A stretch of 64,000 bases of DNA from Gemmatimonadota bacterium (GTDB taxonomy: Bacteria; Gemmatimonadota; Gemmatimonadetes; Gemmatimonadales; GWC2-71-9), in assembly GCA_003222195.1 (NCBI GenBank), contig QHVB01000024.1:124001-188000 (forward strand), given 5' to 3'. This document shows, in pieces, positions 1 to 64,000 of the stretch. A model generated the notes under the pieces. It had not been told where the DNA came from. It did not search any database and saw only the letters and a list, made by a program, of their open reading frames with translations. A program made the translations under genes and the position numbers. Every line of letters begins with the position of its first letter. The stretch's first letter is position 1.

Positions 1-993
1 GTCCCGCTCCTTGCCGGCTACGATGTCGACGTGGGTCGTGCGTCGTGCGTCGTGCGTGGGAGTGCCGTTTGTCACCGGGTCAAACTTCACCTTCTCGTTC
101 TGCTTCTCGCCGCTCAGGCTTCGAGTCAGCACGGGCAGGGCACTTTGTAAATCGGCCAGCAGCGGCGAATCGGAGCGCGCGGTCGTCAGCGAGTCGAGAT
201 CGATATCGGCGGTGAGCAACGCTTCCTCGAACAGCGGGCCGCGCGCGATGACTCGGCCGGTCGGATCGATCACCGCCGATGCGCCGGGGAAGCCCTTGCC
301 ACCTTCGAACCCGACGAGATTCGCAAGGGCGACGAACACGCCATGCTCTTCGGCGATACCGCGGACGATGCGCTCCCAGCGCACGACAGAGGCAGGGAGC
401 GTCTCGCCCCCCCCCTCACAGTCCTCCGCCTCGCCCAGCCCGCGCGCCGGCGACGCGCTCGGCACGATGACCAGCTGCGCGCCCTCGAGGGCGGCGACGG
501 TCGCGGCCAGAGAGTGCCAGGCGTCCTCGCAAATCAGGATCGCGGCCTTCCCACCCCAACTCGTCTCGAACGACCGCACGCCTTCCTGCCCACGATCGAC
601 GAAACGCTCTTCGTCGAAGACGCCGTAGGTCGGCAGGAATACCTTGCGGTGCACGTGCCGCACCTCGGGCTTCTTCTCGTGGAGCGTGACATACAGGGCG
701 GAGTTGTAGATATGGTTCTGGAAGCGCTCGTAGAACCCCACGACGACATCGATCGCAGGCCCCTGATAGGCCGCGGCGAGATCGCGCGCCAGCGTGCCGG
801 CGGTGACCGCGAGCTCCTTGACTCCGCCTTCGACGAAATAGCCCGACGTCGCCGTCTCGGGAAAGACGACGAGGTCGGGCTTGGGATCGAGCTGCGCCGC
901 TTGCGTGACGACGGCGCCGATTCGAGAGACGTTGTCGGCGTACTCACCTTTGGTCGGTCGGAACTGGGACAGCGCCAGGCAGATGTGCGGCAT
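1..993 (-). CDS. Carbon-nitrogen hydrolase (nitrilase superfamily), 3' end off the window
   Basis: The protein starts at ATG 993 (MPHICLALSQF) and stays open for 331 codons to the left edge, so its C-terminus is missing. The nitrilase triad is visible: Glu46 in FPETATSG, Lys117 in HRKVFLP and Cys155 in LICEDAWH. Family members hydrolyse C-N bonds of amides or nitriles; the substrate cannot be told here. The fold also forms the glutaminase domain of glutamine-dependent NAD synthetase, and the missing 3' part could hold a synthetase domain, but none is seen. Near the edge the coding sequence carries a 7-bp tandem repeat (36-57), giving a Thr/His/Asp/Arg-rich stretch unlike the rest. A C9 tract lies at 407-415. 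It diverges from the fluoride-responsive crcB unit. Confidence 0.85.
   Translation of the reverse strand, partial: MPHICLALSQFRPTKGEYADNVSRIGAVVTQAAQLDPKPDLVVFPETATSGYFVEGGVKELAVTAGTLARDLAAAYQGPAIDVVVGFYERFQNHIYNSALYVTLHEKKPEVRHVHRKVFLPTYGVFDEERFVDRGQEGVRSFETSWGGKAAILICEDAWHSLAATVAALEGAQLVIVPSASPARGLGEAEDCEGGGETLPASVVRWERIVRGIAEEHGVFVALANLVGFEGGKGFPGASAVIDPTGRVIARGPLFEEALLTADIDLDSLTTARSDSPLLADLQSALPVLTRSLSGEKQNEKVKFDPVTNGTPTHDARRTTHVDIVAGKERD
36..57. repeat. Heptanucleotide tandem repeat, 3 copies
   Basis: Three perfect copies of TCGTGCG plus one base lie inside the nitrilase gene. The unit is not a multiple of three, so a change of copy number would shift the reading frame of the C-terminal part. 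Confidence 0.8.
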
Positions 994-1017
994 GTGGGAA
1001 AGATATTAGCTTACAGC

Positions 1018-1068
1018 AGGCGATGGAGTTCGCCTCAAACCGCCCTTTTCGGGCTGATGACTCCTACC
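1018..1068 (+). ncRNA. Fluoride riboswitch (crcB motif)
   Basis: The segment matches the known fluoride aptamer: GGCGATGG, TTCGCC, the invariant AAAC, a GCCC/GGGC hairpin (1042-1054) and CTGATGACTCCT. GGAGT at 1025-1029 can pair with ACTCC at 1060-1064, as in the aptamer pseudoknot. ACTCCT (1060-1065) is also perfectly complementary to AGGAGT at 1084-1089, the Shine-Dalgarno sequence of crcB. The inferred switch is translational: fluoride binding occupies the anti-SD strand and frees the ribosome site. Confidence 0.92.
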
Positions 1069-1095
1069 CGAACCATCCACGGCAGGAGTTTTTCT

Positions 1096-1470
1096 TTGAC
1101 AATCCTCTATATCGCGCTCGGGGGCATCGCCGGTACGCTCTCGCGCTATGGACTCGAGGGGTGGATCCAGAGCCGCACCGCGACTGGCTTCCCGCTCGGC
1201 ACACTCACAGTCAACATTTGCGGCTCGCTCCTCCTCGGCTTCATCCTGCGCGTCGCCACCGGCACCACGCTGATCTCCCCCGATGTTCGCGCGGCTCTGA
1301 CGATCGGGTTCTGCGGCGCTTTCACCACGATGAGCACTTTCAGCTATGAGAGCGTCGCCTTGCTCACCGACGGCGACTACCTGCGCGCGGCGCTCTACAT
1401 GAGCGCGACCATTCTCGGCTGTGTGGCCGCCGTGATGCTCGGAACGGCGCTCGGCAGCAAACTCCTGTGA
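1096..1470 (+). CDS. crcB: CrcB/Fluc fluoride ion channel
   Basis: The 124-residue, four-helix membrane protein begins LTILYIALGGIAGTLSRYGL and contains GTLTVNICGSLLLGF and GFCGAFTTMSTFS, hallmarks of Fluc channels that export fluoride across the inner membrane as dual-topology dimers. I chose TTG 1096 because AGGAG lies 7 bases upstream, the residues before it are not CrcB-like, and the length then fits the family. The longer open frame upstream is noise. The gene sits directly behind the fluoride riboswitch and 7 bases before the DUF190 gene, so the pair should be cotranscribed and induced by fluoride. Confidence 0.93.
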   Translation: MTILYIALGGIAGTLSRYGLEGWIQSRTATGFPLGTLTVNICGSLLLGFILRVATGTTLISPDVRAALTIGFCGAFTTMSTFSYESVALLTDGDYLRAALYMSATILGCVAAVMLGTALGSKLL

Positions 1471-1477
1471 GGTCTCG

Positions 1478-1822
1478 ATGACAGAACAGTTCCGCGGCGA
1501 GCGCACGCTGATGCGGGTCTTCATCGGCGAAAACGACAAGTACCACGGCAAGCCCCTTTATGAGGCGTTGCTCGAGCGCTTTCGCAGCAAGGGGCTCGCG
1601 GGGGCGACGGTCCTGCGTGGCGTCGCTGGTTTTGGGGCGTCCAGCAAGATGCACACGGACAAAGTGCTGCGGCTTTCGGTCGACCTGCCGCTGATCATCG
1701 AGGTCGTCGAAACCGATGATACGATTCGGTCCGTTCTGCCCGATCTCAGTGAGATGATTGGTGGCGGGTTGATCACTCTGGAGAAGGCGAACGTGATCCT
1801 CTACCGACCGGGATCCAGCTAA
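1478..1822 (+). CDS. DUF190 family protein, partner of CrcB
   Basis: This 114-residue soluble protein has the DUF190 pattern: a LMRVFIGENDKYHGKPLYEALL start, GLAGATVLRGVAGFG in the middle and a DLPLIIEVVE strand, a ferredoxin-like, PII-related fold. DUF190 genes often neighbour crcB. Their exact role is unsettled; a regulatory or accessory part in fluoride resistance is inferred. The start ATG 1478 follows GAGG with good spacing. The last 50 bases overlap the 3' end of the convergent amino-acid permease, so transcription from the two sides collides here. Confidence 0.85.
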   Translation: MTEQFRGERTLMRVFIGENDKYHGKPLYEALLERFRSKGLAGATVLRGVAGFGASSKMHTDKVLRLSVDLPLIIEVVETDDTIRSVLPDLSEMIGGGLITLEKANVILYRPGSS

Positions 1823-3092
1823 GACCCCACGCGGCCACCAGGACTCCGACGGCGATCGCGACCAGTCCCGGTTGTGCGAGCGCCGTTCCCACGAGCAGCG
1901 CGAGATACACGGCGATGAAGAGCGCGGGCACGAGCGGATACAATGGGACGCGGAATGGCGCCGCGGGCTGCCGCGCCCGCAGCGGAAACAGCGCCGCGAT
2001 CGTCACACTGTCGAGCAGCAGGACCAGCGCGATCGCGATCGACAGGAGCTGCGGGAACGTGCCCGAGGCGGCGAGCGCGATCGCGACCATGCCAACCGAC
2101 ACCATCGCCTCCGACGGCGTCCCGCCGGCATTGACCTCCGCAAGCACCCGCGGCCCGAGTCCCTCGCGCGCGAGACCAAAAATCACTCTCGGCGTCACGA
2201 AGATGTTTCCGTTCAATGACGCCAGCACAACCAGCAAGGCCAGCACCGTGATCACGAGATCGCCGTGCGGCCCGAAGATCTTCGCCGCGACGTCACCGGC
2301 CACGAGCACCGACCCGGCGATCTCATCGAAGGGCAGGACGTGCAGAAATGCCGCGTTGAGCAGCAAATACAGCCCCGTCGCGATCGCGATTCCCCATAAG
2401 AACACGCGCGGCAGCGTTCGCCCCGGATCCACCACCTCCTCGGCGATCTTCGCGGCATCCGCGTACCCGTAGTACGACCAGATCACGGATTGGAATGCGA
2501 CCGCGAGCGCGCCGAACAGCGCGATCCCCGTCGGAGCACCTGGCAGCGCGCCGCGCCAACCGGCGCCATCGCCGGCGACGAAGGCGATCAGCACGATGCT
2601 ACCGAGTGCCAGGACCTTGGCGCTGGTAGCGACGTTTTGGACCCAGCGGCCCGACGTGACGCCGGTCAGATTGATGGCCACGAGCAGCGCGACCGCACCT
2701 ACGCCGAGCCACTTGCTCGCACCCGGCGACCAGCCGAACAGCCTGCCGAGGAACTCCCCGGTGACGACGCCGAGCGCCGCGATCGCCGCGGGGTACATCG
2801 CGAATCCCTCGCACCAGCCGACCATGAAACCGATGCGCGGGCCGAACGCCTCGCGGGCGTACACGTACTTGCCACCGGCCTGCGGATGACGAGTGGCGAG
2901 CTCCGCGAAACACAGCGCGCCGAGGAACGCCAGGACACCGCCGAGCAGCCACGCCACGAAAGTGAGCCAGGGACGACCCAACTGATGCGCGACCAGGCCC
3001 GGCGTCCGGAAGATTCCGGAGCCGATCGTGATGCCGACGACCATCGCGAGGCCGTCGAACAAACGAAGCGACCGTTTCAGCTCGATGTTCAC
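1773..3092 (-). CDS. APC-family amino acid permease
   Basis: The 439-residue protein has about twelve hydrophobic segments and the APC helix-1 signature GITIGSGIFRTPGLVA near residue 20, followed by GGVLAFLGALCFAELATRHPQAGGKYVY. It should be an inner-membrane amino-acid/polyamine transporter of the LAT-like branch; substrate unknown. The start ATG 3092 places the short N-terminal arm MNIELKRSLRLFDGLAMV before helix 1, as usual. It is probably monocistronic: upstream is only the truncated barrel gene, downstream a convergent overlap with the DUF190 gene. Nothing ties it to sugar use. Confidence 0.9.
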   Translation of the reverse strand: MNIELKRSLRLFDGLAMVVGITIGSGIFRTPGLVAHQLGRPWLTFVAWLLGGVLAFLGALCFAELATRHPQAGGKYVYAREAFGPRIGFMVGWCEGFAMYPAAIAALGVVTGEFLGRLFGWSPGASKWLGVGAVALLVAINLTGVTSGRWVQNVATSAKVLALGSIVLIAFVAGDGAGWRGALPGAPTGIALFGALAVAFQSVIWSYYGYADAAKIAEEVVDPGRTLPRVFLWGIAIATGLYLLLNAAFLHVLPFDEIAGSVLVAGDVAAKIFGPHGDLVITVLALLVVLASLNGNIFVTPRVIFGLAREGLGPRVLAEVNAGGTPSEAMVSVGMVAIALAASGTFPQLLSIAIALVLLLDSVTIAALFPLRARQPAAPFRVPLYPLVPALFIAVYLALLVGTALAQPGLVAIAVGVLVAAWGLSWIPVGRGSRSPSPE

Positions 3093-3131
3093 CGGCCGAA
3101 ACGGTCGCTCGTTCTAACGTGTGACGCTAGA

Positions 3132-3575
3132 TCAATGGAACGTGATGCCCAGGGCGAATTGAAGGATGTGCTGGCTTTCGCCGCTGGCGGGATGACCCCA
3201 CACGAAATTGACTACCGGTGTAATCGAGGTCATTTCCGCGATTCTTAGATCATACCCGATGCCCGCCGTCGCTCCAACGCCTGAGTTGCTGGCGGTCAAC
3301 CCACCACTCGAAGCGCGCGCTTCTGAGAAACCCACTCCACCGCGAAGAAAGAAGCCACTCGCGGGCTGCGGGTAATAGTACGCGGCGAACGACGCGTTCG
3401 CGGCGGTGAACGTCGTGCCGTTTTCGCTCTTCGTCCAGCCGTCGGTTTCGCCACCGAGCAGCAGATGCTTGTTGATGGTCCCGCCGAGCTTCAGGTAACC
3501 GCTGACCGAGCCGGTGCTGCTGCAACCGGTGCAGCCATAATTGCCATAACCAAACCCGAACCCCCATTGACTCAA
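3132..3575 (-). pseudogene. Outer-membrane beta-barrel protein, 5'-truncated
   Basis: The 147-residue frame (first possible start TTG 3575) reads as alternating amphipathic strands with Gly/aromatic turns (GFGFGYGNYGCTGC, LLLGGETDGW, GFFLRGGVGFSEA, FALGITFH with terminal aromatic-His), the pattern of a small eight-stranded barrel such as the OmpA/OprF-like fold. No signal peptide precedes it. The intact family would need about 40 more N-terminal residues, so the 5' end seems deleted. The missing part abuts the sequence at 3584-3620 that recurs at 54099-54134, which may mark the breakpoint. It lies 28 bases after the trehalase stop. It could be a decayed gene or, less likely, a protein with a non-standard export route. 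Confidence 0.55.
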
Positions 3576-3583
3576 GACTGTTC

Positions 3584-3620
3584 ACCGCGGCTGCGTCTGT
3601 TGCCTAGTTTTTGCATGTCC
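3584..3620 (-). repeat. Dispersed repeat, copy 1 (second copy at 54099-54134)
   Basis: This stretch matches 54099-54134 at 34 of about 36 positions with one extra base; the shared core on the plus strand includes CTGTTGCCTAGT and TTTGCATGTCC. Here it spans the trehalase stop codon and reaches towards the truncated barrel gene. On the minus strand it begins with a small frame ATGCAAAAACTAGGCAAC. The origin is unknown. Confidence 0.65.
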
Positions 3621-5223
3621 CCGCAGTTTGTGCGCATAGGGCGAGAGCGACCCCGTTGGTCCATCCAAATCCATCCTGCGTTGGATACTCGCCGCCTCCG
3701 GCTTTCCGATTCGTGCTGACGACGTCGTATTTCTCCATCATCCGGCCGGTCGCCTGGTACGTCCGATTGATGAGCGCAAGCCAGCGGCTCGCGGCCTTGT
3801 CCGCCAGGTCGGCGCGCCCGTAGCGCCGCACCCCTTCCATGGTCAACCACTCGAGCGGCGGCCAGCCGTTCGGGGCGTCCCACTGTTGCCCCGACGCAAA
3901 GTTCGTCGTGACAAAGCCGCCCGGTTTCAGGAAATCGCGTTCCAAGCGGGCAGCGACGTGCTGCCCCTGGTCTTGAGTAGCGATGCCGAAATACAGCGGC
4001 GCGGCCGCGGCGAGCGAGGGCCGATCGGTAACCAGCTCACCGGTGCGCCAGCGCCGATCGAAGAAGAATCCCTGCTGCGGATCGTACATCGCGAGAATGG
4101 CCTGGCGCCGCGCGTCCGCCTTCTGATTGAACCGGCGAGCGACGTCCTCATCGCCGGCCCCATGCCGGAAGGAGCGCAGCGCCGCAATCGTGCGCTCGGC
4201 ATGGTAAAGGAGAGCGTTGAGATCGACGGGGATCAGACCGATCGTCTCGAGCGTGCGTAGATCCTTCGGGTCGCGCATCCAGCGGCTCGAGAAGTCCCAG
4301 CCGCTCTCGGCGGTGGCGCGGGCATTGCGATAGAAGGTCGCGCGCAGCGACTCGGGCAGCGTCTGCCCGATCTCGACATCGGGCCGATAAGACTCCGGCC
4401 GCGGTTCCGCCGAATCGTCCCAATAGCGGTTCAGTACGACGTTGTCCGGCAAGCGGACCACGCGCCGGTAGGCATGTCCGGACGACACCGTGTCCGCTCC
4501 ATCCATCCAGAAGGCGTATTCCTTCTCCAGCGCGTCCAGATAGGCGAGCGCCTTCGTGCTGTCTGTGGCACGCGCGTACAGGCCGACCATTGCGGCGAAA
4601 TACGGCGGCTGGCTGCGGGTGAGGTAGTAGGTGCGATTGCCGTTTGGGATATGCCCGATCGTCGTGATGAGGTGCGCGAAGTTGTCCAGCATGCCCTTCA
4701 CGAGATCGGTGCGGCCGCTCTGCACCAGGCCGAGCATCGTGAAGTAGGAGTCCCAGTAGTAGACCTCGCGGAAGCGGCCGCCCGGGACAACATAGGGACT
4801 CGGGAGAGGGATTAGGGATGAGCGCGCATCCGCACTGTCAGGCTGGCGCGTGAGAACCTGCCAGAGTGCGTTGATGTGCTGTACCATGCTTTGTGAGGCG
4901 ACGGTGTGATATCCGTCCCCCGCGGGCTCGGACAGGACGAAGTGTTGATCCACGAACGCGCGCAGCACGAAGCCGCTGGTGCGCCGCGCTGAGTCATAGC
5001 GTGCCTCGATCGTCGCTGGAGCGGATCGAGGACGCGCGTCGACGAACTCCTTGGAATCGGGGAAGATGCCCGACAGCTGCACGTCGGAGAACAGCGACCC
5101 GATGTCGTGCGCGGGATCGTACGTTGGCGGCCGGACGGCCTGACGGTTCGACGGCCGGCAAGCGGTGAGCAGCAGCAGCACTACCGCGTACCGCGCACCG
5201 CTCACCGCGTACCGGTTTCTCAC
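3604..5223 (-). CDS. treA: Alpha,alpha-trehalase (GH37), lipoprotein
   Basis: A 539-residue GH37 trehalase hydrolysing trehalose to two glucoses. Both family signatures are present: PGGRFREVYYWDSYF near residue 150 and QWDAPNGWPPLEW near 455, with the DLFSDVQLSGIFPDSKEFVD-like opening typical of periplasmic enzymes. GTG 5223 overlaps the stop of the symporter gene as GTGA. It gives a signal peptide ending VVLLLLTAC, so the mature protein is probably a lipoprotein facing the periplasm. The signal peptide is partly built from 7-bp repeats (5182-5215). It is the last gene of the glycosidase-symporter-trehalase operon. The C-terminus (GTCKN) lies within a dispersed repeat, so the original ending may have been altered. 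Confidence 0.92.
   Translation of the reverse strand: MRNRYAVSGARYAVVLLLLTACRPSNRQAVRPPTYDPAHDIGSLFSDVQLSGIFPDSKEFVDARPRSAPATIEARYDSARRTSGFVLRAFVDQHFVLSEPAGDGYHTVASQSMVQHINALWQVLTRQPDSADARSSLIPLPSPYVVPGGRFREVYYWDSYFTMLGLVQSGRTDLVKGMLDNFAHLITTIGHIPNGNRTYYLTRSQPPYFAAMVGLYARATDSTKALAYLDALEKEYAFWMDGADTVSSGHAYRRVVRLPDNVVLNRYWDDSAEPRPESYRPDVEIGQTLPESLRATFYRNARATAESGWDFSSRWMRDPKDLRTLETIGLIPVDLNALLYHAERTIAALRSFRHGAGDEDVARRFNQKADARRQAILAMYDPQQGFFFDRRWRTGELVTDRPSLAAAAPLYFGIATQDQGQHVAARLERDFLKPGGFVTTNFASGQQWDAPNGWPPLEWLTMEGVRRYGRADLADKAASRWLALINRTYQATGRMMEKYDVVSTNRKAGGGEYPTQDGFGWTNGVALALCAQTAGTCKN
4795..4821. repeat. Degenerate heptamer repeat inside trehalase
   Basis: On the minus strand four imperfect 7-base units (CATCCCT, AATCCCT, CTCCCGA, GTCCCTA) encode the linker SLIPLPSPYV just before the PGGRFREVYYW signature. 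It resembles the other heptamer runs in the window but is more diverged. Confidence 0.4.
5182..5215. repeat. Heptanucleotide repeat in trehalase signal peptide
   Basis: Units TACCGCG, TACCGCG, CACCGCT, CACCGCG and a partial TACCGG lie head to tail (plus strand). They encode the n-region and part of the hydrophobic core of the trehalase signal peptide (RYAVSGARYAVV). Loss or gain of one 7-bp unit would frameshift the gene directly after its start. Confidence 0.75.
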
Positions 5224-6833
5224 GCGAAGACAATCCACAACACGCCAATGAGTGCGACGAGCAAGACGGAGAGCCCGACTTCGAACTTCCTCTCGTCCTT
5301 TGTCTCGCCCGCTGGGGTTGCGGCGCCGCCGTAGGTGAGCCCCTCGGTTTTCTCGCGGGGCGGCGGCGGGGTCATCATGCTCACGATGAAGAGCACGAAC
5401 GTACAGATCACGAACAGCAGCACCGCATAGTGGAGGAAATTGATGGTCGCAATCCAATGCCACAGGGTGCCGGGCGTGAGACCACCGCCCGATGCCTTAT
5501 TGGTCAGCTCAAGAATGAGGCGCAACAGACCGAGGGCGAGTCCGGTAACCAGCGATGCGATCGCGCCGGAGCCGTTCAGGCGGCGGTAAAACAGGCCAAG
5601 CAGGAAGCAGGCGGCGATCGGCGGGGCGATATAGGCCTGCACACTCTGCAGGTAGATGTAGATCTGCGACGAGATGTACTTCATGAACGGAATCCACACC
5701 AAGCCTAGCCCCACCATGACGCCGGCGGAAATGCGGCCCACTTGCACGAGCTGCCGCTCCGTGGCTGCGGGCCGCATTTTGCGATAGACATCCCACGTCA
5801 GCAACGTGGAGCACGCGTTGAAGGCGGAGGCGAGGGAGCTCATCAGCGCTGCGAGCATCCCCGCAAGCACCAGGCCTTTGATCCCGTCCGGGAGCAGCCG
5901 CGTCACCAGCGTGGGATACGCGGAGTCGCCGTTGCCACGCAGTTCGGGGAACAGCGCCAGGGCCACGATGCCGGGCAACACGAAAATGAAGACGGGAAGA
6001 ATCTTCAGGTAGCCCGCGAAGATCGTCCCCGTGCGCGCCTCTTTGATGTTCTTCGCCGCGAGCACGCGCTGCACGATGTGTTGATCGGTACACCAGTACC
6101 AGATGCCCAGTATCGGTGCGCCGAAGATGATTCCGGTCCACGGGAAGTCGGGGTGGTTGATCGGCTTCCACATGGAGAAAAAGCCGGCCGGAACCTTGGC
6201 CTCGAGTCCCGAGAAGCCGCCAACCCGCGACAGCCCGATCGCCATGAGCGTGACGGAGCCGAGGATCAGTACGATGGCCTGCAGCACCTCGGTGTAGACC
6301 ACGGCGCGCAGCCCGCCGAAGATGGTATACAGCCCGGTGACGACGATGAGGACGATGGCCGCGGTGTAGAAATTCCACCCCGTGACCGCGCGAATCACGA
6401 CGCCGCCCGCATACAGCGTCACGCTGATCTTCGTCAGGACATAGCCGATCACCGACACCCAAGTGAAGTACGTCCGCGCTGCCGAGTTGTACCGCTTCTC
6501 CAGGAATTCCGGCATCGTGTAGACGCCGCTCTTCAGGTAGTACGGCACGAACAGCCAGCCGAGCAGCAGCAGGATCAGGCACGCCAGCCACTCGAAGTGC
6601 CCGACCGCCAGCCCGCTCGCCGCACCTGACCCCGCGAGTCCCACCAGGTGCTCGGAGCCGATGTTCGACGCGAACAAACTCGCGCCGACGGCGAACCACG
6701 CGACGTCGCGGCTCGCGAGGAAGTAGTCCGAGCTCACGTTCTTCTCGCGCAGCGCGGCCCACCACGCGATGCCGAACAGAATGATGAAGTAGACCGCGAT
6801 GAACAGCACGTCGTACGCGTGGAGATTGCTCAT
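5220..6833 (-). CDS. Sodium/sugar symporter, SGLT-like SSS family
   Basis: A 537-residue membrane protein with about fourteen transmembrane segments. The segment LFASNIGSEHLVGLAGSGAA near residues 55-75 is the SGLT-type sodium/substrate region, and KSGVYTMPEFLEKRY follows, so sugar/sodium cotransport into the cytoplasm is the best call. The start ATG 6833 overlaps the stop of the upstream glycosidase gene (ATGA) and its own stop overlaps the trehalase start (GTGA), giving a translationally coupled three-gene operon. Context suggests uptake of glucose or a small glucoside released by the flanking hydrolases. Confidence 0.9.
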   Translation of the reverse strand: MSNLHAYDVLFIAVYFIILFGIAWWAALREKNVSSDYFLASRDVAWFAVGASLFASNIGSEHLVGLAGSGAASGLAVGHFEWLACLILLLLGWLFVPYYLKSGVYTMPEFLEKRYNSAARTYFTWVSVIGYVLTKISVTLYAGGVVIRAVTGWNFYTAAIVLIVVTGLYTIFGGLRAVVYTEVLQAIVLILGSVTLMAIGLSRVGGFSGLEAKVPAGFFSMWKPINHPDFPWTGIIFGAPILGIWYWCTDQHIVQRVLAAKNIKEARTGTIFAGYLKILPVFIFVLPGIVALALFPELRGNGDSAYPTLVTRLLPDGIKGLVLAGMLAALMSSLASAFNACSTLLTWDVYRKMRPAATERQLVQVGRISAGVMVGLGLVWIPFMKYISSQIYIYLQSVQAYIAPPIAACFLLGLFYRRLNGSGAIASLVTGLALGLLRLILELTNKASGGGLTPGTLWHWIATINFLHYAVLLFVICTFVLFIVSMMTPPPPREKTEGLTYGGAATPAGETKDERKFEVGLSVLLVALIGVLWIVFA

Positions 6834-8977
6834 TGGGTCGGCCCCGGCCTTGGAGAGTTGAGGAGATATTGAACAGCGAGGTCAGTGAGCGTCCACAGCT
6901 GCACGTCCGAGCTCGAGCCGTAGCGCACCGGGCGCAGGGCCGATCCCTCGAACTTGTAACTCCACAGCTCTGCGTACTGCAAACCGGAGCGCGCGACCGC
7001 GCTCCGCACGGAATCGATCGCGCCCGGACGACTACGCGTCGCGAGCGCCGCCAGCAGCACGTTCACTTCCCGTCCCCACACGACGCGCGGCGAGTGATAC
7101 AGGTCCCGCTCGAACATCTGCCACACCGCCGGCGGCGCGTATGCGTCATTGGCGACGGCCAGGCCAACGCCGTCGATGAAGAGACCGACAGGATAAGGAA
7201 GCAGGAACGGGCGGAGCAGCTCAGCCTCGCTTGCCGCGTCCTGCTGCTCGAGCAGCAGCCACATACCGGGATCCGTGCTCATCACCGGGATCGGCTGTCC
7301 GGCACTGTCGAGGGATACTGCCGGAAAGCGCAACGTGTCCAGGCGGAACTGCGTGTGCGTGACCACAGAGTCCCAATGTTGCCGCTCCATTGCGGGGAGC
7401 GAAGCGATCTTGGCGCGCACGCGCGTCTCGACCTCCGCGGGGCCGAGGGCGACCGTGAAGTGGCGCCCCGTGCCGCGCCACGCCTCCGCGCTGCGCCCGA
7501 TCTCGGCCGCGTTCTCGATCCCGGGCTCCCCCAGCGCGCGCAGCGCGCTGTCGACCGCACCGATGGCCCGCAGCGCCGCCGGCACCCAGACCGCGTTGAC
7601 GTCAAACGCGAAACAGCCACCCGCGTACCCGACGCGGCTATCCCGCCAGCTGCCCGGGTGGCACCAGCCATCGGCATCGCGTTTGAAGCTCACGAGATGC
7701 GTCGGGACCGCCTCTCGCGCGTACGGCGCCGCCTGCGCGGCGACGAACGCGAGATTCTTGCGCAGCGCCGCTCCCCAGCGCCGCACGAAGGCACGCTTGC
7801 GAGCGTCGGAGACGCGCGCGTCGGCGAAGTAATGCCCCGCGACGACCGGCAGCTGGAAGTCGTCGTCCACCATCCAATAGTTCTCGCGCGTCGCCTGGAG
7901 ATCGCCAAGCAATGCGCGGTTGCCCGTCTTGAGGAACTCGGCGCCGTTCTCGCGAATCGCCTGACCGCCGAGCGCCTCCTCGTGACTCACTTCGCCGTCG
8001 GGCGCCAGTTTCGCGAGTGCGGCGCCAATCACGAACTCCGGCATGGTGTCGGACCACACCGGCTCCATGAGGAGCGCGGTCATCAGCATGTCACGCCCGA
8101 AGTACGTGGCGTAGGTCGGCAATCCCGCCATCAGCTTCTGGCGCGAGCTCAGCAGCTCGAACCCGCGAATTTCGCGCTCGATTCGCGGAGAGTTGGCGGA
8201 ATCGGCGAAGTGGCGGAACTGGTTGCTGAAGATCTGCGTGCGATCGAGTGGGCTCAGCGGAGGACCGTCGGTTGCGATCTCGACGCTCACCGTGACCGCC
8301 TGGGTACCGAGCGGCCGGATCGTCACGACGCGACTGGTGAGGGTCGCGCGCGAGCGGCGCGCGTCACCGCTCAACGTCAGCCACAGGTGGTTCTTCCCAT
8401 CGAGACTCGGCTGCGACGCGCGCACGGTCCAGCGCGAGGCGGTGTTGACCAGCACGACGCTGGGCGTCAGACGATCGGTGTACGGTGGGCCCAGCTTGGC
8501 GGCGAACTGCGCCATTTCCGGAACGACGAACGTCGGCGCGTCGATCGGGTCGCGCACGCGTCCCGCGTAGCCGAAGTCGCGCTCGATCCGCATCGAGCCG
8601 AGGAGTAGCTGCCCGATCCAGATCGAGCGCCCGGCCCGCACCGCCAGCGAGTACCGCAACCAGCGCCGACCGCCGGTCGCGCCAACCGTCGCCTTCCCAG
8701 CATCGAATGCGACCGCCGCAGTCGTTTTTTGACCGCCCTCTTCGCGCGCCGTAAAGCCAACGCTCTCGTTCAACCCGTCCGCCCACAGGTGCACCACGCG
8801 ACCGGTCTTCCCCTCGATATAGATCTCGACGGAATTCCCGCGGCTATCCCGATAGATCCGGGCCGTGTAGCCCTCGTATGCGGCGGAATCGTCGAGCCCA
8901 GGGGTCGGGAATTGCAGCACCGGCGGGGCTTCCCGCGCGGATGCAGTTTGAAGCGCCAGCACGAAAGCCAGAAGCAT
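6830..8977 (-). CDS. Secreted (alpha/alpha)6-barrel glycosidase-like protein
   Basis: A 715-residue protein with a signal peptide (MLLAFVLALQTASA). Residues about 20-240 are beta-rich; residues 265-700 are helical with Trp/Asp/Glu-rich motifs (YATYFGRDMLMTALLMEP, GEVSHEEALGG, ENYWMVDDDFQLPVVAGHYF, GWCHPGSWRDSRVGYAGG, FDVNAVWVPAALRAI). The order of a beta domain followed by a six-hairpin toroid resembles glucoamylase/GH15-, GH63- or GH37-like enzymes. I cannot name a family; the GRD and VDDD acidic residues are candidate catalytic sites. It is the first gene of the operon with the SGLT-like transporter and trehalase, so an extracellular oligosaccharide or trehalose-derived substrate is likely. 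ATG 8977 is 113 bases from the divergent SusC start. Confidence 0.7.
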   Translation of the reverse strand: MLLAFVLALQTASAREAPPVLQFPTPGLDDSAAYEGYTARIYRDSRGNSVEIYIEGKTGRVVHLWADGLNESVGFTAREEGGQKTTAAVAFDAGKATVGATGGRRWLRYSLAVRAGRSIWIGQLLLGSMRIERDFGYAGRVRDPIDAPTFVVPEMAQFAAKLGPPYTDRLTPSVVLVNTASRWTVRASQPSLDGKNHLWLTLSGDARRSRATLTSRVVTIRPLGTQAVTVSVEIATDGPPLSPLDRTQIFSNQFRHFADSANSPRIEREIRGFELLSSRQKLMAGLPTYATYFGRDMLMTALLMEPVWSDTMPEFVIGAALAKLAPDGEVSHEEALGGQAIRENGAEFLKTGNRALLGDLQATRENYWMVDDDFQLPVVAGHYFADARVSDARKRAFVRRWGAALRKNLAFVAAQAAPYAREAVPTHLVSFKRDADGWCHPGSWRDSRVGYAGGCFAFDVNAVWVPAALRAIGAVDSALRALGEPGIENAAEIGRSAEAWRGTGRHFTVALGPAEVETRVRAKIASLPAMERQHWDSVVTHTQFRLDTLRFPAVSLDSAGQPIPVMSTDPGMWLLLEQQDAASEAELLRPFLLPYPVGLFIDGVGLAVANDAYAPPAVWQMFERDLYHSPRVVWGREVNVLLAALATRSRPGAIDSVRSAVARSGLQYAELWSYKFEGSALRPVRYGSSSDVQLWTLTDLAVQYLLNSPRPGPTQ

Positions 8978-9090
8978 GGGCCTAGATACTCCGCCCCCTG
9001 GCCACCCTTGACAAGGGCTCGACCGGGCGGCAATTCGGTGGGAATAACGGCATTCCGTTGGTCAGCTGACTAGCCCGCGGAGGTACATCG

Positions 9091-12000
9091 ATGCGCTTCG
9101 TTCGACATTCGGCTTCGGCTCTCGCGTTCCTCTGTCTGTACACCATGCCTCTCACCGCGCAGAATATCGGCACCGTCAGAGGTCAGGTGGTGGACAGCTC
9201 GACAAGGCAGGCTCTCGCCGGCGTCACAGTCCAAATCCAAGGCACTGCGCGCTCCACCCTGACGGGACCCGCTGGCAACTACTCGCTCGGCGACGTGCCG
9301 GCGGGAAGCGTCGTCGTACGGGCGACACGGATCGGGTTTGCGCCGCGGCAGGTGGTCGTCACCGTCAGCGCCGGCGGTACAACCGAGGCGGCGTTCGAAA
9401 TGTCGCCGCAGGCGTCCTTGCTCGAGGCCGTCGTCGTCACCGGCTACGGGACGCAGCGACGTGAAGCCATCACCGGATCCGTGGCGAGCGTCGATGCCTC
9501 GGCCGCGAACGTGGGCGTGAAGACCAACGTCAGCCAAATGATCCAGGGACGCGCCGCGGGCGTGGAGGTCATTCAGAACAACGGCGAGCCGGGCGCGGGA
9601 GCGCAGATCCTGATCCGCGGCGGCAGCTCCGTCAGCGCGAAGAACGATCCGCTCTACGTTATCGACGGGGTTCCGATCAATAACGTGGCGACCGAGCCGG
9701 ACGCCAACGGATGGACGGGCAACCCGTCGCTCGCGCGCAACCCCTTGAACCTGCTGAACCCGGCCGACATCGCCTCCATCACGGTGCTCAAAGACGCGGC
9801 CTCGACGGCGATCTACGGCAGCCGCGCCTCGAACGGCGTGATTCTCATCGAGACGAAGCGCGGTCAGGCGGCGGGCGGAGCGACCTTCGAGTACGACGGT
9901 TATGTGTCAACGTCCAGTCCCTCCCGCCACCTCGACGTGCTGAACGGCAACGAGTATCGCAGCTTCGTGCAGGGTTCGGTTGCGGACTGGCGCAAAGATT
10001 CAACCGCGTTCAGCGGGAGACATGGGCCGGCGGATACGATCTTCACGAAGCATTTCGGCGATTCGTCGGCCACCTTCAACGCCCTCGATCCTTCGCACCT
10101 CGGGGCCCTGGGGACGGCGAACACAAATTGGGAAAACGCAGTGACGCGCTCGTCCATCACGCATAATCACAATCTCGCGTTCTCCGGCGGCAGCGAAGAC
10201 ACGCACTATCGTGCGTCACTGAACTACGCGAAGGAGCAGGGCGTGACGCTCTCGAGCGGGCTGGAGCGGATTCAGGGGCGGCTCAGCGCTACCCATTCGG
10301 ATCTGGACAACCGCCTGCGGATCGGCCTGAATGTCACGAGCTCGCGCGTCAACAACACCTACCTCACCTACGAAAACCAGGGTGGCTTCGAGGGCGGCGT
10401 GTTCGAGAACGTCGCCATCTTCAATCCGACGCAGCCGATTACGGTCACCGATTCGACCGGGACGCACTACTTCGAGGTCGGCGGGACCACGACACGCAAT
10501 CCGGTAGCCTTGGCGAATCAGATCACCAATATCGGCCAGACGACGAGGACGCTCGGCAACGCCGAGGCCGAATTCGACGTGGTACACGGTCTGACGGCGA
10601 AGGTCAACGTCGGGCTGGACCACTCGAGCGGCGGACGGCAGGAGTACTATCCTATCGCGAACCCGCTGGGCAGGGCGCTAGGAAACGGGCTCGCGCAGCA
10701 GCAGGAGCTGGACAACGCCACGCAGACCGTGCAGACGCTCCTCACCTACGACGGTCAAGTCGGGGAGGGCCACAGCCTCAACGTCGTGGGTGGCTACGAA
10801 TACAGCAAGTTCAAGACGAACTGGGTGATGGGAAGGGGCATCGGCTTCTTCACCGACGCCTACGGCTTCAACGCCCTCGATGCCGCCAACTCGAGAACGA
10901 CTGCGTCCAACGCGACGGAAAGCCGGCTCGCGTCGTTTTTCGGCCGGGCCAACCTTGGGCTGAACGATCGCTTTTTCGTCACGGGTGTGGTGCGTTATGA
11001 CGGCTCGTCCCGGTTCGCGGCGGGACACAAATGGGCTCTGTTCCCAGGGCTGTCAGGTTCATGGAACCTGAAGCAGGAAGGGTTCATGCAGGGTGGACCG
11101 TTTTCGCAGTTCCGCGTGCGACTCGGCTGGGGTCTCCAAGGCAATCCCACCATCGATCCATACACCACGGAGATCACGCTCGCGAGCGGCAGCGGCGCCA
11201 CATACCCGTGGGGCGACACTCCTCATGGCGGAGTTCTCGCGACGAGTAACGGGAACCCGAATCTGAAGTGGGAGCAGACCTCGCAGGTCGACGGAGCCGT
11301 CGACTTCGGGCTTTGGAACAACCGGATCTCGGGAACCGTCGAGTACTACCACAAGAACACCAAGGACCTGCTGCTGACCGTCGACGTCGCGCAGCCGTCT
11401 CTGACGCCCCAGCAGCTCAGAAACGTGGGCCGGCTCAACGGTCACGGCCTGGAGCTTTCCCTCGACGCTCTGGCGATCTCTCGACCCGGCCTCACCTGGC
11501 GTGCGGGCCTCGTCTTCGCCGCGGACCGCAGCAAGGTGACTGACCTCGGGTGCGGTGCGGATTCAACAACCGGCCTCAAGACGTGCCCGTACTACGAGTC
11601 CGGAGACGTCAGCGGACAGGGTCAGAGCGGTGTACGGGCGGAACGCGTCATGGTCTGCGACCCAAGTCGGCCGGGCTATTGCCCGGGGTATGCCCTGGGC
11701 ACGTTCTACGGCCCCGTGTTCTTGGGCGTCGGCGCGAACGGGCAGCAGCAATTCTTCTGCACAGCGGCCACGACCGGGTGCGTGAACGGACGGACGACGA
11801 TCAGTGGCAACCCGGCCGCCGCCGATTACCGCGTCATTGGCAACGCCAACCCGGACTTTACCCTGGGATTCAGCAGCCAGATCACCTGGAACCGCTTCGA
11901 CGTCAGTTTCCTGGTCCGGGCAGTGGTGGGGCAGGACGTGTTCAATAACACGGCGCTGGTCTATTCCAGCAAGGGTAACGCCATCGGGGGGAGCAATGTC

Positions 12001-12312
12001 TTGCGGCCCTCGCTGACCGATCCGACCGGTCTTCATGAGCCCGCGATCTACTCCTCTCGCTGGATCGAGAGTGCGTCGTTCGTGCGGATGCAGAACATCA
12101 CGGTCGGGTATGACCTCCACGTGGCGTGGCTCATGCGCTCGGCGCGCAGCGCCCGGCTCTACGTGTCGGCCGACAATCTGTTCCTGCTCACGGGGTATTC
12201 AGGGCTCGACCCCGAGGTCTATTCGGGCACCGGGCTGGCAGTGCGTGGTGTCGACTATCTCGTCTATCCCCACCCCCGGACGATTACGGGGGGTCTCCGT
12301 CTCCTCTTCTAG
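9091..12312 (+). CDS. SusC/RagA-type TonB-linked outer membrane transporter
   Basis: A 1073-residue outer-membrane importer. After the signal peptide (ends LTAQ) comes a carboxypeptidase-regulatory-like domain (GTVRGQVVDSSTRQALAGVT), then the plug (VVVTGYGTQRREAITGSVAS, IRGGSSVSAKNDPLYVIDG, YGSRASNGVILIETKRG), then a barrel of about 800 residues ending GGLRLLF. Start ATG 9091 follows GGAGG. A TTGACA at 9008-9013 may be its -35, with only a weak -10. The SusD partner begins 13 bases after its stop. Given the neighbouring GH97, trehalase and glycosidase, a starch- or glucan-derived oligosaccharide is the likely cargo. Confidence 0.95.
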   Translation: MRFVRHSASALAFLCLYTMPLTAQNIGTVRGQVVDSSTRQALAGVTVQIQGTARSTLTGPAGNYSLGDVPAGSVVVRATRIGFAPRQVVVTVSAGGTTEAAFEMSPQASLLEAVVVTGYGTQRREAITGSVASVDASAANVGVKTNVSQMIQGRAAGVEVIQNNGEPGAGAQILIRGGSSVSAKNDPLYVIDGVPINNVATEPDANGWTGNPSLARNPLNLLNPADIASITVLKDAASTAIYGSRASNGVILIETKRGQAAGGATFEYDGYVSTSSPSRHLDVLNGNEYRSFVQGSVADWRKDSTAFSGRHGPADTIFTKHFGDSSATFNALDPSHLGALGTANTNWENAVTRSSITHNHNLAFSGGSEDTHYRASLNYAKEQGVTLSSGLERIQGRLSATHSDLDNRLRIGLNVTSSRVNNTYLTYENQGGFEGGVFENVAIFNPTQPITVTDSTGTHYFEVGGTTTRNPVALANQITNIGQTTRTLGNAEAEFDVVHGLTAKVNVGLDHSSGGRQEYYPIANPLGRALGNGLAQQQELDNATQTVQTLLTYDGQVGEGHSLNVVGGYEYSKFKTNWVMGRGIGFFTDAYGFNALDAANSRTTASNATESRLASFFGRANLGLNDRFFVTGVVRYDGSSRFAAGHKWALFPGLSGSWNLKQEGFMQGGPFSQFRVRLGWGLQGNPTIDPYTTEITLASGSGATYPWGDTPHGGVLATSNGNPNLKWEQTSQVDGAVDFGLWNNRISGTVEYYHKNTKDLLLTVDVAQPSLTPQQLRNVGRLNGHGLELSLDALAISRPGLTWRAGLVFAADRSKVTDLGCGADSTTGLKTCPYYESGDVSGQGQSGVRAERVMVCDPSRPGYCPGYALGTFYGPVFLGVGANGQQQFFCTAATTGCVNGRTTISGNPAAADYRVIGNANPDFTLGFSSQITWNRFDVSFLVRAVVGQDVFNNTALVYSSKGNAIGGSNVLRPSLTDPTGLHEPAIYSSRWIESASFVRMQNITVGYDLHVAWLMRSARSARLYVSADNLFLLTGYSGLDPEVYSGTGLAVRGVDYLVYPHPRTITGGLRLLF

Positions 12313-12325
12313 GGAGCGATGTCCA

Positions 12326-13954
12326 ATGAAGCGACCATTTGTGAAGATATCGATCGGAGCGGGGGCGCTGCTCTTTGGGCTGCTCATCGTGCCGCAAGCG
12401 TGCACCAACCTCGATGAAACGCCGCTCAGCCTGATCACGCCCGGCAACTTCTTCCATACCGAGCCGGAAGTGCTGGCCGGTCTCGCTGGTGTATATGCGC
12501 AGCTGCGGAGCACGGCGCCGGAAGGAGGTCTCTACGATGCGAACGAGGTCAGCACCGACGAGATCGTGGTGCCGATCCGCGGCAAGGACTGGAACGACAA
12601 CGGCCAGTGGATCGATCTGCACAACGTGACCTGGACGCCGACGAGCATCGCGACGACGAATTTCTTCAATGGAGCCTGGAATACGGCCTATACGGGCGTC
12701 GCTCGCGCGAATCTGTTCCTTTCGGCAATGGAGAACTCGACCGTTCCGAACAAGGCGCGTTACGTGGCGGAGGGCAGGACACTACGGGCCTTCTACTACT
12801 ATCTCCTGATGGACATGTTCGGCGGCGTGCCGATCGTCACAACCCCTGAAATCCAATTGAAGGCCCGCAGCACGCGCCATGAACTCTTCAACTTCATCGA
12901 AAGCGAGCTGATTGCGGCACGCGATTCAGGCTTGCCAGACAAGGCGGATGCAGCGGACAACGGGCGGCTCACCAAATGGGCCGCGGATGCCATCCTCGCC
13001 AACATGTACTTGAACGCCGGCGTGTTTACGAAGGACGGCGCGGGCGGGACCGGAATCAACGCCACCGGATACAACTCGTGTCAGGGTATGACCGTAAGCG
13101 GAGGCCAGGGTGCGTGCGCAGCCGCCATCGCCGCGGCGGACCGCATTCTGAATTCCGGCCATTACACGCTGGCCGACTCCTTCCCCCAGAATTTCCGCGC
13201 CGACAACTCCAAGTCGCCGGAAAACATCTTCGTCGTAAAGTTTATCGCCGCGGACGGCTTGGGGATGGGGATTACAATGGCGGCGCTGCATTATTGCCAG
13301 TATGCGCCCCTCACGCCGTGGAACGGCTTCTCGACGCTGGCGCAGACGTTCAACTCCTTCGATGCGGCCGACAAGCGTCGCAACGCCATCCTGATCGGAC
13401 CTCAAAGGGACGTGTTGACTGGTGCGCTGGTGACCGTACGGGTGAACAATTCTTGTCCAGCCTATACCCCCGCTAATGCGCTGGTCTTCACCGACAGCAT
13501 CGGTAACATCCGCTCGGCGACCGAAGGCGAGGGCCCACGAATCTACAAGTGGCCGGCCGACCCGGCGCACGTGGCCCAAAACAGCGGGAACGACTTCGCC
13601 TGGTTCCGTCTCGGCGAAATCTATCTGATCAAGGCCGAGGCGCAGCATGTGCTCGGGCAGGACGGTCCAGCGCTGACAGTCCTCAACAACTTGCGCGCCC
13701 GCACCGACCCCGTCGCGCCTCCGCTTGCGGCGGTCTCCGATTCCGTAATTCTCAGGGAGCGGTTGTTCGAGCTGTTCGGTGAAGTCAAGCGGCGGCAGGA
13801 CCTGGTCCGGTTCGGCAAGTTCACGAATCGAACCGACGCCCCATCGGGTCTGGTCGGCGGCAAAGTGGCGAGCGCGGACTACTACGTCCTGATGCCGATC
13901 CCGCAGACGCAGATCAGCGCCAACCCCATGCTCTCGCAAAACCCAGGGTACTAA
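12326..13954 (+). CDS. SusD/RagB-type glycan-binding lipoprotein
   Basis: A 542-residue surface lipoprotein that captures glycans for its SusC partner. The signal peptide MKRPFVKISIGAGALLFGLL ends in a lipobox before Cys (VPQAC). SusD features follow: TPGNFFHTEPEVLAGLAGVY near residue 45, TPR-like helices with LRAFYYYLLMDMFGGVPIVT, LTKWAADAILANMYLNAGVF, and the C-terminal SNP-type region WFRLGEIYLIKAEA with RLFELFGEVKRRQDLVRFG. Start ATG 12326 leaves a signal peptide of normal size; the open frame extends further upstream inside susC but is noise. A hairpin terminator begins 19 bases after the stop. Confidence 0.93.
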   Translation: MKRPFVKISIGAGALLFGLLIVPQACTNLDETPLSLITPGNFFHTEPEVLAGLAGVYAQLRSTAPEGGLYDANEVSTDEIVVPIRGKDWNDNGQWIDLHNVTWTPTSIATTNFFNGAWNTAYTGVARANLFLSAMENSTVPNKARYVAEGRTLRAFYYYLLMDMFGGVPIVTTPEIQLKARSTRHELFNFIESELIAARDSGLPDKADAADNGRLTKWAADAILANMYLNAGVFTKDGAGGTGINATGYNSCQGMTVSGGQGACAAAIAAADRILNSGHYTLADSFPQNFRADNSKSPENIFVVKFIAADGLGMGITMAALHYCQYAPLTPWNGFSTLAQTFNSFDAADKRRNAILIGPQRDVLTGALVTVRVNNSCPAYTPANALVFTDSIGNIRSATEGEGPRIYKWPADPAHVAQNSGNDFAWFRLGEIYLIKAEAQHVLGQDGPALTVLNNLRARTDPVAPPLAAVSDSVILRERLFELFGEVKRRQDLVRFGKFTNRTDAPSGLVGGKVASADYYVLMPIPQTQISANPMLSQNPGY

Positions 13955-16900
13955 TTGCCGCAGGCGCTTCACAGAGGGGCGCAACACGCTGCGCCCCTCT
14001 TTCTTTTGCTCGCCATCGTGGCTTGCTCCGAAACCAAGCGCGATGACGCGCCACCGCCGGCATCCCGTGACGGGCAGTTGTTCACACTGCTTCCCTCGAG
14101 CTATACCGGCGTGAACTTCGCCAATCGCCTCACCGAGACGCGCGACTTCAACGTCTTCACCTATCGCAATTTCTATAACGGCGGTGGCGTCGCGATCGGC
14201 GATCTCACCGGTGACGGGCTGCCGGAGATCGTCCTCTCCTCCAATCAAGAAGGCCCCAAACTCTACCTCAACCTCGGCAACTTCCATTTCCGCGATGTGA
14301 CCAAGGAAGCGGGCGTCGCCGAGAACGGCCGCTGGACGACGGGCGTCACGCTCGCCGACGTGAACGGCGACGGCAGGCTCGACATCTACGTCTGTCACGC
14401 AGGGCTGAAGCCGGGCGCGCTCCGCGCGAACACCCTCTACATCAACCAGGGCGTGAAGGACGGCATCCCGCGATTCACAGAAATGGCCGCGCAATACGGA
14501 ATCGCGGACACCGGCTACTCCACCCAGGCCGCGTTCTTCGACTACGATGGCGACGGCGATCTCGATCTCTTCCTGATCCGCAACTCGCCAAAGGCCGTGG
14601 CCACGATTCCCGTCCGGAACATGCGGGCCACCCGGGACCCGCTCGGCGGCCACGAGCTGTACCGCAACGATCACGGCCACTTCACCAACGTGAGCGAGCA
14701 AGCTGGGATCTACGGCCCCGAGATCGGCTTCGGGCTGGGGATCGCCATCGGCGACGTGAACCGCGATGGCCGGCCGGACGTCTACGTCGCCAACGATTTC
14801 TTCGAGCGCGACTACCTCTACATCAACAAGGGCGACGGCACCTTCGACGACGTCCTGGACCAGGCCATGCCCGTCTCCAGCTACTTCTCGATGGGCGTCG
14901 ACATCGCCGATATCGACAACGATGGCTGGCCGGACATCTACACGTCCGACATGCTGCCCGCCGACGACTACCGGCTGAAGACGACCTCGGGGTTCGAGAC
15001 GTGGGAGCTGTATCAGGCCAAGGCCCGCGCGGGCTTCGACCATCAGCTCATGCGCAACATGCTCCAGCATAACAATGGGAATGGGACGTTCAGCGACGTC
15101 GCCTGGCAGGCCAGCGTCGCGCGCACCGATTGGAGCTGGGCCGCGCTCATCGCCGATTTCGACCTCGACGGCAACAAGGACATCTTCGTCGCGAACGGGC
15201 TCGCGCGCGACGTCACGCAACAGGACTACATATCGTTTCTCGCGAGCGACGAGACAATGCTGGCAGCCACACGTGGCCAGCGCGTCGACTTCATGAGCTT
15301 GATCAACGCGATGAGCTCGACGAAGCTGCCCAACTATGCGTTTCGCAACAACGGTGACCTCACGTTCACCGATGTGGGCGCCGCCTGGGGGATCGATCGG
15401 CCGAGCTTCTCGAACGGCGCGGCGTTCGGGGATTTGGACGGAGATGGCGCGCCCGATCTCGTGGTGAACAACGTGAACGACGAAGCGTTCATCTACCGCA
15501 ACAACGCGCGCACCCAGTTGCCCCAGAACCATTTCCTGCAGGTCCGTCTCGGCGGAGACAGCCTCAACCCGTTTGCCGTCGGTGCCCGCGTGACGGCACG
15601 CGGCGGGGGTCGCCAGTTCATGCAGGAGCTCGAGCCCACCCGCGGCTTCCAGTCGAGCGTCGACTACACGCTCACGTTCGGTGTGGGCCGGGTCGATACG
15701 TTGGAATCCGTGACTGTGGATTGGCCCGATGGTCGCACGAGTGGCACGTCGCACGTCGGCACGAATCAACGGATTACGGTGCGAGAGTCGGACGGTCACT
15801 TCCAACCGCCCAACCGCCCATCCGCCCATCCGCCGTTGTTCAGAGACGTCACCGCTCAGGTCGGCCTCGACTTCGTGCACCACGAAAACGACTTCGTCGA
15901 TTTCGACCGTGAGCCGCTTATCCCGAAGCTGGTGTCGACCGAAGGTCCGTTCATCACCGTGGGCGATGTGAACGGTGACGGTCTGGATGACTTCTTCATC
16001 GGCGGCGCGAAGGGACAGCCCGGAGCGCTCTTCATCCAGCAGCGCGACGGCAGGTTCGTGCGTTCGAACCCGGGGCTGTTCGAGCAGGATTCCATCTCGG
16101 AAGACCTGGGCGCGGTGTTCTTCGATGCCGACGGCGACGGGCATCCCGACCTCTACGTCGTCAGCGGCGGCAGCGAATATTCGGCGCTGGCCCCTGCGCT
16201 CCAGGATCGGCTCTACCTGAACGACGGACGGGGGGGGGGCCATTTCCACAAGGCGACCGGCAGCCTGCCCGCCGAGGATAACAGCGGCTCGCGCGTTGTG
16301 GCGGCCGATTACGACGGCGACGGCGACATCGATCTCTTCGTGGGCGGCCGCGTCGTGCCGTGGCGCTACGGGGCCGATCCCAGGAGCATGCTGCTCCAAA
16401 ACGACGGCCACGGGCACTTCACCGACGTCACGCGGCGGCTCGCGCCAGACCTCGAGCACGTCGGGATGGTGACCGACGCCGTGTGGCGGGACGTGGACGG
16501 CGACGGCCGGCTCGATCTCGTGGTCGTGGGCGAGTGGATGCCCATCACGATCTTCCACAACGCAGGCGGCGGGAGGCTCGTGCGCGTGACGACACCCGGC
16601 CTCGAGCGCAGCGAGGGGTGGTGGAATCGCATCGTGGCGGGCGATTTCACCGGTCACGGCCGTGTGGACTTCGTCGTCGGCAACCTGGGTCTCAACACCC
16701 GTCTTCACGCGAGCGACAGCGAGCCGGTCACGATGTACGCGAAGGACTTCAACGGCACCGGCCCGTTCCAGCAGATCATTTCCGTCTACAACCAGGGCAC
16801 GAGCTACCCGATCGCCATGCGGGACGAGCTGCTCGGCGCGCTACCGTCCTTCAAGGCGCGCTATCCCCGTTACAAAGACTATGCGAACCAGACGGTGCGC

Positions 16901-17521
16901 GACATCTTCTCGCCCCAGCAGCTCGAAGGCGCGATCTTCAAACAGGCCCGCACGTTCGCGACCACGCTCGTGCGCAACAACGGCGACGGGTCGTTCACCT
17001 TGGTCCCGCTGCCGCACGAAGCGCAGCTCGCGCCCGTTTACGGCATCTTGGCTGGCGATTTCGATCGTGACGGCACGACCGACCTGTTGCTTGCCGGCAA
17101 TTTCGAGGGTCTACAGCCGTCGATCGGCCCGATGATGTCGAGCTACGGGCTGTTTCTGCATGGGGACGGGAGAGGGAACTTCACGCCGGTGCGGGCGACG
17201 GAGAGCGGTTTCTTCGTGCCGGGACAGGCGCGCGACATTCAGCGACTGCACACCCCACGCGGCGATCTTTACATCGTTGCGCGCAACGACGATCGCCCGC
17301 TGTTTTTCCGCGCGGGCGGCGGGCGCCGGCCGCTAGCTTTGTTTGGTCCGGATGAGTATCACACCGTTGGCGCCGCGGATGCCGTAGGCCGCGGTGACGG
17401 CGGCATCACGCAAGACCTGCACGGTCTCGATGTCGTGCAGGTTGACCGCCGACAGGTTGCCGGCGTTGGGCCCCAGCGGGATGCCGTTCACGACGATGAG
17501 CGGCTCTTCGTCGCCCATTAA
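13955..17521 (+). CDS. CRTAC1-like FG-GAP/ASPIC-UnbV lipoprotein
   Basis: About 1188 residues: signal peptide with lipobox (FLLLAIVAC), then VCBS/FG-GAP calcium-binding beta-propeller repeats (DLTGDGLPEIV, DVNGDGRLDIYV, DYDGDGDLDLF, DVNRDGRPDVYVANDF), an ASPIC/UnbV domain near 545-615 (GARVTARGGGRQFMQELEPTRGFQSS, VDWPDG), and a second propeller set after the octamer-encoded linker (15803-15834). Such proteins accompany SusC/SusD genes; function unknown, adhesion or ligand binding inferred. Start TTG 13955 directly abuts the susD stop, and the signal peptide is partly encoded by the palindrome at 13973-14000. The last 62 residues are not family-like and run antisense through the plug-lipoprotein gene, so the native stop was probably lost near 17330. 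A G10 tract is at 16230-16239. Confidence 0.8.
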   Translation: MPQALHRGAQHAAPLFLLLAIVACSETKRDDAPPPASRDGQLFTLLPSSYTGVNFANRLTETRDFNVFTYRNFYNGGGVAIGDLTGDGLPEIVLSSNQEGPKLYLNLGNFHFRDVTKEAGVAENGRWTTGVTLADVNGDGRLDIYVCHAGLKPGALRANTLYINQGVKDGIPRFTEMAAQYGIADTGYSTQAAFFDYDGDGDLDLFLIRNSPKAVATIPVRNMRATRDPLGGHELYRNDHGHFTNVSEQAGIYGPEIGFGLGIAIGDVNRDGRPDVYVANDFFERDYLYINKGDGTFDDVLDQAMPVSSYFSMGVDIADIDNDGWPDIYTSDMLPADDYRLKTTSGFETWELYQAKARAGFDHQLMRNMLQHNNGNGTFSDVAWQASVARTDWSWAALIADFDLDGNKDIFVANGLARDVTQQDYISFLASDETMLAATRGQRVDFMSLINAMSSTKLPNYAFRNNGDLTFTDVGAAWGIDRPSFSNGAAFGDLDGDGAPDLVVNNVNDEAFIYRNNARTQLPQNHFLQVRLGGDSLNPFAVGARVTARGGGRQFMQELEPTRGFQSSVDYTLTFGVGRVDTLESVTVDWPDGRTSGTSHVGTNQRITVRESDGHFQPPNRPSAHPPLFRDVTAQVGLDFVHHENDFVDFDREPLIPKLVSTEGPFITVGDVNGDGLDDFFIGGAKGQPGALFIQQRDGRFVRSNPGLFEQDSISEDLGAVFFDADGDGHPDLYVVSGGSEYSALAPALQDRLYLNDGRGGGHFHKATGSLPAEDNSGSRVVAADYDGDGDIDLFVGGRVVPWRYGADPRSMLLQNDGHGHFTDVTRRLAPDLEHVGMVTDAVWRDVDGDGRLDLVVVGEWMPITIFHNAGGGRLVRVTTPGLERSEGWWNRIVAGDFTGHGRVDFVVGNLGLNTRLHASDSEPVTMYAKDFNGTGPFQQIISVYNQGTSYPIAMRDELLGALPSFKARYPRYKDYANQTVRDIFSPQQLEGAIFKQARTFATTLVRNNGDGSFTLVPLPHEAQLAPVYGILAGDFDRDGTTDLLLAGNFEGLQPSIGPMMSSYGLFLHGDGRGNFTPVRATESGFFVPGQARDIQRLHTPRGDLYIVARNDDRPLFFRAGGGRRPLALFGPDEYHTVGAADAVGRGDGGITQDLHGLDVVQVDRRQVAGVGPQRDAVHDDERLFVAH
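13973..14007 (+). terminator. Rho-independent terminator-like hairpin after susD
   Basis: A perfect 11-bp GC-rich stem (AGAGGGGCGCA / TGCGCCCCTCT) with a 6-base loop is followed by TTCTTTT. It would end susCD transcription, but it sits inside the signal-peptide codons of the next gene. The inner arms are identical to those of the palindrome at 46899-46922, so it may also be a copy of a dispersed repeat. Confidence 0.7.
15803..15834. repeat. Octanucleotide tandem repeat in linker of CRTAC1-like gene
   Basis: Two copies of CAACCGCC are followed by two copies of CATCCGCC, head to tail. They encode the Pro-rich linker QPPNRPSAHPPL between the ASPIC domain and the second propeller. The paralogue at 27075 has the same type of repeat at the same place (28848-28879). 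Confidence 0.85.
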
Positions 17522-17764
17522 CGTCGTTTCGCCGCGGAGGTGCAGCACCGGATGACCGTCCGGAGCGCGCCTGATCGTCAGACCGGGTACGCGCGCCAAC
17601 AATAGCTGCTCGAGACTTTGCCCCGGTGAGCGCTGAATGTCTTCCGCGGTCAAGACGGTACCGGGTGGTCTGTTCGGATCGGGTTGCGAGGATTGCCGCG
17701 ACGTCCGATATGAACAGGCAGCGAGCAGGAACAGCGGCAGGATCGTGCGCGTCAGGTGTGTCAT
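17333..17764 (-). CDS. Stand-alone TonB-receptor plug-domain lipoprotein
   Basis: A 143-residue protein. ATG 17764 gives MTHLTRTILPLFLLAAC, a short lipoprotein signal peptide, then about 30 flexible residues and a complete SusC-like plug: LEQLLLARVPGLTIRR, LRGETTLMGDEEPLIVVNGI, VQVLRDAAVTAAYGIRGANG, VILIRTKQS. The protein stops where a receptor would start its barrel, so it cannot be a transporter. It may be a lipid-anchored decoy, regulator or TonB-box partner; its role is unknown. It diverges from the GH97 gene (90-base gap) and overlaps the 3' end of the CRTAC1-like gene by 189 bases in antisense. A remnant resembling its C-terminus is found at the end of galM. Confidence 0.82.
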   Translation of the reverse strand: MTHLTRTILPLFLLAACSYRTSRQSSQPDPNRPPGTVLTAEDIQRSPGQSLEQLLLARVPGLTIRRAPDGHPVLHLRGETTLMGDEEPLIVVNGIPLGPNAGNLSAVNLHDIETVQVLRDAAVTAAYGIRGANGVILIRTKQS

Positions 17765-17854
17765 AGACCGCCCCTTGAGGGAGTCCGCCTGACCGCAAAT
17801 ATACGGGTGGGACTCGATGCCCGCATCGTACATTTCGCCAGTGGAGAGGCATTC

Positions 17855-19885
17855 ATGAGGATCTACGGGCCCGCAGTGTTGGCGTTACTCATCCCCTGCT
17901 CGGTGGCGACCAGCCAGGTGCGCGTCGCGTCGCCCGACGGGCGGAATGTCGTGATGGTCGACACCCATGAGGGCCGGCTCTACTACACCGTGCAGCGCGA
18001 CGGCCGCCCGCTCCTGACACCCTCGATGCTCGGCTTCGAATTCCGCGGCGCCCCGCCGCTGCGCGATGGCCTGCGCATCGTGGACTCGAGCCGCAGCACG
18101 TTTGACACGACGTGGACGCAGCCCTGGGGCGAGGTGTCGCGCATCCGCGATCACCACAACGAGCTCAAGGTGTCCGTCGCCGAGACGGGGCCGCCGGATC
18201 GGAAATTCACGCTGGCCGTCCGAGCCTTCAACGACGGCGTGGCCTTCCGTTATGAGTTCCCGGCGCAAGCAAACCTCGGCGACTTCGAGATCACCGACGA
18301 GCTGACCGAGTTCGCGCTGGCCGACAACGCCCGCACCTGGTGGATCGCTTCGAACCGGCCGCGGCTCGACCGGTCCGAGCAGCTGTGGTCCGAGGGACCG
18401 GTGAGCACGCTCGACAGCGTGCAGACACCCCTCACCATGGAGTTCCGGGACGGCAAGACGTTCGTGGTGATTCACGAGGCGAACCTCGTGGACTACGCGC
18501 GCATGGATATCCGCGGTCCACGGATGGACAACCGCACGCTGCACGCCGACCTCGCGCCGATGGCGGACGGCGTGAAGGTGCGTGGCCATACGCCGTTCGT
18601 GACGCCGTGGCGGACGATACAGATCGCCGACAGGGTGACGGAGCTGTCGCCCTCCGTCATCGGCCTGAACCTCAATCCACCCAGTGTCATTGCGAACACC
18701 GACTGGATCAAGCCGATGAAATACGTCGGGATCTGGTGGGGCATGCACATTAACACGATGACGTGGAGCTCGGGCCCCAAGCACGGCGCCACGACCGCAA
18801 ACACCAAGCGCTACATCGATTTTGCCGCGGCGAACGGCTTCCGGGGCGTGCTGGTGGAAGGCTGGAACCTGGGCTGGGACGGCGACTGGATTCAGAACCG
18901 CAACGCGTTCTCGTTCACGCAACCCTACCCCGATTACGATCTCCCCGAGTTGGCGCGCTACGCCCGCTCCAAAGGGGTGCATCTCATCGTGCACAACGAA
19001 ACCTCGGGTGGCATCCAGAACTACGAACGCCAGATGGATAGCGCCTTCGCGCTCTATCACTCGCTCGGCCTCGATGCGATCAAGTCCGGCTACGTGACCG
19101 ACATGACCAGTGAAGGCCATTCGCACTGGAGCCAGTTCATGGTCAACCACTACCGGCACGTGATCGAGAAGGCGCTGCAGTATCGCGTCATGCTCGACGT
19201 GCACGAGCCGATTCACGATACCGGCGAGCGTCGCACCTATCCGAACATGCTGAGCCGCGAAGGCGCGCGCGGGCAGGAGTACAATGCCTGGGGCGGCGAG
19301 GGCGGCAACCCGCCGGAGCACGAGACGATCCTGTTCTTCACGCGGCTGCTCGACGGTCCGATGGACTTCACACCGGGGATCTTCGATATCCTCCGCACCC
19401 GCACGGGGCCGGCGCGCACCAACGAAGAATCGCGCGTGCGTACCACGATCGCCAAGCAGCTCGCGCTCTACGTGGTGATCTACTCGCCACTCCAAATGGC
19501 GGCCGACCTGCCGGAGAACTACGCCAATGTGCCGGCGTTCCAGTTCATCAAGGACGTCGCAGTGGACTGGGATACGAGCCGCGTGATCGACGGCAAGATC
19601 GGCGACTACGTCATCGTGGCGCGCAAACAGAAGAGCAGCCCGCAGTGGTTCCTTGGCGCCATCACCGACGAAGAGGCGCGCACCTTCAACGTGCCGCTCA
19701 CCTTCCTCGACCGCGGGAGGAGCTACATCGCCGACATCTACGCCGACGGCCCGGGGGCCAATTGGCTCACGAACCCAACGGCCGTCGCCATCTCGCATCG
19801 CACCGTCACGCGAAACTCGGTCCTGCGCATCGCCATGGCCCCAGGGGGCGGCCAGGCGATTCGCATTCGCCCCGCACAGCCATGA
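17855..19885 (+). CDS. susB: GH97 alpha-glucosidase, secreted
   Basis: A 676-residue GH97 enzyme with signal peptide (cleavage near SVATS). Domains: N-terminal beta-sandwich (to about 275), TIM barrel (VGIWWGMHINTMTW to VDWDTSRV), C-terminal beta domain. The glutamates of the inverting SusB type are visible: HNETSGG, MLDVHEPIHDTG and REGARGQEYNAWGGEGGNPP. It should release glucose from alpha-glucan oligosaccharides in the periplasm. Start ATG 17855 has GGAGAGG upstream; the longer frame above is not conserved. Its stop overlaps the start of the next gene as ATGA, which couples a starch enzyme to the synthetase-like/radical SAM/FAD cassette. Confidence 0.93.
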   Translation: MRIYGPAVLALLIPCSVATSQVRVASPDGRNVVMVDTHEGRLYYTVQRDGRPLLTPSMLGFEFRGAPPLRDGLRIVDSSRSTFDTTWTQPWGEVSRIRDHHNELKVSVAETGPPDRKFTLAVRAFNDGVAFRYEFPAQANLGDFEITDELTEFALADNARTWWIASNRPRLDRSEQLWSEGPVSTLDSVQTPLTMEFRDGKTFVVIHEANLVDYARMDIRGPRMDNRTLHADLAPMADGVKVRGHTPFVTPWRTIQIADRVTELSPSVIGLNLNPPSVIANTDWIKPMKYVGIWWGMHINTMTWSSGPKHGATTANTKRYIDFAAANGFRGVLVEGWNLGWDGDWIQNRNAFSFTQPYPDYDLPELARYARSKGVHLIVHNETSGGIQNYERQMDSAFALYHSLGLDAIKSGYVTDMTSEGHSHWSQFMVNHYRHVIEKALQYRVMLDVHEPIHDTGERRTYPNMLSREGARGQEYNAWGGEGGNPPEHETILFFTRLLDGPMDFTPGIFDILRTRTGPARTNEESRVRTTIAKQLALYVVIYSPLQMAADLPENYANVPAFQFIKDVAVDWDTSRVIDGKIGDYVIVARKQKSSPQWFLGAITDEEARTFNVPLTFLDRGRSYIADIYADGPGANWLTNPTAVAISHRTVTRNSVLRIAMAPGGGQAIRIRPAQP

Positions 19886-21216
19886 ACCGGCAGATCGCGC
19901 AAGTCATCAATCTGGTCGCCGACGAATCACAGCATCTCTGGTCGGGGGGGAACGATCTCGCCGCTGCGCGCCGGGCGCTGCTCGCGAGCGATCCGGCCGC
20001 GGTGCTCGAGATCGCCGGCTCATTCGCGCTGGTGGCGCAGGAAGGCGAGCGCGTCGTGCTGGCGCGGAGCCTCGAACGGCCGCTGCGGTATTTCCTCGCA
20101 AAGGCCGCCGACGGCCCCGTCCTGATCGTCGCCGAACGGATCGACGAGATCGCCGCCGAGCTGGAGCGGCGGGGATGGGGCGATCAGTTCCACCCGTCGT
20201 ACACACGCATGACGCCGGCCCACCATGTAACGACGCTGCGGTTGATCGGCTGCCCGGATCCCAACCCGATTTATACACGCTTCTTCGATCCGCCACGCGC
20301 TACCCTGCCGCCTGACCTGGACGTGATCGGGCGCCATTACATCGAAGCGCTGTACCACGAGGTGCGCAGCTGGCTCGTAGCCCAGGATCCTGGTGCCCCC
20401 ATTGGTGTGCCGTTCTCGGGCGGGATCGACAGCGGCTCGGTGCTGCTGTGCTTGTACACGCTGCTGCTCGATCACGGACAATCGCCCGGGCGACTCAAAT
20501 CGTTTACGCTGTCGCTGGACGGCGACGGCGATGACGCCCGCCAGGCACGCGAGTTCCTCCGCCGCACCAACCTCGAGATGCTGGGCGAGACGATCGAGGT
20601 CCCCGCGAGCGGGGGGGCGCTCGATCCGCTGCGCGCGGTCGCCGTCATCGAGGACTACAAGCCGCTCGACGTCGAATGCGCCGCCGTCAACCTCGCGCTG
20701 CTGCAGTCCATTCGGGAGCGCTATCCCGACTGGAGACTGCTCGTGGACGGGGACGGCGGTGATGAAAACCTCAAGGACTACCCCATCGAAGCGAACGGCG
20801 AGCTGACGATCCGTAGCGTGGTGAATAACCGAATGCTCTATCAGGAGGGTTGGGGGGTCGACTCGCTCAAGCACTCGCTGACCTACTCGGGCGGCTACAG
20901 CCGTGGGTGCGTGCGCGGCTACGCCTGCGCCAGCCGCTACGGCTTCGTGTCGTTCAGCCCCCACACGCGACCGTCCGTCATCGCCATCGCCGAGGCGATA
21001 CCGTTCGCCCAGCTGACGAGCGGCTCACACGAGCGCCTGTACGCCCTGAAGGGCGAGATCGTGAGCCGCGGTGTCCGCGCAGTGCTGGGAGTCGATATGC
21101 CCGTCTACCCCAAACGGCGCTTCCAGCACGGCTCGGCGACGCCCGCGACGGCCGCACACCTGTTCACCGAGGACGAGGCGCGCTATCGCCGCCATTTCCA
21201 CGCACTCCACACCTGA
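19882..21216 (+). CDS. Asparagine-synthetase-like ATP pyrophosphatase domain protein
   Basis: A 444-residue protein. The PP-loop SGGIDS is at residues 179-184, with the following helix (VLLCLYTLLL), LLVDGDGGDENLKDYP near 285 and a C-terminal VLGVDMPVYPKRRFQHGS, all as in the AsnB synthetase domain that adenylates a carboxylate. The first 170 residues resemble a degenerate class II glutaminase (SFALVAQEGERVVLARSLERPLRYFLA), but there is no N-terminal Cys, so glutamine cleavage is unlikely. This is the situation in beta-lactam synthetase and lasso-peptide cyclases, which form amides internally. Start ATG 19882 overlaps the GH97 stop. A radical SAM and a halogenase-like gene follow, so it probably activates a carboxylate in a modification or small-molecule pathway. 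Confidence 0.82.
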   Translation: MNRQIAQVINLVADESQHLWSGGNDLAAARRALLASDPAAVLEIAGSFALVAQEGERVVLARSLERPLRYFLAKAADGPVLIVAERIDEIAAELERRGWGDQFHPSYTRMTPAHHVTTLRLIGCPDPNPIYTRFFDPPRATLPPDLDVIGRHYIEALYHEVRSWLVAQDPGAPIGVPFSGGIDSGSVLLCLYTLLLDHGQSPGRLKSFTLSLDGDGDDARQAREFLRRTNLEMLGETIEVPASGGALDPLRAVAVIEDYKPLDVECAAVNLALLQSIRERYPDWRLLVDGDGGDENLKDYPIEANGELTIRSVVNNRMLYQEGWGVDSLKHSLTYSGGYSRGCVRGYACASRYGFVSFSPHTRPSVIAIAEAIPFAQLTSGSHERLYALKGEIVSRGVRAVLGVDMPVYPKRRFQHGSATPATAAHLFTEDEARYRRHFHALHT

Positions 21217-22144
21217 CGCCCGGATCCGCGGGCTCAGGCCGCCGAAGCCGTTCGTCGATCCCTGGAAGGCGCACGGGACCGTTTTGGAGGAGGAACGGGC
21301 GGCGGGCGGTGCGGTGGAGCGGGCTCTCACCGTGTTCCTGTCCGGCGCCGAATGCCCCTTCACCTGCTCCTTCTGCGACCTGTGGCGCTGGACAATCGAC
21401 GGACCGACCCCCGTTGGGGCACTCCCCATGCAGCTCGAGCTCGTCCTCGCGGACCTGCCTGCGCGTGTCGCCGATCGGCTGAAGCTCTACAACGCGAGCA
21501 ATTTCTTCGATCGCCGGGCCGTACCGTTGGAAGACCTGCCCCGCATTGCGGAGCTCGCGCAGCCGTTCGGGACCGTGACCGTGGAATCCCACGCCGGTAT
21601 GATCGGCCCTGTCGTCTGCGATTTTGCGGAGCTGCTCTCGGGTCGCCTCGAAGTGGCTGTCGGACTCGAAACGATTCACCCGGTCGCCGCGGCACAGCTC
21701 AACAAGCGGCTCGACCTCGATCGTTTCGACAGCGCCGCCGCATTTCTCGCCGAGCATGACATCGATCTGCGCGTGTTCGTCTTGCTTGGCGCGCCGCACG
21801 TCCCCGCCGCCGAATCAGTCGACTGGACGGTGCGGACCGTGGAATATGCCGCGGCACACGGCGCCGGGCGGGTTGCCATCATCCCCGTACGCGGCGGCAA
21901 CGGCGAGCTGGAGCGGCTACAGGCGCAAGGGGCGTTCACCCCGCCCACGCTCGCACAGCTCGAATGCGCTCTGGAACAATCCCTGGCACTCGCCCCCGCC
22001 GTCGTAACCGCTGATGTCTGGGATCTCGACCGGTTGCCAGCCTGCGACCAATGCCGCGCGGACCGCGTGTCACGCATCAAGCACCTGAATCTCAGCCGCC
22101 CCTCACGCCCCGAACCCGCGGTTCGCTGCTCGGCGTGCGCGTAG
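21071..22144 (+). CDS. Radical SAM enzyme with C-terminal CxxC pairs
   Basis: The CxxxCxxC cluster motif is ECPFTCSFCDLW (residues 95, 99, 102 counted from 21071). The rest reads as a partial TIM barrel (LKLYNASNFFD, TVESHAGMIG, LEVAVGLETIHP, RVFVLLGAPHVP, IIPVRGGNGELERL). Two CxxC pairs (ACDQC and the terminal RCSAC, 24 residues apart) could bind zinc or a second cluster. It would cleave SAM to start a radical modification; substrate unknown. The conserved body begins near RGLRPPKPFVDPWKAHG (about 21230). The only standard start before that is ATG 21071, inside the upstream gene; a rare ATT at 21194 or ATC at 21224 would remove the overlap. The start is therefore uncertain. Its stop overlaps the next gene by 10 bases. 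Confidence 0.85.
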   Translation: MSAQCWESICPSTPNGASSTARRRPRRPHTCSPRTRRAIAAISTHSTPDARIRGLRPPKPFVDPWKAHGTVLEEERAAGGAVERALTVFLSGAECPFTCSFCDLWRWTIDGPTPVGALPMQLELVLADLPARVADRLKLYNASNFFDRRAVPLEDLPRIAELAQPFGTVTVESHAGMIGPVVCDFAELLSGRLEVAVGLETIHPVAAAQLNKRLDLDRFDSAAAFLAEHDIDLRVFVLLGAPHVPAAESVDWTVRTVEYAAAHGAGRVAIIPVRGGNGELERLQAQGAFTPPTLAQLECALEQSLALAPAVVTADVWDLDRLPACDQCRADRVSRIKHLNLSRPSRPEPAVRCSACA

Positions 22145-23607
22145 CGATCGTCGGCAGCGGCTTTGCCGGCTCGCTGCTCGCCCGCATCCTCGCGGTCCAG
22201 GGACATGGTGTCGCGTTGCTCGAGCGCGGCACGCACCCGCGTTTCGCGATCGGCGAGTCGAGCACGCCGCTCGCCAACCTCACGCTGGAGCGGTTGGCGC
22301 GCCGCTACGGTTTGGGCGATTGCTACGATCTCGCGGCGCACGGCCGGTGGATCGCGCGCTTCCCCGAGCTGCGGCGGGGGCTGAAGCGCGGCTTCACGTT
22401 CTATCGGCACCACGCGGGACGTCCCTTCGCCAATGCCGGATTGCGGTCGGAGCGGCTCCTCGTTGCCGCCAGTCCCAACGATCATGTCGCCGACAATCAC
22501 TGGCTGCGGGCCGATGTCGACCATCATTTCGTGCGCGCTGCCATCCAAGCGGGCGTAGAGTATCGAGACCGGGTCGAGGTGACGCCCGACACGCTCAAGG
22601 CCCTGCACGTCGATTTCGTCGTCGATGCGTCCGGACCCGGCGGGTTTCTGGCACGCCAGCTCGCCATCCCATCGCGGCTAAACCGGATGCACACGCACGC
22701 CGGCCTGCTGTTCAGCCACTTCGACGGCGTGCGGCTCATGCCCGACGTCGTGCCGGGGCTGCCAGCAGGCCCCTACCCGGATGACTGGGCGGCGGTGCAT
22801 CACATAATAGAGGAAGGGTGGCTCTACTCGCTGCGGTTCGACGACGGCGTTACCAGCGCCGGCTTCCTGCTGCGGGACCGGGTGCCGGGAGCCCCGGAGG
22901 AAATGTGGCGGCACCTGCTGCGCCGCTACCCCACGATCGGCGCGCTGTTCGGCGACGCCAAACCGCTCTTTCCTCTCAGCTACAAGCCGCGGATTCAGCA
23001 CCGGCTGGCGCGTGCCACCGGCCCCGGCTGGGCGATGCTGCCTCACGCCTTCGCGTTCGTGGATCCGCTCTTCTCGACCGGAATCGCCTGGAGCTTGCGC
23101 GCCATCGAGCGCCTGGCGCTCAGTTTCGAGAACGGATCCGTTCCTAGCGAGCGGGACCTGGCCCGTTATGAGGCGCAACTGAGTGGTGAAGCCGATCAGA
23201 TCGATTGGCTCGTCGCTGGCGCCTATCATGCGATGGCGCGGTTTGATCTCTTCGCGGCGCAGGCGATGATCTACTTTGCGACGGTGTCGTTCGCGGAGGT
23301 CAACCAGCGCATCCATGCCACCGAAACCGCCGCGTGGTCCGGATTTCTGGGTGTGGGAGACTCGCGTCTAGGCGGCCTACCGCGCGCGAGCCTGCGGCGG
23401 TTACGCCACGCGCGCACGCGCGAGGACCGGCGCGAGTTCGTCAGCTGGGTAACCAGGAGCATCGCACCCAGAAATGTCTGCGGCCTTGCGAACCCTGCGA
23501 CCCACGGTCTCTACCCCGTCGATTTGGACATGCTCGTGCAGCGCCATGCGGTGCTCGGCATGAGCCGCGAGTCGCTCGTCAGCGCTCTTCCCGCGCTCCG
23601 GGCTTGA
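22135..23607 (+). CDS. FAD-dependent oxidoreductase, flavin halogenase-like
   Basis: A 490-residue flavoprotein. It starts at GTG 22135 with the Rossmann motif VAIVGSGFAGS (GxGxxG at residues 7, 9, 12), then FAIGESSTPLANLTL, the GESxxP motif of tryptophan-halogenase-type enzymes, and FVDPLFSTGIAWS, the conserved halogenase C-terminal motif. The WxWxIP motif of classical halogenases is absent (WLYSLRF is at that place), so halogenation is unproven and hydroxylation or oxidation is equally possible. LKRGFTFYRH holds a Lys that might play the catalytic role. It is coupled to the radical SAM gene by overlap and ends in a 29-base convergent overlap with the next CRTAC1-like gene. Confidence 0.82.
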   Translation: MRVAIVGSGFAGSLLARILAVQGHGVALLERGTHPRFAIGESSTPLANLTLERLARRYGLGDCYDLAAHGRWIARFPELRRGLKRGFTFYRHHAGRPFANAGLRSERLLVAASPNDHVADNHWLRADVDHHFVRAAIQAGVEYRDRVEVTPDTLKALHVDFVVDASGPGGFLARQLAIPSRLNRMHTHAGLLFSHFDGVRLMPDVVPGLPAGPYPDDWAAVHHIIEEGWLYSLRFDDGVTSAGFLLRDRVPGAPEEMWRHLLRRYPTIGALFGDAKPLFPLSYKPRIQHRLARATGPGWAMLPHAFAFVDPLFSTGIAWSLRAIERLALSFENGSVPSERDLARYEAQLSGEADQIDWLVAGAYHAMARFDLFAAQAMIYFATVSFAEVNQRIHATETAAWSGFLGVGDSRLGGLPRASLRRLRHARTREDRREFVSWVTRSIAPRNVCGLANPATHGLYPVDLDMLVQRHAVLGMSRESLVSALPALRA

Positions 23608-26600
23608 TGATCCGGGTGTTGTACTCGCGCAAGTAGCGCTGACGCGCGGAATCGGAGGGGTAGGCGTCGCCTGGCGCGTACGGGTATGAACTGACCGCGT
23701 GGTAGGGCAGCGGGTCGATCGTCGTGCCGTGCGCGGTGTTCAAGTCCGAGTCTTTGATCCAGCCATCACTGTACAGCAGGAAGGTGCGCGTCCACCCGGC
23801 CGGGAGAGCCGGTGCCGCCCCGGCGTCGAACTCCGCCGTGGTCTCGTCCCCCGGCACCATCACGACGTACCGATCGTCGGGACGGTCGAGCAGCGGCGTG
23901 ACGTCGCCGAAGCGCGTGGCGGCGCCGGTGATGGCGCGCCACGGCGATTCCTTGCTGACGTCATCGTACGCGAACCACTGCGGACCGTAACGCCCGCCCC
24001 GGCGGTACATGCGCGAGAAGCCGCGGTAATGTAGGAGTCCGGAGACTGGAGCCAGGACCTTGAGATGTAGACTCCCGACTCCCGGCTCCTGACTCCCGGC
24101 TCCGATGTCCTCCGCCACGAACGCCTGGTCCCAGTAGATCTGCATGTTCGTGCGGAGCCGCACGTGATGATCGCGCGTCGGGAAAATTCCGGCGAGATCG
24201 ATCACCACCGTCTTGTCCTTGCCCGCGGGGAAGCCGATCGCACCCCGCGAAACCCATCGGCCCCCCCCCCGCGCGTCGCGCACCTCGAGCACGGGCAGCT
24301 CGGCGCGCGCGTGCTGCTGCTGCGACAGCGCGACATTGATGCTCGCATCGGAAGGGAAGATCCAGCCGCGCAACAGGAGCAACGTCCCGGGCGCGCCGGC
24401 GGCCGCGTCGAGGTCGAGGATCAGCTCATGCGGTTCCGTCAGCCCTTGATACCGGAGCGGCGTCAGATTCGAGACGTAGCGATAGTCGTGCTCCCGCAGG
24501 TCGTCCAGCACATCGGTTCCGTGGCCGTCCACGGCCGAGAGGGGCGGTCGGGGGTGGATCGTGGGGAACAGTCGCAGTCCATTCGAGCCAGATGCCGGAG
24601 GGAACCGTTCGTCGACAAAAACCTCCACGGAGTCGGGATGGTCGACCGCCACAAGCCGCAGCTGATCGAGATACGCGGTCTCCCACAGCTCTTCAGTGAC
24701 TTCGAGAACGTACCGGCCATTTCGCGCCTGCAGCGCTTCACCTGGTATCCGCACGTATTCCCGTGATGCGCCTGCGGGAGCATACGCCGCCGCGCCCTTC
24801 CCCATGATTCCGACCGGCATGCCGAGCGCGCTGCGCCACATGATGTCGGTGATGAACCGGAACTGCTTCCCGTCCCAGGTATAGAGGAAAGCGCACGAGC
24901 CTTTGAGCTGCTGCCGCTCGAGCACGTCCTGGTCGGTTCCCGGGAAGTAGATGGTCTGCGGCACGCCGTTCGTCCACTGCACGCGCAGCACATCGGCCTT
25001 GAAGTGACTGCCCAGTCCAAAGGGCGTCACGCGACTGGTCACGACGCGCGTCTGATAGAGCTCGCCCGCGCGGACCTCGAGCCTCGAGCCGATGCCGAAC
25101 GTGTTGTTCTTGCCGCTGCCGGTTCGGAGCGCCGTGAGCTGCACCTGCATGCCGAGGTGGGCGTTGCCCCCGTCGTTGCGCAGCAGGTGGACGCCGTGGC
25201 GGTCGCCGAAGAGGATATCCTGATCGCCGTCGCCGTCGAGGTCGGCGACCAGCAGCGGCCCAATCGAATCGTGCTGCACCTCATGCGGCAGTACGAAGCT
25301 GGCATCCTCGAAGCGTTTGCCACCATCGTTGTGAAATAGCCGCATGCCCTGCGGTCCGGCGATGAGGAGATCGAGCCAGCCGTCGTTGTCGTAGTCGACG
25401 AATGCCACCGAGCCCACGGCAGCACTGCGCAACCGATCGAGCACCGCCGCCGAGCGAGTGTCGCGCGTAAACTTGCCGCTGCCATCGTTATGCCAGAGGC
25501 CGCCCTCGCTACCCCCGACGAAGAGATCCAATGCGCCGTCGTTGTCGTAGTCGCCGATCGCGACCGGACCGGAGCCTCGGATCGTGTCGGCGGTACGCGT
25601 GAAGCCACGCACCGCGTCGTTGAGAAACAGACCATCGCGGCCGACCTGGCTCGTGACGAACACGTCGGTGCGCCCGTCGTCGTCCACATCGCCGAAGGCG
25701 GCATCGGTTCCGCCCTGGACGATCCCGTCAGCGTTGGGAGCCAGGGTGAAGGTGCCATCGAGGTTGTTGCGATAGACCGCGAGCGAGTTCCCGCCGACGA
25801 GCAGCAAGTCCAGATCGCCGTCGTGATCGAGATCGACGAACAGCGCGCGCCGGGCACCGTCGACGTCTCGCACATGCGCGGCTGTGGTGACATCCTCAAA
25901 CTGCCGCCCTTCGCGGTTGTGCAGCAGGTAGCCGCGGCCGTCGGTTCCGATCACGAACAGATCGAGCCAGCCGTCGTCGTCGTAGTCCGCGAATGTCGCG
26001 CTCATCGCGCCGGCCGGAAGCGGGAGGGTGACCCGCTCGCCGGCATCCGCGACAAAGCCCTTCCGGAGCGTGTAGAGCCGAACATTGGATGGCGGCCACG
26101 CAATCAACAGATTGTCTTCGCCGTCGTTGTCGTAGTCGCCCAACGCCAGCGCCGTGGGCGCGGCTCCCCCCCCGAGGTCCGGCAACCCGCTTTCGCCGGT
26201 CACATCGGTGAAGTGAATGCCTGCGTTGGCGGCGGGCGCGATGCCGCGCATCGTGATGAGCGATGCCGGATTGAACGCGAGCACCGGCCGTCCGACCAGC
26301 GGCCCTTCCGTCCAGTCCACCTTGGCGAGCGCCGCTTGATAGGGTGCCGTGACTTCCATGAGCCGCAGGAAACGATCGAGCTCGGTCCTGGCAGCGGTCA
26401 GACGCCTGACCCGCAGCGCCGCGATTGCGGCGTCGAGGTGCGGCTTCGCTTCGCGCGGCGGCTCGGGACGGAGCTGGCGCACGTCTTCGAGATACCGCAG
26501 CGTGCTGTCGCTCTCACCCAGGGTGAGCAGCACGTCCGCCAGCTTGAGACGCACGGCGAGATTGGCGGGCGAACGCTCCAGCACCTGGCGCAACCGCTCG

Positions 26601-27058
26601 GCGTAGCGCTGCTGCCCGCTGTCCCCGCCGCCGCCCGCCCCGCTCTCACGCTCGAGCTCGGCCAGTCCGTAGAGCGCGCGCGGGTCAGAGACGAGCGCCA
26701 GCAGCTTGCGCGCCTCATCGGGCCGGTTGGTCAGCGCATAGAGCTTCGCCAGCGAGAGCGCGACGTCGACATTCGCGGTATCGAGCCGCCGCGCCCGCTG
26801 CAGCTGCGACTCGGCGTCGCCGTAGCGGCCGGCTCGGAGGTAGGTCAGTCCGAGGTTCGCGTACCCGAGCGGGTCCCGAGGCGCGAGCGCGATCACTTTG
26901 CGGAATTCCTGCTCTGCTTCAGCGAGGCGCCCGCGCTGCAAATCGTCGAGGCCGACTGTACGGGCGGTGATCAGCGCGCCCTGATCGATCGGCTTTTCGC
27001 GGCAGCCGATCGTGACGAAGAGCAACGCCGCCGCCGCAAGCGAACGGAAAGTTTTCAC
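23579..27058 (-). CDS. TPR plus FG-GAP/ASPIC-UnbV giant lipoprotein
   Basis: A 1159-residue lipoprotein (start GTG 27058, lipobox FVTIGC). Residues 25-240 are TPR-like (GRLAEAEQEFRKVIALAPRDPLGYANLGLTYLRAGRYGDAE); residues 280-620 are FG-GAP/VCBS propeller repeats (DYDNDGEDNLLIAW, DLDHDGDLDLLLV, DVDDDGRTDVFV); an ASPIC/UnbV domain lies near 640-710; the C-terminal 400 residues are beta-rich (GSCAFLYTWDGKQFRFITD, then a Pro/Asp-rich region). TPR-ASPIC proteins are common in soil bacteria with TonB systems, function unknown. A heptamer-repeat insertion (24034-24104) encodes the odd stretch GAGSQEPGVGSL. C10 and C8 tracts occur at 24261-24270 and 26166-26173. It is divergent from the next giant with only 16 bases between the starts. 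Confidence 0.88.
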   Translation of the reverse strand: MKTFRSLAAAALLFVTIGCREKPIDQGALITARTVGLDDLQRGRLAEAEQEFRKVIALAPRDPLGYANLGLTYLRAGRYGDAESQLQRARRLDTANVDVALSLAKLYALTNRPDEARKLLALVSDPRALYGLAELERESGAGGGGDSGQQRYAERLRQVLERSPANLAVRLKLADVLLTLGESDSTLRYLEDVRQLRPEPPREAKPHLDAAIAALRVRRLTAARTELDRFLRLMEVTAPYQAALAKVDWTEGPLVGRPVLAFNPASLITMRGIAPAANAGIHFTDVTGESGLPDLGGGAAPTALALGDYDNDGEDNLLIAWPPSNVRLYTLRKGFVADAGERVTLPLPAGAMSATFADYDDDGWLDLFVIGTDGRGYLLHNREGRQFEDVTTAAHVRDVDGARRALFVDLDHDGDLDLLLVGGNSLAVYRNNLDGTFTLAPNADGIVQGGTDAAFGDVDDDGRTDVFVTSQVGRDGLFLNDAVRGFTRTADTIRGSGPVAIGDYDNDGALDLFVGGSEGGLWHNDGSGKFTRDTRSAAVLDRLRSAAVGSVAFVDYDNDGWLDLLIAGPQGMRLFHNDGGKRFEDASFVLPHEVQHDSIGPLLVADLDGDGDQDILFGDRHGVHLLRNDGGNAHLGMQVQLTALRTGSGKNNTFGIGSRLEVRAGELYQTRVVTSRVTPFGLGSHFKADVLRVQWTNGVPQTIYFPGTDQDVLERQQLKGSCAFLYTWDGKQFRFITDIMWRSALGMPVGIMGKGAAAYAPAGASREYVRIPGEALQARNGRYVLEVTEELWETAYLDQLRLVAVDHPDSVEVFVDERFPPASGSNGLRLFPTIHPRPPLSAVDGHGTDVLDDLREHDYRYVSNLTPLRYQGLTEPHELILDLDAAAGAPGTLLLLRGWIFPSDASINVALSQQQHARAELPVLEVRDARGGGRWVSRGAIGFPAGKDKTVVIDLAGIFPTRDHHVRLRTNMQIYWDQAFVAEDIGAGSQEPGVGSLHLKVLAPVSGLLHYRGFSRMYRRGGRYGPQWFAYDDVSKESPWRAITGAATRFGDVTPLLDRPDDRYVVMVPGDETTAEFDAGAAPALPAGWTRTFLLYSDGWIKDSDLNTAHGTTIDPLPYHAVSSYPYAPGDAYPSDSARQRYLREYNTRIIKPGAREER
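24034..24104. repeat. Opposed heptamer repeats inside TPR/ASPIC gene
   Basis: Three units GGAGTCC, GGAGACT, GGAGCCA (24034-24054) face five units GACTCCC, GACTCCC, GGCTCCT, GACTCCC, GGCTCCG (24070-24104) on the same strand, so the two blocks can pair as a hairpin about 15 bases apart. On the minus strand they encode a Gly/Ser/Pro-rich insertion. A related heptamer run lies between genes at 63213-63240. Confidence 0.75.
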
Positions 27059-27060
27059 GC

Positions 27061-27066
27061 TATACT
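27061..27066 (+). promoter_or_regulatory. Candidate -10 element (TATACT) for the 27075 gene
   Basis: TATACT ends 8 bases before the TTG start at 27075, the spacing expected of a leaderless transcript, and no Shine-Dalgarno sequence fits between. The opposite strand gives AGTATA upstream of the divergent GTG 27058. No convincing -35 was seen; experimental start mapping would decide. Confidence 0.3.
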
Positions 27067-27074
27067 GGCGCCCC

Positions 27075-30000
27075 TTGCGAAGACTTCTTGCGTTTACGCT
27101 CGCCCTTGCCGGTTGTCACCCTTCGCCCGCCGAGCCGCCGCTGTTCGTGGCTGTCGCGCCCGAGTCGAGCGGCGTGACGTTTGCCAATAGACTGCCGGAG
27201 GACTCCGCGTTCAACATCGTCAGCTATTTGTACTACTACAATGGCGGCGGTGTGGCGGCGGGCGACATCGATGGCAACGGACTGATCGACCTCTATTTCG
27301 TATCGAACCTGGGCCGAAACCACCTGTACCGCAACCTGGGCAACTTCAAGTTTGAGGACATCACCGATCGCGCCGGCGTCGCCGACTCAGTCGGATGGAA
27401 GAGCGGCGTAACGATGGCCGACGTCAACGGCGATGGGCGGCTCGACATCTTCGTCTCAGGCGTCGACTACCTCGGCATGCACGGCCGCAACGTGCTGTAC
27501 ATCAACAACGGCGACGGCACGTTCACCGATCGCACCCACGAGTTTGGCCTCGACTTCGCCGGATACTCTACGCAGGCCGCGTTCTTCGACTATGACGGCG
27601 ATGGCGACCTCGATATGTACCTGCTGAACAGCTCCACGCTCACCGAGCGTGCTGCGAGCCCCAGCAAGAGCCGCCTGGTTCGCAACGCGAAAGCCGGCGA
27701 CCGGCTGTATCGGAACGAAAGCGGCCACTTCGTGGACGTCAGCGCGGCGGCCGGCATCTATGGCGGCGTGGAAGGGTTCGGCCTCGGTGTGGTCGTCAGC
27801 GACGTCAATCTCGACGGTTGCCCCGACATCTACGTCGCCAATGATTTCCCGGAAAACGACTTTCTCTATCTCAACAATTGCAACGGGACTTTCACCGAGT
27901 CGATTGCGCAAGCCACCGGACACACGAGCCGGTTCTCGATGGGCGCGGATGCCGCGGACTTCAACAATGACGGCCGTCCGGACATCGCCGTGCTCGACAT
28001 GCTGCCCGATAGCGAGCGGCTCCTCAAGACGGCATCACCCGCCGAGAGGTACGAGCTTTTCAACCTGAAGCTCGAGGCTGGCTATCACTACCAGTACGCG
28101 CGCAACACGCTGCAGCTGAATCGTGGCGTTACGGAAGGCAAGCTCCGCTTCAGCGACATCGGGTTGCTCGCCGGAGTCGCGGCCACCGACTGGAGTTGGG
28201 CGCCGCTGTTCGCCGATTTCGACAATGACGGCTTCAAGGACCTGTTCGTCACGACGGGCATCTATCACCGCCCGAACGACCTCGACTACATCGCGTCGTT
28301 GGACAGCATCCCGGCTGGCACACAGCCTCCCGCTGCCCGCCTGATCGCGAAAATGCCTCATGTCCCGCACCCCAACTACCTGTTTCGCAACAACGGCAAT
28401 CTGACGTTCATCAATGTGGCTGCTGCCTGGGGGGTCGGCGCCGCCGGTTTCTCGAACGGCGCGGCGTACGTGGACCTCGACAATGACGGCGCCCTCGATC
28501 TCGTCGTCAACAACCTCAACGCGCCGGCGGCGATCTACCGCAACCGCGTGCGGGAGCTCGACCCCGCGACCCACCACTATCTCACGGTGGCGCTGCGGGG
28601 TGCCGGCGCCAACACGGCGGGAATCGGTGCGAAGGTCATGGTCGCCGCGGGTGGTCGCCACCAGCTTGTCGAAGTGATGCCGACGCGCGGCTTCGAATCA
28701 GCGGTTGACCCGCGCCCCCACTTTGGGTTGGGTGCGACATCGCGGATCGACTCGCTGACGGTGATCTGGCCCGATCGTCGCCAACAGGTGCTCGAGAACG
28801 TAACGGCCGACCGCACGATCACGTTGTCGCAATCCGACGCGCGCAGCCATCCCCCCATCCGCCCATCCGCCCATCCGCCGCTGTTTTCGGACATCACCGA
28901 TCGGGTGCCCGTCAGCTACAAGCACAAAGAGAACGCGTTCTTCGACTTCAGGCGCGAGCCGCTGATGCCCCATCTGCTCTCGACGGAAGGCCCGGCGCTC
29001 GCGGTCGGCGACGTCAACGGCGACGGCCGCGACGACATCTACGTTGGCGGCGGCAAGTGGCAAGCGGGCGAACTGTTCGTGCAAGACGCGAACGGCCGCT
29101 TCCATGCGATGGCCGAGCCGGCCTTCACAGCCGACAGCCTGCACGAGGACGTGGCCGCCGTGTTCTTCGATGCCGACGGCGATGGCGATCTCGATCTCTA
29201 CGTGGTGAGCGGCGGGAACGAGTTCTGGGAGGGTGAGCCGCTGCGCGACCGGCTATACCTCAATGACGGCCGCGGCCACTTTGTGCGCGCCCCCTCCGCG
29301 CTGCCGGACTTCTTTCACAATGGCTCGTGTGCCGTGGCGGGCGGGAATTTCCTGTTCGTGGGCAGTCGCGTGGTCGCGCGGCATTACGGTGTGGCGCCGC
29401 GCAGCTATCTGCTGGAGAACGATGGCCACGGACACTTCCGCGACGTCACCTCCCAGATCGCCCCAGGACTCGATTCAATCGGCATGGTCACCGCGGCGAC
29501 GTGGGTCGATTACGACGGCGACGGCAAGCTCGACCTGATCGTCGTCGGTGAATGGATGCCCATTCGTGTATTCCACCAGGAGAACGGCCGCTTCGTGGAT
29601 CGTACCGAGCAAGCCGGCTTCGCGGGCACGAACGGCTGGTGGAACAGCATCCAGGCGGTGGATCTCAACGGCGACGGCCGGCCCGACCTCGTGCTCGGCA
29701 ACCTCGGATTGAATTCCTTCGTCCGGGCCTCTCGCGCCGAGCCGGCGCGGCTGTATGTCGGCGATTTCTTCGACACCGGCTCGCTGGCGCAGATTCTCAC
29801 GTCGTACCGCCAGGAAGTCAGCTATCCGCTGGCCGGCCGCGACGAGCTGCTGCAGGTGATGCCAGCATTGCGCAGCCGTTTCCCCACGCACGCTTCGTTT
29901 GGCGCGAGCCGCATCGAAGACATCATTCCCCGGACCGCGTTGCGAAAGGCGCGCGTGCTCCAAGCCGATCAGTTCGCCAGCGCGATCGCGCTGAATCGTG

Positions 30001-30350
30001 GCGACGGCACGTTCGAGCTGCGCCCCCTGCCCGTCGAAGCGCAGTTCGCCCCGGTGTACGCATCGCTGGCCGGCGATTTCGACGGAGATGGTAAGACCGA
30101 TCTGGTGGTCGCGGGAAATTTCTACGGCGTCACGCCGGTCGAGGGTCGCTACGACGCCTCGTACGGGCTGTTCTTACACGGCGACGGGCACGGTCAGTTC
30201 GCTGCCGTGGATATGGAGCGCAGCGGCCTCGCGATCGAAGGCCAGGTGCGGCACCTGGCGCTGCTGAAGCGCGCCACCGGCGATCGGTTGATCGTCGTCG
30301 CGCGAAACAACGACCGTTTGCAGCTAGAGCAGATAGCCGCGCCGCATTAG
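27075..30350 (+). CDS. CRTAC1-like FG-GAP/ASPIC-UnbV lipoprotein, paralogue of 13955 gene
   Basis: About 1091 residues with start TTG 27075, which yields the compact lipoprotein signal peptide LRRLLAFTLALAGC. The architecture copies the 13955 gene: VTFANRLPEDSAFNIVSYLYYYNGGGVAAGD, repeated DxNGDGRxDIY/FV calcium loops, an ASPIC/UnbV domain near 510-590 (GIGAKVMVAAGGRHQLVEVMPTRGFESA), an octamer-encoded Pro linker, then a second propeller (DVNGDGRDDIYVGGG) and a C-terminus ending DRLIVVARNNDRLQ. It should be anchored to a membrane and bind calcium; the ligand is unknown. A start at ATG 27012 would overlap the divergent gene and spoil the signal peptide. The last 27 bases overlap the AhpD gene. 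Confidence 0.87.
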   Translation: MRRLLAFTLALAGCHPSPAEPPLFVAVAPESSGVTFANRLPEDSAFNIVSYLYYYNGGGVAAGDIDGNGLIDLYFVSNLGRNHLYRNLGNFKFEDITDRAGVADSVGWKSGVTMADVNGDGRLDIFVSGVDYLGMHGRNVLYINNGDGTFTDRTHEFGLDFAGYSTQAAFFDYDGDGDLDMYLLNSSTLTERAASPSKSRLVRNAKAGDRLYRNESGHFVDVSAAAGIYGGVEGFGLGVVVSDVNLDGCPDIYVANDFPENDFLYLNNCNGTFTESIAQATGHTSRFSMGADAADFNNDGRPDIAVLDMLPDSERLLKTASPAERYELFNLKLEAGYHYQYARNTLQLNRGVTEGKLRFSDIGLLAGVAATDWSWAPLFADFDNDGFKDLFVTTGIYHRPNDLDYIASLDSIPAGTQPPAARLIAKMPHVPHPNYLFRNNGNLTFINVAAAWGVGAAGFSNGAAYVDLDNDGALDLVVNNLNAPAAIYRNRVRELDPATHHYLTVALRGAGANTAGIGAKVMVAAGGRHQLVEVMPTRGFESAVDPRPHFGLGATSRIDSLTVIWPDRRQQVLENVTADRTITLSQSDARSHPPIRPSAHPPLFSDITDRVPVSYKHKENAFFDFRREPLMPHLLSTEGPALAVGDVNGDGRDDIYVGGGKWQAGELFVQDANGRFHAMAEPAFTADSLHEDVAAVFFDADGDGDLDLYVVSGGNEFWEGEPLRDRLYLNDGRGHFVRAPSALPDFFHNGSCAVAGGNFLFVGSRVVARHYGVAPRSYLLENDGHGHFRDVTSQIAPGLDSIGMVTAATWVDYDGDGKLDLIVVGEWMPIRVFHQENGRFVDRTEQAGFAGTNGWWNSIQAVDLNGDGRPDLVLGNLGLNSFVRASRAEPARLYVGDFFDTGSLAQILTSYRQEVSYPLAGRDELLQVMPALRSRFPTHASFGASRIEDIIPRTALRKARVLQADQFASAIALNRGDGTFELRPLPVEAQFAPVYASLAGDFDGDGKTDLVVAGNFYGVTPVEGRYDASYGLFLHGDGHGQFAAVDMERSGLAIEGQVRHLALLKRATGDRLIVVARNNDRLQLEQIAAPH
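28848..28879. repeat. Octanucleotide tandem repeat in linker of second CRTAC1-like gene
   Basis: One CATCCCCC unit and three CATCCGCC units head to tail encode the linker HPPIRPSAHPPL. It is at the same domain boundary as the octamer run at 15803-15834 in the paralogue. Confidence 0.85.
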
Positions 30351-30911
30351 GTTCTGCGCCGAGGCCGCGTACCCGCCCTTGTCCGGCAGGTGCCAGCCCA
30401 GCGCATCGGCGAGCCGGTCGTAGATGTTGAAGAGCGCGCAAACGTTGATCGCGTCCTCGATCGCCGCATCGGAAAGTCCCACCGCGCGGAGCGGAGCGAC
30501 ATCGGCGGGGCGCACCTCTTCCGGCCGCAACGTCAGTTTTTCGAGAAAGCCGAGCGCCGCGCGCAGCTTCGCGTCGAGCGGCGCGCTGCGCCAGTCATCG
30601 ACCACTGCTTTGACGAACCGGTCATCCTTCAGGGCCAGCGCCGCGACCGCGGCGTGAGACTCCGTTCAGAAGACGCATTGATTGAGCTTTGAGGTGAAGG
30701 CGGCGAACAGCTCGCGTTCGCCGACGCTCCAGTCCGAGGGGCCGCGCATCACCGCCTGCGTCCATTCGCACTGCGGCCGGCCGAAGAACTCGGGCCGATA
30801 CATCAGGGTCTTCACGACATCGGGAACGCGGCGGCCGCTCAGCAGCCGGATGAGCGCGAGCTTGACCTTTTGCGGCAGCCGGTGGCGGTGTTCGACCGCG
30901 CGGACGCGCAT
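30324..30911 (-). CDS. AhpD-like peroxidase-type protein, probable selenoprotein (CxxU)
   Basis: Read through one in-frame TGA (30666-30668), this is a 195-residue AhpD/carboxymuconolactone-decarboxylase-fold protein. The active-site motif SKLNQCVF-TGA-TESHA has Cys79 and the TGA at 82, exactly where family members carry the second Cys of CxxC with His three residues on. Coding character and family similarity continue without a break after the TGA (VAALALKDDRFVKAVVDDW to NLMRRGYLL). Seventeen bases after the TGA is a 6-bp stem (30654-30639) with a GGUC loop, matching bacterial SECIS design. Cys-Sec would act in thiol peroxidase chemistry. ATG 30911 overlaps the stop of the upstream CMD gene. 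If the TGA were a true stop, the gene would be a broken pair of 81 and about 95 residues. Confidence 0.8.
30639..30654 (-). promoter_or_regulatory. SECIS-like hairpin downstream of in-frame TGA
   Basis: In the mRNA, CGCCGC and GCGGCG form a perfect 6-bp stem capped by GGUC. The loop begins 17 nt after the UGA. The E. coli fdhF element also shows GGUC in its apical loop, about 18 nt after UGA, which supports SelB-dependent selenocysteine insertion here. Confidence 0.65.
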
Positions 30912-31234
30912 CAGTCCGGTTCCTCGCCGCGCAGCGCGGCCATCCCGCGCTCCAAGCGGTACAGCGCCGCGCCGACCGTTGCGGCGACCGTGATCTCGAA
31001 GATGCTGTCGTCGGAATGACCGGCCTGCTGCAGGGTGGTCACGTCGGCATCCGAAACCTTGTACGCGTGACGTGCGACCGTGTCCACGTAGTGCTCGAGC
31101 GCCTGCGGGAGCCCATCCCTGGCGCTCGACTTTCTTGCCCGTTCCAGAACGGCGCGGCGTAGCGATTCGGAAGTATCGCCCGCCCCGTTCAAGACGGCGT
31201 TCGTGAGGCGTTCATGAAAAGATCGATAACGCAT
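30911..31234 (-). CDS. Small CMD/AhpD-like helical protein
   Basis: A 107-residue helical protein starting at ATG 31234 (MRYRSFHERLTNAVL). The second half, YVDTVARHAYKVSDADVTTL then QAGHSDDSIFEITVAATVGAALYRLE, matches the C-terminal helices of carboxymuconolactone-decarboxylase/AhpD proteins, but there is no CxxC, so it is not itself a thiol peroxidase of the usual kind. Its stop overlaps the start of the Sec-type AhpD gene (TGATG). This points to one operon and possibly a heteromeric complex in which the second protein supplies the redox centre. It diverges from the SusC gene at 31349. Confidence 0.75.
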   Translation of the reverse strand: MRYRSFHERLTNAVLNGAGDTSESLRRAVLERARKSSARDGLPQALEHYVDTVARHAYKVSDADVTTLQQAGHSDDSIFEITVAATVGAALYRLERGMAALRGEEPD

Positions 31235-31348
31235 TCGACGGAATCTACTCTTTCTTTGTTCGTTGACGAGTCTTGACACGATTTGTCCTGACCCGCCTCT
31301 TGAACGTCACCTGGAAAAACGCCTTCCCGTCACAGCCTGAGAGGTCGT

Positions 31349-34333
31349 ATGCACCGTTCGCATTACCCCATGTGCGCGCTCCTGGCACTGACCTGGACCG
31401 CAGCACTCGCCGCTCAGCAACCCACCGGTACCATTCGCGGACGCATCACCGACAACACCACACAGCAACCGATCGCAGGCGTGACCATCACCGTGGGCAA
31501 CCGCAGCGCACAGACCCACGACGATGGCCGCTTCACGATCAGTGGTGTCCCCGCCGGGAGTGATCTGCTCCGGGCCAGAATGATCGGCTACGCACAGATC
31601 AACCAGCCGGTCATGGTTGGCAGCGGTGAGACCGTCGCGGTCGACCTGGCGCTGACGGCGCAGGCAATCGGATTGTCGGAAGTCGTGGTGACCGGCTACG
31701 GCCAGCAGCGCGCCGGCAACATCACGGGCGCGGTGACCGCCGTGGGCGACTCCCAGTTCAACACCGGTCGAGTCATCAGCCCCCAAATGCTCATTCAGAG
31801 CAAGGTGGCGGGCGTGCAGGTCGTCGACAACAACGATCCTGGCGGTGGCCTCTCCATCCGAATTCGTGGTGCTACGTCGGTGAATGCCAGCAGCGAGCCG
31901 CTGTACGTCGTCGACGGCGTGCCGCTCGGCAACGGCGCCGGCGGCGGGCTCTCCGCCGGACGCGACCCGCTGAACTACCTCAATCCGAACGACATCGAAA
32001 GCATCACGGTACTGCGCGACGCGTCGGCCGCCGCGATCTACGGGTCGAACGCGGCAAACGGCGTCGTGCTCATCACGACCAAGAGCGGCGGCACGCGTCA
32101 AAAGCCGCAGTTCGAGTACAACAGCAGCGCCTCGGCGTCATCCGTCACCCGGCTGCCCGCGATGATGAACGCGGCGCAGTTTGCCACCGCGCTGAACACG
32201 TATGCGCCGGCGCGTGACACGCTGCTGCTCGGCGCCAGCACTGATTGGTTCGGCCTCATCGACCGCACCGCATATGGCCAGGAGCACAACTTCGCGGTGA
32301 CCAACTCCACGAGCGATATGAGCTACCGCCTGTCGCTGGGGTATCTCAATCAGGACGGGATCATCCGCGCAAGCTCGACGAAGCGCGTGTCACTCGGGCT
32401 CAACTACTCGCAGCAGCTCTTCAATGATCGCCTCAACGTGCATACCAGCGTGCGCGGCTCGCGCGCGGTCGACCAGTTCACCCCAGGCGACGTCTTGGGC
32501 AACGCGGCGGCGATGGCACCGACCCAGCCGGTCCTCGACTCGTCGAGCACGACCGGCTACTGGGACTGGAAGACCTCGAACGCCGCGCCGAGTAATCCCG
32601 TGGCGAGTCTGACCTGGGCGCGCGACCATGGCACGACGTGGCGCAGCGTCGGCAACGTGCAGGCGGTTTATCGCGCGCCCTTCATCGAAGGGCTGACGGC
32701 CAACGTGAATCTGGGATATGACCTGGCGCGGGCCGACCGCACGACGTTCTATCCGAACAACCTCGCGGCCCAGGTGCGGCAGGGGCAGGGGTTGCTGTTC
32801 CTCGCCAACAACAGCCAGACGAACGAGGTGCTCGAGAGCTTTCTGGGCTACTCGCCGTCCCGTAGCTATGGACCGGGACGGCTCGACGTGGTCGGCGGTT
32901 ACTCCTACACGCAATCCCACGCGGAGTACCCGTCGCTCAGGGAGACGAGCCTCACAACGAACGTGCTTGGTGACAACGGGATTCCCGTGGCCGGCAACGT
33001 TCAGAACCGCCGCGACATCGTGGACTACAAGCTCATCTCGTTCTTCGGCCGGCTGAACTACAACATCAACGACCGCTACCTGGCGGCGTTCAGCGTGCGT
33101 CGGGATGGCTCGTCCCGGTTTGGACCGGGCAACCAGTGGGGCACGTTCCCCTCGGCGGCGGTCGCGTGGCGGATTTCCCAGGAATCGTTCCTGCAGGGCG
33201 TCGGCGGGTTGTCCGATTTGAAGCTGCGCGCATCCTGGGCCAAAACAGGCAATCAGGCCTTCCAGGATTATCTGCAGTATCCGACCTACACGTTCAGCGA
33301 TGGGCAGACGCAGGTGCAGTTCGGCAACGTATACACCACCACGATCCGTCCCAGCGCCGTCGACCCGAACATCCATTGGGAAAAGACGACCGCCTACAAC
33401 GTGGGGGCGGACTTCGGCTTCAGCAATCAACGCTTCAACGGCACGATCGACTGGTACACCAAAAGCACCAACGACCTGATCTTCTACATCCCCATTCCGG
33501 CAGGCACAAACCTCGGCAACTACGTCACCACGAACATCGGCAGCATGCGGAACCGGGGAGTCGAGTTCAGCCTGAACGCCGACGTGCTCAGGCACAGCGC
33601 GGCCGGACTGAGCTGGACCGCCTCGCTGACCGCAGCCCGCAATACCAACGAGCTGCTCGCCATCAACCCGAACAAGAGCGTCTCGAAGATCCTGACCGGG
33701 GGCATCTCAGGCGGCGTGGGAAACAACGTCGAGGTGCTCGAGCCGGGTATCCCGGTGAACTCGTTCTTCGTGTACCAGCAGCGCTATGACGCGAGCGGTA
33801 AGCCGATTTACGACGTCACCACGCCGACGAACATGTATGTCGACCAGAACGGCGACGGCATCATCAACGATTCCGACCGGCGCCCGTTCCACGATCCATC
33901 GCCGAAATGGATCCTGGGTCACTCGTCGTACTTCAACTACAAGCGCTTCGACGTCAGCCTGACGCTGCGGGCATACCTCGGCAACTGGGTCTATAACAAC
34001 GTGGCGTCCGCCAACGGCGCCTATCAGAACCTGACGGGCTCGGGAATGCCGAGTAACCTGCACACGTCGGTGCTCAAGACCGGCTTCGTCGTGCCCCAGT
34101 ACTACTCCGACTATTTCGTGGAGGACGCTTCGTTCCTCCGCATGGACAACATCACGCTCGGCTACGCCGGCACGTACCGGGGGCAGCAGTTCCGTCTCTT
34201 CGGCACGATCCAGAACGCATTTACACTCACCGGCTACACGGGCGTGGACCCGACGTCGGGCCTGAACGGCATCGACAACAACATCTATCCTCGCGCCCGG
34301 ACGATCAGCACCGGGCTCGACATCCGGTTTTAG
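31349..34333 (+). CDS. SusC/RagA-type TonB-linked outer membrane transporter
   Basis: A 994-residue receptor: signal peptide (ends LAAQ), carboxypeptidase-regulatory-like domain (GTIRGRITDNTTQQPIAGVT), plug (VVVTGYGQQRAGNITGAVTA, IRGATSVNASSEPLYVVDGV, YGSNAANGVVLITTKSGG) and a large barrel ending ISTGLDIRF. GAGAGG precedes ATG 31349. A TTGACA at 31273-31278 could be a -35, without a convincing -10. SusD follows after 13 bases, then an alpha-amylase overlaps the SusD stop, so alpha-glucan fragments are the likely cargo. It is a second system, clearly diverged from the SusC at 9091. Confidence 0.95.
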   Translation: MHRSHYPMCALLALTWTAALAAQQPTGTIRGRITDNTTQQPIAGVTITVGNRSAQTHDDGRFTISGVPAGSDLLRARMIGYAQINQPVMVGSGETVAVDLALTAQAIGLSEVVVTGYGQQRAGNITGAVTAVGDSQFNTGRVISPQMLIQSKVAGVQVVDNNDPGGGLSIRIRGATSVNASSEPLYVVDGVPLGNGAGGGLSAGRDPLNYLNPNDIESITVLRDASAAAIYGSNAANGVVLITTKSGGTRQKPQFEYNSSASASSVTRLPAMMNAAQFATALNTYAPARDTLLLGASTDWFGLIDRTAYGQEHNFAVTNSTSDMSYRLSLGYLNQDGIIRASSTKRVSLGLNYSQQLFNDRLNVHTSVRGSRAVDQFTPGDVLGNAAAMAPTQPVLDSSSTTGYWDWKTSNAAPSNPVASLTWARDHGTTWRSVGNVQAVYRAPFIEGLTANVNLGYDLARADRTTFYPNNLAAQVRQGQGLLFLANNSQTNEVLESFLGYSPSRSYGPGRLDVVGGYSYTQSHAEYPSLRETSLTTNVLGDNGIPVAGNVQNRRDIVDYKLISFFGRLNYNINDRYLAAFSVRRDGSSRFGPGNQWGTFPSAAVAWRISQESFLQGVGGLSDLKLRASWAKTGNQAFQDYLQYPTYTFSDGQTQVQFGNVYTTTIRPSAVDPNIHWEKTTAYNVGADFGFSNQRFNGTIDWYTKSTNDLIFYIPIPAGTNLGNYVTTNIGSMRNRGVEFSLNADVLRHSAAGLSWTASLTAARNTNELLAINPNKSVSKILTGGISGGVGNNVEVLEPGIPVNSFFVYQQRYDASGKPIYDVTTPTNMYVDQNGDGIINDSDRRPFHDPSPKWILGHSSYFNYKRFDVSLTLRAYLGNWVYNNVASANGAYQNLTGSGMPSNLHTSVLKTGFVVPQYYSDYFVEDASFLRMDNITLGYAGTYRGQQFRLFGTIQNAFTLTGYTGVDPTSGLNGIDNNIYPRARTISTGLDIRF

Positions 34334-34346
34334 GGGGGACGGAACC

Positions 34347-35918
34347 ATGAATCGCACGGTCAAGACATTCAGCGTTACCGCCGCCCTCCTGTGCTTCGCG
34401 GCAATGGGTTGCACGGACCCGACGGTAGCACCGAAGAGCAGTGTCAGCAGTGCCAACGTGTTCAACGATCCCAATTCGTATCGGGCGTTCCTCGCGAAGA
34501 TCTACGGTGGCCTCATCGTCACCGGCCAGCGTGGGCCCGACGGCAACCCGGACATCGCGGGCATCGACGAAGGGTTCGGCGAGTACCTGCGGTTGTACTG
34601 GTACTTGCAAGAGATGCCGACGGACGAGGCCGTGATCGGGTGGAACGATCCCGGTCTCCCCGACCTCAATACCGGACTCTGGGGCGCGGACAATAGCATG
34701 GTGAACGCGATGTACTACCGCGTCTTCTATCAGGTCATGCTCGCCAACGAGTTCCTGCGCCAAAGCACCGACGCCAAGCTCGACTCGCGCGGTCAGTTCG
34801 ACCCGACGCTTCGGACCAACGTGCATTTCTATCGTGCCGAGGCGCGGTTTCTCCGGGCCTTGAGCTACTGGCACGGCATCGACCTGTTCGGAAACATCCC
34901 GCTCGTGACGGAAGACGACCCGCTCGGCGCCACGCCCCCGAAGCAGGCGACGCGGGCCGACATCTACGCCTACGCCGTGAGCGAGCTCAACGACATCATC
35001 GGCAAGCTGCCGCCGAAGGGCCCGTCCACGTACGGCCGGGCGATCCCCGAAGCAGCACACATGCTGCTGGCCAAGCTGTATTTGAACGCCGGCGTCTACA
35101 CGGGGACACCGAATTACGCCGGCGCGCTGACCGAGGCACAAGCGGTCATCAACGCCGGATACACACTCCCGGCGAGCTTCCGGAGCAACTTCACGGCTGA
35201 CAACAACAACTCGCCCGAGCTCGTCTTCGTCGCGGCTCAGGACGGCCGGAGCACGCAGACCTGGGGCGGCATGACATTTCTGATCCACGCGGGCTGTGGC
35301 GGGAGCATGTCGGCCGCGAACTACGGCATCGACTACTGTTGGGGCGGCTACCGCATGAAGCAGCAGACCTACCGCCGGTTTGCCGCGGGCGACACCCGGG
35401 CCGCCTTCTTCTACACGGCGGGTCAAACCGATTCCGTCAGCGACCGCGGGGACTTCACCAAGGGGATCGCCGCACCCAAGTTCACGAACCTGAAGGCGAA
35501 CGGCGACACCGCACAGGCCAAGGGGATGGTCGACACCGACTTCCCAATCTTCCGGGTCGCTGACGCCTATCTCATCTACGCGGAAGCGAACATCCGGGGT
35601 GGTGGTGGCACCGCCGCGAACGCGCTGACGTATCTCAACGCCGTCCGGCAGCGCGCGTACGGAAACGCGACCGCGAACTTCGCCGCGCTGCCCCCGGTCG
35701 ACACGATCCTCGCCGAGCGCGGCCGCGAGTTACTGTTTGAAGCGTCGCGCCGCACCGACTTGATCCGCTTCGCCGTATTCACCGGCGGCACGTACGTTTG
35801 GGCCTGGAAGGGCGGCACGCCGGGCGGGTCGCCGCTGCCCTCGTTCCGTGACTTGTATCCGCTGCCGGCGAACGAGCTGATCGCCAATCCGAACCTGAAG
35901 CAGAACCCAGGCTATTGA
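34347..35918 (+). CDS. SusD/RagB-type glycan-binding lipoprotein
   Basis: A 523-residue lipoprotein (signal peptide with AAMGC lipobox). SusD landmarks are SSANVFNDPNSYRAFLAKIY near residue 35, EARFLRALSYWHGIDLFGNI near 168, MLLAKLYLNAGVYTG, and near the end IFRVADAYLIYAEANIRGGG with LAERGRELLFEASRRTDLIRF. It would sit on the outer surface as the lid of the SusC channel. ATG 34347 is 13 bases after the susC stop. Its stop TGA overlaps the TTG of the alpha-amylase gene (TTGA), linking binding, import and hydrolysis in one transcript. Confidence 0.93.
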   Translation: MNRTVKTFSVTAALLCFAAMGCTDPTVAPKSSVSSANVFNDPNSYRAFLAKIYGGLIVTGQRGPDGNPDIAGIDEGFGEYLRLYWYLQEMPTDEAVIGWNDPGLPDLNTGLWGADNSMVNAMYYRVFYQVMLANEFLRQSTDAKLDSRGQFDPTLRTNVHFYRAEARFLRALSYWHGIDLFGNIPLVTEDDPLGATPPKQATRADIYAYAVSELNDIIGKLPPKGPSTYGRAIPEAAHMLLAKLYLNAGVYTGTPNYAGALTEAQAVINAGYTLPASFRSNFTADNNNSPELVFVAAQDGRSTQTWGGMTFLIHAGCGGSMSAANYGIDYCWGGYRMKQQTYRRFAAGDTRAAFFYTAGQTDSVSDRGDFTKGIAAPKFTNLKANGDTAQAKGMVDTDFPIFRVADAYLIYAEANIRGGGGTAANALTYLNAVRQRAYGNATANFAALPPVDTILAERGRELLFEASRRTDLIRFAVFTGGTYVWAWKGGTPGGSPLPSFRDLYPLPANELIANPNLKQNPGY

Positions 35919-37453
35919 AGTCTGGATCCTCCGCCGCCGCCGCGATGCTGCTGCTGCTCGCGGCGGCGGGCTGTTCCCGGGAGCTGGCTGGACCGGCCCC
36001 GCAGCGGCCCGTGCTCGCGCCGGCCTACCGTCCGACTGGGCACATGGCCGCCGGCGACGTATTCGTCCACCTCTTCGAATGGCGGTGGACCGACATCGCG
36101 GCCGAGTGTGAAAACGTGCTCGGCCCGGCGGGCTTCACGGCCGTGCAGATCTCGCCTCCCGAGGAACACAGCATCGAACCGACGTACCCCTGGAGCGAAC
36201 GCTATCAGCCGGTGAGTTATAGCATCGCCCACAGCCGCTCCGGGACCGGCGCCGAATTCGGGGATATGGTGAATCGGTGCAAAGCCGTGGGCGTCGGGAT
36301 CATCGCGGACGCGGTGATCAACCACATGACGAATTACCCCAGTCCCGGACTCGGCAGCAACGGCACGGCCTACTCCAAGTACAACTATCCCGGGCTCTAC
36401 ACGGCCAGTGATTTTCACACGCCCTGCGCGGTGAACAACTATCAAAGCGCGGCCAACGTGCAGGATTGCGAGCTGCTGGGCTTACCCGACTTGAACACCG
36501 GGCTCGCGTCGGTACGCCAGAAGATCGCCGACTATTTGCTCACGCTCGCCCGTCTCGGTGTGGCCGGATTTCGCATCGACGCCGCCAAGCACATTCAGCA
36601 AGTCGAGCTCGATGATATTCTGGGACGCGTCAACCGCGCGCTGGCCGCCGAGGGCGGACCGTTGCCCTACGTTTTTCTCGAAGTTATCGGCGGCGCCGGT
36701 GAGGCCTTATCACCGCGCGACTACTTCGGCGAAGGCTACAGCTCCGGCGGCGGCGCCGACATCACCGAGTTCACGTTCACCGGCGTCGGCAACAAGTTTC
36801 AGAACCTGAATGGCGAGCACATCTCGCAGCTCAATCCCAATGGCACACCCGGCAACCAGTTCTCCGAGACGGCGTGGGGAATCATGCCTTCGGACAAGGC
36901 CGTGGTCTTTCTCGAGAATCACGACACCCAGCACCTGTGCGGCTTGAGCTACCGCGACGGCAATGTCTTCCGGCTCGCGAACGTCTGGATGCTGGCCCAG
37001 CCGTACGGTTATCCATCGGTCCTGTCGAGCTACGCATTCGATTGTCCCGACGGCAATGCGGTCGGCCCGCCATCGGACGCGAACGGCTGGACGATGGCCG
37101 TCACCTGTGCGTCGAGCCTGGAAACGGCCGCCAGGGGTCAGTGGGTGTGCGAGCACCGCGACCCCTCCATCCTGCGCATGGTGAGCTTCCGGCACGTCGT
37201 CGCCGGCACGAGCATCAACCACTGGTGGGATAACGGCGCGAACGCCATCGCATTCTCGCGCGGTGACAAGGGTTTTGTCGCGATCAATGACGAGACAACC
37301 AGTTTGGACACCACGATCAGCACCGGGATGGCCGCGGGGACGTACCTGGATTTGATTTCCGGAAATCCCGTGCAGCTCGACCCGGCCGGCTCCGTGCACC
37401 TCACCCTTGCCCCGAGATCTGCCCTTGCAATCGATACTGCGACTCGCCAGTAA
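35915..37453 (+). CDS. Alpha-amylase (GH13), lipoprotein
   Basis: A 512-residue GH13 enzyme. TTG 35915 overlaps the SusD stop and gives a lipoprotein signal peptide (AMLLLLAAAGC), suggesting surface or periplasmic anchoring. The four GH13 regions are present: DAVINH, GFRIDAAKH (Asp nucleophile), FLEVIG (acid/base Glu) and FLENHDTQ. The opening DVFVHLFEWRWTDIAAECEN and QISPPEEH are typical of the animal/Streptomyces-type amylases. It should cleave starch to oligosaccharides for the adjacent SusCD pair. The 3' end overlaps the acylase-like gene by 29 to 47 bases depending on that gene's start. Confidence 0.94.
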   Translation: MKSGSSAAAAMLLLLAAAGCSRELAGPAPQRPVLAPAYRPTGHMAAGDVFVHLFEWRWTDIAAECENVLGPAGFTAVQISPPEEHSIEPTYPWSERYQPVSYSIAHSRSGTGAEFGDMVNRCKAVGVGIIADAVINHMTNYPSPGLGSNGTAYSKYNYPGLYTASDFHTPCAVNNYQSAANVQDCELLGLPDLNTGLASVRQKIADYLLTLARLGVAGFRIDAAKHIQQVELDDILGRVNRALAAEGGPLPYVFLEVIGGAGEALSPRDYFGEGYSSGGGADITEFTFTGVGNKFQNLNGEHISQLNPNGTPGNQFSETAWGIMPSDKAVVFLENHDTQHLCGLSYRDGNVFRLANVWMLAQPYGYPSVLSSYAFDCPDGNAVGPPSDANGWTMAVTCASSLETAARGQWVCEHRDPSILRMVSFRHVVAGTSINHWWDNGANAIAFSRGDKGFVAINDETTSLDTTISTGMAAGTYLDLISGNPVQLDPAGSVHLTLAPRSALAIDTATRQ

Positions 37454-39578
37454 CACCGCTCTCACGATTTGCATTCTGACGTTGCCGGCCGCGGCCCAAC
37501 GCCGTCGCTCGGACGTGATCCGTTGGGAACGCCACGCGCAGAACGTCACGATCATTCGCGACGATTGGGGGATCGCGCACGTGTACAGCAAGACGGACGC
37601 CGATGCCGTCTTCGGCATGGAGTACGCCCAGGCCGAGGATGACTTCAATCGCATCGAGACGAACTACCTGAACTCGTTGGGCCGATTGGCCGAGGCCGAA
37701 GGCGCCGGGGCGATCTTCCAGGACTTGCGCCAAAGACTGTTCATCGATCCTGAGTCGCTGCGGGCCGAGTACCGCACGAGCCCGCCGTGGCTGAAGCGGC
37801 TGATGGACGCGTTTGCCGACGGCCTGAACTACTTCCTCTACAAGCATCCCGCAGTCAAACCCCGCGTCATCACGCACTTCGAGCCGTGGATGGCCTTGTC
37901 GTTTACCGAGGGGAGCATCGGGGGCGACATCGAGCGCATCAACCTGCGCGACCTCGCGGCGCTCTACGGTGACTCGGCCGCCGCGGCGCGCACCAGCGGC
38001 GATGCGGACGAATGGGAGATCGATCCGTCGGGCTCGAACGGCATCGCCATCGCGCCGCGGCTGACTGCGGATAATCACGCGCTGCTCTGGATCAATCCGC
38101 ACACGTCCTTCTATTTCCGCTCGGAGCTGCAGATGGTGAGCGACGAGGGATTGAATGCCTACGGCGCCGTGACCTGGGGGCAGTTTTTCATCTATCAGGG
38201 ATTCAATGCCACCGCCGGTTGGATGCACACCTCGAGCGGTGTGGACAACATCGATGAATTTCTCGAGAGTCCGCCGCTGCGCACCCGAACGATTACGATT
38301 CCTTTTCAGACCGACAGCGGGATGTCACGGAAGACGTTCACCGTCTCCTACTCCCAGCACGGACCGGTCGTCCGCAAGGAAGGCGATCGTCTGGTGAGCA
38401 TCAGCCTGATGAGCAACCACGTCAGCGCGCTCATGCAGTCGTACACGCGCACCAAAGCACACGATCTGACGGGCTTTCGCCAGATCCTGGAGCTGCACAC
38501 CAACTCGTCCAACAACACCGTGTTTGCCGATGCGGCGGGGAACATCGCGTACTTCCACTCCAACTACATCCCGCGCCGTGACACCTCGTTCGACTGGACG
38601 AAGCCGGTCGACGGCAGCAATCCAGCGGCCGCTTACCGTGGTGTGTTGTCATTCGACGAGACCCCGAACGTCGTGAATCCATCGAGCGGCTGGGTCTACA
38701 ATTCGAACAACTGGCCATGGTCGGCGGCGGGAGCGGGATCGAGTCCCAAGCGCGAGGAGTATCCGCGCTATGTCGAGACCGGCACCGAGGAGTCGCCGCG
38801 CGGCTACCACGCGCTGCGCCTGCTCACCGGCAAAACCGGCTGGACGATGAGCTCCCTGACGGCGGCCGCGTTCGACAGTTATCTCCCCGCGTTCGAGCGC
38901 CTGATCCCGCCGCTCCTCGCAGCGTACGATCAGGCGCCGGCGACGGACACCCTCAAGGCGAAGCTCGCCGAGCCGATCGCCGCGCTCCGGGGGTGGGATT
39001 ATCGCTGGGGCGCGGAATCGGTGCCGACGTCGCTGGCGGTCTTCTGGGGCGAGCGCGTGGCGCGACGGATCGGTCGCGACGCCCGCACGGCCGGAATCTC
39101 TGTCATGCAGTACGTCGCGACGTCGCTGGCAAGCGGGGCGGATCTCCTCGAGCCCCTCGCCGCGGCCGTGGATGCGCTCACCGGTGATTTCGGAACCTGG
39201 AAAACGCCGTGGGGCGAGATCAATCGCTTCCAGCGGATCAACGACGACATCGCGCCGCATTTCGACGACGCCGCTCCGAGCATTCCGGTGCCGTTCACCG
39301 CAGGCGTGTGGGGCTCGCTCGCGGCGTTCGGCGCCCGCGCCTATCCCAATACCAAGAAGTGGTACGGCACGAGCGGCAACAGCTTCGTCGCGGTCGTCGA
39401 GTTCGGCGACAGCGTGCGCGCGCAGGCCGTCACGGCGGGCGGCGAAAGCGGCGACCAGCGCTCGCCGCATTTCAACGACGAGGCCGAGCGCTACGGCTCC
39501 GGCCGGCTGCGGGACGTCTATTTCTACCGCTCACACCTCGCCGGCCACACGGAGCGCCGATACCACCCCGGTTCGTGA
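37407..39578 (+). CDS. Penicillin-acylase-family Ntn hydrolase
   Basis: A protein of about 720 residues with a signal peptide (LTLPAAAQ). Features of the acylase family: IIRDDWGIAHVYSKTDADAVFGMEYAQAEDDF near residue 50, an inter-domain region with GDADEWEIDPSGSNGIAIAP near 200 where Ser of GSN would be the N-terminal nucleophile after self-cleavage, then LLWINPHTSF and the large beta subunit. Relatives cleave penicillins, cephalosporins or acyl-homoserine lactones; the substrate here is unknown. Its place between an amylase and a GH5-like glycanase in a glucan operon is unusual. TTG 37407 and TTG 37425 are both possible starts; the second gives the more standard signal peptide. The stop overlaps the next ATG (TGATG). 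Confidence 0.88.
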   Translation: MPRDLPLQSILRLASNTALTICILTLPAAAQRRRSDVIRWERHAQNVTIIRDDWGIAHVYSKTDADAVFGMEYAQAEDDFNRIETNYLNSLGRLAEAEGAGAIFQDLRQRLFIDPESLRAEYRTSPPWLKRLMDAFADGLNYFLYKHPAVKPRVITHFEPWMALSFTEGSIGGDIERINLRDLAALYGDSAAAARTSGDADEWEIDPSGSNGIAIAPRLTADNHALLWINPHTSFYFRSELQMVSDEGLNAYGAVTWGQFFIYQGFNATAGWMHTSSGVDNIDEFLESPPLRTRTITIPFQTDSGMSRKTFTVSYSQHGPVVRKEGDRLVSISLMSNHVSALMQSYTRTKAHDLTGFRQILELHTNSSNNTVFADAAGNIAYFHSNYIPRRDTSFDWTKPVDGSNPAAAYRGVLSFDETPNVVNPSSGWVYNSNNWPWSAAGAGSSPKREEYPRYVETGTEESPRGYHALRLLTGKTGWTMSSLTAAAFDSYLPAFERLIPPLLAAYDQAPATDTLKAKLAEPIAALRGWDYRWGAESVPTSLAVFWGERVARRIGRDARTAGISVMQYVATSLASGADLLEPLAAAVDALTGDFGTWKTPWGEINRFQRINDDIAPHFDDAAPSIPVPFTAGVWGSLAAFGARAYPNTKKWYGTSGNSFVAVVEFGDSVRAQAVTAGGESGDQRSPHFNDEAERYGSGRLRDVYFYRSHLAGHTERRYHPGS

Positions 39579-42169
39579 TGAGGACAGCGCTCTACATCAC
39601 GGCTGCGACCCTCTGCTTCGCTCCCGGGGCACACGCGCAACGGGCGGGGGGCGGGGGGGAGCTCGTATATCTCGACAGGCAGGGCGTCATCCGTTGGCGG
39701 GCCACGCAAAAGGAGGTCAGCCTGTTTGGCGCCAACTACGTGCTCCCGACGGCGTCAGACTATCGCGCCGCCGGCTACGTCCACGCCGACCGCAAGCGGA
39801 TGATCGACGAGGACATGGCGCAGTTCGCGCGCATGGGCTGGGACGGATTGCGGCTCACGTTCTGGGGCGATTGGGAAGCGTCGGACAGCGCGGGGAATCT
39901 CATCGCCAACGATCACCTGGATCTCTTGGACTATCTCATCGCTCGCGCCAAAGAGCGCGGCATTTTTATGCTGTTCAGTCCGATCCAGCTCTACAGCTCC
40001 AACTGGCCGGACGCACTCGCTGACACGACCGCACCGGGATTTGGCAGACACTTCGGCAAAGGCCGCATGGGGACCGACCCTGCCGCCCTCGCCGCGCAAC
40101 TGAACTACCTGCGTCAAATCCTGAATCACGTGAACCCCTACACCCATATCGCGCTCCAGGACGAGCCGGCGATCCTCTTCATCGAATTGGTGAACGAGCC
40201 GTGGCATCACCCGGACGACGTGGAGGGATCGATCCACTACATCGACGCCCTGACAGCCGCGGTCCGAGGCACGGGATGTCGGAAGCTCATCTTCTACAAC
40301 GTCAGTCAGGATTTCCGGATCGCCGAGGCGATCCGGCGCTCCAAGGCGCAAGGCGTCACGTTCGGCTGGTATCCGACGGGCCTTAATGCCGGTCATGAGC
40401 TGGAGGGCAACTACCTCCGCGGCACCGACGTCTATCCCGACATGCTGCGGCCGGAGCTCGCGCGTCTGCCCCGCATCGTGTACGAATTCGACAGTCCGGA
40501 CCTGCGCACGGGCTCGATGTATCTCGCGATGGCTCGCACGTTTCGCGCGGTCGGCACGCAGTTCGCGGCCATGTTCACCTACGACATGCTGGCGACCGCA
40601 TCACGGAACCTCGGTTGGCAGACGCACTACCTGAACCTGGTCTACACGCCGTGCAAGGCGATGAGTGCGATCATCGCCGCCGAGGCGATGCGCCGCCTGC
40701 CGCGGCTGCAAGCGTACGGACCGTATCCGCAGAACACTCGGTTCGGCGATTTCCACGTCTCGGCCGACGGCGATCTGGGTGAGCTGGTCGCACGTGACGC
40801 ATTGCTCTACACGAGCTCGACCAGCGCGCAGCCTCCCGACCCGGCGGCACTGGAGCGCATCGCCGGTCACGGGTCGTCGTCCACGGTAACGTATGAAGGG
40901 ACCGGCATCTACTTCCTCGACAAGATCCGGCCGGGAGTCTGGCGGCTCGAGGTCTATCCTGACGCGGTCCCGATACGTGATCCATTCGAGCCGCCGAGCC
41001 CCGACAAGATCGTGACGCGGGCGATCAGCCGTGCCTGGCCGATGACCGTCTCGCTCCCTGACCTCGGCCCCTCCTTCGCTATTCTTCCGGTGACTCCAGG
41101 CCATACTGCGCCGTCACACGCGGACGCCGGTCGTTTTGTCGTTGTTCCGGGAGTCTACGTGCTCCGCTCCCCGAATGCCCGCGACACGAGCGTCCCGAAC
41201 TCCATCGGTCATTTGCGGTTCGACGAGTTCCACACCCCACCGCTGGATACCGTTCCCCTCTTCGTTCAATCGCTCGCTGCGCCGCAATACGTCGCCGGTC
41301 AAGATGTCGAGGTGCGGGCGAGCATCGTAGACGTACTCCCACCCGATTCGGCCAGGCTCTTCCTGCGCTCGGCCACCACCGGGCCATATCAAATATTTTT
41401 GATGCGACGCTCGCGGGGGTATGAGTATGTCGCGGCGATCCCCCACGCAGCGCTGCGGGAGGGTCCGCACCAGTTCGTCATCACCGTATTCCGTGGCGAT
41501 TCCATGACGACATTTCCGGCGGGCTCGCACGCCAAACCGACGAATTGGAACTATGACCCCACGGCGGCTTGGAAATTCGATGTCGTCAATCCACGGACCC
41601 CGCTTCGGCTGTTCGAACCCGCGGTCGACGCGTCGCGACTGGCCTTCACGCGCATCGGCGACGCGGGACGCCGCGGCCTGTTCCGCGTTGCTCTGTCGCC
41701 GACGACGGGCGGGCCCGTGTTTCACCTCGAGCTACCTCGAGACACCAGCGGGTGGAGTCCCGCCGACTACACCGCGTCGCTCGTGATTAGGAGCCGGATA
41801 GCCGCACGGCAGGAGACCATCGTCGCGGCCAACGAACTGCGGGTGCGGTTACGCGGTCTCGGCACGCACCAGATCCTCCATGTCACGCTCATGGAAGACG
41901 ACGGCACGAGCTGGACGGCCGTCCTGCAAGTCGACAGCACCTGGCGGGAGCAGGTCATCCCGCTGGCGAGCTTGACGATCGGCCGCGGCGTGCTGTTGCC
42001 TCAAGGCTTCCCCGGAGAGTGGAACTACTGGGTCGGACCGGCCGAAGGTCGCGGCAGCGCCGGCGATCGGCTGCGGCTCGCGCACCTCGAGCGGCTGCAG
42101 CTGTCGGTTCGGCGAAATGAAGGTCGCGGCGTGGAGGTCGAGTCGGTCGTCCTCGGCTTCGGCCCGTGA
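39578..42169 (+). CDS. GH5-like secreted glycanase, multidomain
   Basis: An 863-residue protein with signal peptide (CFAPGAHA). Residues 25-410 form a TIM-barrel like GH5/GH2-type glycanases: LFGANYVLPTASDYRAAGY, MGWDGLRLTFWGDWEASD, LFIELVNEPWHHPDD (NEP motif, acid/base Glu) and RIVYEFDSPDLR (probable nucleophile Glu). Residues 450-863 are beta-rich accessory domains, one with a carbohydrate-binding look near the end (FHLELPRDTSGWSPADYTASLVI). The exact family and substrate cannot be set by eye. ATG 39578 overlaps the acylase stop; the frame upstream is a shadow of the acylase gene. It ends the SusC-SusD-amylase-acylase operon. Confidence 0.8.
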   Translation: MRTALYITAATLCFAPGAHAQRAGGGGELVYLDRQGVIRWRATQKEVSLFGANYVLPTASDYRAAGYVHADRKRMIDEDMAQFARMGWDGLRLTFWGDWEASDSAGNLIANDHLDLLDYLIARAKERGIFMLFSPIQLYSSNWPDALADTTAPGFGRHFGKGRMGTDPAALAAQLNYLRQILNHVNPYTHIALQDEPAILFIELVNEPWHHPDDVEGSIHYIDALTAAVRGTGCRKLIFYNVSQDFRIAEAIRRSKAQGVTFGWYPTGLNAGHELEGNYLRGTDVYPDMLRPELARLPRIVYEFDSPDLRTGSMYLAMARTFRAVGTQFAAMFTYDMLATASRNLGWQTHYLNLVYTPCKAMSAIIAAEAMRRLPRLQAYGPYPQNTRFGDFHVSADGDLGELVARDALLYTSSTSAQPPDPAALERIAGHGSSSTVTYEGTGIYFLDKIRPGVWRLEVYPDAVPIRDPFEPPSPDKIVTRAISRAWPMTVSLPDLGPSFAILPVTPGHTAPSHADAGRFVVVPGVYVLRSPNARDTSVPNSIGHLRFDEFHTPPLDTVPLFVQSLAAPQYVAGQDVEVRASIVDVLPPDSARLFLRSATTGPYQIFLMRRSRGYEYVAAIPHAALREGPHQFVITVFRGDSMTTFPAGSHAKPTNWNYDPTAAWKFDVVNPRTPLRLFEPAVDASRLAFTRIGDAGRRGLFRVALSPTTGGPVFHLELPRDTSGWSPADYTASLVIRSRIAARQETIVAANELRVRLRGLGTHQILHVTLMEDDGTSWTAVLQVDSTWREQVIPLASLTIGRGVLLPQGFPGEWNYWVGPAEGRGSAGDRLRLAHLERLQLSVRRNEGRGVEVESVVLGFGP

Positions 42170-42175
42170 CTGGGA

Positions 42176-42204
42176 TTGACACGAGCCGCAGGGATATGGT
42201 ACTA
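42176..42204 (+). promoter_or_regulatory. Candidate sigma-70 promoter for the retropepsin-like gene
   Basis: TTGACA at 42176-42181 is followed after 17 bases by GTACTA, or after 18 by TACTAC. It starts within a few bases of the glycanase stop and 25 bases before the ATG at 42229, so the small protease could be transcribed separately from the operon upstream. Confidence 0.4.
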
Positions 42205-42228
42205 CTGGGCAGCGACCGAGGAGCCATC

Positions 42229-42615
42229 ATGACGGACGAAATGGGATCCTTCCGGGTAGACATCGAGATCGAGAATCCCGCGCGGCCTGGGGAGCGGCAG
42301 GAGGTGAGATCCGTGCTCGTGGATACGGGCGCGGAATTGTCGTGGATTCCTGCGACCGTTCTTGAATCATTGGGGATACGCCGCTATCGGACGGCCCGCT
42401 TTCGGCAAGCGAGTGGCGCGATCGTAGAGCGTTCGATCGGAGCCGCCTTCATTCACGTCGCAGGAAGCAGTACCGTGGATGATGTGGTCTTCGGCGAGCC
42501 AACCGACCTCGTCATCCTGGGGTCGCGCAGTCTGGAAGGGTTGAACTTCCGGATCGATCCTGTCAGGAAACAGTTGGTGGACGCCGGTCCTGTGCTGGCG
42601 GCTGTGGCTGCATAG
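42229..42615 (+). CDS. Retropepsin-like clan AA aspartic protease
   Basis: A 128-residue soluble protein. VRSVLVDTGAELSWIPATVL carries the DTG catalytic triad of single-domain (dimer-forming) aspartic proteases, followed by FRQASGAIVERSIG (flap region) and DLVILGSRSLEGLNFRID, the hydrophobic-Gly psi loop and closing region. ATG 42229 is preceded by GAGGAG; an earlier start at GTG 42166 lacks a ribosome site and adds unconserved residues. Bacterial relatives are often toxin- or PilZ-like accessory proteases of unknown targets. The 3' end overlaps by 53 bases the convergent small membrane protein gene. Confidence 0.85.
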   Translation: MTDEMGSFRVDIEIENPARPGERQEVRSVLVDTGAELSWIPATVLESLGIRRYRTARFRQASGAIVERSIGAAFIHVAGSSTVDDVVFGEPTDLVILGSRSLEGLNFRIDPVRKQLVDAGPVLAAVAA

Positions 42616-42829
42616 CCCGCCGCCACGCACTCCATCCACGGGACGCCCGCACCGCGAACGCAAACATCACCACCCCGAAGATCAGCAGTGCCAGTCCCCA
42701 CCACAGATTGACGTTGATGCCGAGCGAGCGCTCGTACACCGCGGCGGGTGAGACAAGCCCGTAGATCACCAGCATGGCGCCGATGATCGTGAACATCCCA
42801 CCGATAGGAAATCGCACGTCGAGTCTCAT
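42563..42829 (-). CDS. Small two-helix membrane protein
   Basis: An 88-residue protein with two hydrophobic helices (GGMFTIIGAMLVIYGLVSPA and LWWGLALLIFGVVMFAFAV) and a basic, Pro-rich tail. I do not recognise a named family. It starts at ATG 42829, 7 bases after the stop of the SSS symporter, and is the last gene of the GH3-GH13-galM-symporter operon, so an accessory role for the transporter is a reasonable guess. It overlaps the convergent protease gene at its 3' end. Confidence 0.65.
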   Translation of the reverse strand: MRLDVRFPIGGMFTIIGAMLVIYGLVSPAAVYERSLGINVNLWWGLALLIFGVVMFAFAVRASRGWSAWRRAMQPQPPAQDRRPPTVS

Positions 42830-42836
42830 GTCCGGA

Positions 42837-44546
42837 TCACCAGAAGATCACGTTGAGTAAGGCCGACACGGCGAGAATCCCGACCGCGAGCGTGACCGGC
42901 CGTTTGTACCACGGCATGTCCCCATCGCGCTGGCGCGGCGTAAGCGAATGGACCAGCCCGCGCAGCTCGTCGTCCGTCTTGGTGCGCTTCGTGAGCAGCG
43001 AGATGAGGAGCGTGGCCACGAAACAGCCGGTCCACGCGAACAGCGCGGTCCAGAAGTTCAGCGCCATCTCGCTCGGATACACGTGCAGCACCGCTCCAAG
43101 GAACCCGCCCTTGATGCCGGGGACCGCACCGCGCGGGAGCGTGAGCCCATAGTGCAGCGCGGCCGTAATCGTCCCGGTCAGCAAGCCGTAGAACGCGCCG
43201 TGGCTGGTCGTGCGGCGCCAGAACATCCCCAAGAGGAACGTCGCGAACAGCGGCCCGTTCACAAACGAGAAGACGAGCTGCAGCATGTCGAGGATGTTAT
43301 TGAAGCGCGTGGCGGAATACGCGGCGAGCACGCTGGCCACGATTCCGAAGACCGTCGCCGCGTGCCCCACGCGCAGGTAATGCGCGTCTGTTTGGCCCGG
43401 GCGGATATGTGTCTGATAGATGTCGTACGTCCAAACGCTGTTGAACGCGGTGACGTTGCCCGCCATGCCGGACATGAACGACGCCATCAAGGCGGTGAGT
43501 CCCAGTCCCAGCAGCCCGGACGGCAGGTAATGCCCCAGCATCATCGGGATGGCGAGGTTGTAGTTCGGCTGGCCGTCGGCGCCGATCGGGAGAAAGCCGC
43601 CGCGCGAGGCGTGGAGCCCGATTGCCAGCATCCCCGGCAGAATCACGAGCGCCGGCATCAACATCTTAGGGACGGCCGCGATCAAGGGCGTGCGGCGCGC
43701 CGCCGTCATCGACCCGGCGGCCATCGCGCGCTGCACGACGAGAAAGTCCGTGCACCAGTAACCGAACGACAACGCGAACCCCAATCCCATCACCAGGCCG
43801 AACCACTCCATCCCCATGGGGTTGTGGCTGGGTGAATCCATGTATTTCCAGGAGTGCGTCCACGCCCCGGGCTCGAACCCAGCGTTCGTGGCCACGGTGG
43901 CCAGTTTGGCGGTGAGCCCGCTCCACCCGCCCACGTCTTTCAGGCCCAGTAACACCAGTGGTAGGAATCCCAGGACGATGAGAAAGAACTGCAGGACTTC
44001 ATTGTAGATCGCTGAAGTCAGCCCGCCGAGGAAGATGTAAATCAGCACGATGACGGCCGACAGCACGATGCTGCCGTGAAAGCTCCAGCCCAGCACCAGC
44101 TCGAACAGTTTCGCGAGCGCATACATCGAAATGCCCGAGGAGAAGATGGTCATGATCGCGAAGGTGATCGCGTTCAGCGCGCGCGTCTTCTCGTCGAATC
44201 GCAGCTTCAGGTATTCGGGGACCGAGCGGGCGCGCGAGCCGTAGTAGAACGGCATCATGAACAGCCCCACGAAGACCATCGCGGGCATCGCGCCGACCCA
44301 GTAGAAATGGCTCGTCATGATGCCGTACTTGGCGCCTGACGCCGCCATCCCGATCACTTCCTGCGCGCCCAGATTGGCGGAGATAAAAGCGAGACCGGCG
44401 ATCCACGCGGGGATCGACCGGCCTGAGAGAAAAAAGTCTTCGCTGCTGCGGATGACGCGTCTCAGCGCCCAGCCGATGCCGAGCACAAAGACGAAGTAGA
44501 TGATCAGGATCGCGTAGTCGATCCCGCCGAGGTGGATCTGTGGCAG
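42837..44546 (-). CDS. Sodium:solute symporter (SSS family), probable CTG start
   Basis: A sodium-coupled transporter of up to 569 residues. SANLGAQEVIGMAASGAKYG matches the SSS substrate/sodium region and RSVPEYLKLRFDEKTRALNA the loop after it. The only standard start is GTG 44486, which would cut off half of the first helix. The codons before it (IDYAILIIYFVF) look like a genuine first transmembrane segment and run back to a CTG at 44546, directly after the TAA of galM and in the same frame. I therefore call CTG 44546, with GTG 44486 as the alternative. Next to GH3, amylase and galM, glucose or another aldose is the likely substrate. Confidence 0.85.
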   Translation of the reverse strand: MPQIHLGGIDYAILIIYFVFVLGIGWALRRVIRSSEDFFLSGRSIPAWIAGLAFISANLGAQEVIGMAASGAKYGIMTSHFYWVGAMPAMVFVGLFMMPFYYGSRARSVPEYLKLRFDEKTRALNAITFAIMTIFSSGISMYALAKLFELVLGWSFHGSIVLSAVIVLIYIFLGGLTSAIYNEVLQFFLIVLGFLPLVLLGLKDVGGWSGLTAKLATVATNAGFEPGAWTHSWKYMDSPSHNPMGMEWFGLVMGLGFALSFGYWCTDFLVVQRAMAAGSMTAARRTPLIAAVPKMLMPALVILPGMLAIGLHASRGGFLPIGADGQPNYNLAIPMMLGHYLPSGLLGLGLTALMASFMSGMAGNVTAFNSVWTYDIYQTHIRPGQTDAHYLRVGHAATVFGIVASVLAAYSATRFNNILDMLQLVFSFVNGPLFATFLLGMFWRRTTSHGAFYGLLTGTITAALHYGLTLPRGAVPGIKGGFLGAVLHVYPSEMALNFWTALFAWTGCFVATLLISLLTKRTKTDDELRGLVHSLTPRQRDGDMPWYKRPVTLAVGILAVSALLNVIFW

Positions 44547-45500
44547 TTAGTGCGACCCCTTCGTCTTGATCACGATGACGCCGTTCGCGCCGCTTGGTAC
44601 CGCAAAAATGCCGAATCTGAAGACCGTGCGCGAATGGTACCCTGCCCCGGGGCGGAGGATCGTAGAAGGGAAATTGGGCCGGTTCGGCGCATCGGGAAAG
44701 TGCTGCGTCTCGAGGCAGAGCCCGCGCCGGTAACCGGTGTACAGTTGCACGCCGGGTTCTGTCGTTTGGATCGCGAGCGTGCGACCCGATGCAGGTTCGA
44801 TCACCCGGGCGCCTCCCCGCAACACGAAATTGTGGTCGTACTGACCCGCGCGCCGCGCACCGATCGGCGTGGGCGAGCGAAAGTCGAAATCGGACCCAGC
44901 AACCGGCATGATCTCGCCCGTGGGAATCCGGCTCTGGTCGACCGGCGTGATCGCATCCGCATCGATTTGGAGCACATGTCCCAGAATGTCCCCCGCGCCG
45001 GCGAGGTTGAAATAGCTGTGTTGCGTGAGATTGATCGGCGTCGCTTTGTCCGTCGTCGCGAAGTAGTCGACGATCAGCTCGTTCTCATCGGTGAGCGTGT
45101 ACGTCACTCGCACGTCGAGGTTGCCCGGATAGCCTTCCTCACCATCGGGACTCGTGTACCGCAGCTCGAGCGTCGCTGCGCCGTGTGTCGCACGCCACAC
45201 CCGTTGGTCAAATCCCTTGCGGCCGCCGTGCAGATGATTCGGACCGATGTTCGCGGCGAGCTGGTAGGTCTTTCCGTCCAGCGTGAAGCGCGCGTTGGCA
45301 ATGCGGTTGGCGCAACGACCGACAATGGCACCCAGGTATTGGGGATTGTCGCGGTATTCCTCGACCGTGTCGAACCCGATCACGACGTTTGCCCGCCGAC
45401 CATGCGTGTCGGGAGCCACCACCGACATGATGATGCCGCCGTAATTCGTGGCGCGAACTTCGAGGCCGTTCGCGTTCTCGAGTGTGAAGACGTCGGTTAT
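44547..45500 (-). CDS. galM: Aldose 1-epimerase with plug-like C-terminal tail
   Basis: Interconverts alpha and beta anomers of hexoses. Signatures: GRCANRIANARFTLDGKTYQL, NHLHGGRKGFDQRVW (catalytic His), INLTQHSYFNLAG (second His) and GVQLYTGY with a Glu in LCLETQHFPDAPN. Conserved N-terminal residues (VFTLENANGLEVRATNYGGII) are in frame above the first ATG (45428), but no ATG, GTG or TTG precedes them. An ATA at 45500 overlaps the amylase stop as ATAA, which is my tentative start. The normal protein should end soon after SRTVFRFG. Instead it continues with IFAVPSGANGVIVIKTKGSH, whose GANGVIVIKTK matches the end of TonB plug domains, compare GANGVILIRTKQS in the 17333 gene. This suggests a fusion by deletion. 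Confidence 0.8.
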   Translation of the reverse strand: MTDVFTLENANGLEVRATNYGGIIMSVVAPDTHGRRANVVIGFDTVEEYRDNPQYLGAIVGRCANRIANARFTLDGKTYQLAANIGPNHLHGGRKGFDQRVWRATHGAATLELRYTSPDGEEGYPGNLDVRVTYTLTDENELIVDYFATTDKATPINLTQHSYFNLAGAGDILGHVLQIDADAITPVDQSRIPTGEIMPVAGSDFDFRSPTPIGARRAGQYDHNFVLRGGARVIEPASGRTLAIQTTEPGVQLYTGYRRGLCLETQHFPDAPNRPNFPSTILRPGAGYHSRTVFRFGIFAVPSGANGVIVIKTKGSH

Positions 45501-46960
45501 GGACGTTGGGGTATCGAGAACAGATACGCGTGACGCGGCGCCAAACGCCTGACGAGCGGGCCACGCAGTGTGTAGGGGGTCTTACCGAGGTTCGCCGCGA
45601 CGAGGACGGCCTCGGTGCTGTCCCGCCTGATGTAGGCGAGAATGGCGTCGTTGTCCGTTGGCACCGGCACCAGCTCACCATTGCGCAGCGCAGAACTCTT
45701 GAGACGTTCACGCAGCAGGCGGCGATAAAAACTCAGCAGCGAGCCCGACGCGCGACTCTCCCGCGCCACATTGGTGGTCAGTGAATCGGCTTGCGCCGCC
45801 TCCCACGGCTTGCCGCTCGTGAAGCCCGCGGAGGTCCCTGTCCATTGCATCGGGGTACGCAGCCGCTCGTCCGGCTTATCACCGGTCATGCCGATCTCTT
45901 CGCCGTAATAGATGAAGGGCACACCCGGCAGCGTGAGCAGGATTGTCGCAGCCAACCGGGCACCAGCAGTGTCGTTGCCCAGCGCCGTCACGGTGCGCGT
46001 CTGATCGTGATTGCGCTGGAACGGCGCCCACCGCCACGCCGGCTCGGCGCGCTGAAATTGCTCCACCGTCGGCAGCAAACCGCCCGCCTTACCGGTTCGC
46101 ACCGCTTCGAGCAGCGCTTCCGATATCGGAAACGCGAAATAGGCGTCGAGCTGATCGGGATAGTAGGTGAGAATCACGTCGGTGTTGTCCCACACCTCGC
46201 CGATCGTGTATGCCTGGGGGGCGATGCTCCGGATGTACTGCCCAAAGTCGCGCAACACCGCGTGTGTCCCCGGAGTGTTGGAGACTTCGCTGCCCGCCTC
46301 GACGAGATGACGCACGGCATCGAGCCGGAACCCATCCACGTGCATCGAGTCCAGCCAGAAGCGCGCGACGCGCTTCATCTCGTCGAGCACGGCGGGATTC
46401 TCGTAGTTGAGGTCGGGCATCCCGCTCCAGAACAGCCCGAAGTAGCACTCATCGCGGATGGGCGACTTGTGCCAATTGTTCGCGCACGCCCCGTTCTGTG
46501 TCGGCGCCCAGCGGTACCAGCTGCGATGCGGCGCCGCCGTGTCCCGTAACGCTTCCTGAAACCAGGGGTGCTCGCTCGAGCTGTGGTTCAGCACGAGATC
46601 GACGAGCACGCGGATCTTGTGCCGATGCGCAGCCCCGACGAACGCCTGGAAATCGTCGTTCGTGCCGTAGTCCGGCTCGACCTTGTAGTAGTCGGTGACA
46701 TCGTAGCCGTGGTAACTCGGCGATGCTGCGACGGGCATCAGCCAGACGCAGTCGACGCCCAGCCCCGAGATGTAGTCAAGCTTCTGGGTCAGCCCGCGCA
46801 GATCGCCGATCCCGTCGCCGTTCGAGTCGTAGAACGAGCGTACGAAAATCTCGTAGCAAGCGGTGGGGTGTGGTGGTGGGGGCGCGGGGTGTGATGGCAG
46901 GGGCGCAGCATGCTGCGCCCCTACACCGGCGACCTGCAGCAGCAGGATCAGGGAATGCAT
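45497..46960 (-). CDS. Alpha-amylase-family glycosidase (GH13), secreted
   Basis: A 487-residue GH13 enzyme: IFVRSFYDSNGDGIGDLRGL, VDLVLNH, DGFRLDAVRH, YTIGEVW and RNHDQTR give all four conserved regions with Asp nucleophile and Glu acid. The GDGIGDL motif is typical of oligo-1,6-glucosidase/alpha-glucosidase and maltogenic subfamilies, so it may act on shorter maltooligosaccharides than the enzyme at 35915. The signal peptide (LILLLQVAG) is followed by an odd Ala/Pro/His linker (GAQHAAPLPSHPAPPPPHP) encoded by a GC palindrome and a G-rich repeat. ATG 46960 lies inside the 3' end of the GH3 gene (13-base overlap). Confidence 0.93.
   Translation of the reverse strand: MHSLILLLQVAGVGAQHAAPLPSHPAPPPPHPTACYEIFVRSFYDSNGDGIGDLRGLTQKLDYISGLGVDCVWLMPVAASPSYHGYDVTDYYKVEPDYGTNDDFQAFVGAAHRHKIRVLVDLVLNHSSSEHPWFQEALRDTAAPHRSWYRWAPTQNGACANNWHKSPIRDECYFGLFWSGMPDLNYENPAVLDEMKRVARFWLDSMHVDGFRLDAVRHLVEAGSEVSNTPGTHAVLRDFGQYIRSIAPQAYTIGEVWDNTDVILTYYPDQLDAYFAFPISEALLEAVRTGKAGGLLPTVEQFQRAEPAWRWAPFQRNHDQTRTVTALGNDTAGARLAATILLTLPGVPFIYYGEEIGMTGDKPDERLRTPMQWTGTSAGFTSGKPWEAAQADSLTTNVARESRASGSLLSFYRRLLRERLKSSALRNGELVPVPTDNDAILAYIRRDSTEAVLVAANLGKTPYTLRGPLVRRLAPRHAYLFSIPQRP
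46899..46922. repeat. Perfect 24-bp GC palindrome in amylase signal/linker region
   Basis: The arms AGGGGCGCAGCA and TGCTGCGCCCCT are exact reverse complements. The outer nine bases on each side equal those of the hairpin at 13975-13998, and both copies encode the peptide GAQHAAPL in their host proteins. The centres differ (GCATGC against ACACGC). Confidence 0.8.
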
Positions 46961-49089
46961 TCGAAGCTCGCCTCGAGGCCCTCGGCCGAACTGGGACCGA
47001 CAAAGACGCGGAACGTGCCCGGCTCGACGACCCGCTTCATGTCGAGGCCGTAGAACCAGAGATCCCGGACCGCAATCCGTAACTCCACAGTTCGAGATTC
47101 AGCAGGTCGTAACGCGACGCGACGAAAGGCTTTCAGCTCGCGCACCGGCCGCGACAGGCTGGCGACCTCATCACGGACGTAGAGCTGGACGACATCCGTG
47201 CCTTCACGGTTCCCAGCGTTCGTCACCGTCACCGTCGCCGTAACCGTGTCGGCCACACGAGCACGCGCCGCGCTGAGCTTGAGATTGCTGTAACTGAAGG
47301 TTGTGTACGACAGCCCGAAGCCGAACGGGTAACGCGGCGTCACCGGCACGTCGATGTATTTCGACGTGTACTTGTTGTTCGGATCTGGCGGCCGCCCCGT
47401 GTTGCGATGGTTGTAATAGAGCGGGATCTGACCCAGCACGCGCGGGAATGTGACCGGCAGCCGGCCGCTCGGGTTCACGGCGCCGAACAGCACGTCGGCC
47501 GTCGCGTTCCCCGCCTCGACGCCGAGGAACCACGTCTCGACGATCGCGGGCACGTGATCCCAAGCCCATTCGAGGATCAGAGGCCTGCCGTTCATCAGCA
47601 CGAGCACCACCGGCGTGCCGGTCGCGGCGACCGCCTCCAACAGTTGTTCCTGGACACCGGGCAACCCCAGCGACGAACGACTGGCTGCTTCGCCACTCAT
47701 GTCGCCGCGTTCGCCGAGCACGAGAATCGCGACCTTGGCCTGCCGCGCCGCGGCGACGGCCTCCGCGAACCCCGCCGTCGCACTGTCCTCGATGCCGGAG
47801 CCTTGCGCGTACACCACCTGCGTCCCAGCTACCACCTTCGACTTGACGCCTTGTAGCACCGTCACGACGTCGGACGCCTGGCCTTGCGTGTGCCAGGGGC
47901 CGAGCGGCTCTTCCTTATTATCAGCGAGTGGGCCGATCACGGCGATGGTGCCCGCGTTGGGATCGAGCGGCAGCGGTGATCGCTCATTCTTCAATAGAAC
48001 GATCGATTCCCCCGCTACGCGCCGGGCGAGCGCGCGTAGCTCCGCATTGGGGGGCGCGGTGTGCGCGCGATACGGATCGCGAAACAAGCCGAGGCGCTTC
48101 TTGGCACGCAGGATGCGCATCACGGCGGAGTCCACGACCCGCAGTGGAATCCGATTGCTGCGCACCAGGGCGGCAAGCGAGTCCACGTAGATGCTGCTCT
48201 GCATGTCCATGTCGACGCCCGCCATGAGCCCGCGCCGCCCCGCTTCCGCCCGCGAGCCTGCGACGCCGTGGTTGATCAATTCCGCGACGGACGTCCAGTC
48301 GCTGACGACGAAGCCTGTGAAGCCCCACTCGCGCCGCAGCACCGTGTCGGTGAGCCACGCGTTCCCCGACGCGGGCACGCCCGCGATGTCATTGAACGCC
48401 GACATGAGACTCGCGACGCCGGCGTCCACCGCCGCCTTGAACGGCGGCAGGTAGATCTCGCGCATCGTGCGCTGCGAGATCTCCGTTTCGTTGTATTCCC
48501 GCCCCGCTTCGGCCGCGCCGTAGCCGGCGAAATGCTTGGCCGTCGCGAAGATCGTCTGCTGAAATCCGCGGACGCGGGCGGCCGCCAGCAGCGAGCCCAG
48601 GTACGGATCCTCGCCCGAACCTTCCGCGATCCGGCCCCAGCGTGGATCGCGCGCGATGTCCACCATGGGCGCGTAGGTCCAGTTGATCCCGAAGGCGGCG
48701 GCTTCCTGGCCCGCGGCCCGCGCGGTCGCTTCGGCGGCGTCGGGATCGAACGAGCTCGCCTCCCCGAGTGGAATCGGGAAGATCGTGCGATAGCCGTGGA
48801 TCACGTCGAGTCCGAAGAGCAGCGGGATCTTGAGCCGCGACTCCGTCACCGCGACCCGTTGCACCGGCGTGGTGTTCTCGGCGCCGATGACGTTGAACAG
48901 CCCGCCCAGTTTGCCCGCCCGCACCAGTTGCAGCTGCTGCGGCGACGCCTGACCGTTGGCGGACAGAAGGTTCAGCTGGCCGAGTTTTTCTGCGAGCGTC
49001 ATGCGGCCGAGGAGGGAGTCGAGATTCTGGGCAGCAGCGGGAGAGGCCAGCAGGACGGCGCAAAACAACGTGTGGCACAGGCGCGACAT
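46948..49089 (-). CDS. bglX: GH3 beta-glucosidase, secreted
   Basis: A 713-residue GH3 enzyme with signal peptide (LASPAAAQ). The N-terminal barrel shows MTLAEKLGQLNLL, PLLFGLDVIHGYRTIFPIPL, AKHFAGYGAAEAGREYN and GFVVSDW, whose Asp is the nucleophile. The alpha/beta-sandwich domain has SIVLLKNERSPLPLD and VLVLGERGDMSGEA; a fibronectin-III-like domain closes the protein, the BglX arrangement. It should remove glucose from beta-glucosides in the periplasm. It is the first gene of the operon running to 42563, with 135 bases up to the divergent TonB receptor, where the shared promoter region must lie. Confidence 0.93.
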   Translation of the reverse strand: MSRLCHTLFCAVLLASPAAAQNLDSLLGRMTLAEKLGQLNLLSANGQASPQQLQLVRAGKLGGLFNVIGAENTTPVQRVAVTESRLKIPLLFGLDVIHGYRTIFPIPLGEASSFDPDAAEATARAAGQEAAAFGINWTYAPMVDIARDPRWGRIAEGSGEDPYLGSLLAAARVRGFQQTIFATAKHFAGYGAAEAGREYNETEISQRTMREIYLPPFKAAVDAGVASLMSAFNDIAGVPASGNAWLTDTVLRREWGFTGFVVSDWTSVAELINHGVAGSRAEAGRRGLMAGVDMDMQSSIYVDSLAALVRSNRIPLRVVDSAVMRILRAKKRLGLFRDPYRAHTAPPNAELRALARRVAGESIVLLKNERSPLPLDPNAGTIAVIGPLADNKEEPLGPWHTQGQASDVVTVLQGVKSKVVAGTQVVYAQGSGIEDSATAGFAEAVAAARQAKVAILVLGERGDMSGEAASRSSLGLPGVQEQLLEAVAATGTPVVLVLMNGRPLILEWAWDHVPAIVETWFLGVEAGNATADVLFGAVNPSGRLPVTFPRVLGQIPLYYNHRNTGRPPDPNNKYTSKYIDVPVTPRYPFGFGLSYTTFSYSNLKLSAARARVADTVTATVTVTNAGNREGTDVVQLYVRDEVASLSRPVRELKAFRRVALRPAESRTVELRIAVRDLWFYGLDMKRVVEPGTFRVFVGPSSAEGLEASFECIP

Positions 49090-49224
49090 GGGACGAGGTC
49101 TCCGGCGCGAGAGGATTGGACCTTGAAGTTACGGCGCAAAACGGGATGGCGTGAAGGTCTAGCGTTTTCCGTCACGTCCCCCGCAACTTTACGGGCACTG
49201 ACTCGATCTCACGGGAGATGATCT

Positions 49225-52221
49225 ATGTTGCGTCATCGTTCTCTGTGGCTCGTCTGCATCGCTCTGCTGTCCCTTCCGCTGTCACTTTGCGCACAAACCA
49301 CCACCGGCACCGTTCGAGGCTACGTCAAGGATCAGAATGGGGCACCGGTCGCGGATGCTGAGTTGTCGGCGCGGCAGACGGAAACCGGAATACTGCGCAG
49401 CGCGACAACACGTTCCGATGGCTCGTACATCATTCCCGGTTTGGTTCCTGGCAATTACGAGCTGGCCGTCCGCAAGATTGGCTTCGGGCCTCAGCGCCGC
49501 CAAGTCGTGGTACAGATCGGTGCGACCTCACCCGTGGACGTTACGATGCAGGCCGGAGCCGTGGAGCTGCAGGCCGTGACCGTCGAGGCTGGGCCGACGG
49601 TGGAGCTACGAACTTCCGAAGTCGCTACGAACGTGACGCCTCAGCAAATCCAGCAGCTTCCTACGCCGAGCCGCAACTTCCTCGATCTCGCGGCGCTTGC
49701 GCCCGGCGTCGTCGTCTCCGAGGATCGTCTCAACTCAATCGGGTTCCGCACCTTTTCCGCCGGCGGCAGCACCGCAAACCAGGTGAACGTGTTCGTCGAC
49801 GGGACGAGTCTCAAAAACGATCTTACTGGCGGTGGAGTGGCGGGTCAGGATGCGAGTCGCGGCAATCCATTCCCTCGCAACGCGATTCAGGAATACCGCG
49901 TCATCTCGCAGAACTTCAAGGCGGAGTATCAGAAGGCGTCCAGCGCGGTCATTTCGGCGACGACCCGTTCGGGTAGCAACACCTGGACCGGGAACGCGTT
50001 CTTCGGCTACCAGAACAAGGGCCTCGTAGCGCTTGACACGTTGCAGGATTTCCAGCGGCGAACCAATCCAAGCTTTAAGAAGCCGGACTTCACGCGCTCC
50101 CTCATCGGGTTGAGCGCCGGCGGACCGATCCAGCGGGACAAGCTATTTTTCTTCGGCTCGTACGAGGGCAACTACCAGGATCGTTCCAACTCCGTGAACC
50201 TCACGCCCCCGAGTGGGTTCGCGGCGCTCGATACGGTGAACCTTGCAACACGGTACAACGGCAACTTCACGTCACCGTTCCGCGAGAGCCTGCTGTTCGG
50301 CAAGCTGACCTATGCGGTGAACGCGAACTCCTCCCTGGAAGTGAATTTCAACAATCGACACGAGACGGATGTGCGGGACTTCGGGGGAAGCCGCACGTTC
50401 GCGGCAGCAAATGACTTCCGACAAAACGTGTCGATTGGACAGGTGAAATACAATCGCGTCTCGGGCGGCTGGTTGAACGAGGCCAAGGTGGACTACTCCC
50501 GCTTCCAGCGAAACCCTTCACCGACCACTTCGGGTTCGATCGCGCGGATCTATCACTACCCAGGCCAGGATGCGTGGATCGGCAGCGATGTGAGCGTGCA
50601 GGACTTCATTCAGCGACGCCTCGGATTCCGTGACGACCTCACCTACAGCGGCAAGCAGCAGCACGTGTTCAAGGGTGGGGTGAGCGTCGACCTGGTCAGC
50701 TACCACATCAACAAGCTGAACGACGGGGTACCCAAGTTCGAGTGGGCTGACACAATCAACACCAACTGCTGGTGCCGAGGCGGCAATGCTCCCACGCTGG
50801 CGTACGGGTACAGCCACCCGTACCAGTTGACCTATGCAACGGGTGCGGGTCTCGTCGATGTCAACAACACACAGATCGGGGCGTACCTTCAGGATGACTG
50901 GTCGCCAACGTCTCGCCTGACCCTGAATCTTGGTATTCGTTGGGACTTCGAGTCCCGCATGTTGAACACCGACTACGTCACGCCGCAGTGGGTGGCTGAT
51001 ACGCTCACCCGGTACAACGACTCTTTACCCGTCCCGCTCGACTTGAGTCGCTACATCAGCACCGGGAAGAACCGCCAGCCGTTTTACGGTGCGTTCCAGC
51101 CTCGGCTCGGATTCTCATACGCGCTTGACGGCAACAACGTCACGACGGTCTTCGGCGGCTTTGGGATCTACTACGACCGGTCGCTGTTCGACTTCTCGGT
51201 GGACGAGATCCAGAAGCTCACCCGACCCACGTATATCACCCGCTTCGACAACGGCACCGCGACACCTGGGGCGGTGCCATGGAACGCCAGCTATCTGACA
51301 TCTGACACGACCGCGGTCAGCAGCCTCGCGCGAAACACCGGCCAGCCGGAAGCATTTCTGCTCGATAACAAGATGAAGCCGCCGAAGTCGAAACAATTCA
51401 GCCTCGGCGTGCGGCGTGTATTGGGACCGTGGGTGGCCTCGCTCTCGTATCAGGGCCAGCGCGGTACGGATCTTTTCATGTACAACTCGGGGAACAACGG
51501 ATACAACGCCACCGGACACTGCTGCGTCCCTGGGTATAACATCGGGGCGCACGGGATCCGAAACATCATCTACTCCACCAACGACGGGAAGACCTGGTAC
51601 GACGCGCTCTCCCTCCAGTTGGACCGCCCGTACCGTCCGTCGACTGGTGGGATCGGGTGGGGTGCAGGCCTCGTCTACACGTATGCGCAGCGGTCAGTGG
51701 CAGGCATCGATTTCCTCGGTGACCTCGCCGGGTCTTTCCCGTTTGGATTTCCCAAGGCCAACGGGATCGCCAAGCACACCGACCTCGGCGGGAGCGACGA
51801 GCGGCACCACGTGGTCGGCAATTGGATCATGGATGTGCCCTACCTGTTCGGCATCCAGTTCAGCGGCCTTGTGACTCTCGGCAGCGGCGCCCGCATCGAT
51901 GTCGGCACGGCTCCACGTTTCGGAGGAGTGGTGGACTCTACGTACTTCCCCGGTGGGTTCTTGCCGCCGCAGAGGAACTTCCTCTTCTTGGGGGGCTGGG
52001 GTTATCGGCGGGTCGACATCAAGTTTCGCAAGGACTTCCCAAAAATCTCCGGTACGAGTCTCGGCGTGACCGTGGACGTGTTCAACGTCTTCAACTTCCA
52101 AAACCTGGGCGATTACAACATCACCGTCGTCCCGGCACTACACACGTTTACCGTCGGCCAGCCACGCCAAGTGGTGAGTGACCCGCGACGCGTGCAGATC
52201 GGCGCCGAGTACACGTTCTGA
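49225..52221 (+). CDS. TonB-dependent receptor with carboxypeptidase-like N-domain
   Basis: A 998-residue outer-membrane receptor. Signal peptide ends LSLCAQ; residues 22-110 are a carboxypeptidase-regulatory-like domain (GTVRGYVKDQNGAPVADAEL); the plug (QQIQQLPTPSRNFLDLAAL, NQVNVFVDGTSLKNDL) is OmpA-linked Oar-type rather than SusC-type, and no SusD gene follows. The barrel ends VQIGAEYTF. ATG 49225 has GGGAG upstream. The glucoamylase gene overlaps its stop, so import of a maltose-type oligosaccharide is inferred from context only. Confidence 0.92.
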   Translation: MLRHRSLWLVCIALLSLPLSLCAQTTTGTVRGYVKDQNGAPVADAELSARQTETGILRSATTRSDGSYIIPGLVPGNYELAVRKIGFGPQRRQVVVQIGATSPVDVTMQAGAVELQAVTVEAGPTVELRTSEVATNVTPQQIQQLPTPSRNFLDLAALAPGVVVSEDRLNSIGFRTFSAGGSTANQVNVFVDGTSLKNDLTGGGVAGQDASRGNPFPRNAIQEYRVISQNFKAEYQKASSAVISATTRSGSNTWTGNAFFGYQNKGLVALDTLQDFQRRTNPSFKKPDFTRSLIGLSAGGPIQRDKLFFFGSYEGNYQDRSNSVNLTPPSGFAALDTVNLATRYNGNFTSPFRESLLFGKLTYAVNANSSLEVNFNNRHETDVRDFGGSRTFAAANDFRQNVSIGQVKYNRVSGGWLNEAKVDYSRFQRNPSPTTSGSIARIYHYPGQDAWIGSDVSVQDFIQRRLGFRDDLTYSGKQQHVFKGGVSVDLVSYHINKLNDGVPKFEWADTINTNCWCRGGNAPTLAYGYSHPYQLTYATGAGLVDVNNTQIGAYLQDDWSPTSRLTLNLGIRWDFESRMLNTDYVTPQWVADTLTRYNDSLPVPLDLSRYISTGKNRQPFYGAFQPRLGFSYALDGNNVTTVFGGFGIYYDRSLFDFSVDEIQKLTRPTYITRFDNGTATPGAVPWNASYLTSDTTAVSSLARNTGQPEAFLLDNKMKPPKSKQFSLGVRRVLGPWVASLSYQGQRGTDLFMYNSGNNGYNATGHCCVPGYNIGAHGIRNIIYSTNDGKTWYDALSLQLDRPYRPSTGGIGWGAGLVYTYAQRSVAGIDFLGDLAGSFPFGFPKANGIAKHTDLGGSDERHHVVGNWIMDVPYLFGIQFSGLVTLGSGARIDVGTAPRFGGVVDSTYFPGGFLPPQRNFLFLGGWGYRRVDIKFRKDFPKISGTSLGVTVDVFNVFNFQNLGDYNITVVPALHTFTVGQPRQVVSDPRRVQIGAEYTF

Positions 52222-53621
52222 TCGGACGAAGTCGTTTCACCGCTGTCTGCTTTGCCCTCGCCCTCGGAGCCTGTTCCCACAACTCCGGGGGCCCGGGCAC
52301 CCCGCCCGACACGGTCGCATTCCTCGATACCCTGCAGCACCGCACCTTCAACTTCTTCTGGGATCTCACGCCGGCCTCGAACGGCCTGACGCCCGACCGC
52401 TGGCCGACGCCGTCATTCTCGAGCATCGCCGCCGTTGGCTTCGCCCTCACCGCCTACCCGATCGGCGTCGAACGCGGCTGGATCACCCGCGCGCAGGCCG
52501 CCGCTCGCACGCTGGCGACCCTGCGCTTTTTCTGGACCGCACCGCAGGACTCTGCCGGGCCCAACACCACCGGCTATCGCGGCTTCTTTTATCACTTCCT
52601 CGACATGAGCACCGGCCGGCGCTTTCAAACGGTGGAGCTGTCCACGATCGACACGTCCCTATTGCTCGCCGGCATTCTCTTCGCGCAGTCCTACTACGAC
52701 CACGGCGACAGCACCGAGCAGCAGATCCGCGCCCTCGCCGATTCGATCTACTACCGCGTGGATTGGAAATGGGCCGAAGCCCGGCCGCCGGCGGTCAGCA
52801 TGGGTTGGCACCCGGAGAGCGGGTTCATCAACGCCGACTGGATCGGCTACAACGAGGGCATGATCCTCAACATCCTGGCCCTCGCCTCGCCCACGCACCC
52901 CGCCGACTCGGCCGCTTGGAGCCGATGGGTGAGCGGCTATCAATGGGGGAGCTATTACGGGCAGGACTTCGTGCAGTTCGCGCCGCTGTTCGGTCATGAG
53001 TACTCGCACGTCTGGATCGACTTCCGGAATATCGCGGACGACTACATGCGGAGCCGCGGCAGCGATTATTTCGAGAATTCGCGCCGCGCCACGCTCGCGC
53101 AACGCGCCTATGCGATCGCCAATCCCGGGGCCTGGCGCGGCTACACGGGGAACGTCTGGGGACTCACGGCCTGTGACGGTCCGGCGAACAAGACGCTCAC
53201 CCTTAGCGGCAAGAGCCGGCTGTTCCATACTTACTTCGCGCGCGGCGCGGCACTCGGTGACGAGCGCGATGATGGGACGATTTGCCCGACTGCCGTCGGC
53301 GGGGCCGTGCCGTTCGCCCCAGAGTTCACGATTCCCGCGCTGCTCGCGCTGCGCGCGACGTATGGCACCTACGTGTTCTCGACCTACGGCTTCCTCGATG
53401 CCTTCAACCCGACGTTCACCGCTCAGGGCCAGCAGGAAACCGGGAGCGTCGATCCCACACTCGGCTGGTTCGACGTCGATTACCTCGGCATCGATCAGGG
53501 ACCAATTCTCGCGATGATCGAGAACTACCGCACCGAGCTGGTATGGCGCGTCATGCGCACGAACCCGCACATCATCCGCGGCTTGCAGCGCGCCGGCTTT
53601 ATCGGAGGCTGGCTCCCCTGA
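52218..53621 (+). CDS. Glucoamylase-family lipoprotein, probable CTG start
   Basis: A 467-residue protein of the family often annotated as glucoamylase or beta-glucanase-like (alpha/alpha barrel): DTLQHRTFNFFWDLT, PSFSSIAAVGFALTAYPIGVERGWITR, RGFFYHFLDMSTGRRFQTVELSTIDTSL, GWHPESGFINADWIGYNEGM, FGHEYSHVWIDFRN and APEFTIPALLAL. The first ATG (52605) would drop about 130 conserved residues. The frame is open from 52182 with no ATG, GTG or TTG, but CTG 52218 overlaps the receptor stop as CTGA and gives a clean lipoprotein signal peptide (FTAVCFALALGAC). CTG initiation is therefore the best reading. Confidence 0.88.
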   Translation: MIGRSRFTAVCFALALGACSHNSGGPGTPPDTVAFLDTLQHRTFNFFWDLTPASNGLTPDRWPTPSFSSIAAVGFALTAYPIGVERGWITRAQAAARTLATLRFFWTAPQDSAGPNTTGYRGFFYHFLDMSTGRRFQTVELSTIDTSLLLAGILFAQSYYDHGDSTEQQIRALADSIYYRVDWKWAEARPPAVSMGWHPESGFINADWIGYNEGMILNILALASPTHPADSAAWSRWVSGYQWGSYYGQDFVQFAPLFGHEYSHVWIDFRNIADDYMRSRGSDYFENSRRATLAQRAYAIANPGAWRGYTGNVWGLTACDGPANKTLTLSGKSRLFHTYFARGAALGDERDDGTICPTAVGGAVPFAPEFTIPALLALRATYGTYVFSTYGFLDAFNPTFTAQGQQETGSVDPTLGWFDVDYLGIDQGPILAMIENYRTELVWRVMRTNPHIIRGLQRAGFIGGWLP

Positions 53622-54085
53622 TGTCCGCGCTGCTCGCAGCGTTTCCGGGTCTGCCCAACGCCGCCGAGCCGGTACCCGGTTGGGTCACCGGTGGTCAGCC
53701 GACGGAGCAGCAGCTCAAGGCGTTCAAGGCGGCGGGCGGCGAGGTCGTACTCGATAATCGCGACCCGATGGAGCCCAGGCCGTTCGACGAGCCGGGTGCC
53801 GTGCGTGCTGCCGGTCTGGAATACATCAGCGTTCCCATCGTCCACGGCGCCGTTACAACGGACACGATGAAGCAGATGCATCACGCGTTGCAGCGTCTGG
53901 AGCGGAAGAAGGCGTTGCTGCACTGCTCGTCAGGCAACCGGACAGCGGCCGCGCTGATTCCCTACCTGATGGTCGACAAGAAGATGGAGCAGGAGGATGC
54001 GGTGGACTTGGCAATGAGCATTGGGTTGAGAAGCGCGGACTTAATGGAAATCGCCGTGACGTATGCGAGCGGGTTGTCCGGATGA
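53621..54085 (+). CDS. DUF442/beta-lactamase-hydrolase-like phosphatase-fold protein
   Basis: A 154-residue protein with the cysteine-phosphatase-like signature LLHCSSGNRTAAALIPYL (Cys then four residues then Arg), preceded by WVTGGQPTEQQLKAFKAAGG, the opening typical of DUF442/BLH-domain proteins. These share the PTP fold; some act with sulfide or persulfide oxidation enzymes, others are uncharacterised. No signal peptide, so cytoplasmic. ATG 53621 overlaps the stop of the glucoamylase-family gene (TGATG), an odd partner for a secreted carbohydrate enzyme. Confidence 0.82.
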   Translation: MSALLAAFPGLPNAAEPVPGWVTGGQPTEQQLKAFKAAGGEVVLDNRDPMEPRPFDEPGAVRAAGLEYISVPIVHGAVTTDTMKQMHHALQRLERKKALLHCSSGNRTAAALIPYLMVDKKMEQEDAVDLAMSIGLRSADLMEIAVTYASGLSG

Positions 54086-54098
54086 CCGTAGCCTGTGA

Positions 54099-54134
54099 AC
54101 CGCGGTGCCTCTGTTGCCTAGTCTTTGCATGTCC
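54099..54134 (-). repeat. Dispersed repeat, copy 2 (first copy at 3584-3620)
   Basis: It matches copy 1 at 34 of about 36 positions with one missing base. In minus orientation it starts immediately at the stop codon of the SnoaL-like gene, while copy 1 spans the trehalase stop. Both copies thus mark the 3' end of a minus-strand gene. Confidence 0.65.
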
Positions 54135-54520
54135 TAAGCTTTAGGCTCTTCTTTCCCTCCGGCATACCTGTGCCAGTACATGCGCATCTCGGAAATCTTC
54201 CCATCCTTGGTCTCACAAAAAATCGCCCCGCGCGCATCGACTTGTTCGCCGGTTCTGCGCCGCCGGAACGTGCACCTGAACTCCGTCGCAAACCACGGTC
54301 CCGCCACGTAGATCTCCCCTGACTCAAACTTCGTTTCGGCTTGATACAGCGGGATGTCCTTCCAGTACGCCCGGATCGCCGCCATGCCGCGATCCGGACT
54401 GCTGAACGGCGTCTCGAGAAACACCGCGTCCTCGCTGAAGACGGAGCAGATGGTGTCGACGTCGCCTCGCTCCCAGCCCTTGCCGAAGGTGTCGATCAGG
54501 ATTCGAAAGGTCTCATTCAT
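54134..54520 (-). CDS. SnoaL/NTF2-like small protein
   Basis: A 128-residue cone-fold protein: FGKGWERGDVDTICSVFSEDAVFLETPF near the start, then AIRAYWKDIPLYQAETKF, WFATEFRCTFRRRRTGEQVD and GKISEMRMYWHRY. Such proteins act as polyketide-type isomerases, hydrolases or ligand-binding proteins; the substrate cannot be predicted. ATG 54520 is chosen because MNETFRILIDTFGKGWE is where family similarity begins; the upstream frame is antisense to the next gene. It diverges from the secreted protein gene at 54594. Confidence 0.75.
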   Translation of the reverse strand: MNETFRILIDTFGKGWERGDVDTICSVFSEDAVFLETPFSSPDRGMAAIRAYWKDIPLYQAETKFESGEIYVAGPWFATEFRCTFRRRRTGEQVDARGAIFCETKDGKISEMRMYWHRYAGGKEEPKA

Positions 54521-54593
54521 GGCGCCCAAATATAGCCGTTCCGGGTATGAGGTTTCGGACGTAATGTCCTTACCACAATCACGGAGGTGCACG

Positions 54594-54974
54594 ATGCTGA
54601 AGACCGTCGCAGCTGCGGCGTTGCTCGCGATCTGCGCGCTGCCGCTCGCAGCCCAACAGCAGAAGCCCGCGGCGAACGCGGGCAACGACGTGACGCTCAC
54701 CGGACAGGTGATCGACGTCAACTGTTACACCACCATGGGCGCCTCTGGCGCCGCGCACAAACAGTGCGCCGCTCAGTGCGCCAAGGCGGGCGTCGCGCTC
54801 GCGATTCTGAGCTCGGACGGCACGATCTACATGCCGGTCAGCTCCAAGGCGGCCGACCCGCAGAACTCGCGGCTGGAGCCATTCGCCGAGAGCCAGGTGA
54901 AGGTCACCGGCGTCCACCGGATGAGCCACGGCATGCACACGATTGAGATCAAGACGATCGCCGCTGCCACCTGA
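54594..54974 (+). CDS. Small secreted Cys-containing protein
   Basis: A 126-residue protein with signal peptide (MLKTVAAAALLAICALPLAA) and a mature part that opens VTLTGQVIDVNCYTTMG and continues KQCAAQCAKAGVALAILSSD, IYMPVSS, VKVTGVHRMSHGMHTIEIKTI. The beta-strand order resembles a small OB-like fold; three Cys residues (NCY, KQC, AQC) could bind metal or cofactor. No named family is certain. ATG 54594 has GGAGG 7 bases upstream. Its stop overlaps the redoxin gene start, so the two probably work together in the periplasm. Confidence 0.75.
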   Translation: MLKTVAAAALLAICALPLAAQQQKPAANAGNDVTLTGQVIDVNCYTTMGASGAAHKQCAAQCAKAGVALAILSSDGTIYMPVSSKAADPQNSRLEPFAESQVKVTGVHRMSHGMHTIEIKTIAAAT

Positions 54975-56338
54975 TGCGACGCGTGCTGGGGGCGGGCGCG
55001 GCGGGCGCACTGCTCGTCCTGACCGCTTGCCGTCCCGCCCCCAGCGGCTTCACCCTCCTCTTCCTGGGACGCTCCTCCGCGGCCCCTGTCGGGAGCCTCT
55101 CGTGGGCGCCCGACCCGGACCACAGCCGTCTCGTGGTCTTCGACGGCGCACTCCACGTCGTGCGCACGGTCACCGATCCCCGGCTGTCCAGTCCCGTCGC
55201 GGTCGCAGCGTATCCCGGCGGCCGGCTTTTGGTCACCGAGCGCACCGGCGAGGGAGTCGTGTTCGACACCGCCGGCAAGCCGGTGCGCGAGTGGGAAAGC
55301 CCCTTCCCCGCCTCGCTCTACGCGACGGAAGGAACACGGATCATCGCCTCACGCTCTCCCTACTTCGTCCAATTCGTCGCCGAGGACGGCAGCGTGCCGC
55401 TGTTGTGGCTGCTCGACACATTGGGGCACCCGCGGCAGGGCCTCGGCATCGCGCACGTGCCGGACATTCGCTACCTCGCCCAGCTCATGAACGCGGGTCC
55501 CGCCGTACTCTCGCACGACGTCCCCTACTTTGCTCCCCTCGTCCGGGACGAGATCCTGCGGCTCGATGCCACCGGTTCGCCCGTCTGGCGCAGCTCGCGG
55601 GGGATGATCCCCGTGGAGCGCGATCCCCAATTCGTGGCCGGCAACGTGCGGCGCGTCGCGCACGCACTCATCAACATCGCGATGACGGTTGGTCCGGACG
55701 GCCGGTTGTATGTGCTCGGCGGCGCGGATTCCGCGGCCACTCGCTTGCGTCTCGATGTGCTGAACCGCGAGACGGGCGAAATCGTCGACACGCGCGTGCT
55801 CGGCACGCCGGCGACAGCGATCGCCGTGAATCGCCGCGGCCGAATTCGCGTACTGGATCCAGAGGCATTGCTCGCGCAGACCCCCACGCATGGACGCGAC
55901 CTATTTGCACCGTCGTTTACGCTGCCGGACCTCGCGTCGGGCAAACCCGTCCGGCTCGAGGATTACCACGGCAAAGTCACACTCGTGAACTTCTGGGCGT
56001 CCTGGTGCGGACCGTGCCGGGAAGAATTCCCCCACATGGCGGAGCTGTACAGCGAATTCCACCGCGCCGACTTCGACGTCGCGGCGATCTCCGACGACGT
56101 CAGCGGCAGCAAGATGCGCGAGTTCGTACGCGAGTTTCGCCCGCCGTTTCCCATTCTCGTGGGCGGCGGCCGTATGAAGGCGGCATATCACTACCGCGGG
56201 CTCCCCTACTCCGTCCTACTGGACAGGGAAGGACGCATCATCGAACGGATCTTCGGATTCGGCGGCGAAACGGAGTTCCGCCATCTGCGTGAAATCATCG
56301 CGAGGGAAATCGATGCTGACTCTGCTGCTCGTCGTTAG
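54974..56338 (+). CDS. TlpA-like redoxin lipoprotein with N-terminal propeller-like domain
   Basis: A 454-residue lipoprotein (lipobox LLVLTAC). Residues 30-310 look like NHL/6-bladed propeller strands (HSRLVVFDGALHVVRTV, GGRLLVTERTGEGVVFDTAG, AMTVGPDGRLYVLGG, IAVNRRGRIRVLD). Residues 315-450 are an AhpC/TSA-thioredoxin domain: FTLPDLASGKPVRLEDYHGK, VNFWASWCGPCREEFPHM with the CGPC redox site, and LPYSVLLDREGRIIERIFG. It is a probable periplasmic thiol-disulfide exchanger fused to a sensing or docking propeller, an uncommon combination. It is coupled to the genes on both sides (TGATG upstream, 26-base overlap downstream with the PQQ dehydrogenase). Confidence 0.88.
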   Translation: MRRVLGAGAAGALLVLTACRPAPSGFTLLFLGRSSAAPVGSLSWAPDPDHSRLVVFDGALHVVRTVTDPRLSSPVAVAAYPGGRLLVTERTGEGVVFDTAGKPVREWESPFPASLYATEGTRIIASRSPYFVQFVAEDGSVPLLWLLDTLGHPRQGLGIAHVPDIRYLAQLMNAGPAVLSHDVPYFAPLVRDEILRLDATGSPVWRSSRGMIPVERDPQFVAGNVRRVAHALINIAMTVGPDGRLYVLGGADSAATRLRLDVLNRETGEIVDTRVLGTPATAIAVNRRGRIRVLDPEALLAQTPTHGRDLFAPSFTLPDLASGKPVRLEDYHGKVTLVNFWASWCGPCREEFPHMAELYSEFHRADFDVAAISDDVSGSKMREFVREFRPPFPILVGGGRMKAAYHYRGLPYSVLLDREGRIIERIFGFGGETEFRHLREIIAREIDADSAARR

Positions 56339-58208
56339 CTTGCAGTCGCCTGGCGACTGGCCGGTCTATGGCCGCGATCCTGGCGGCGCGCGGTTCTCGC
56401 CGCTGACACAGATCACGCGTGAGAACGTGGCGCAGCTGCACGTCGCCTGGACCTATCACACCGGTATCCCCGACATGTCGAGCATGTCGCACCGCCCGCC
56501 GGCCCTCGAGGTCACCCCGATCGTCGTCGCTGGTACCATGTACGTGATCACACCGACGGGGATCGTGGCGGCGCTCGATCCGGCGACCGGAACCGAGAAG
56601 TGGCGCTACGACGCTGGCGTGGACCCGCATCGCGGCTACGGCGACTTCGCGAGCCGCGGCGTCAGCTTCTGGCGGGATAGCCGCGCCGCCACCGGCGCGG
56701 CTTGCGCTAGACGAATCATTGCCGCGACGATCGACGCGCGGCTCGTCGCGCTCGACGCAGCAACGGGAAAGCCCTGCTCGAGCTTCGGCGCGGGCGGCAG
56801 CGTCGACTTGCGAAAGGGACTCCGGGTACCGCCAGACGAGTTTGCCTTCTACGAGGTCACATCGCCGCCCGCGATCGTGGGCGACCTCGTCATCACGGGC
56901 TCGGCGGTCGCGGACAACACCAATCTGGCGCCGGCGAGCGGCGAAGTGCGCGCATTCGATGCACGCACCGGGGCGCTCAAGTGGACGTTCGATCCCATAC
57001 CCCAGGACTCGACCGACCCGGCTTTCAAGACGTGGCAGAACGGCGCCGCACGGATCGTCGGCGCTGCCAACGTCTGGTCCGTCATTGTCGCCGATCCCGA
57101 GCGCGATCTCGTGTTCCTTCCCACGTCGAGTCCAGCACCAGATTACTTCGGCGGGATGCGCCTGGGCGAAGACCGCTACGCCAGCTCAATCGTGGCGTTG
57201 CGCGCCTCCACCGGAAAAGTCGTGTGGCATTTCCAGACCGTGCACCACGATCTCTGGGATTTCGACAACGCCGCGCCGCCCACACTCGTCACTGTGACGC
57301 ACGATGGCGCCAGGATCCCTGCAGTCATCCAGACCGGGAAGTCCGGGATGCTGTACATCCTGGACCGAACGACCGGGACGCCGATCTTCCCTGTGGAGGA
57401 GCGGCCGGTCCCGGCAAGCAGCGTCCCCGGCGAGGTCGCATCTCCGACGCAGCCCTTTACGGTTGCTACGCCGCCCCTCGTCCCGCTGCGGTATACCGCG
57501 GACGACGCCTGGGGGCCGACACCTGAGGCCAAGGCCGCCTGCCACGAGATCCTGGCGGCGCTGCGCAACGAGGGACCGTTTACGCCGCCCAGCATGCAGG
57601 GCACGATCTCACAGCCCGGCAACGTCGGCGGCGCCCATTGGGGCGGCGTGGCTATAGATGAAAGGCACGGGCTTGCCGTCGTGCCTGTCAATCGCGTCCC
57701 CGCCATGGTGCAGCTCTTCGTGGCGCACAGCTTCAACTACGACAGCTCAAAAACGGTGGATGCGGCACATGGCATGACGGACTTTGAGTACACCAACATG
57801 CGTGGCACGCCGTACCTCATGCGCCGGCGCATCATCCTGGGTCCCACTGGGCTGCCCTGCACGCCGCCACCGTTCGGCGCGCTGGTCGCGGTGAACCTCA
57901 GCACGGGCGGCATCGCCTGGAACGTCCCGCTGGGAACGATGGGAGGCAATCCGGGATCGCTGAACCTCGGCGGGCCGATCGTGACCGCCGGGGGAATTGT
58001 CTTCATCGGCGCGACGCTCGAGCACGCGATTCGCGCCTTCGACGTCGAGACGGGCCGCGAGCTGTGGAAGGCGGACTTGCCCGCGGGTGCGCGTGCCACA
58101 CCGATGACCTACCAGGCTGGCGGGAGGCAGTTCGTCGTCATCGCGGCGGGCGGCGGTGGTCCGTTCGGCGCGGGCGACGCCATCATCGCGTTTGCACTTC
58201 CGAAGTGA
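56313..58208 (+). CDS. PQQ-dependent dehydrogenase (quinoprotein)
   Basis: A 631-residue, eight-bladed quinoprotein: DWPVYGRDPGGARFSPLTQI, HVAWTYHTG, VTPIVVAGTMYVITPTGIVA, ALDPATGTEKWRYD, DLVITGSAVADN, VWHFQTVHHDLWDFDNAAPP and the closing FVVIAAGGGGPFG. It belongs to the glucose/alcohol dehydrogenase class and would oxidise a sugar or alcohol in the periplasm, passing electrons to quinone or cytochrome. There is no CxxCH heme site. Start ATG 56313 (GAGGG upstream) gives a short signal peptide (LTLLLVVSL). No PQQ biosynthesis genes are in the window. Confidence 0.9.
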   Translation: MLTLLLVVSLQSPGDWPVYGRDPGGARFSPLTQITRENVAQLHVAWTYHTGIPDMSSMSHRPPALEVTPIVVAGTMYVITPTGIVAALDPATGTEKWRYDAGVDPHRGYGDFASRGVSFWRDSRAATGAACARRIIAATIDARLVALDAATGKPCSSFGAGGSVDLRKGLRVPPDEFAFYEVTSPPAIVGDLVITGSAVADNTNLAPASGEVRAFDARTGALKWTFDPIPQDSTDPAFKTWQNGAARIVGAANVWSVIVADPERDLVFLPTSSPAPDYFGGMRLGEDRYASSIVALRASTGKVVWHFQTVHHDLWDFDNAAPPTLVTVTHDGARIPAVIQTGKSGMLYILDRTTGTPIFPVEERPVPASSVPGEVASPTQPFTVATPPLVPLRYTADDAWGPTPEAKAACHEILAALRNEGPFTPPSMQGTISQPGNVGGAHWGGVAIDERHGLAVVPVNRVPAMVQLFVAHSFNYDSSKTVDAAHGMTDFEYTNMRGTPYLMRRRIILGPTGLPCTPPPFGALVAVNLSTGGIAWNVPLGTMGGNPGSLNLGGPIVTAGGIVFIGATLEHAIRAFDVETGRELWKADLPAGARATPMTYQAGGRQFVVIAAGGGGPFGAGDAIIAFALPK

Positions 58209-58225
58209 GTAGCCTAACCTAGAGC

Positions 58226-59161
58226 GTGCCCCCCCCCCAGCCGATCATTGTCGATACAGACCCAGGGATCGACGACTGTCTCGCGATTCTCCTGGCCCTC
58301 AATTCTCCCGAGCTGGAAGTGCGCGGCATCTCGATCTCGTACGGCAACACCGTGGTCGAGAACGCCTACCGCAACGCCGTCGAAATCATTCGCAAAGTGA
58401 AGCACGCCGTGCGCGTTCCGCTCGGCATCGGCGCCCGCCGGCCGCTGAAACGCCAGCTCCACGTGGCGGCCGACACGCATGGTCCATCGGGCCTGGGGTA
58501 TGCCGACCTACCGCCCGCCGGCGTGATTCTCGATTACGTCCGGCCGCTCGAGCGCATGCTGGAGGCTCAGGGCCAGCCCGTCACCCTCGTCACGCTCGGC
58601 CCCGTCACCAGCCTGGCATTGGTGCTCCGCGCCAACCCGGCCCTCGTGCGGGAGAAAGTCAGCCGCCACGTCGCGATGATCGGCTCGATCGAAGCCGTGG
58701 GCACGCAGACGCGGTTCTCCGAGTTCAACGCCTGGTGCGATCCGGAAGCGCTCGCGACCGTGCTCGCCGCCGAGATCCCGACCGAAATGGTCGGGCTCGA
58801 CGTCACGCGCAAGATCGTGCTGAAGGCCAGCGAGATTGAGCGCCTCGCGAGCAGCTCACCCTGGCTGCACGACGCACTGCGATTCTATCTGGAGTTCCAC
58901 CGCAAACAGGAAGGACTCGACGGCGCGGTGATCAACGACGTCCTCGCGATCGCCTACCTGCTGCAACCCGATGTGCTCACGTTCAGCGACCTGCGACTCA
59001 CCGTCGATCTGTCCGACGGGCAAAGCCGCGGCAGAACGAAGCTCGACCCGAAGGGGTCGTTCACGCGCGTCGCGGTTGAAGTGCATCCACAGCCGGTGCG
59101 GCGGTTGCTGTTCGACCGCGTGCTGCCGGCGGGAGCGCTCGTCGAGGAGGCGCTGGCGTGA
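58226..59161 (+). CDS. Nucleoside hydrolase (IUNH family)
   Basis: A 311-residue enzyme. IIVDTDPGIDDCLAILLAL near residue 8 is the calcium-binding DTDPGxDD signature; VTLVTLGPVTSLALVLRANP, MIGSIEAVGTQTRFSEFNAWCDPEAL and VINDVLAIAYLLQP with its Asp complete the ribose-binding site. It hydrolyses N-glycosidic bonds of nucleosides, feeding ribose into metabolism. GTG 58226 is followed at once by a C10 tract (58229-58238) encoding MPPPQ, so slippage there would frameshift the gene. Its stop overlaps the next start (GTGA). Confidence 0.92.
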   Translation: MPPPQPIIVDTDPGIDDCLAILLALNSPELEVRGISISYGNTVVENAYRNAVEIIRKVKHAVRVPLGIGARRPLKRQLHVAADTHGPSGLGYADLPPAGVILDYVRPLERMLEAQGQPVTLVTLGPVTSLALVLRANPALVREKVSRHVAMIGSIEAVGTQTRFSEFNAWCDPEALATVLAAEIPTEMVGLDVTRKIVLKASEIERLASSSPWLHDALRFYLEFHRKQEGLDGAVINDVLAIAYLLQPDVLTFSDLRLTVDLSDGQSRGRTKLDPKGSFTRVAVEVHPQPVRRLLFDRVLPAGALVEEALA

Positions 59162-60123
59162 CGATTCCGCGAAAGGTTGCGGTGATCGGTGCCGGAGACA
59201 TCGGCGTGGGTTGGGCGGCGTTGTGCGCCTCGGCCGGGTGGCCCGTCGCGATTTTCGACTTGAACCCGGCGACCATGGAACGCGCGTCGGTCGAAGTCGA
59301 GCGGCGCACGCGCGCGCTTGTGGCCCTCGATCGCGCGCCTGAGAGCATCGTCGAACGAGGCCTCACAGAGCTGGTTCGGACAGAATTTCTCTCCGAAGCA
59401 ATTCAGGACGCCGACTGGATCATCGAGGCGATTCACGAAGACGTGCTGGCGAAGCAAAAGCTCCTCGCCGCCATTGAACCGCTCGCGGGTGACGACGCGC
59501 TCATCAGCTCCTCATCGAGCGGCCTCCCCCCGACGGAGATCTTCGGCAGGATGCGCCGGCTCGACCGCTGCCTCGTGACCCACCCGCTGAATCCACCGGA
59601 GCTCATTCCGATTGTCGAGGTCGTGCCGGAGGGTCGTACATCAGCCGCCAGCATGAATCGCGCAGTGGAGTATCTGCGCTCCCTGGGCCGCTTCCCGATC
59701 GTCCTCAAGAAGTCGATCCCGGGTTACGTCGTCGGACGCGTATCCGCTGCGGTATGGCGGGAATGCATCGACTTGGTCCTGCGCGGCGTGATCAGCGTGG
59801 ACGATCTCGACCGCGCGGTGTCGCTCGGTCCGGCGATCGGCTGGGCCGCGGCCGGCCCCCACCTCACCTACCATTTGGCGGCGGGGGAGGGCGGCATCCG
59901 CAGCTTCACGCAGCACTTGCTGGCGAGCTTCGAGAGCTGGTGGCAGCAGCTCGCGCACTGGGCGCAGCTCGATCCCGAGCAGCAGCGGGCGCTGATACAG
60001 TCGATCGAACGGGCCTACAAAGGGAAGGTCGAGTTCCTGCGGGAGGCGCGAGATCGCCGTCTCAGCGCGATTCTCAAGGGCCTGGAGCAGGCGCGCGCAC
60101 CATCAGGATCGGAATCCGGCTGA
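59158..60123 (+). CDS. 3-hydroxyacyl-CoA dehydrogenase-type NAD enzyme
   Basis: A 321-residue dehydrogenase with an N-terminal Rossmann fold (KVAVIGAGDIGVGWAALCAS, GxGxxG) and the HPLNPPELIPIVEVV substrate loop, then a helical C-terminal domain. Size and the single fold set resemble L-gulonate/carnitine 3-dehydrogenase (lambda-crystallin group) more than the fatty-acid enzyme, whose sites are longer. A hydroxy-acid from sugar or pentose breakdown is a possible substrate, which would fit the nucleoside hydrolase it is coupled to, but this is inference. GTG 59158 overlaps the upstream stop; the 3' end overlaps the convergent usp gene by 50 bases. Confidence 0.85.
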   Translation: MTIPRKVAVIGAGDIGVGWAALCASAGWPVAIFDLNPATMERASVEVERRTRALVALDRAPESIVERGLTELVRTEFLSEAIQDADWIIEAIHEDVLAKQKLLAAIEPLAGDDALISSSSSGLPPTEIFGRMRRLDRCLVTHPLNPPELIPIVEVVPEGRTSAASMNRAVEYLRSLGRFPIVLKKSIPGYVVGRVSAAVWRECIDLVLRGVISVDDLDRAVSLGPAIGWAAAGPHLTYHLAAGEGGIRSFTQHLLASFESWWQQLAHWAQLDPEQQRALIQSIERAYKGKVEFLREARDRRLSAILKGLEQARAPSGSESG

Positions 60124-60508
60124 CGTGTCGCAATGCTGTCGCGGTGGTGCCATGAACCACGTCGCTCAGCAAGGAGTGCCCATGGGTCGCCATCGCGATT
60201 AAGTCGACCCCCTCCCGCTCGGCCGTCGCCGCGATTTCCTTCGCCGGATCACCGGCTGCCAGTACCGCGTCCACGTCGATCCCCGCCTGCCGCAGCTCCT
60301 GCGACACCCGCTCCAGATAGGCACGGTCTTCCTTCATCTCCTGCGACTCGCGCAGGTTGAGCTGCTCCATGTTACGCGCCGCCCACCCATCCGCGACGTG
60401 CAACAGCAGCAGCTCGGCGCCGAGCAGCTTTGCCAGCTCGCGAACGTGCTTGAGAATGGCGGCGTCGGCCGGGCCGTTTTCGAGCGGCACGAGGATGCGC
60501 TTGTACAT
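60074..60508 (-). CDS. uspA: Universal stress protein UspA family
   Basis: A 144-residue protein with [22 protein letters not shown] at the start, DVDAVLAAGDPAKEIAATAE, and DLIAMATHGHSLLSDVVHGTTATALRHVSRIPILMV, the nucleotide-binding Gly/Ser/Thr-rich loop of ATP-binding Usp proteins. It is expected to aid survival under stress or starvation. ATG 60508 overlaps the mntH stop (TGATG), so it is cotranscribed with the manganese transporter and its regulator; a TTG one codon earlier is also possible. Confidence 0.9.
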   Translation of the reverse strand: MYKRILVPLENGPADAAILKHVRELAKLLGAELLLLHVADGWAARNMEQLNLRESQEMKEDRAYLERVSQELRQAGIDVDAVLAAGDPAKEIAATAEREGVDLIAMATHGHSLLSDVVHGTTATALRHVSRIPILMVRAPAPGP

Positions 60509-61848
60509 CAACCGACCCAGCCGGCGAAGACCCGCACCAGCAGGTACGCGTTCAGGGTCGCGATGAAGACCGCGACGATGTAGGCCAGGAGTTTTAGCCA
60601 GGTGGGATTCACAAACTCACCCATCTTCAGGCGGTCTGAAGTGAACATCACGAGCGGGAAGACGGCGAACGAGAGCTGCAGACTCAGGATCACCTGGCTG
60701 AGGATCAGGAGTTGGGCAGTGCCGTGCTCTCCGAAGAAAATAGCGGTCAGCGCCGCGGGCACAATCGCGATCAAGCGCGTGATCAGCCGTCTGAGCCAGG
60801 GCCGGATCCGGATGTTCAAGAATCCTTCCATCACGATCTGGCCCGCCAGCGTTCCAGTCAGGGTGGAGTTCTGACCCGATGCCAGCAGCGCGAAGGCGAA
60901 CACCGCGCTCGCGCCGGTGACGCCGAGCAGCGGCGTCAGGAGGCGGTAGGCATCCTGGATCTCCGCGACGCCCGTTGCCCCCGCGCGATGGAACGTCGCC
61001 GCGGCGACGATGAGGATCGCCGCGTTGATGAAAAGCGCGAACGAGAGCGCGACCGTCGAATCGATGAACGCGAACTTCACCGCCTCCCGTTTCCCCGCGT
61101 CGGTTTCCTCGTAACTCCGAGTCTGCACGACCGACGAGTGGAGATAAAGGTTGTGCGGCATCACGGTGGCACCGAGGATGCCGATTGCGATGTACAGTTT
61201 GTCTGGGTCTTTGAGAATCGATGCGCTCGGGATGAATCCCGCGAACACCGCGCCGGTATCGGGCTTGGAGATGAGAATCTCGAACAGGAAGCAGCCGGCG
61301 ATCGTCGCGATCAGCGCGATGACCAGCCCTTCCAGTAAGCGGAATCCCTTATGCTGCATGTAGAGCACGATCAACACGTCGAGCGACGTGATGACGATCC
61401 CCCACGCGAGCGGGATGCCGAACAGCAGGTTCAAGGCGATCGCCGAGCCGATGACTTCGGCGAGATCGCAGGCGGCGATCGCAATCTCGCAGATCACCCA
61501 CAGAAAGAACGAGACTGGTTTCGAGTAGTGATCGCGGCACGCCTGTGCCAGATCGCGGCCGCTCACGATGCCGAGCTTCGCGGCAAGACCCTGTAGCAGA
61601 ATCGCCATCAGATTGGACAGCAGGATGACGGTCAGCAGTGTGTAGCCGAAGCGCGCACCGCCCGCGAGATCGGTCGCCCAGTTGCCGGGATCCATGTACC
61701 CGACCGCGACGAGGTAGCCAGGCCCCGCGAACGCGAGCGCTTTCTTCCACCATGCGCCGGGTTTGACCGGCACGGTGCGGTACGCTTCGGCGAGACTCGG
61801 CGTCAGCCGCGGGTGTCGCCAGCCGGTATCGAGAACGCTATTCGCCAT
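60508..61848 (-). CDS. mntH: Nramp-family divalent metal transporter (MntH-like)
   Basis: A 446-residue proton-coupled metal transporter with eleven or so helices. [19 protein letters not shown] is the Nramp helix-1 DPGN signature and [18 protein letters not shown] the helix-6 metal-binding MPH motif, so Mn2+ or Fe2+ uptake across the inner membrane is expected. It overlaps the 3' end of the DtxR-type regulator gene by 11 bases (61838-61848), and usp overlaps its stop. Regulation by metal through the upstream operator is inferred from the layout. Confidence 0.93.
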
Positions 61849-62536
61849 CGCTGGACCTGCAGAACAGCAACAACGCGAGCTCCTGGCCGACGACGCGCGT
61901 CGTGCCGTCGCCCAGCCTCACGATCGTGGGGCCGTTGAACGGCTGCCGGTCGATCACCGTGAGGCGCACGCCCGGCGTCAGCCCCTGCTCGGCGAGATAA
62001 TGCAGGCGCGCCGGATGCTCGTCGCCGACTTCCTGCAGCACCAAGCTGCTGCCGACCTCGCTCTCGGCGAGTGGGACAAGCTCCGCTTCTTCGATCTCCC
62101 CCGCCGCCGTCGGAATCGGCGCCCCGTGAGGGTCGTAGCGAGGCTCGCCGAGCGCATCCGCCATCCGCTCGATCAATTTTTCGGACACGGCATGCTCCAA
62201 GCGCTCGGCTTCGACGTGCACGTCACCCCAGTCGTAACCGAGTTTGCTCGTGAGATACGATTCGAGAATGCGGTGCCGGCGGATCATCTGGAGTGCGGCG
62301 CGGCGGCCTTGCGGGGTGAGCTGCACGCCGCGATAAGGCACGTGCTCGATGAGTCCCGTTTCGGACAGCCGCTTCATCATGCCACTCACGGATGGAGGGG
62401 CGACGTCGAGCATCTCCGCGATGTCGCTGGTCGTCGCGAAACCGCCTTGACTGGTGAGGTGGAAAACGGACTTCAGGTAGTCTTCGACGGACCGCGTGAG
62501 GGATGGGGGCGGCTGCGGCGAACGAATCGTGTTCAA
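61838..62536 (-). CDS. mntR: DtxR/MntR-family metal-dependent repressor
   Basis: A 232-residue regulator: winged-helix DNA-binding domain ([42 protein letters not shown]), dimerisation/metal domain ([34 protein letters not shown], with Glu and His ligands) and a C-terminal SH3/FeoA-like domain ([17 protein letters not shown]). The three-domain build is of the DtxR/IdeR type. TTG 62536 is the start, with GGAGAG a few bases before it. The gene heads the mntR-mntH-usp operon and its promoter carries an operator-like palindrome, so it probably represses its own operon when Mn or Fe is plentiful. Confidence 0.93.
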
Positions 62537-62576
62537 GGAGCTCTCCAGGTCAAAGCCCTGTCAACGAGACAGTGCA

Positions 62577-62607
62577 TTAGCCTAGACTAAATTTCAACTA
62601 TTGTCAA
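62577..62607 (-). promoter_or_regulatory. mntR promoter with DtxR-type operator palindrome
   Basis: On the minus strand TTGACA (62607-62602) is followed after 17 bases by TAGGCT as -10. The palindrome TTAGCCTAGACTAA (62577-62590; 12 of 14 positions symmetric, core TTAG-CTAG-CTAA) overlaps this -10, resembling DtxR/IdeR boxes. Bound repressor would block the operon. Confidence 0.65.
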
Positions 62608-62630
62608 GCGAACATGTGGATTTTGTATAC

Positions 62631-63209
62631 CTAAGAAACTAAGCTAATTAACGGTGTCAGAATGCGCTCGCTCATCCCCCAAATGGTATGATCGCCCAGC
62701 CTATATGCAGGAAGTACCCGTCGGGGGATGCCAGGATGATCGACGACGATCTCCCCGAGCACCCCCGAGGCCTGGAGAGCCCGGAAGGACACCCAGAAGG
62801 CGTCTTGGACCTCGGCACTGACCACAATACGTGGACGCGAGGTCAACGCGAGTACAAATGGTCGGACGACGACGGGCGGGAGAACGGGAGTCCGCGGGTA
62901 CAGGTCGTCCAGGACGCCGAGGCGTTCGGCGCCCGACAGGTCGACGCCGACTTCTTCGCCCGTTTCGCGGATGGCCGTCGCCAGCAGGTCGACATCCCCG
63001 GGATCGCGCCGTCCGCCGGGGAATGCGATCTGCCCCGACCAGGTGTCACCGGCGCGCACGGCCCGGTGGATGAACAATGCTTCCAACCCTTCGTCACCGT
63101 CGTGCAGGATGACGGCGACCGCAGCGGCAATCATCCCCTTTTCGAACGGAATTTCAACGGGCCGGTAGTCGCGCAGCTTGCGACGCGCTGCTTCCAGCGT
63201 GGCAGTCAC
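62631..63209 (-). CDS. Nudix hydrolase, CoA-pyrophosphatase-like
   Basis: A 192-residue enzyme with the extended CoAse Nudix box: IAFPGGRRDPGDVDLLATAI and RETGEEVGVDL, where REXXEE is intact. Such enzymes cut CoA or nucleotide diphosphates at the pyrophosphate. The earlier part (IAAAVAVILHDGDEGLEALFIHRAV) and VVRPFVLALTSRP with VQDAFWVSFRAL are typical of NUDT7/8-type proteins. ATG 63209 lies 29 bases after the stop of the FabL-like reductase gene; the gap is filled by heptamer repeats. Its last codons contain two CTTAG motifs that should not be mistaken for an operator. Confidence 0.9.
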   Translation of the reverse strand: MTATLEAARRKLRDYRPVEIPFEKGMIAAAVAVILHDGDEGLEALFIHRAVRAGDTWSGQIAFPGGRRDPGDVDLLATAIRETGEEVGVDLSGAERLGVLDDLYPRTPVLPPVVVRPFVLALTSRPRIVVSAEVQDAFWVSFRALQASGVLGEIVVDHPGIPRRVLPAYRLGDHTIWGMSERILTPLISLVS

Positions 63210-63212
63210 CCT

Positions 63213-63240
63213 GGCTCCCGACTCCTAACTCCCAGCTCCT
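63213..63240. repeat. Heptamer repeat between reductase and Nudix genes
   Basis: Four 7-base units (GGCTCCC, GACTCCT, AACTCCC, AGCTCCT) fill the short gap between the two minus-strand genes. They are of the same type as the GACTCCC/GGCTCCG run at 24070-24104. Confidence 0.7.
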
Positions 63241-64000
63241 AAGCCGACACCTCCTCGCCGCCGTCCACGTTGATCACGTTGCCGGTGATCCAGTCGGCGC
63301 CGGGGTGGGACAGCGCCACGATCGCGCCGCCGAGGTCGGCGGGTGTCGTGAGCCGGTGGTGCGGGTTTCGTTGTGTGGCGATCTCGACGAGCTTCTCGTT
63401 GCCGGGAATCTTGCGGAGCGCCGGCGTGTCGGTCACGCCGCCGCGCAGCGCGTTGACCGTGATCTCATAGGGCGCAAGCTCGAGCGCGAGCTGCCGGGTG
63501 TGGGATTCGAGTGCCGCTTTTGCTGCGGAGACCGCGCCGTAGGTGGCGAAGACGCGCGTCGAGCCCGATGACGTCATCGAAAAGATCCGGCCGCCCCTCC
63601 CCATGAGCCCCTGCTTCACGACGCCTTGCGCCCAGTACACGAGCGAGTGGGCCATCACGTCGAGCGTCATATCGATATTGGGTTTGTTCAGGACATCGAC
63701 CCCGATGTAGGGCTTCAGCGTCCCGAACGCGAGCGAGTGCAGCAGCACGGCGATGTTCAACTGCTGCTTCGCCAGCTCGGCGAGGACCTCGTTCCGTTTT
63801 TCCTCGTCGGCCGCGTTGATGTTGAAGTACTGCGTCTTGCGGCCGAGTTGCTCGATGTCCTTGCGAATCTGGGCGACGTGCTCGAGGCCCGCCTTGCGGT
63901 CGAGGTGCACCCCGACGATGTCATAACCCGCCTGCGCGAGCGCGCGTGCAGCGCCCTCGCCGAAGCCGCTCGACGCTCCGAGGATGAGCGCCCATTTCGA
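63239..64000 (-). CDS. Enoyl-ACP reductase (FabL-like SDR), 5' end off the window
   Basis: 254 codons run to the right edge; the N-terminus is missing by only a few residues, because the Rossmann motif LILGASSGFGEGAARALA is already in view. The catalytic pair is Tyr-x6-Lys (TYGAVSAAKAA), the spacing of FabI/FabL enoyl reductases rather than ordinary SDRs with Tyr-x3-Lys. IAVLLHSLAFGTLKPYIG and LELAPYEITVNALRGGVTDTPALRKI follow, ending WITGNVINVDGG. It likely reduces enoyl-ACP in fatty-acid synthesis using NAD(P)H. Confidence 0.9.
   Translation of the reverse strand, partial: SKWALILGASSGFGEGAARALAQAGYDIVGVHLDRKAGLEHVAQIRKDIEQLGRKTQYFNINAADEEKRNEVLAELAKQQLNIAVLLHSLAFGTLKPYIGVDVLNKPNIDMTLDVMAHSLVYWAQGVVKQGLMGRGGRIFSMTSSGSTRVFATYGAVSAAKAALESHTRQLALELAPYEITVNALRGGVTDTPALRKIPGNEKLVEIATQRNPHHRLTTPADLGGAIVALSHPGADWITGNVINVDGGEEVSA

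Follow-up and report, generated by a model that had tools for sequence, protein, structure and literature searches.

AhpD-like selenoproteins with a CxxU active site have been described since 2005, from the Sargasso Sea and, as 'AhpD-like 1', from GOS (PMC1088965, PMC2398784, PMC13188914); proteins of this kind (COG2128 / TIGR01926) are known from metagenomes, as the original prediction for the present locus had stated. Gemmatimonadota members were not mentioned in the literature searched, two reviews included, a weak negative given that the search reached only a minority of subscription journals. In AhpD of M. tuberculosis and PA0269 of P. aeruginosa the proton relay follows the pattern E-x11-C-x-x-C-x3-H (PMC3141380). 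A knock-out of D. radiodurans DR1765 (PDB 6k40) is sensitive to H2O2, and its complementation needs the CxxC (PMC8945050).

The locus studied here lies in a window of 64,000 nucleotides, the whole stretch analysed, from the draft assembly of a soil Gemmatimonadota bacterium. An AhpD-like selenoprotein gene (TIGR01926 peroxid_rel / Pfam CMD) is found on the minus strand at 30324..30911 and encodes 195 residues, from an ATG at 30911-30909 to a TAG stop at 30326-30324. The sole in-frame TGA of these 195 codons is codon 82 (30666..30668, minus strand), the second position of the CxxU, in the context SKLNQCVF-U-TESHAAVA; without recoding, the ORF list breaks the gene into 81 and 93 aa. The proposed AhpD-fold frame broken by one TGA at the second Cys of its CxxC (NQCVF-U-TESH) was therefore recovered as described. 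The read-through protein scores 117.6 bits against the NCBIfam profile TIGR01926 ('peroxidase-related enzyme'; curated cut-off 81.8) and also exceeds the curated cut-off of Pfam CMD, and TIGR01926 is matched by each of the 32 aligned members. Eight positions are invariant in the alignment of 32 homologues (R66, E67, S74, C79, C/U82, H86, A110 and G145), and the catalytic set of the Sec protein consists of E67, C79, F81, U82 and H86. The AlphaFold2 model (pLDDT 94) has 6k40 as its best structural match (Z 21.7 over 181 residues) and reaches Z 10.8 against 1knc, so that the AhpD fold is found together with the relay residues E, C, C/U and H.

By its sequence the protein is a member of the known AhpD-like CxxU selenoprotein family, since such proteins have been reported from the Sargasso Sea onward. 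It shares with that family a TIGR01926 score above the cut-off, the CxxU, the existence of Cys homologues and the in-frame bSECIS hairpin; it differs from the family as described in that an AhpD-fold paralogue devoid of Cys is encoded alongside the Sec gene. The fold and the subfamily are also those of DR1765 (about 33% identity over the model), but DR1765 has a CxxC and no Sec, and no such partner is described for it in the text consulted (PMC8945050). With M. tuberculosis AhpD and PA0269 the Sec protein has the catalytic pattern E-x11-C-x-x-C/U-x3-H in common, whereas the second Cys is replaced by Sec and the third relay residue is Phe instead of His or Tyr. Two NCBIfam profiles of Sec-containing AhpD relatives, NF041238 (AhpD_rel_CFYUT) and NF053654 ((seleno)proteins), are matched weakly, with 44.9 of a cut-off of 175 and 22.9 of a cut-off of 310, respectively. 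The TIGR04029 and TIGR04030 families are encoded as a pair; the Sec protein reaches 62.7 bits against TIGR04030 (perox_Avi_7169), below the cut-off of 233.15, and the partner does not match TIGR04029 (CMD_Avi_7170).

Conservation of the TGA codon and its hairpin

The column of codon 82 holds either TGA or Cys in every homologue examined, and TGA in each of the close ones. The TGA is repeated in seven MAG loci that reach the site and is kept at 98, 89, 85 and 76% protein identity, with one independent MAG at 98%. A class-wide search gave a match in 86 of 149 genomes, most matches carrying the TGA (about 100 loci), and the same codon is retained in relatives as distant as 30-40% identity. Cys at position 82, which had been suggested as a check, is found in L048, in L124-L128 and in a Paraburkholderia homologue (L030); in L129 the Cys is present in a protein that lacks the first Cys of the CxxC. 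Some homologues appeared to carry two Sec codons. That reading was dropped, because in the two cases inspected (L130 and L131) the second TGA is the end of the frame. The claim that family-like sequence runs on in the same frame past the TGA is borne out by substitution rates: 3' of the codon dN is far below dS (0.07-0.25 versus 0.64-0.98; for example 0.074 versus 0.64 and 0.094 versus 0.85), and dN < dS also holds for codons 83-102, which lie 5' of any downstream start. Purifying selection acts on the codons that follow the TGA.

A bacterial SECIS hairpin, CGCCGC-GGUC-GCGGCG, lies inside the coding sequence at 30639..30654 (minus strand). It has a stem of 6 bp, a 4-nt loop (GGUC) and a folding energy of -10.8 kcal/mol, and satisfies all four published bSECIS constraints (PMC13188914), which agrees with the original view that its placement and loop are those seen in bacterial SECIS elements. 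The predicted hairpin and its GGUC loop were found, with one correction: the distance of 17 nt separates the UGA from the onset of the loop, and the stem begins at 12 nt. A lone hairpin is no more than chance would provide; what goes beyond chance is the conserved TGA together with the covariation. Where the coding sequence is as GC-rich and as full of Ala and Val as here, chance often yields such a hairpin in a single sequence, and when the peptide is re-coded synonymously, 20% of the versions pass the strict bSECIS test and 7% are equally stable. Across the window 3.7% of all TGAs pass the strict test. Folding of the single sequence was not significant (z = -0.1 for the 81-nt fold), and an Rfam scan of the hairpin region returned chance matches only.

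In 19 relatives all six pairs are formed in each sequence (100% paired) and the GGUC loop is invariant. Two compensated pairs occur among the 18 distinct sequences: at 16-29, 13 of them have GC and five UA; at 17-28, 14 have CG and four GU. The compensated pairs are non-synonymous, Ala87/Ala91 being changed to Ser/Glu in one clade and to Gly/Ser in another. The covariation score was reached in none of 500 shuffled controls and was lost when the partner columns were slid; the nine changed cells amount to few events, because the sequences are related. Most of the more distant homologues contain a hairpin that differs in sequence and still passes the bSECIS test, and neither of the two Cys homologues put to it has a passing hairpin. 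At this locus a requirement of the RNA has shaped the protein: the need for base pairing ties the changes at two amino acid positions to each other.

Selenocysteine machinery and alternative readings of the TGA

The genome was searched for the Sec machinery, as advised at the outset: selA (535 bits), selD (393 bits, with an in-frame TGA of its own, GAGUACK) and a tRNA-Sec (77.8 bits, anticodon TCA) are present, and selB is absent from the assembly, along with recO. Neither selB nor a SelB C-terminal domain was found in this 99.8%-complete assembly. The SelB-like matches were rejected, by length or by reading, as EF-Tu (about 400 aa), TypA, LepA and other translation GTPases. SelD (L018, C17:261399-262331) is itself a probable selenoprotein.

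The order in the relatives examined is recO, then selB, then a Clp ATPase gene. A search of the assembly with this region of a relative gave no true counterpart, and the Clp ATPase gene has only a paralogue-like DNA match of 74%. selB is present in 120 of the 149 class genomes, the congener included, and in six of eight near MAGs. Judged from these sequences, its absence most likely reflects an assembly gap, since recO, its usual neighbour, is missing too. In the relative G146 (L135) an AhpD-like Sec gene is located about 1.5 kb from selB (C4:455278-455700 and 457157-458203), and a near-identical copy of it occurs at C4:356524.

If the TGA were a true stop, the locus would be a split or decayed AhpD gene, whose first part would yield 81 residues and whose second frame would be translated separately from its own start. 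TGA does terminate other genes here, the partner being one of them, and a 93-aa ORF from a GTG at 30605 is available; yet the in-frame protein conservation of codons 83-102 precedes any such start, and the depth to which the TGA is retained, the Cys in its column elsewhere and the covarying hairpin make termination highly improbable. A misread TGC or TGT, conceivable for a window from a draft assembly, can be practically disregarded, because the independent MAG with 98% identity and about 100 class-wide loci carry the same TGA. It is also very unlikely that the selenoprotein gene is real and the UGA now stays undecoded following loss of selB in this strain. The lack of selB and of a SelB C-terminal domain in a nearly complete assembly would fit such a loss, but the missing recO and the paralogue-like Clp ATPase match indicate that the whole block is absent from the assembly; moreover, selA, selD and the tRNA-Sec are intact, and the Sec gene is free of decay. 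The reading of UGA-82 as selenocysteine is strongly supported, and the outcomes of the checks proposed originally either favoured it or could be explained.

The upstream partner and the proposed enzyme

The gene for a Cys-less AhpD-fold paralogue of 107 aa is located directly upstream of the Sec gene (30911..31234, minus strand), and its TGA stop overlaps the ATG of the Sec gene (ATGA). A coupled Cys-less CMD-type partner had been noted originally and is real. A start at GTG 31279 (122 aa) is an alternative, although the relatives favour the ATG. The partner is Cys-free in 15 of 15 sequences and has neither a CxxC nor a CxxU site. Profile comparison places residues 46-99 of the partner opposite 119-172 of the Sec protein (hhalign, E 2e-6), and 103 of the 107 residues of the partner model (pLDDT 90) are aligned to AhpD structures. 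The match to 3c1l (Z 10.6) stretches across chain residues 44-180, so about 34 target residues are skipped. Foldseek gave no E below 0.001 for the partner (E only 0.02), though the probability was 1.00 for AhpD chains. On sequence and model together, the partner is an AhpD-fold paralogue; the helix order of the model suggests that it appears to lack the helix bearing the CxxC...H and the next helix.

The partner occurs in nine of the 149 class genomes, always adjacent to the Sec gene, and this set coincides with the genomes of the nine highest-scoring Sec genes, which form one Sec clade. Outside the genus conservation is limited to the pair, whose short overlap is kept, and the flanks vary: FG-GAP/UnbV and a TonB receptor in the genus, a permease, an AbiEi-like gene and others elsewhere. 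No functional clue other than the pair itself came from the flanking genes examined.

Several further features were observed. Two large FG-GAP repeat proteins are encoded divergently with overlapping starts, at 23579-27058 (minus strand) and 27012-30350 (plus strand), and the latter gene converges with the Sec gene, their 3' ends sharing 27 nt (tail to tail). Beside the operon, a TonB receptor, a SusD-like protein and an alpha-amylase (31349-37453) likely constitute a glycan-uptake cluster. The short palindromic repeat GTAGGGGCGCAGCATGCTGCGCCCCTAC occurs at more than 40 places in the genome and is common to a related MAG; in L092 it is found at 900-980 and 1860-1930. Between the window (30914-31234) and L022 (2699-2998) the partners are 74% identical overall and the Sec genes 98%; the C-terminal halves of the two partners are nearly identical and the N-terminal halves divergent, for which recombination or an assembly chimera is possible.

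We consider it very probable that the locus is a two-gene operon, with the partner first, whose second gene encodes an AhpD-like selenoenzyme of 195 residues. At UGA-82, tRNA-Sec and SelB would insert selenocysteine, guided by the SECIS hairpin with its loop 17 nt downstream within the coding sequence. By analogy with the AhpD mechanism, U82 would correspond to Cys133, the peroxidatic residue in AhpD of M. tuberculosis, C79 would resolve the selenenyl-sulfide, and E67 and H86 would act as proton-relay residues. Since these four residues match that mechanism, the most likely activity of the Sec protein is peroxide reduction, with a thiol donor supplying the electrons. In the Sec clade the third relay position, which is His132 in AhpD and a Tyr in PA0269, is occupied by Phe81, which counts against this.

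The ATGA translational coupling and the strict co-occurrence suggest that the partner may join the oligomer of the Sec protein as a structural subunit without catalytic function, and from the sequences we infer a putative mixed complex of Sec protein and partner, an idea that had been envisaged originally and is strengthened here. Tentatively, and with slightly less than even confidence, we propose that the operon encodes an obligate hetero-oligomeric selenoperoxidase, in which the helix-less paralogue would be a structural or gating subunit. The enzyme could instead be a selenoprotein next to a paralogue that acts separately, for instance a regulator or a remnant, and not as a subunit. This is a realistic possibility rather than a probable one: it is favoured by the restriction of sequence homology to the C-terminal half of the partner, but is opposed by the conserved short gene overlap, by the Cys-free and conserved partner in 15 sequences, and by co-occurrence with the Sec clade in nine of nine cases, never without it in 149 genomes. 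To our knowledge, a pair of catalytic and pseudo-subunit has no precedent in the AhpD family. No such partner of AhpD-like selenoproteins was found in the literature searched, a weak negative within the journal coverage stated above.

That the Sec enzyme is paired with a putative non-catalytic paralogue can be put to the test. Finally, the locus adds a Gemmatimonadota-wide set of selenoproteins, whose genes ordinary gene calling truncates at the UGA.
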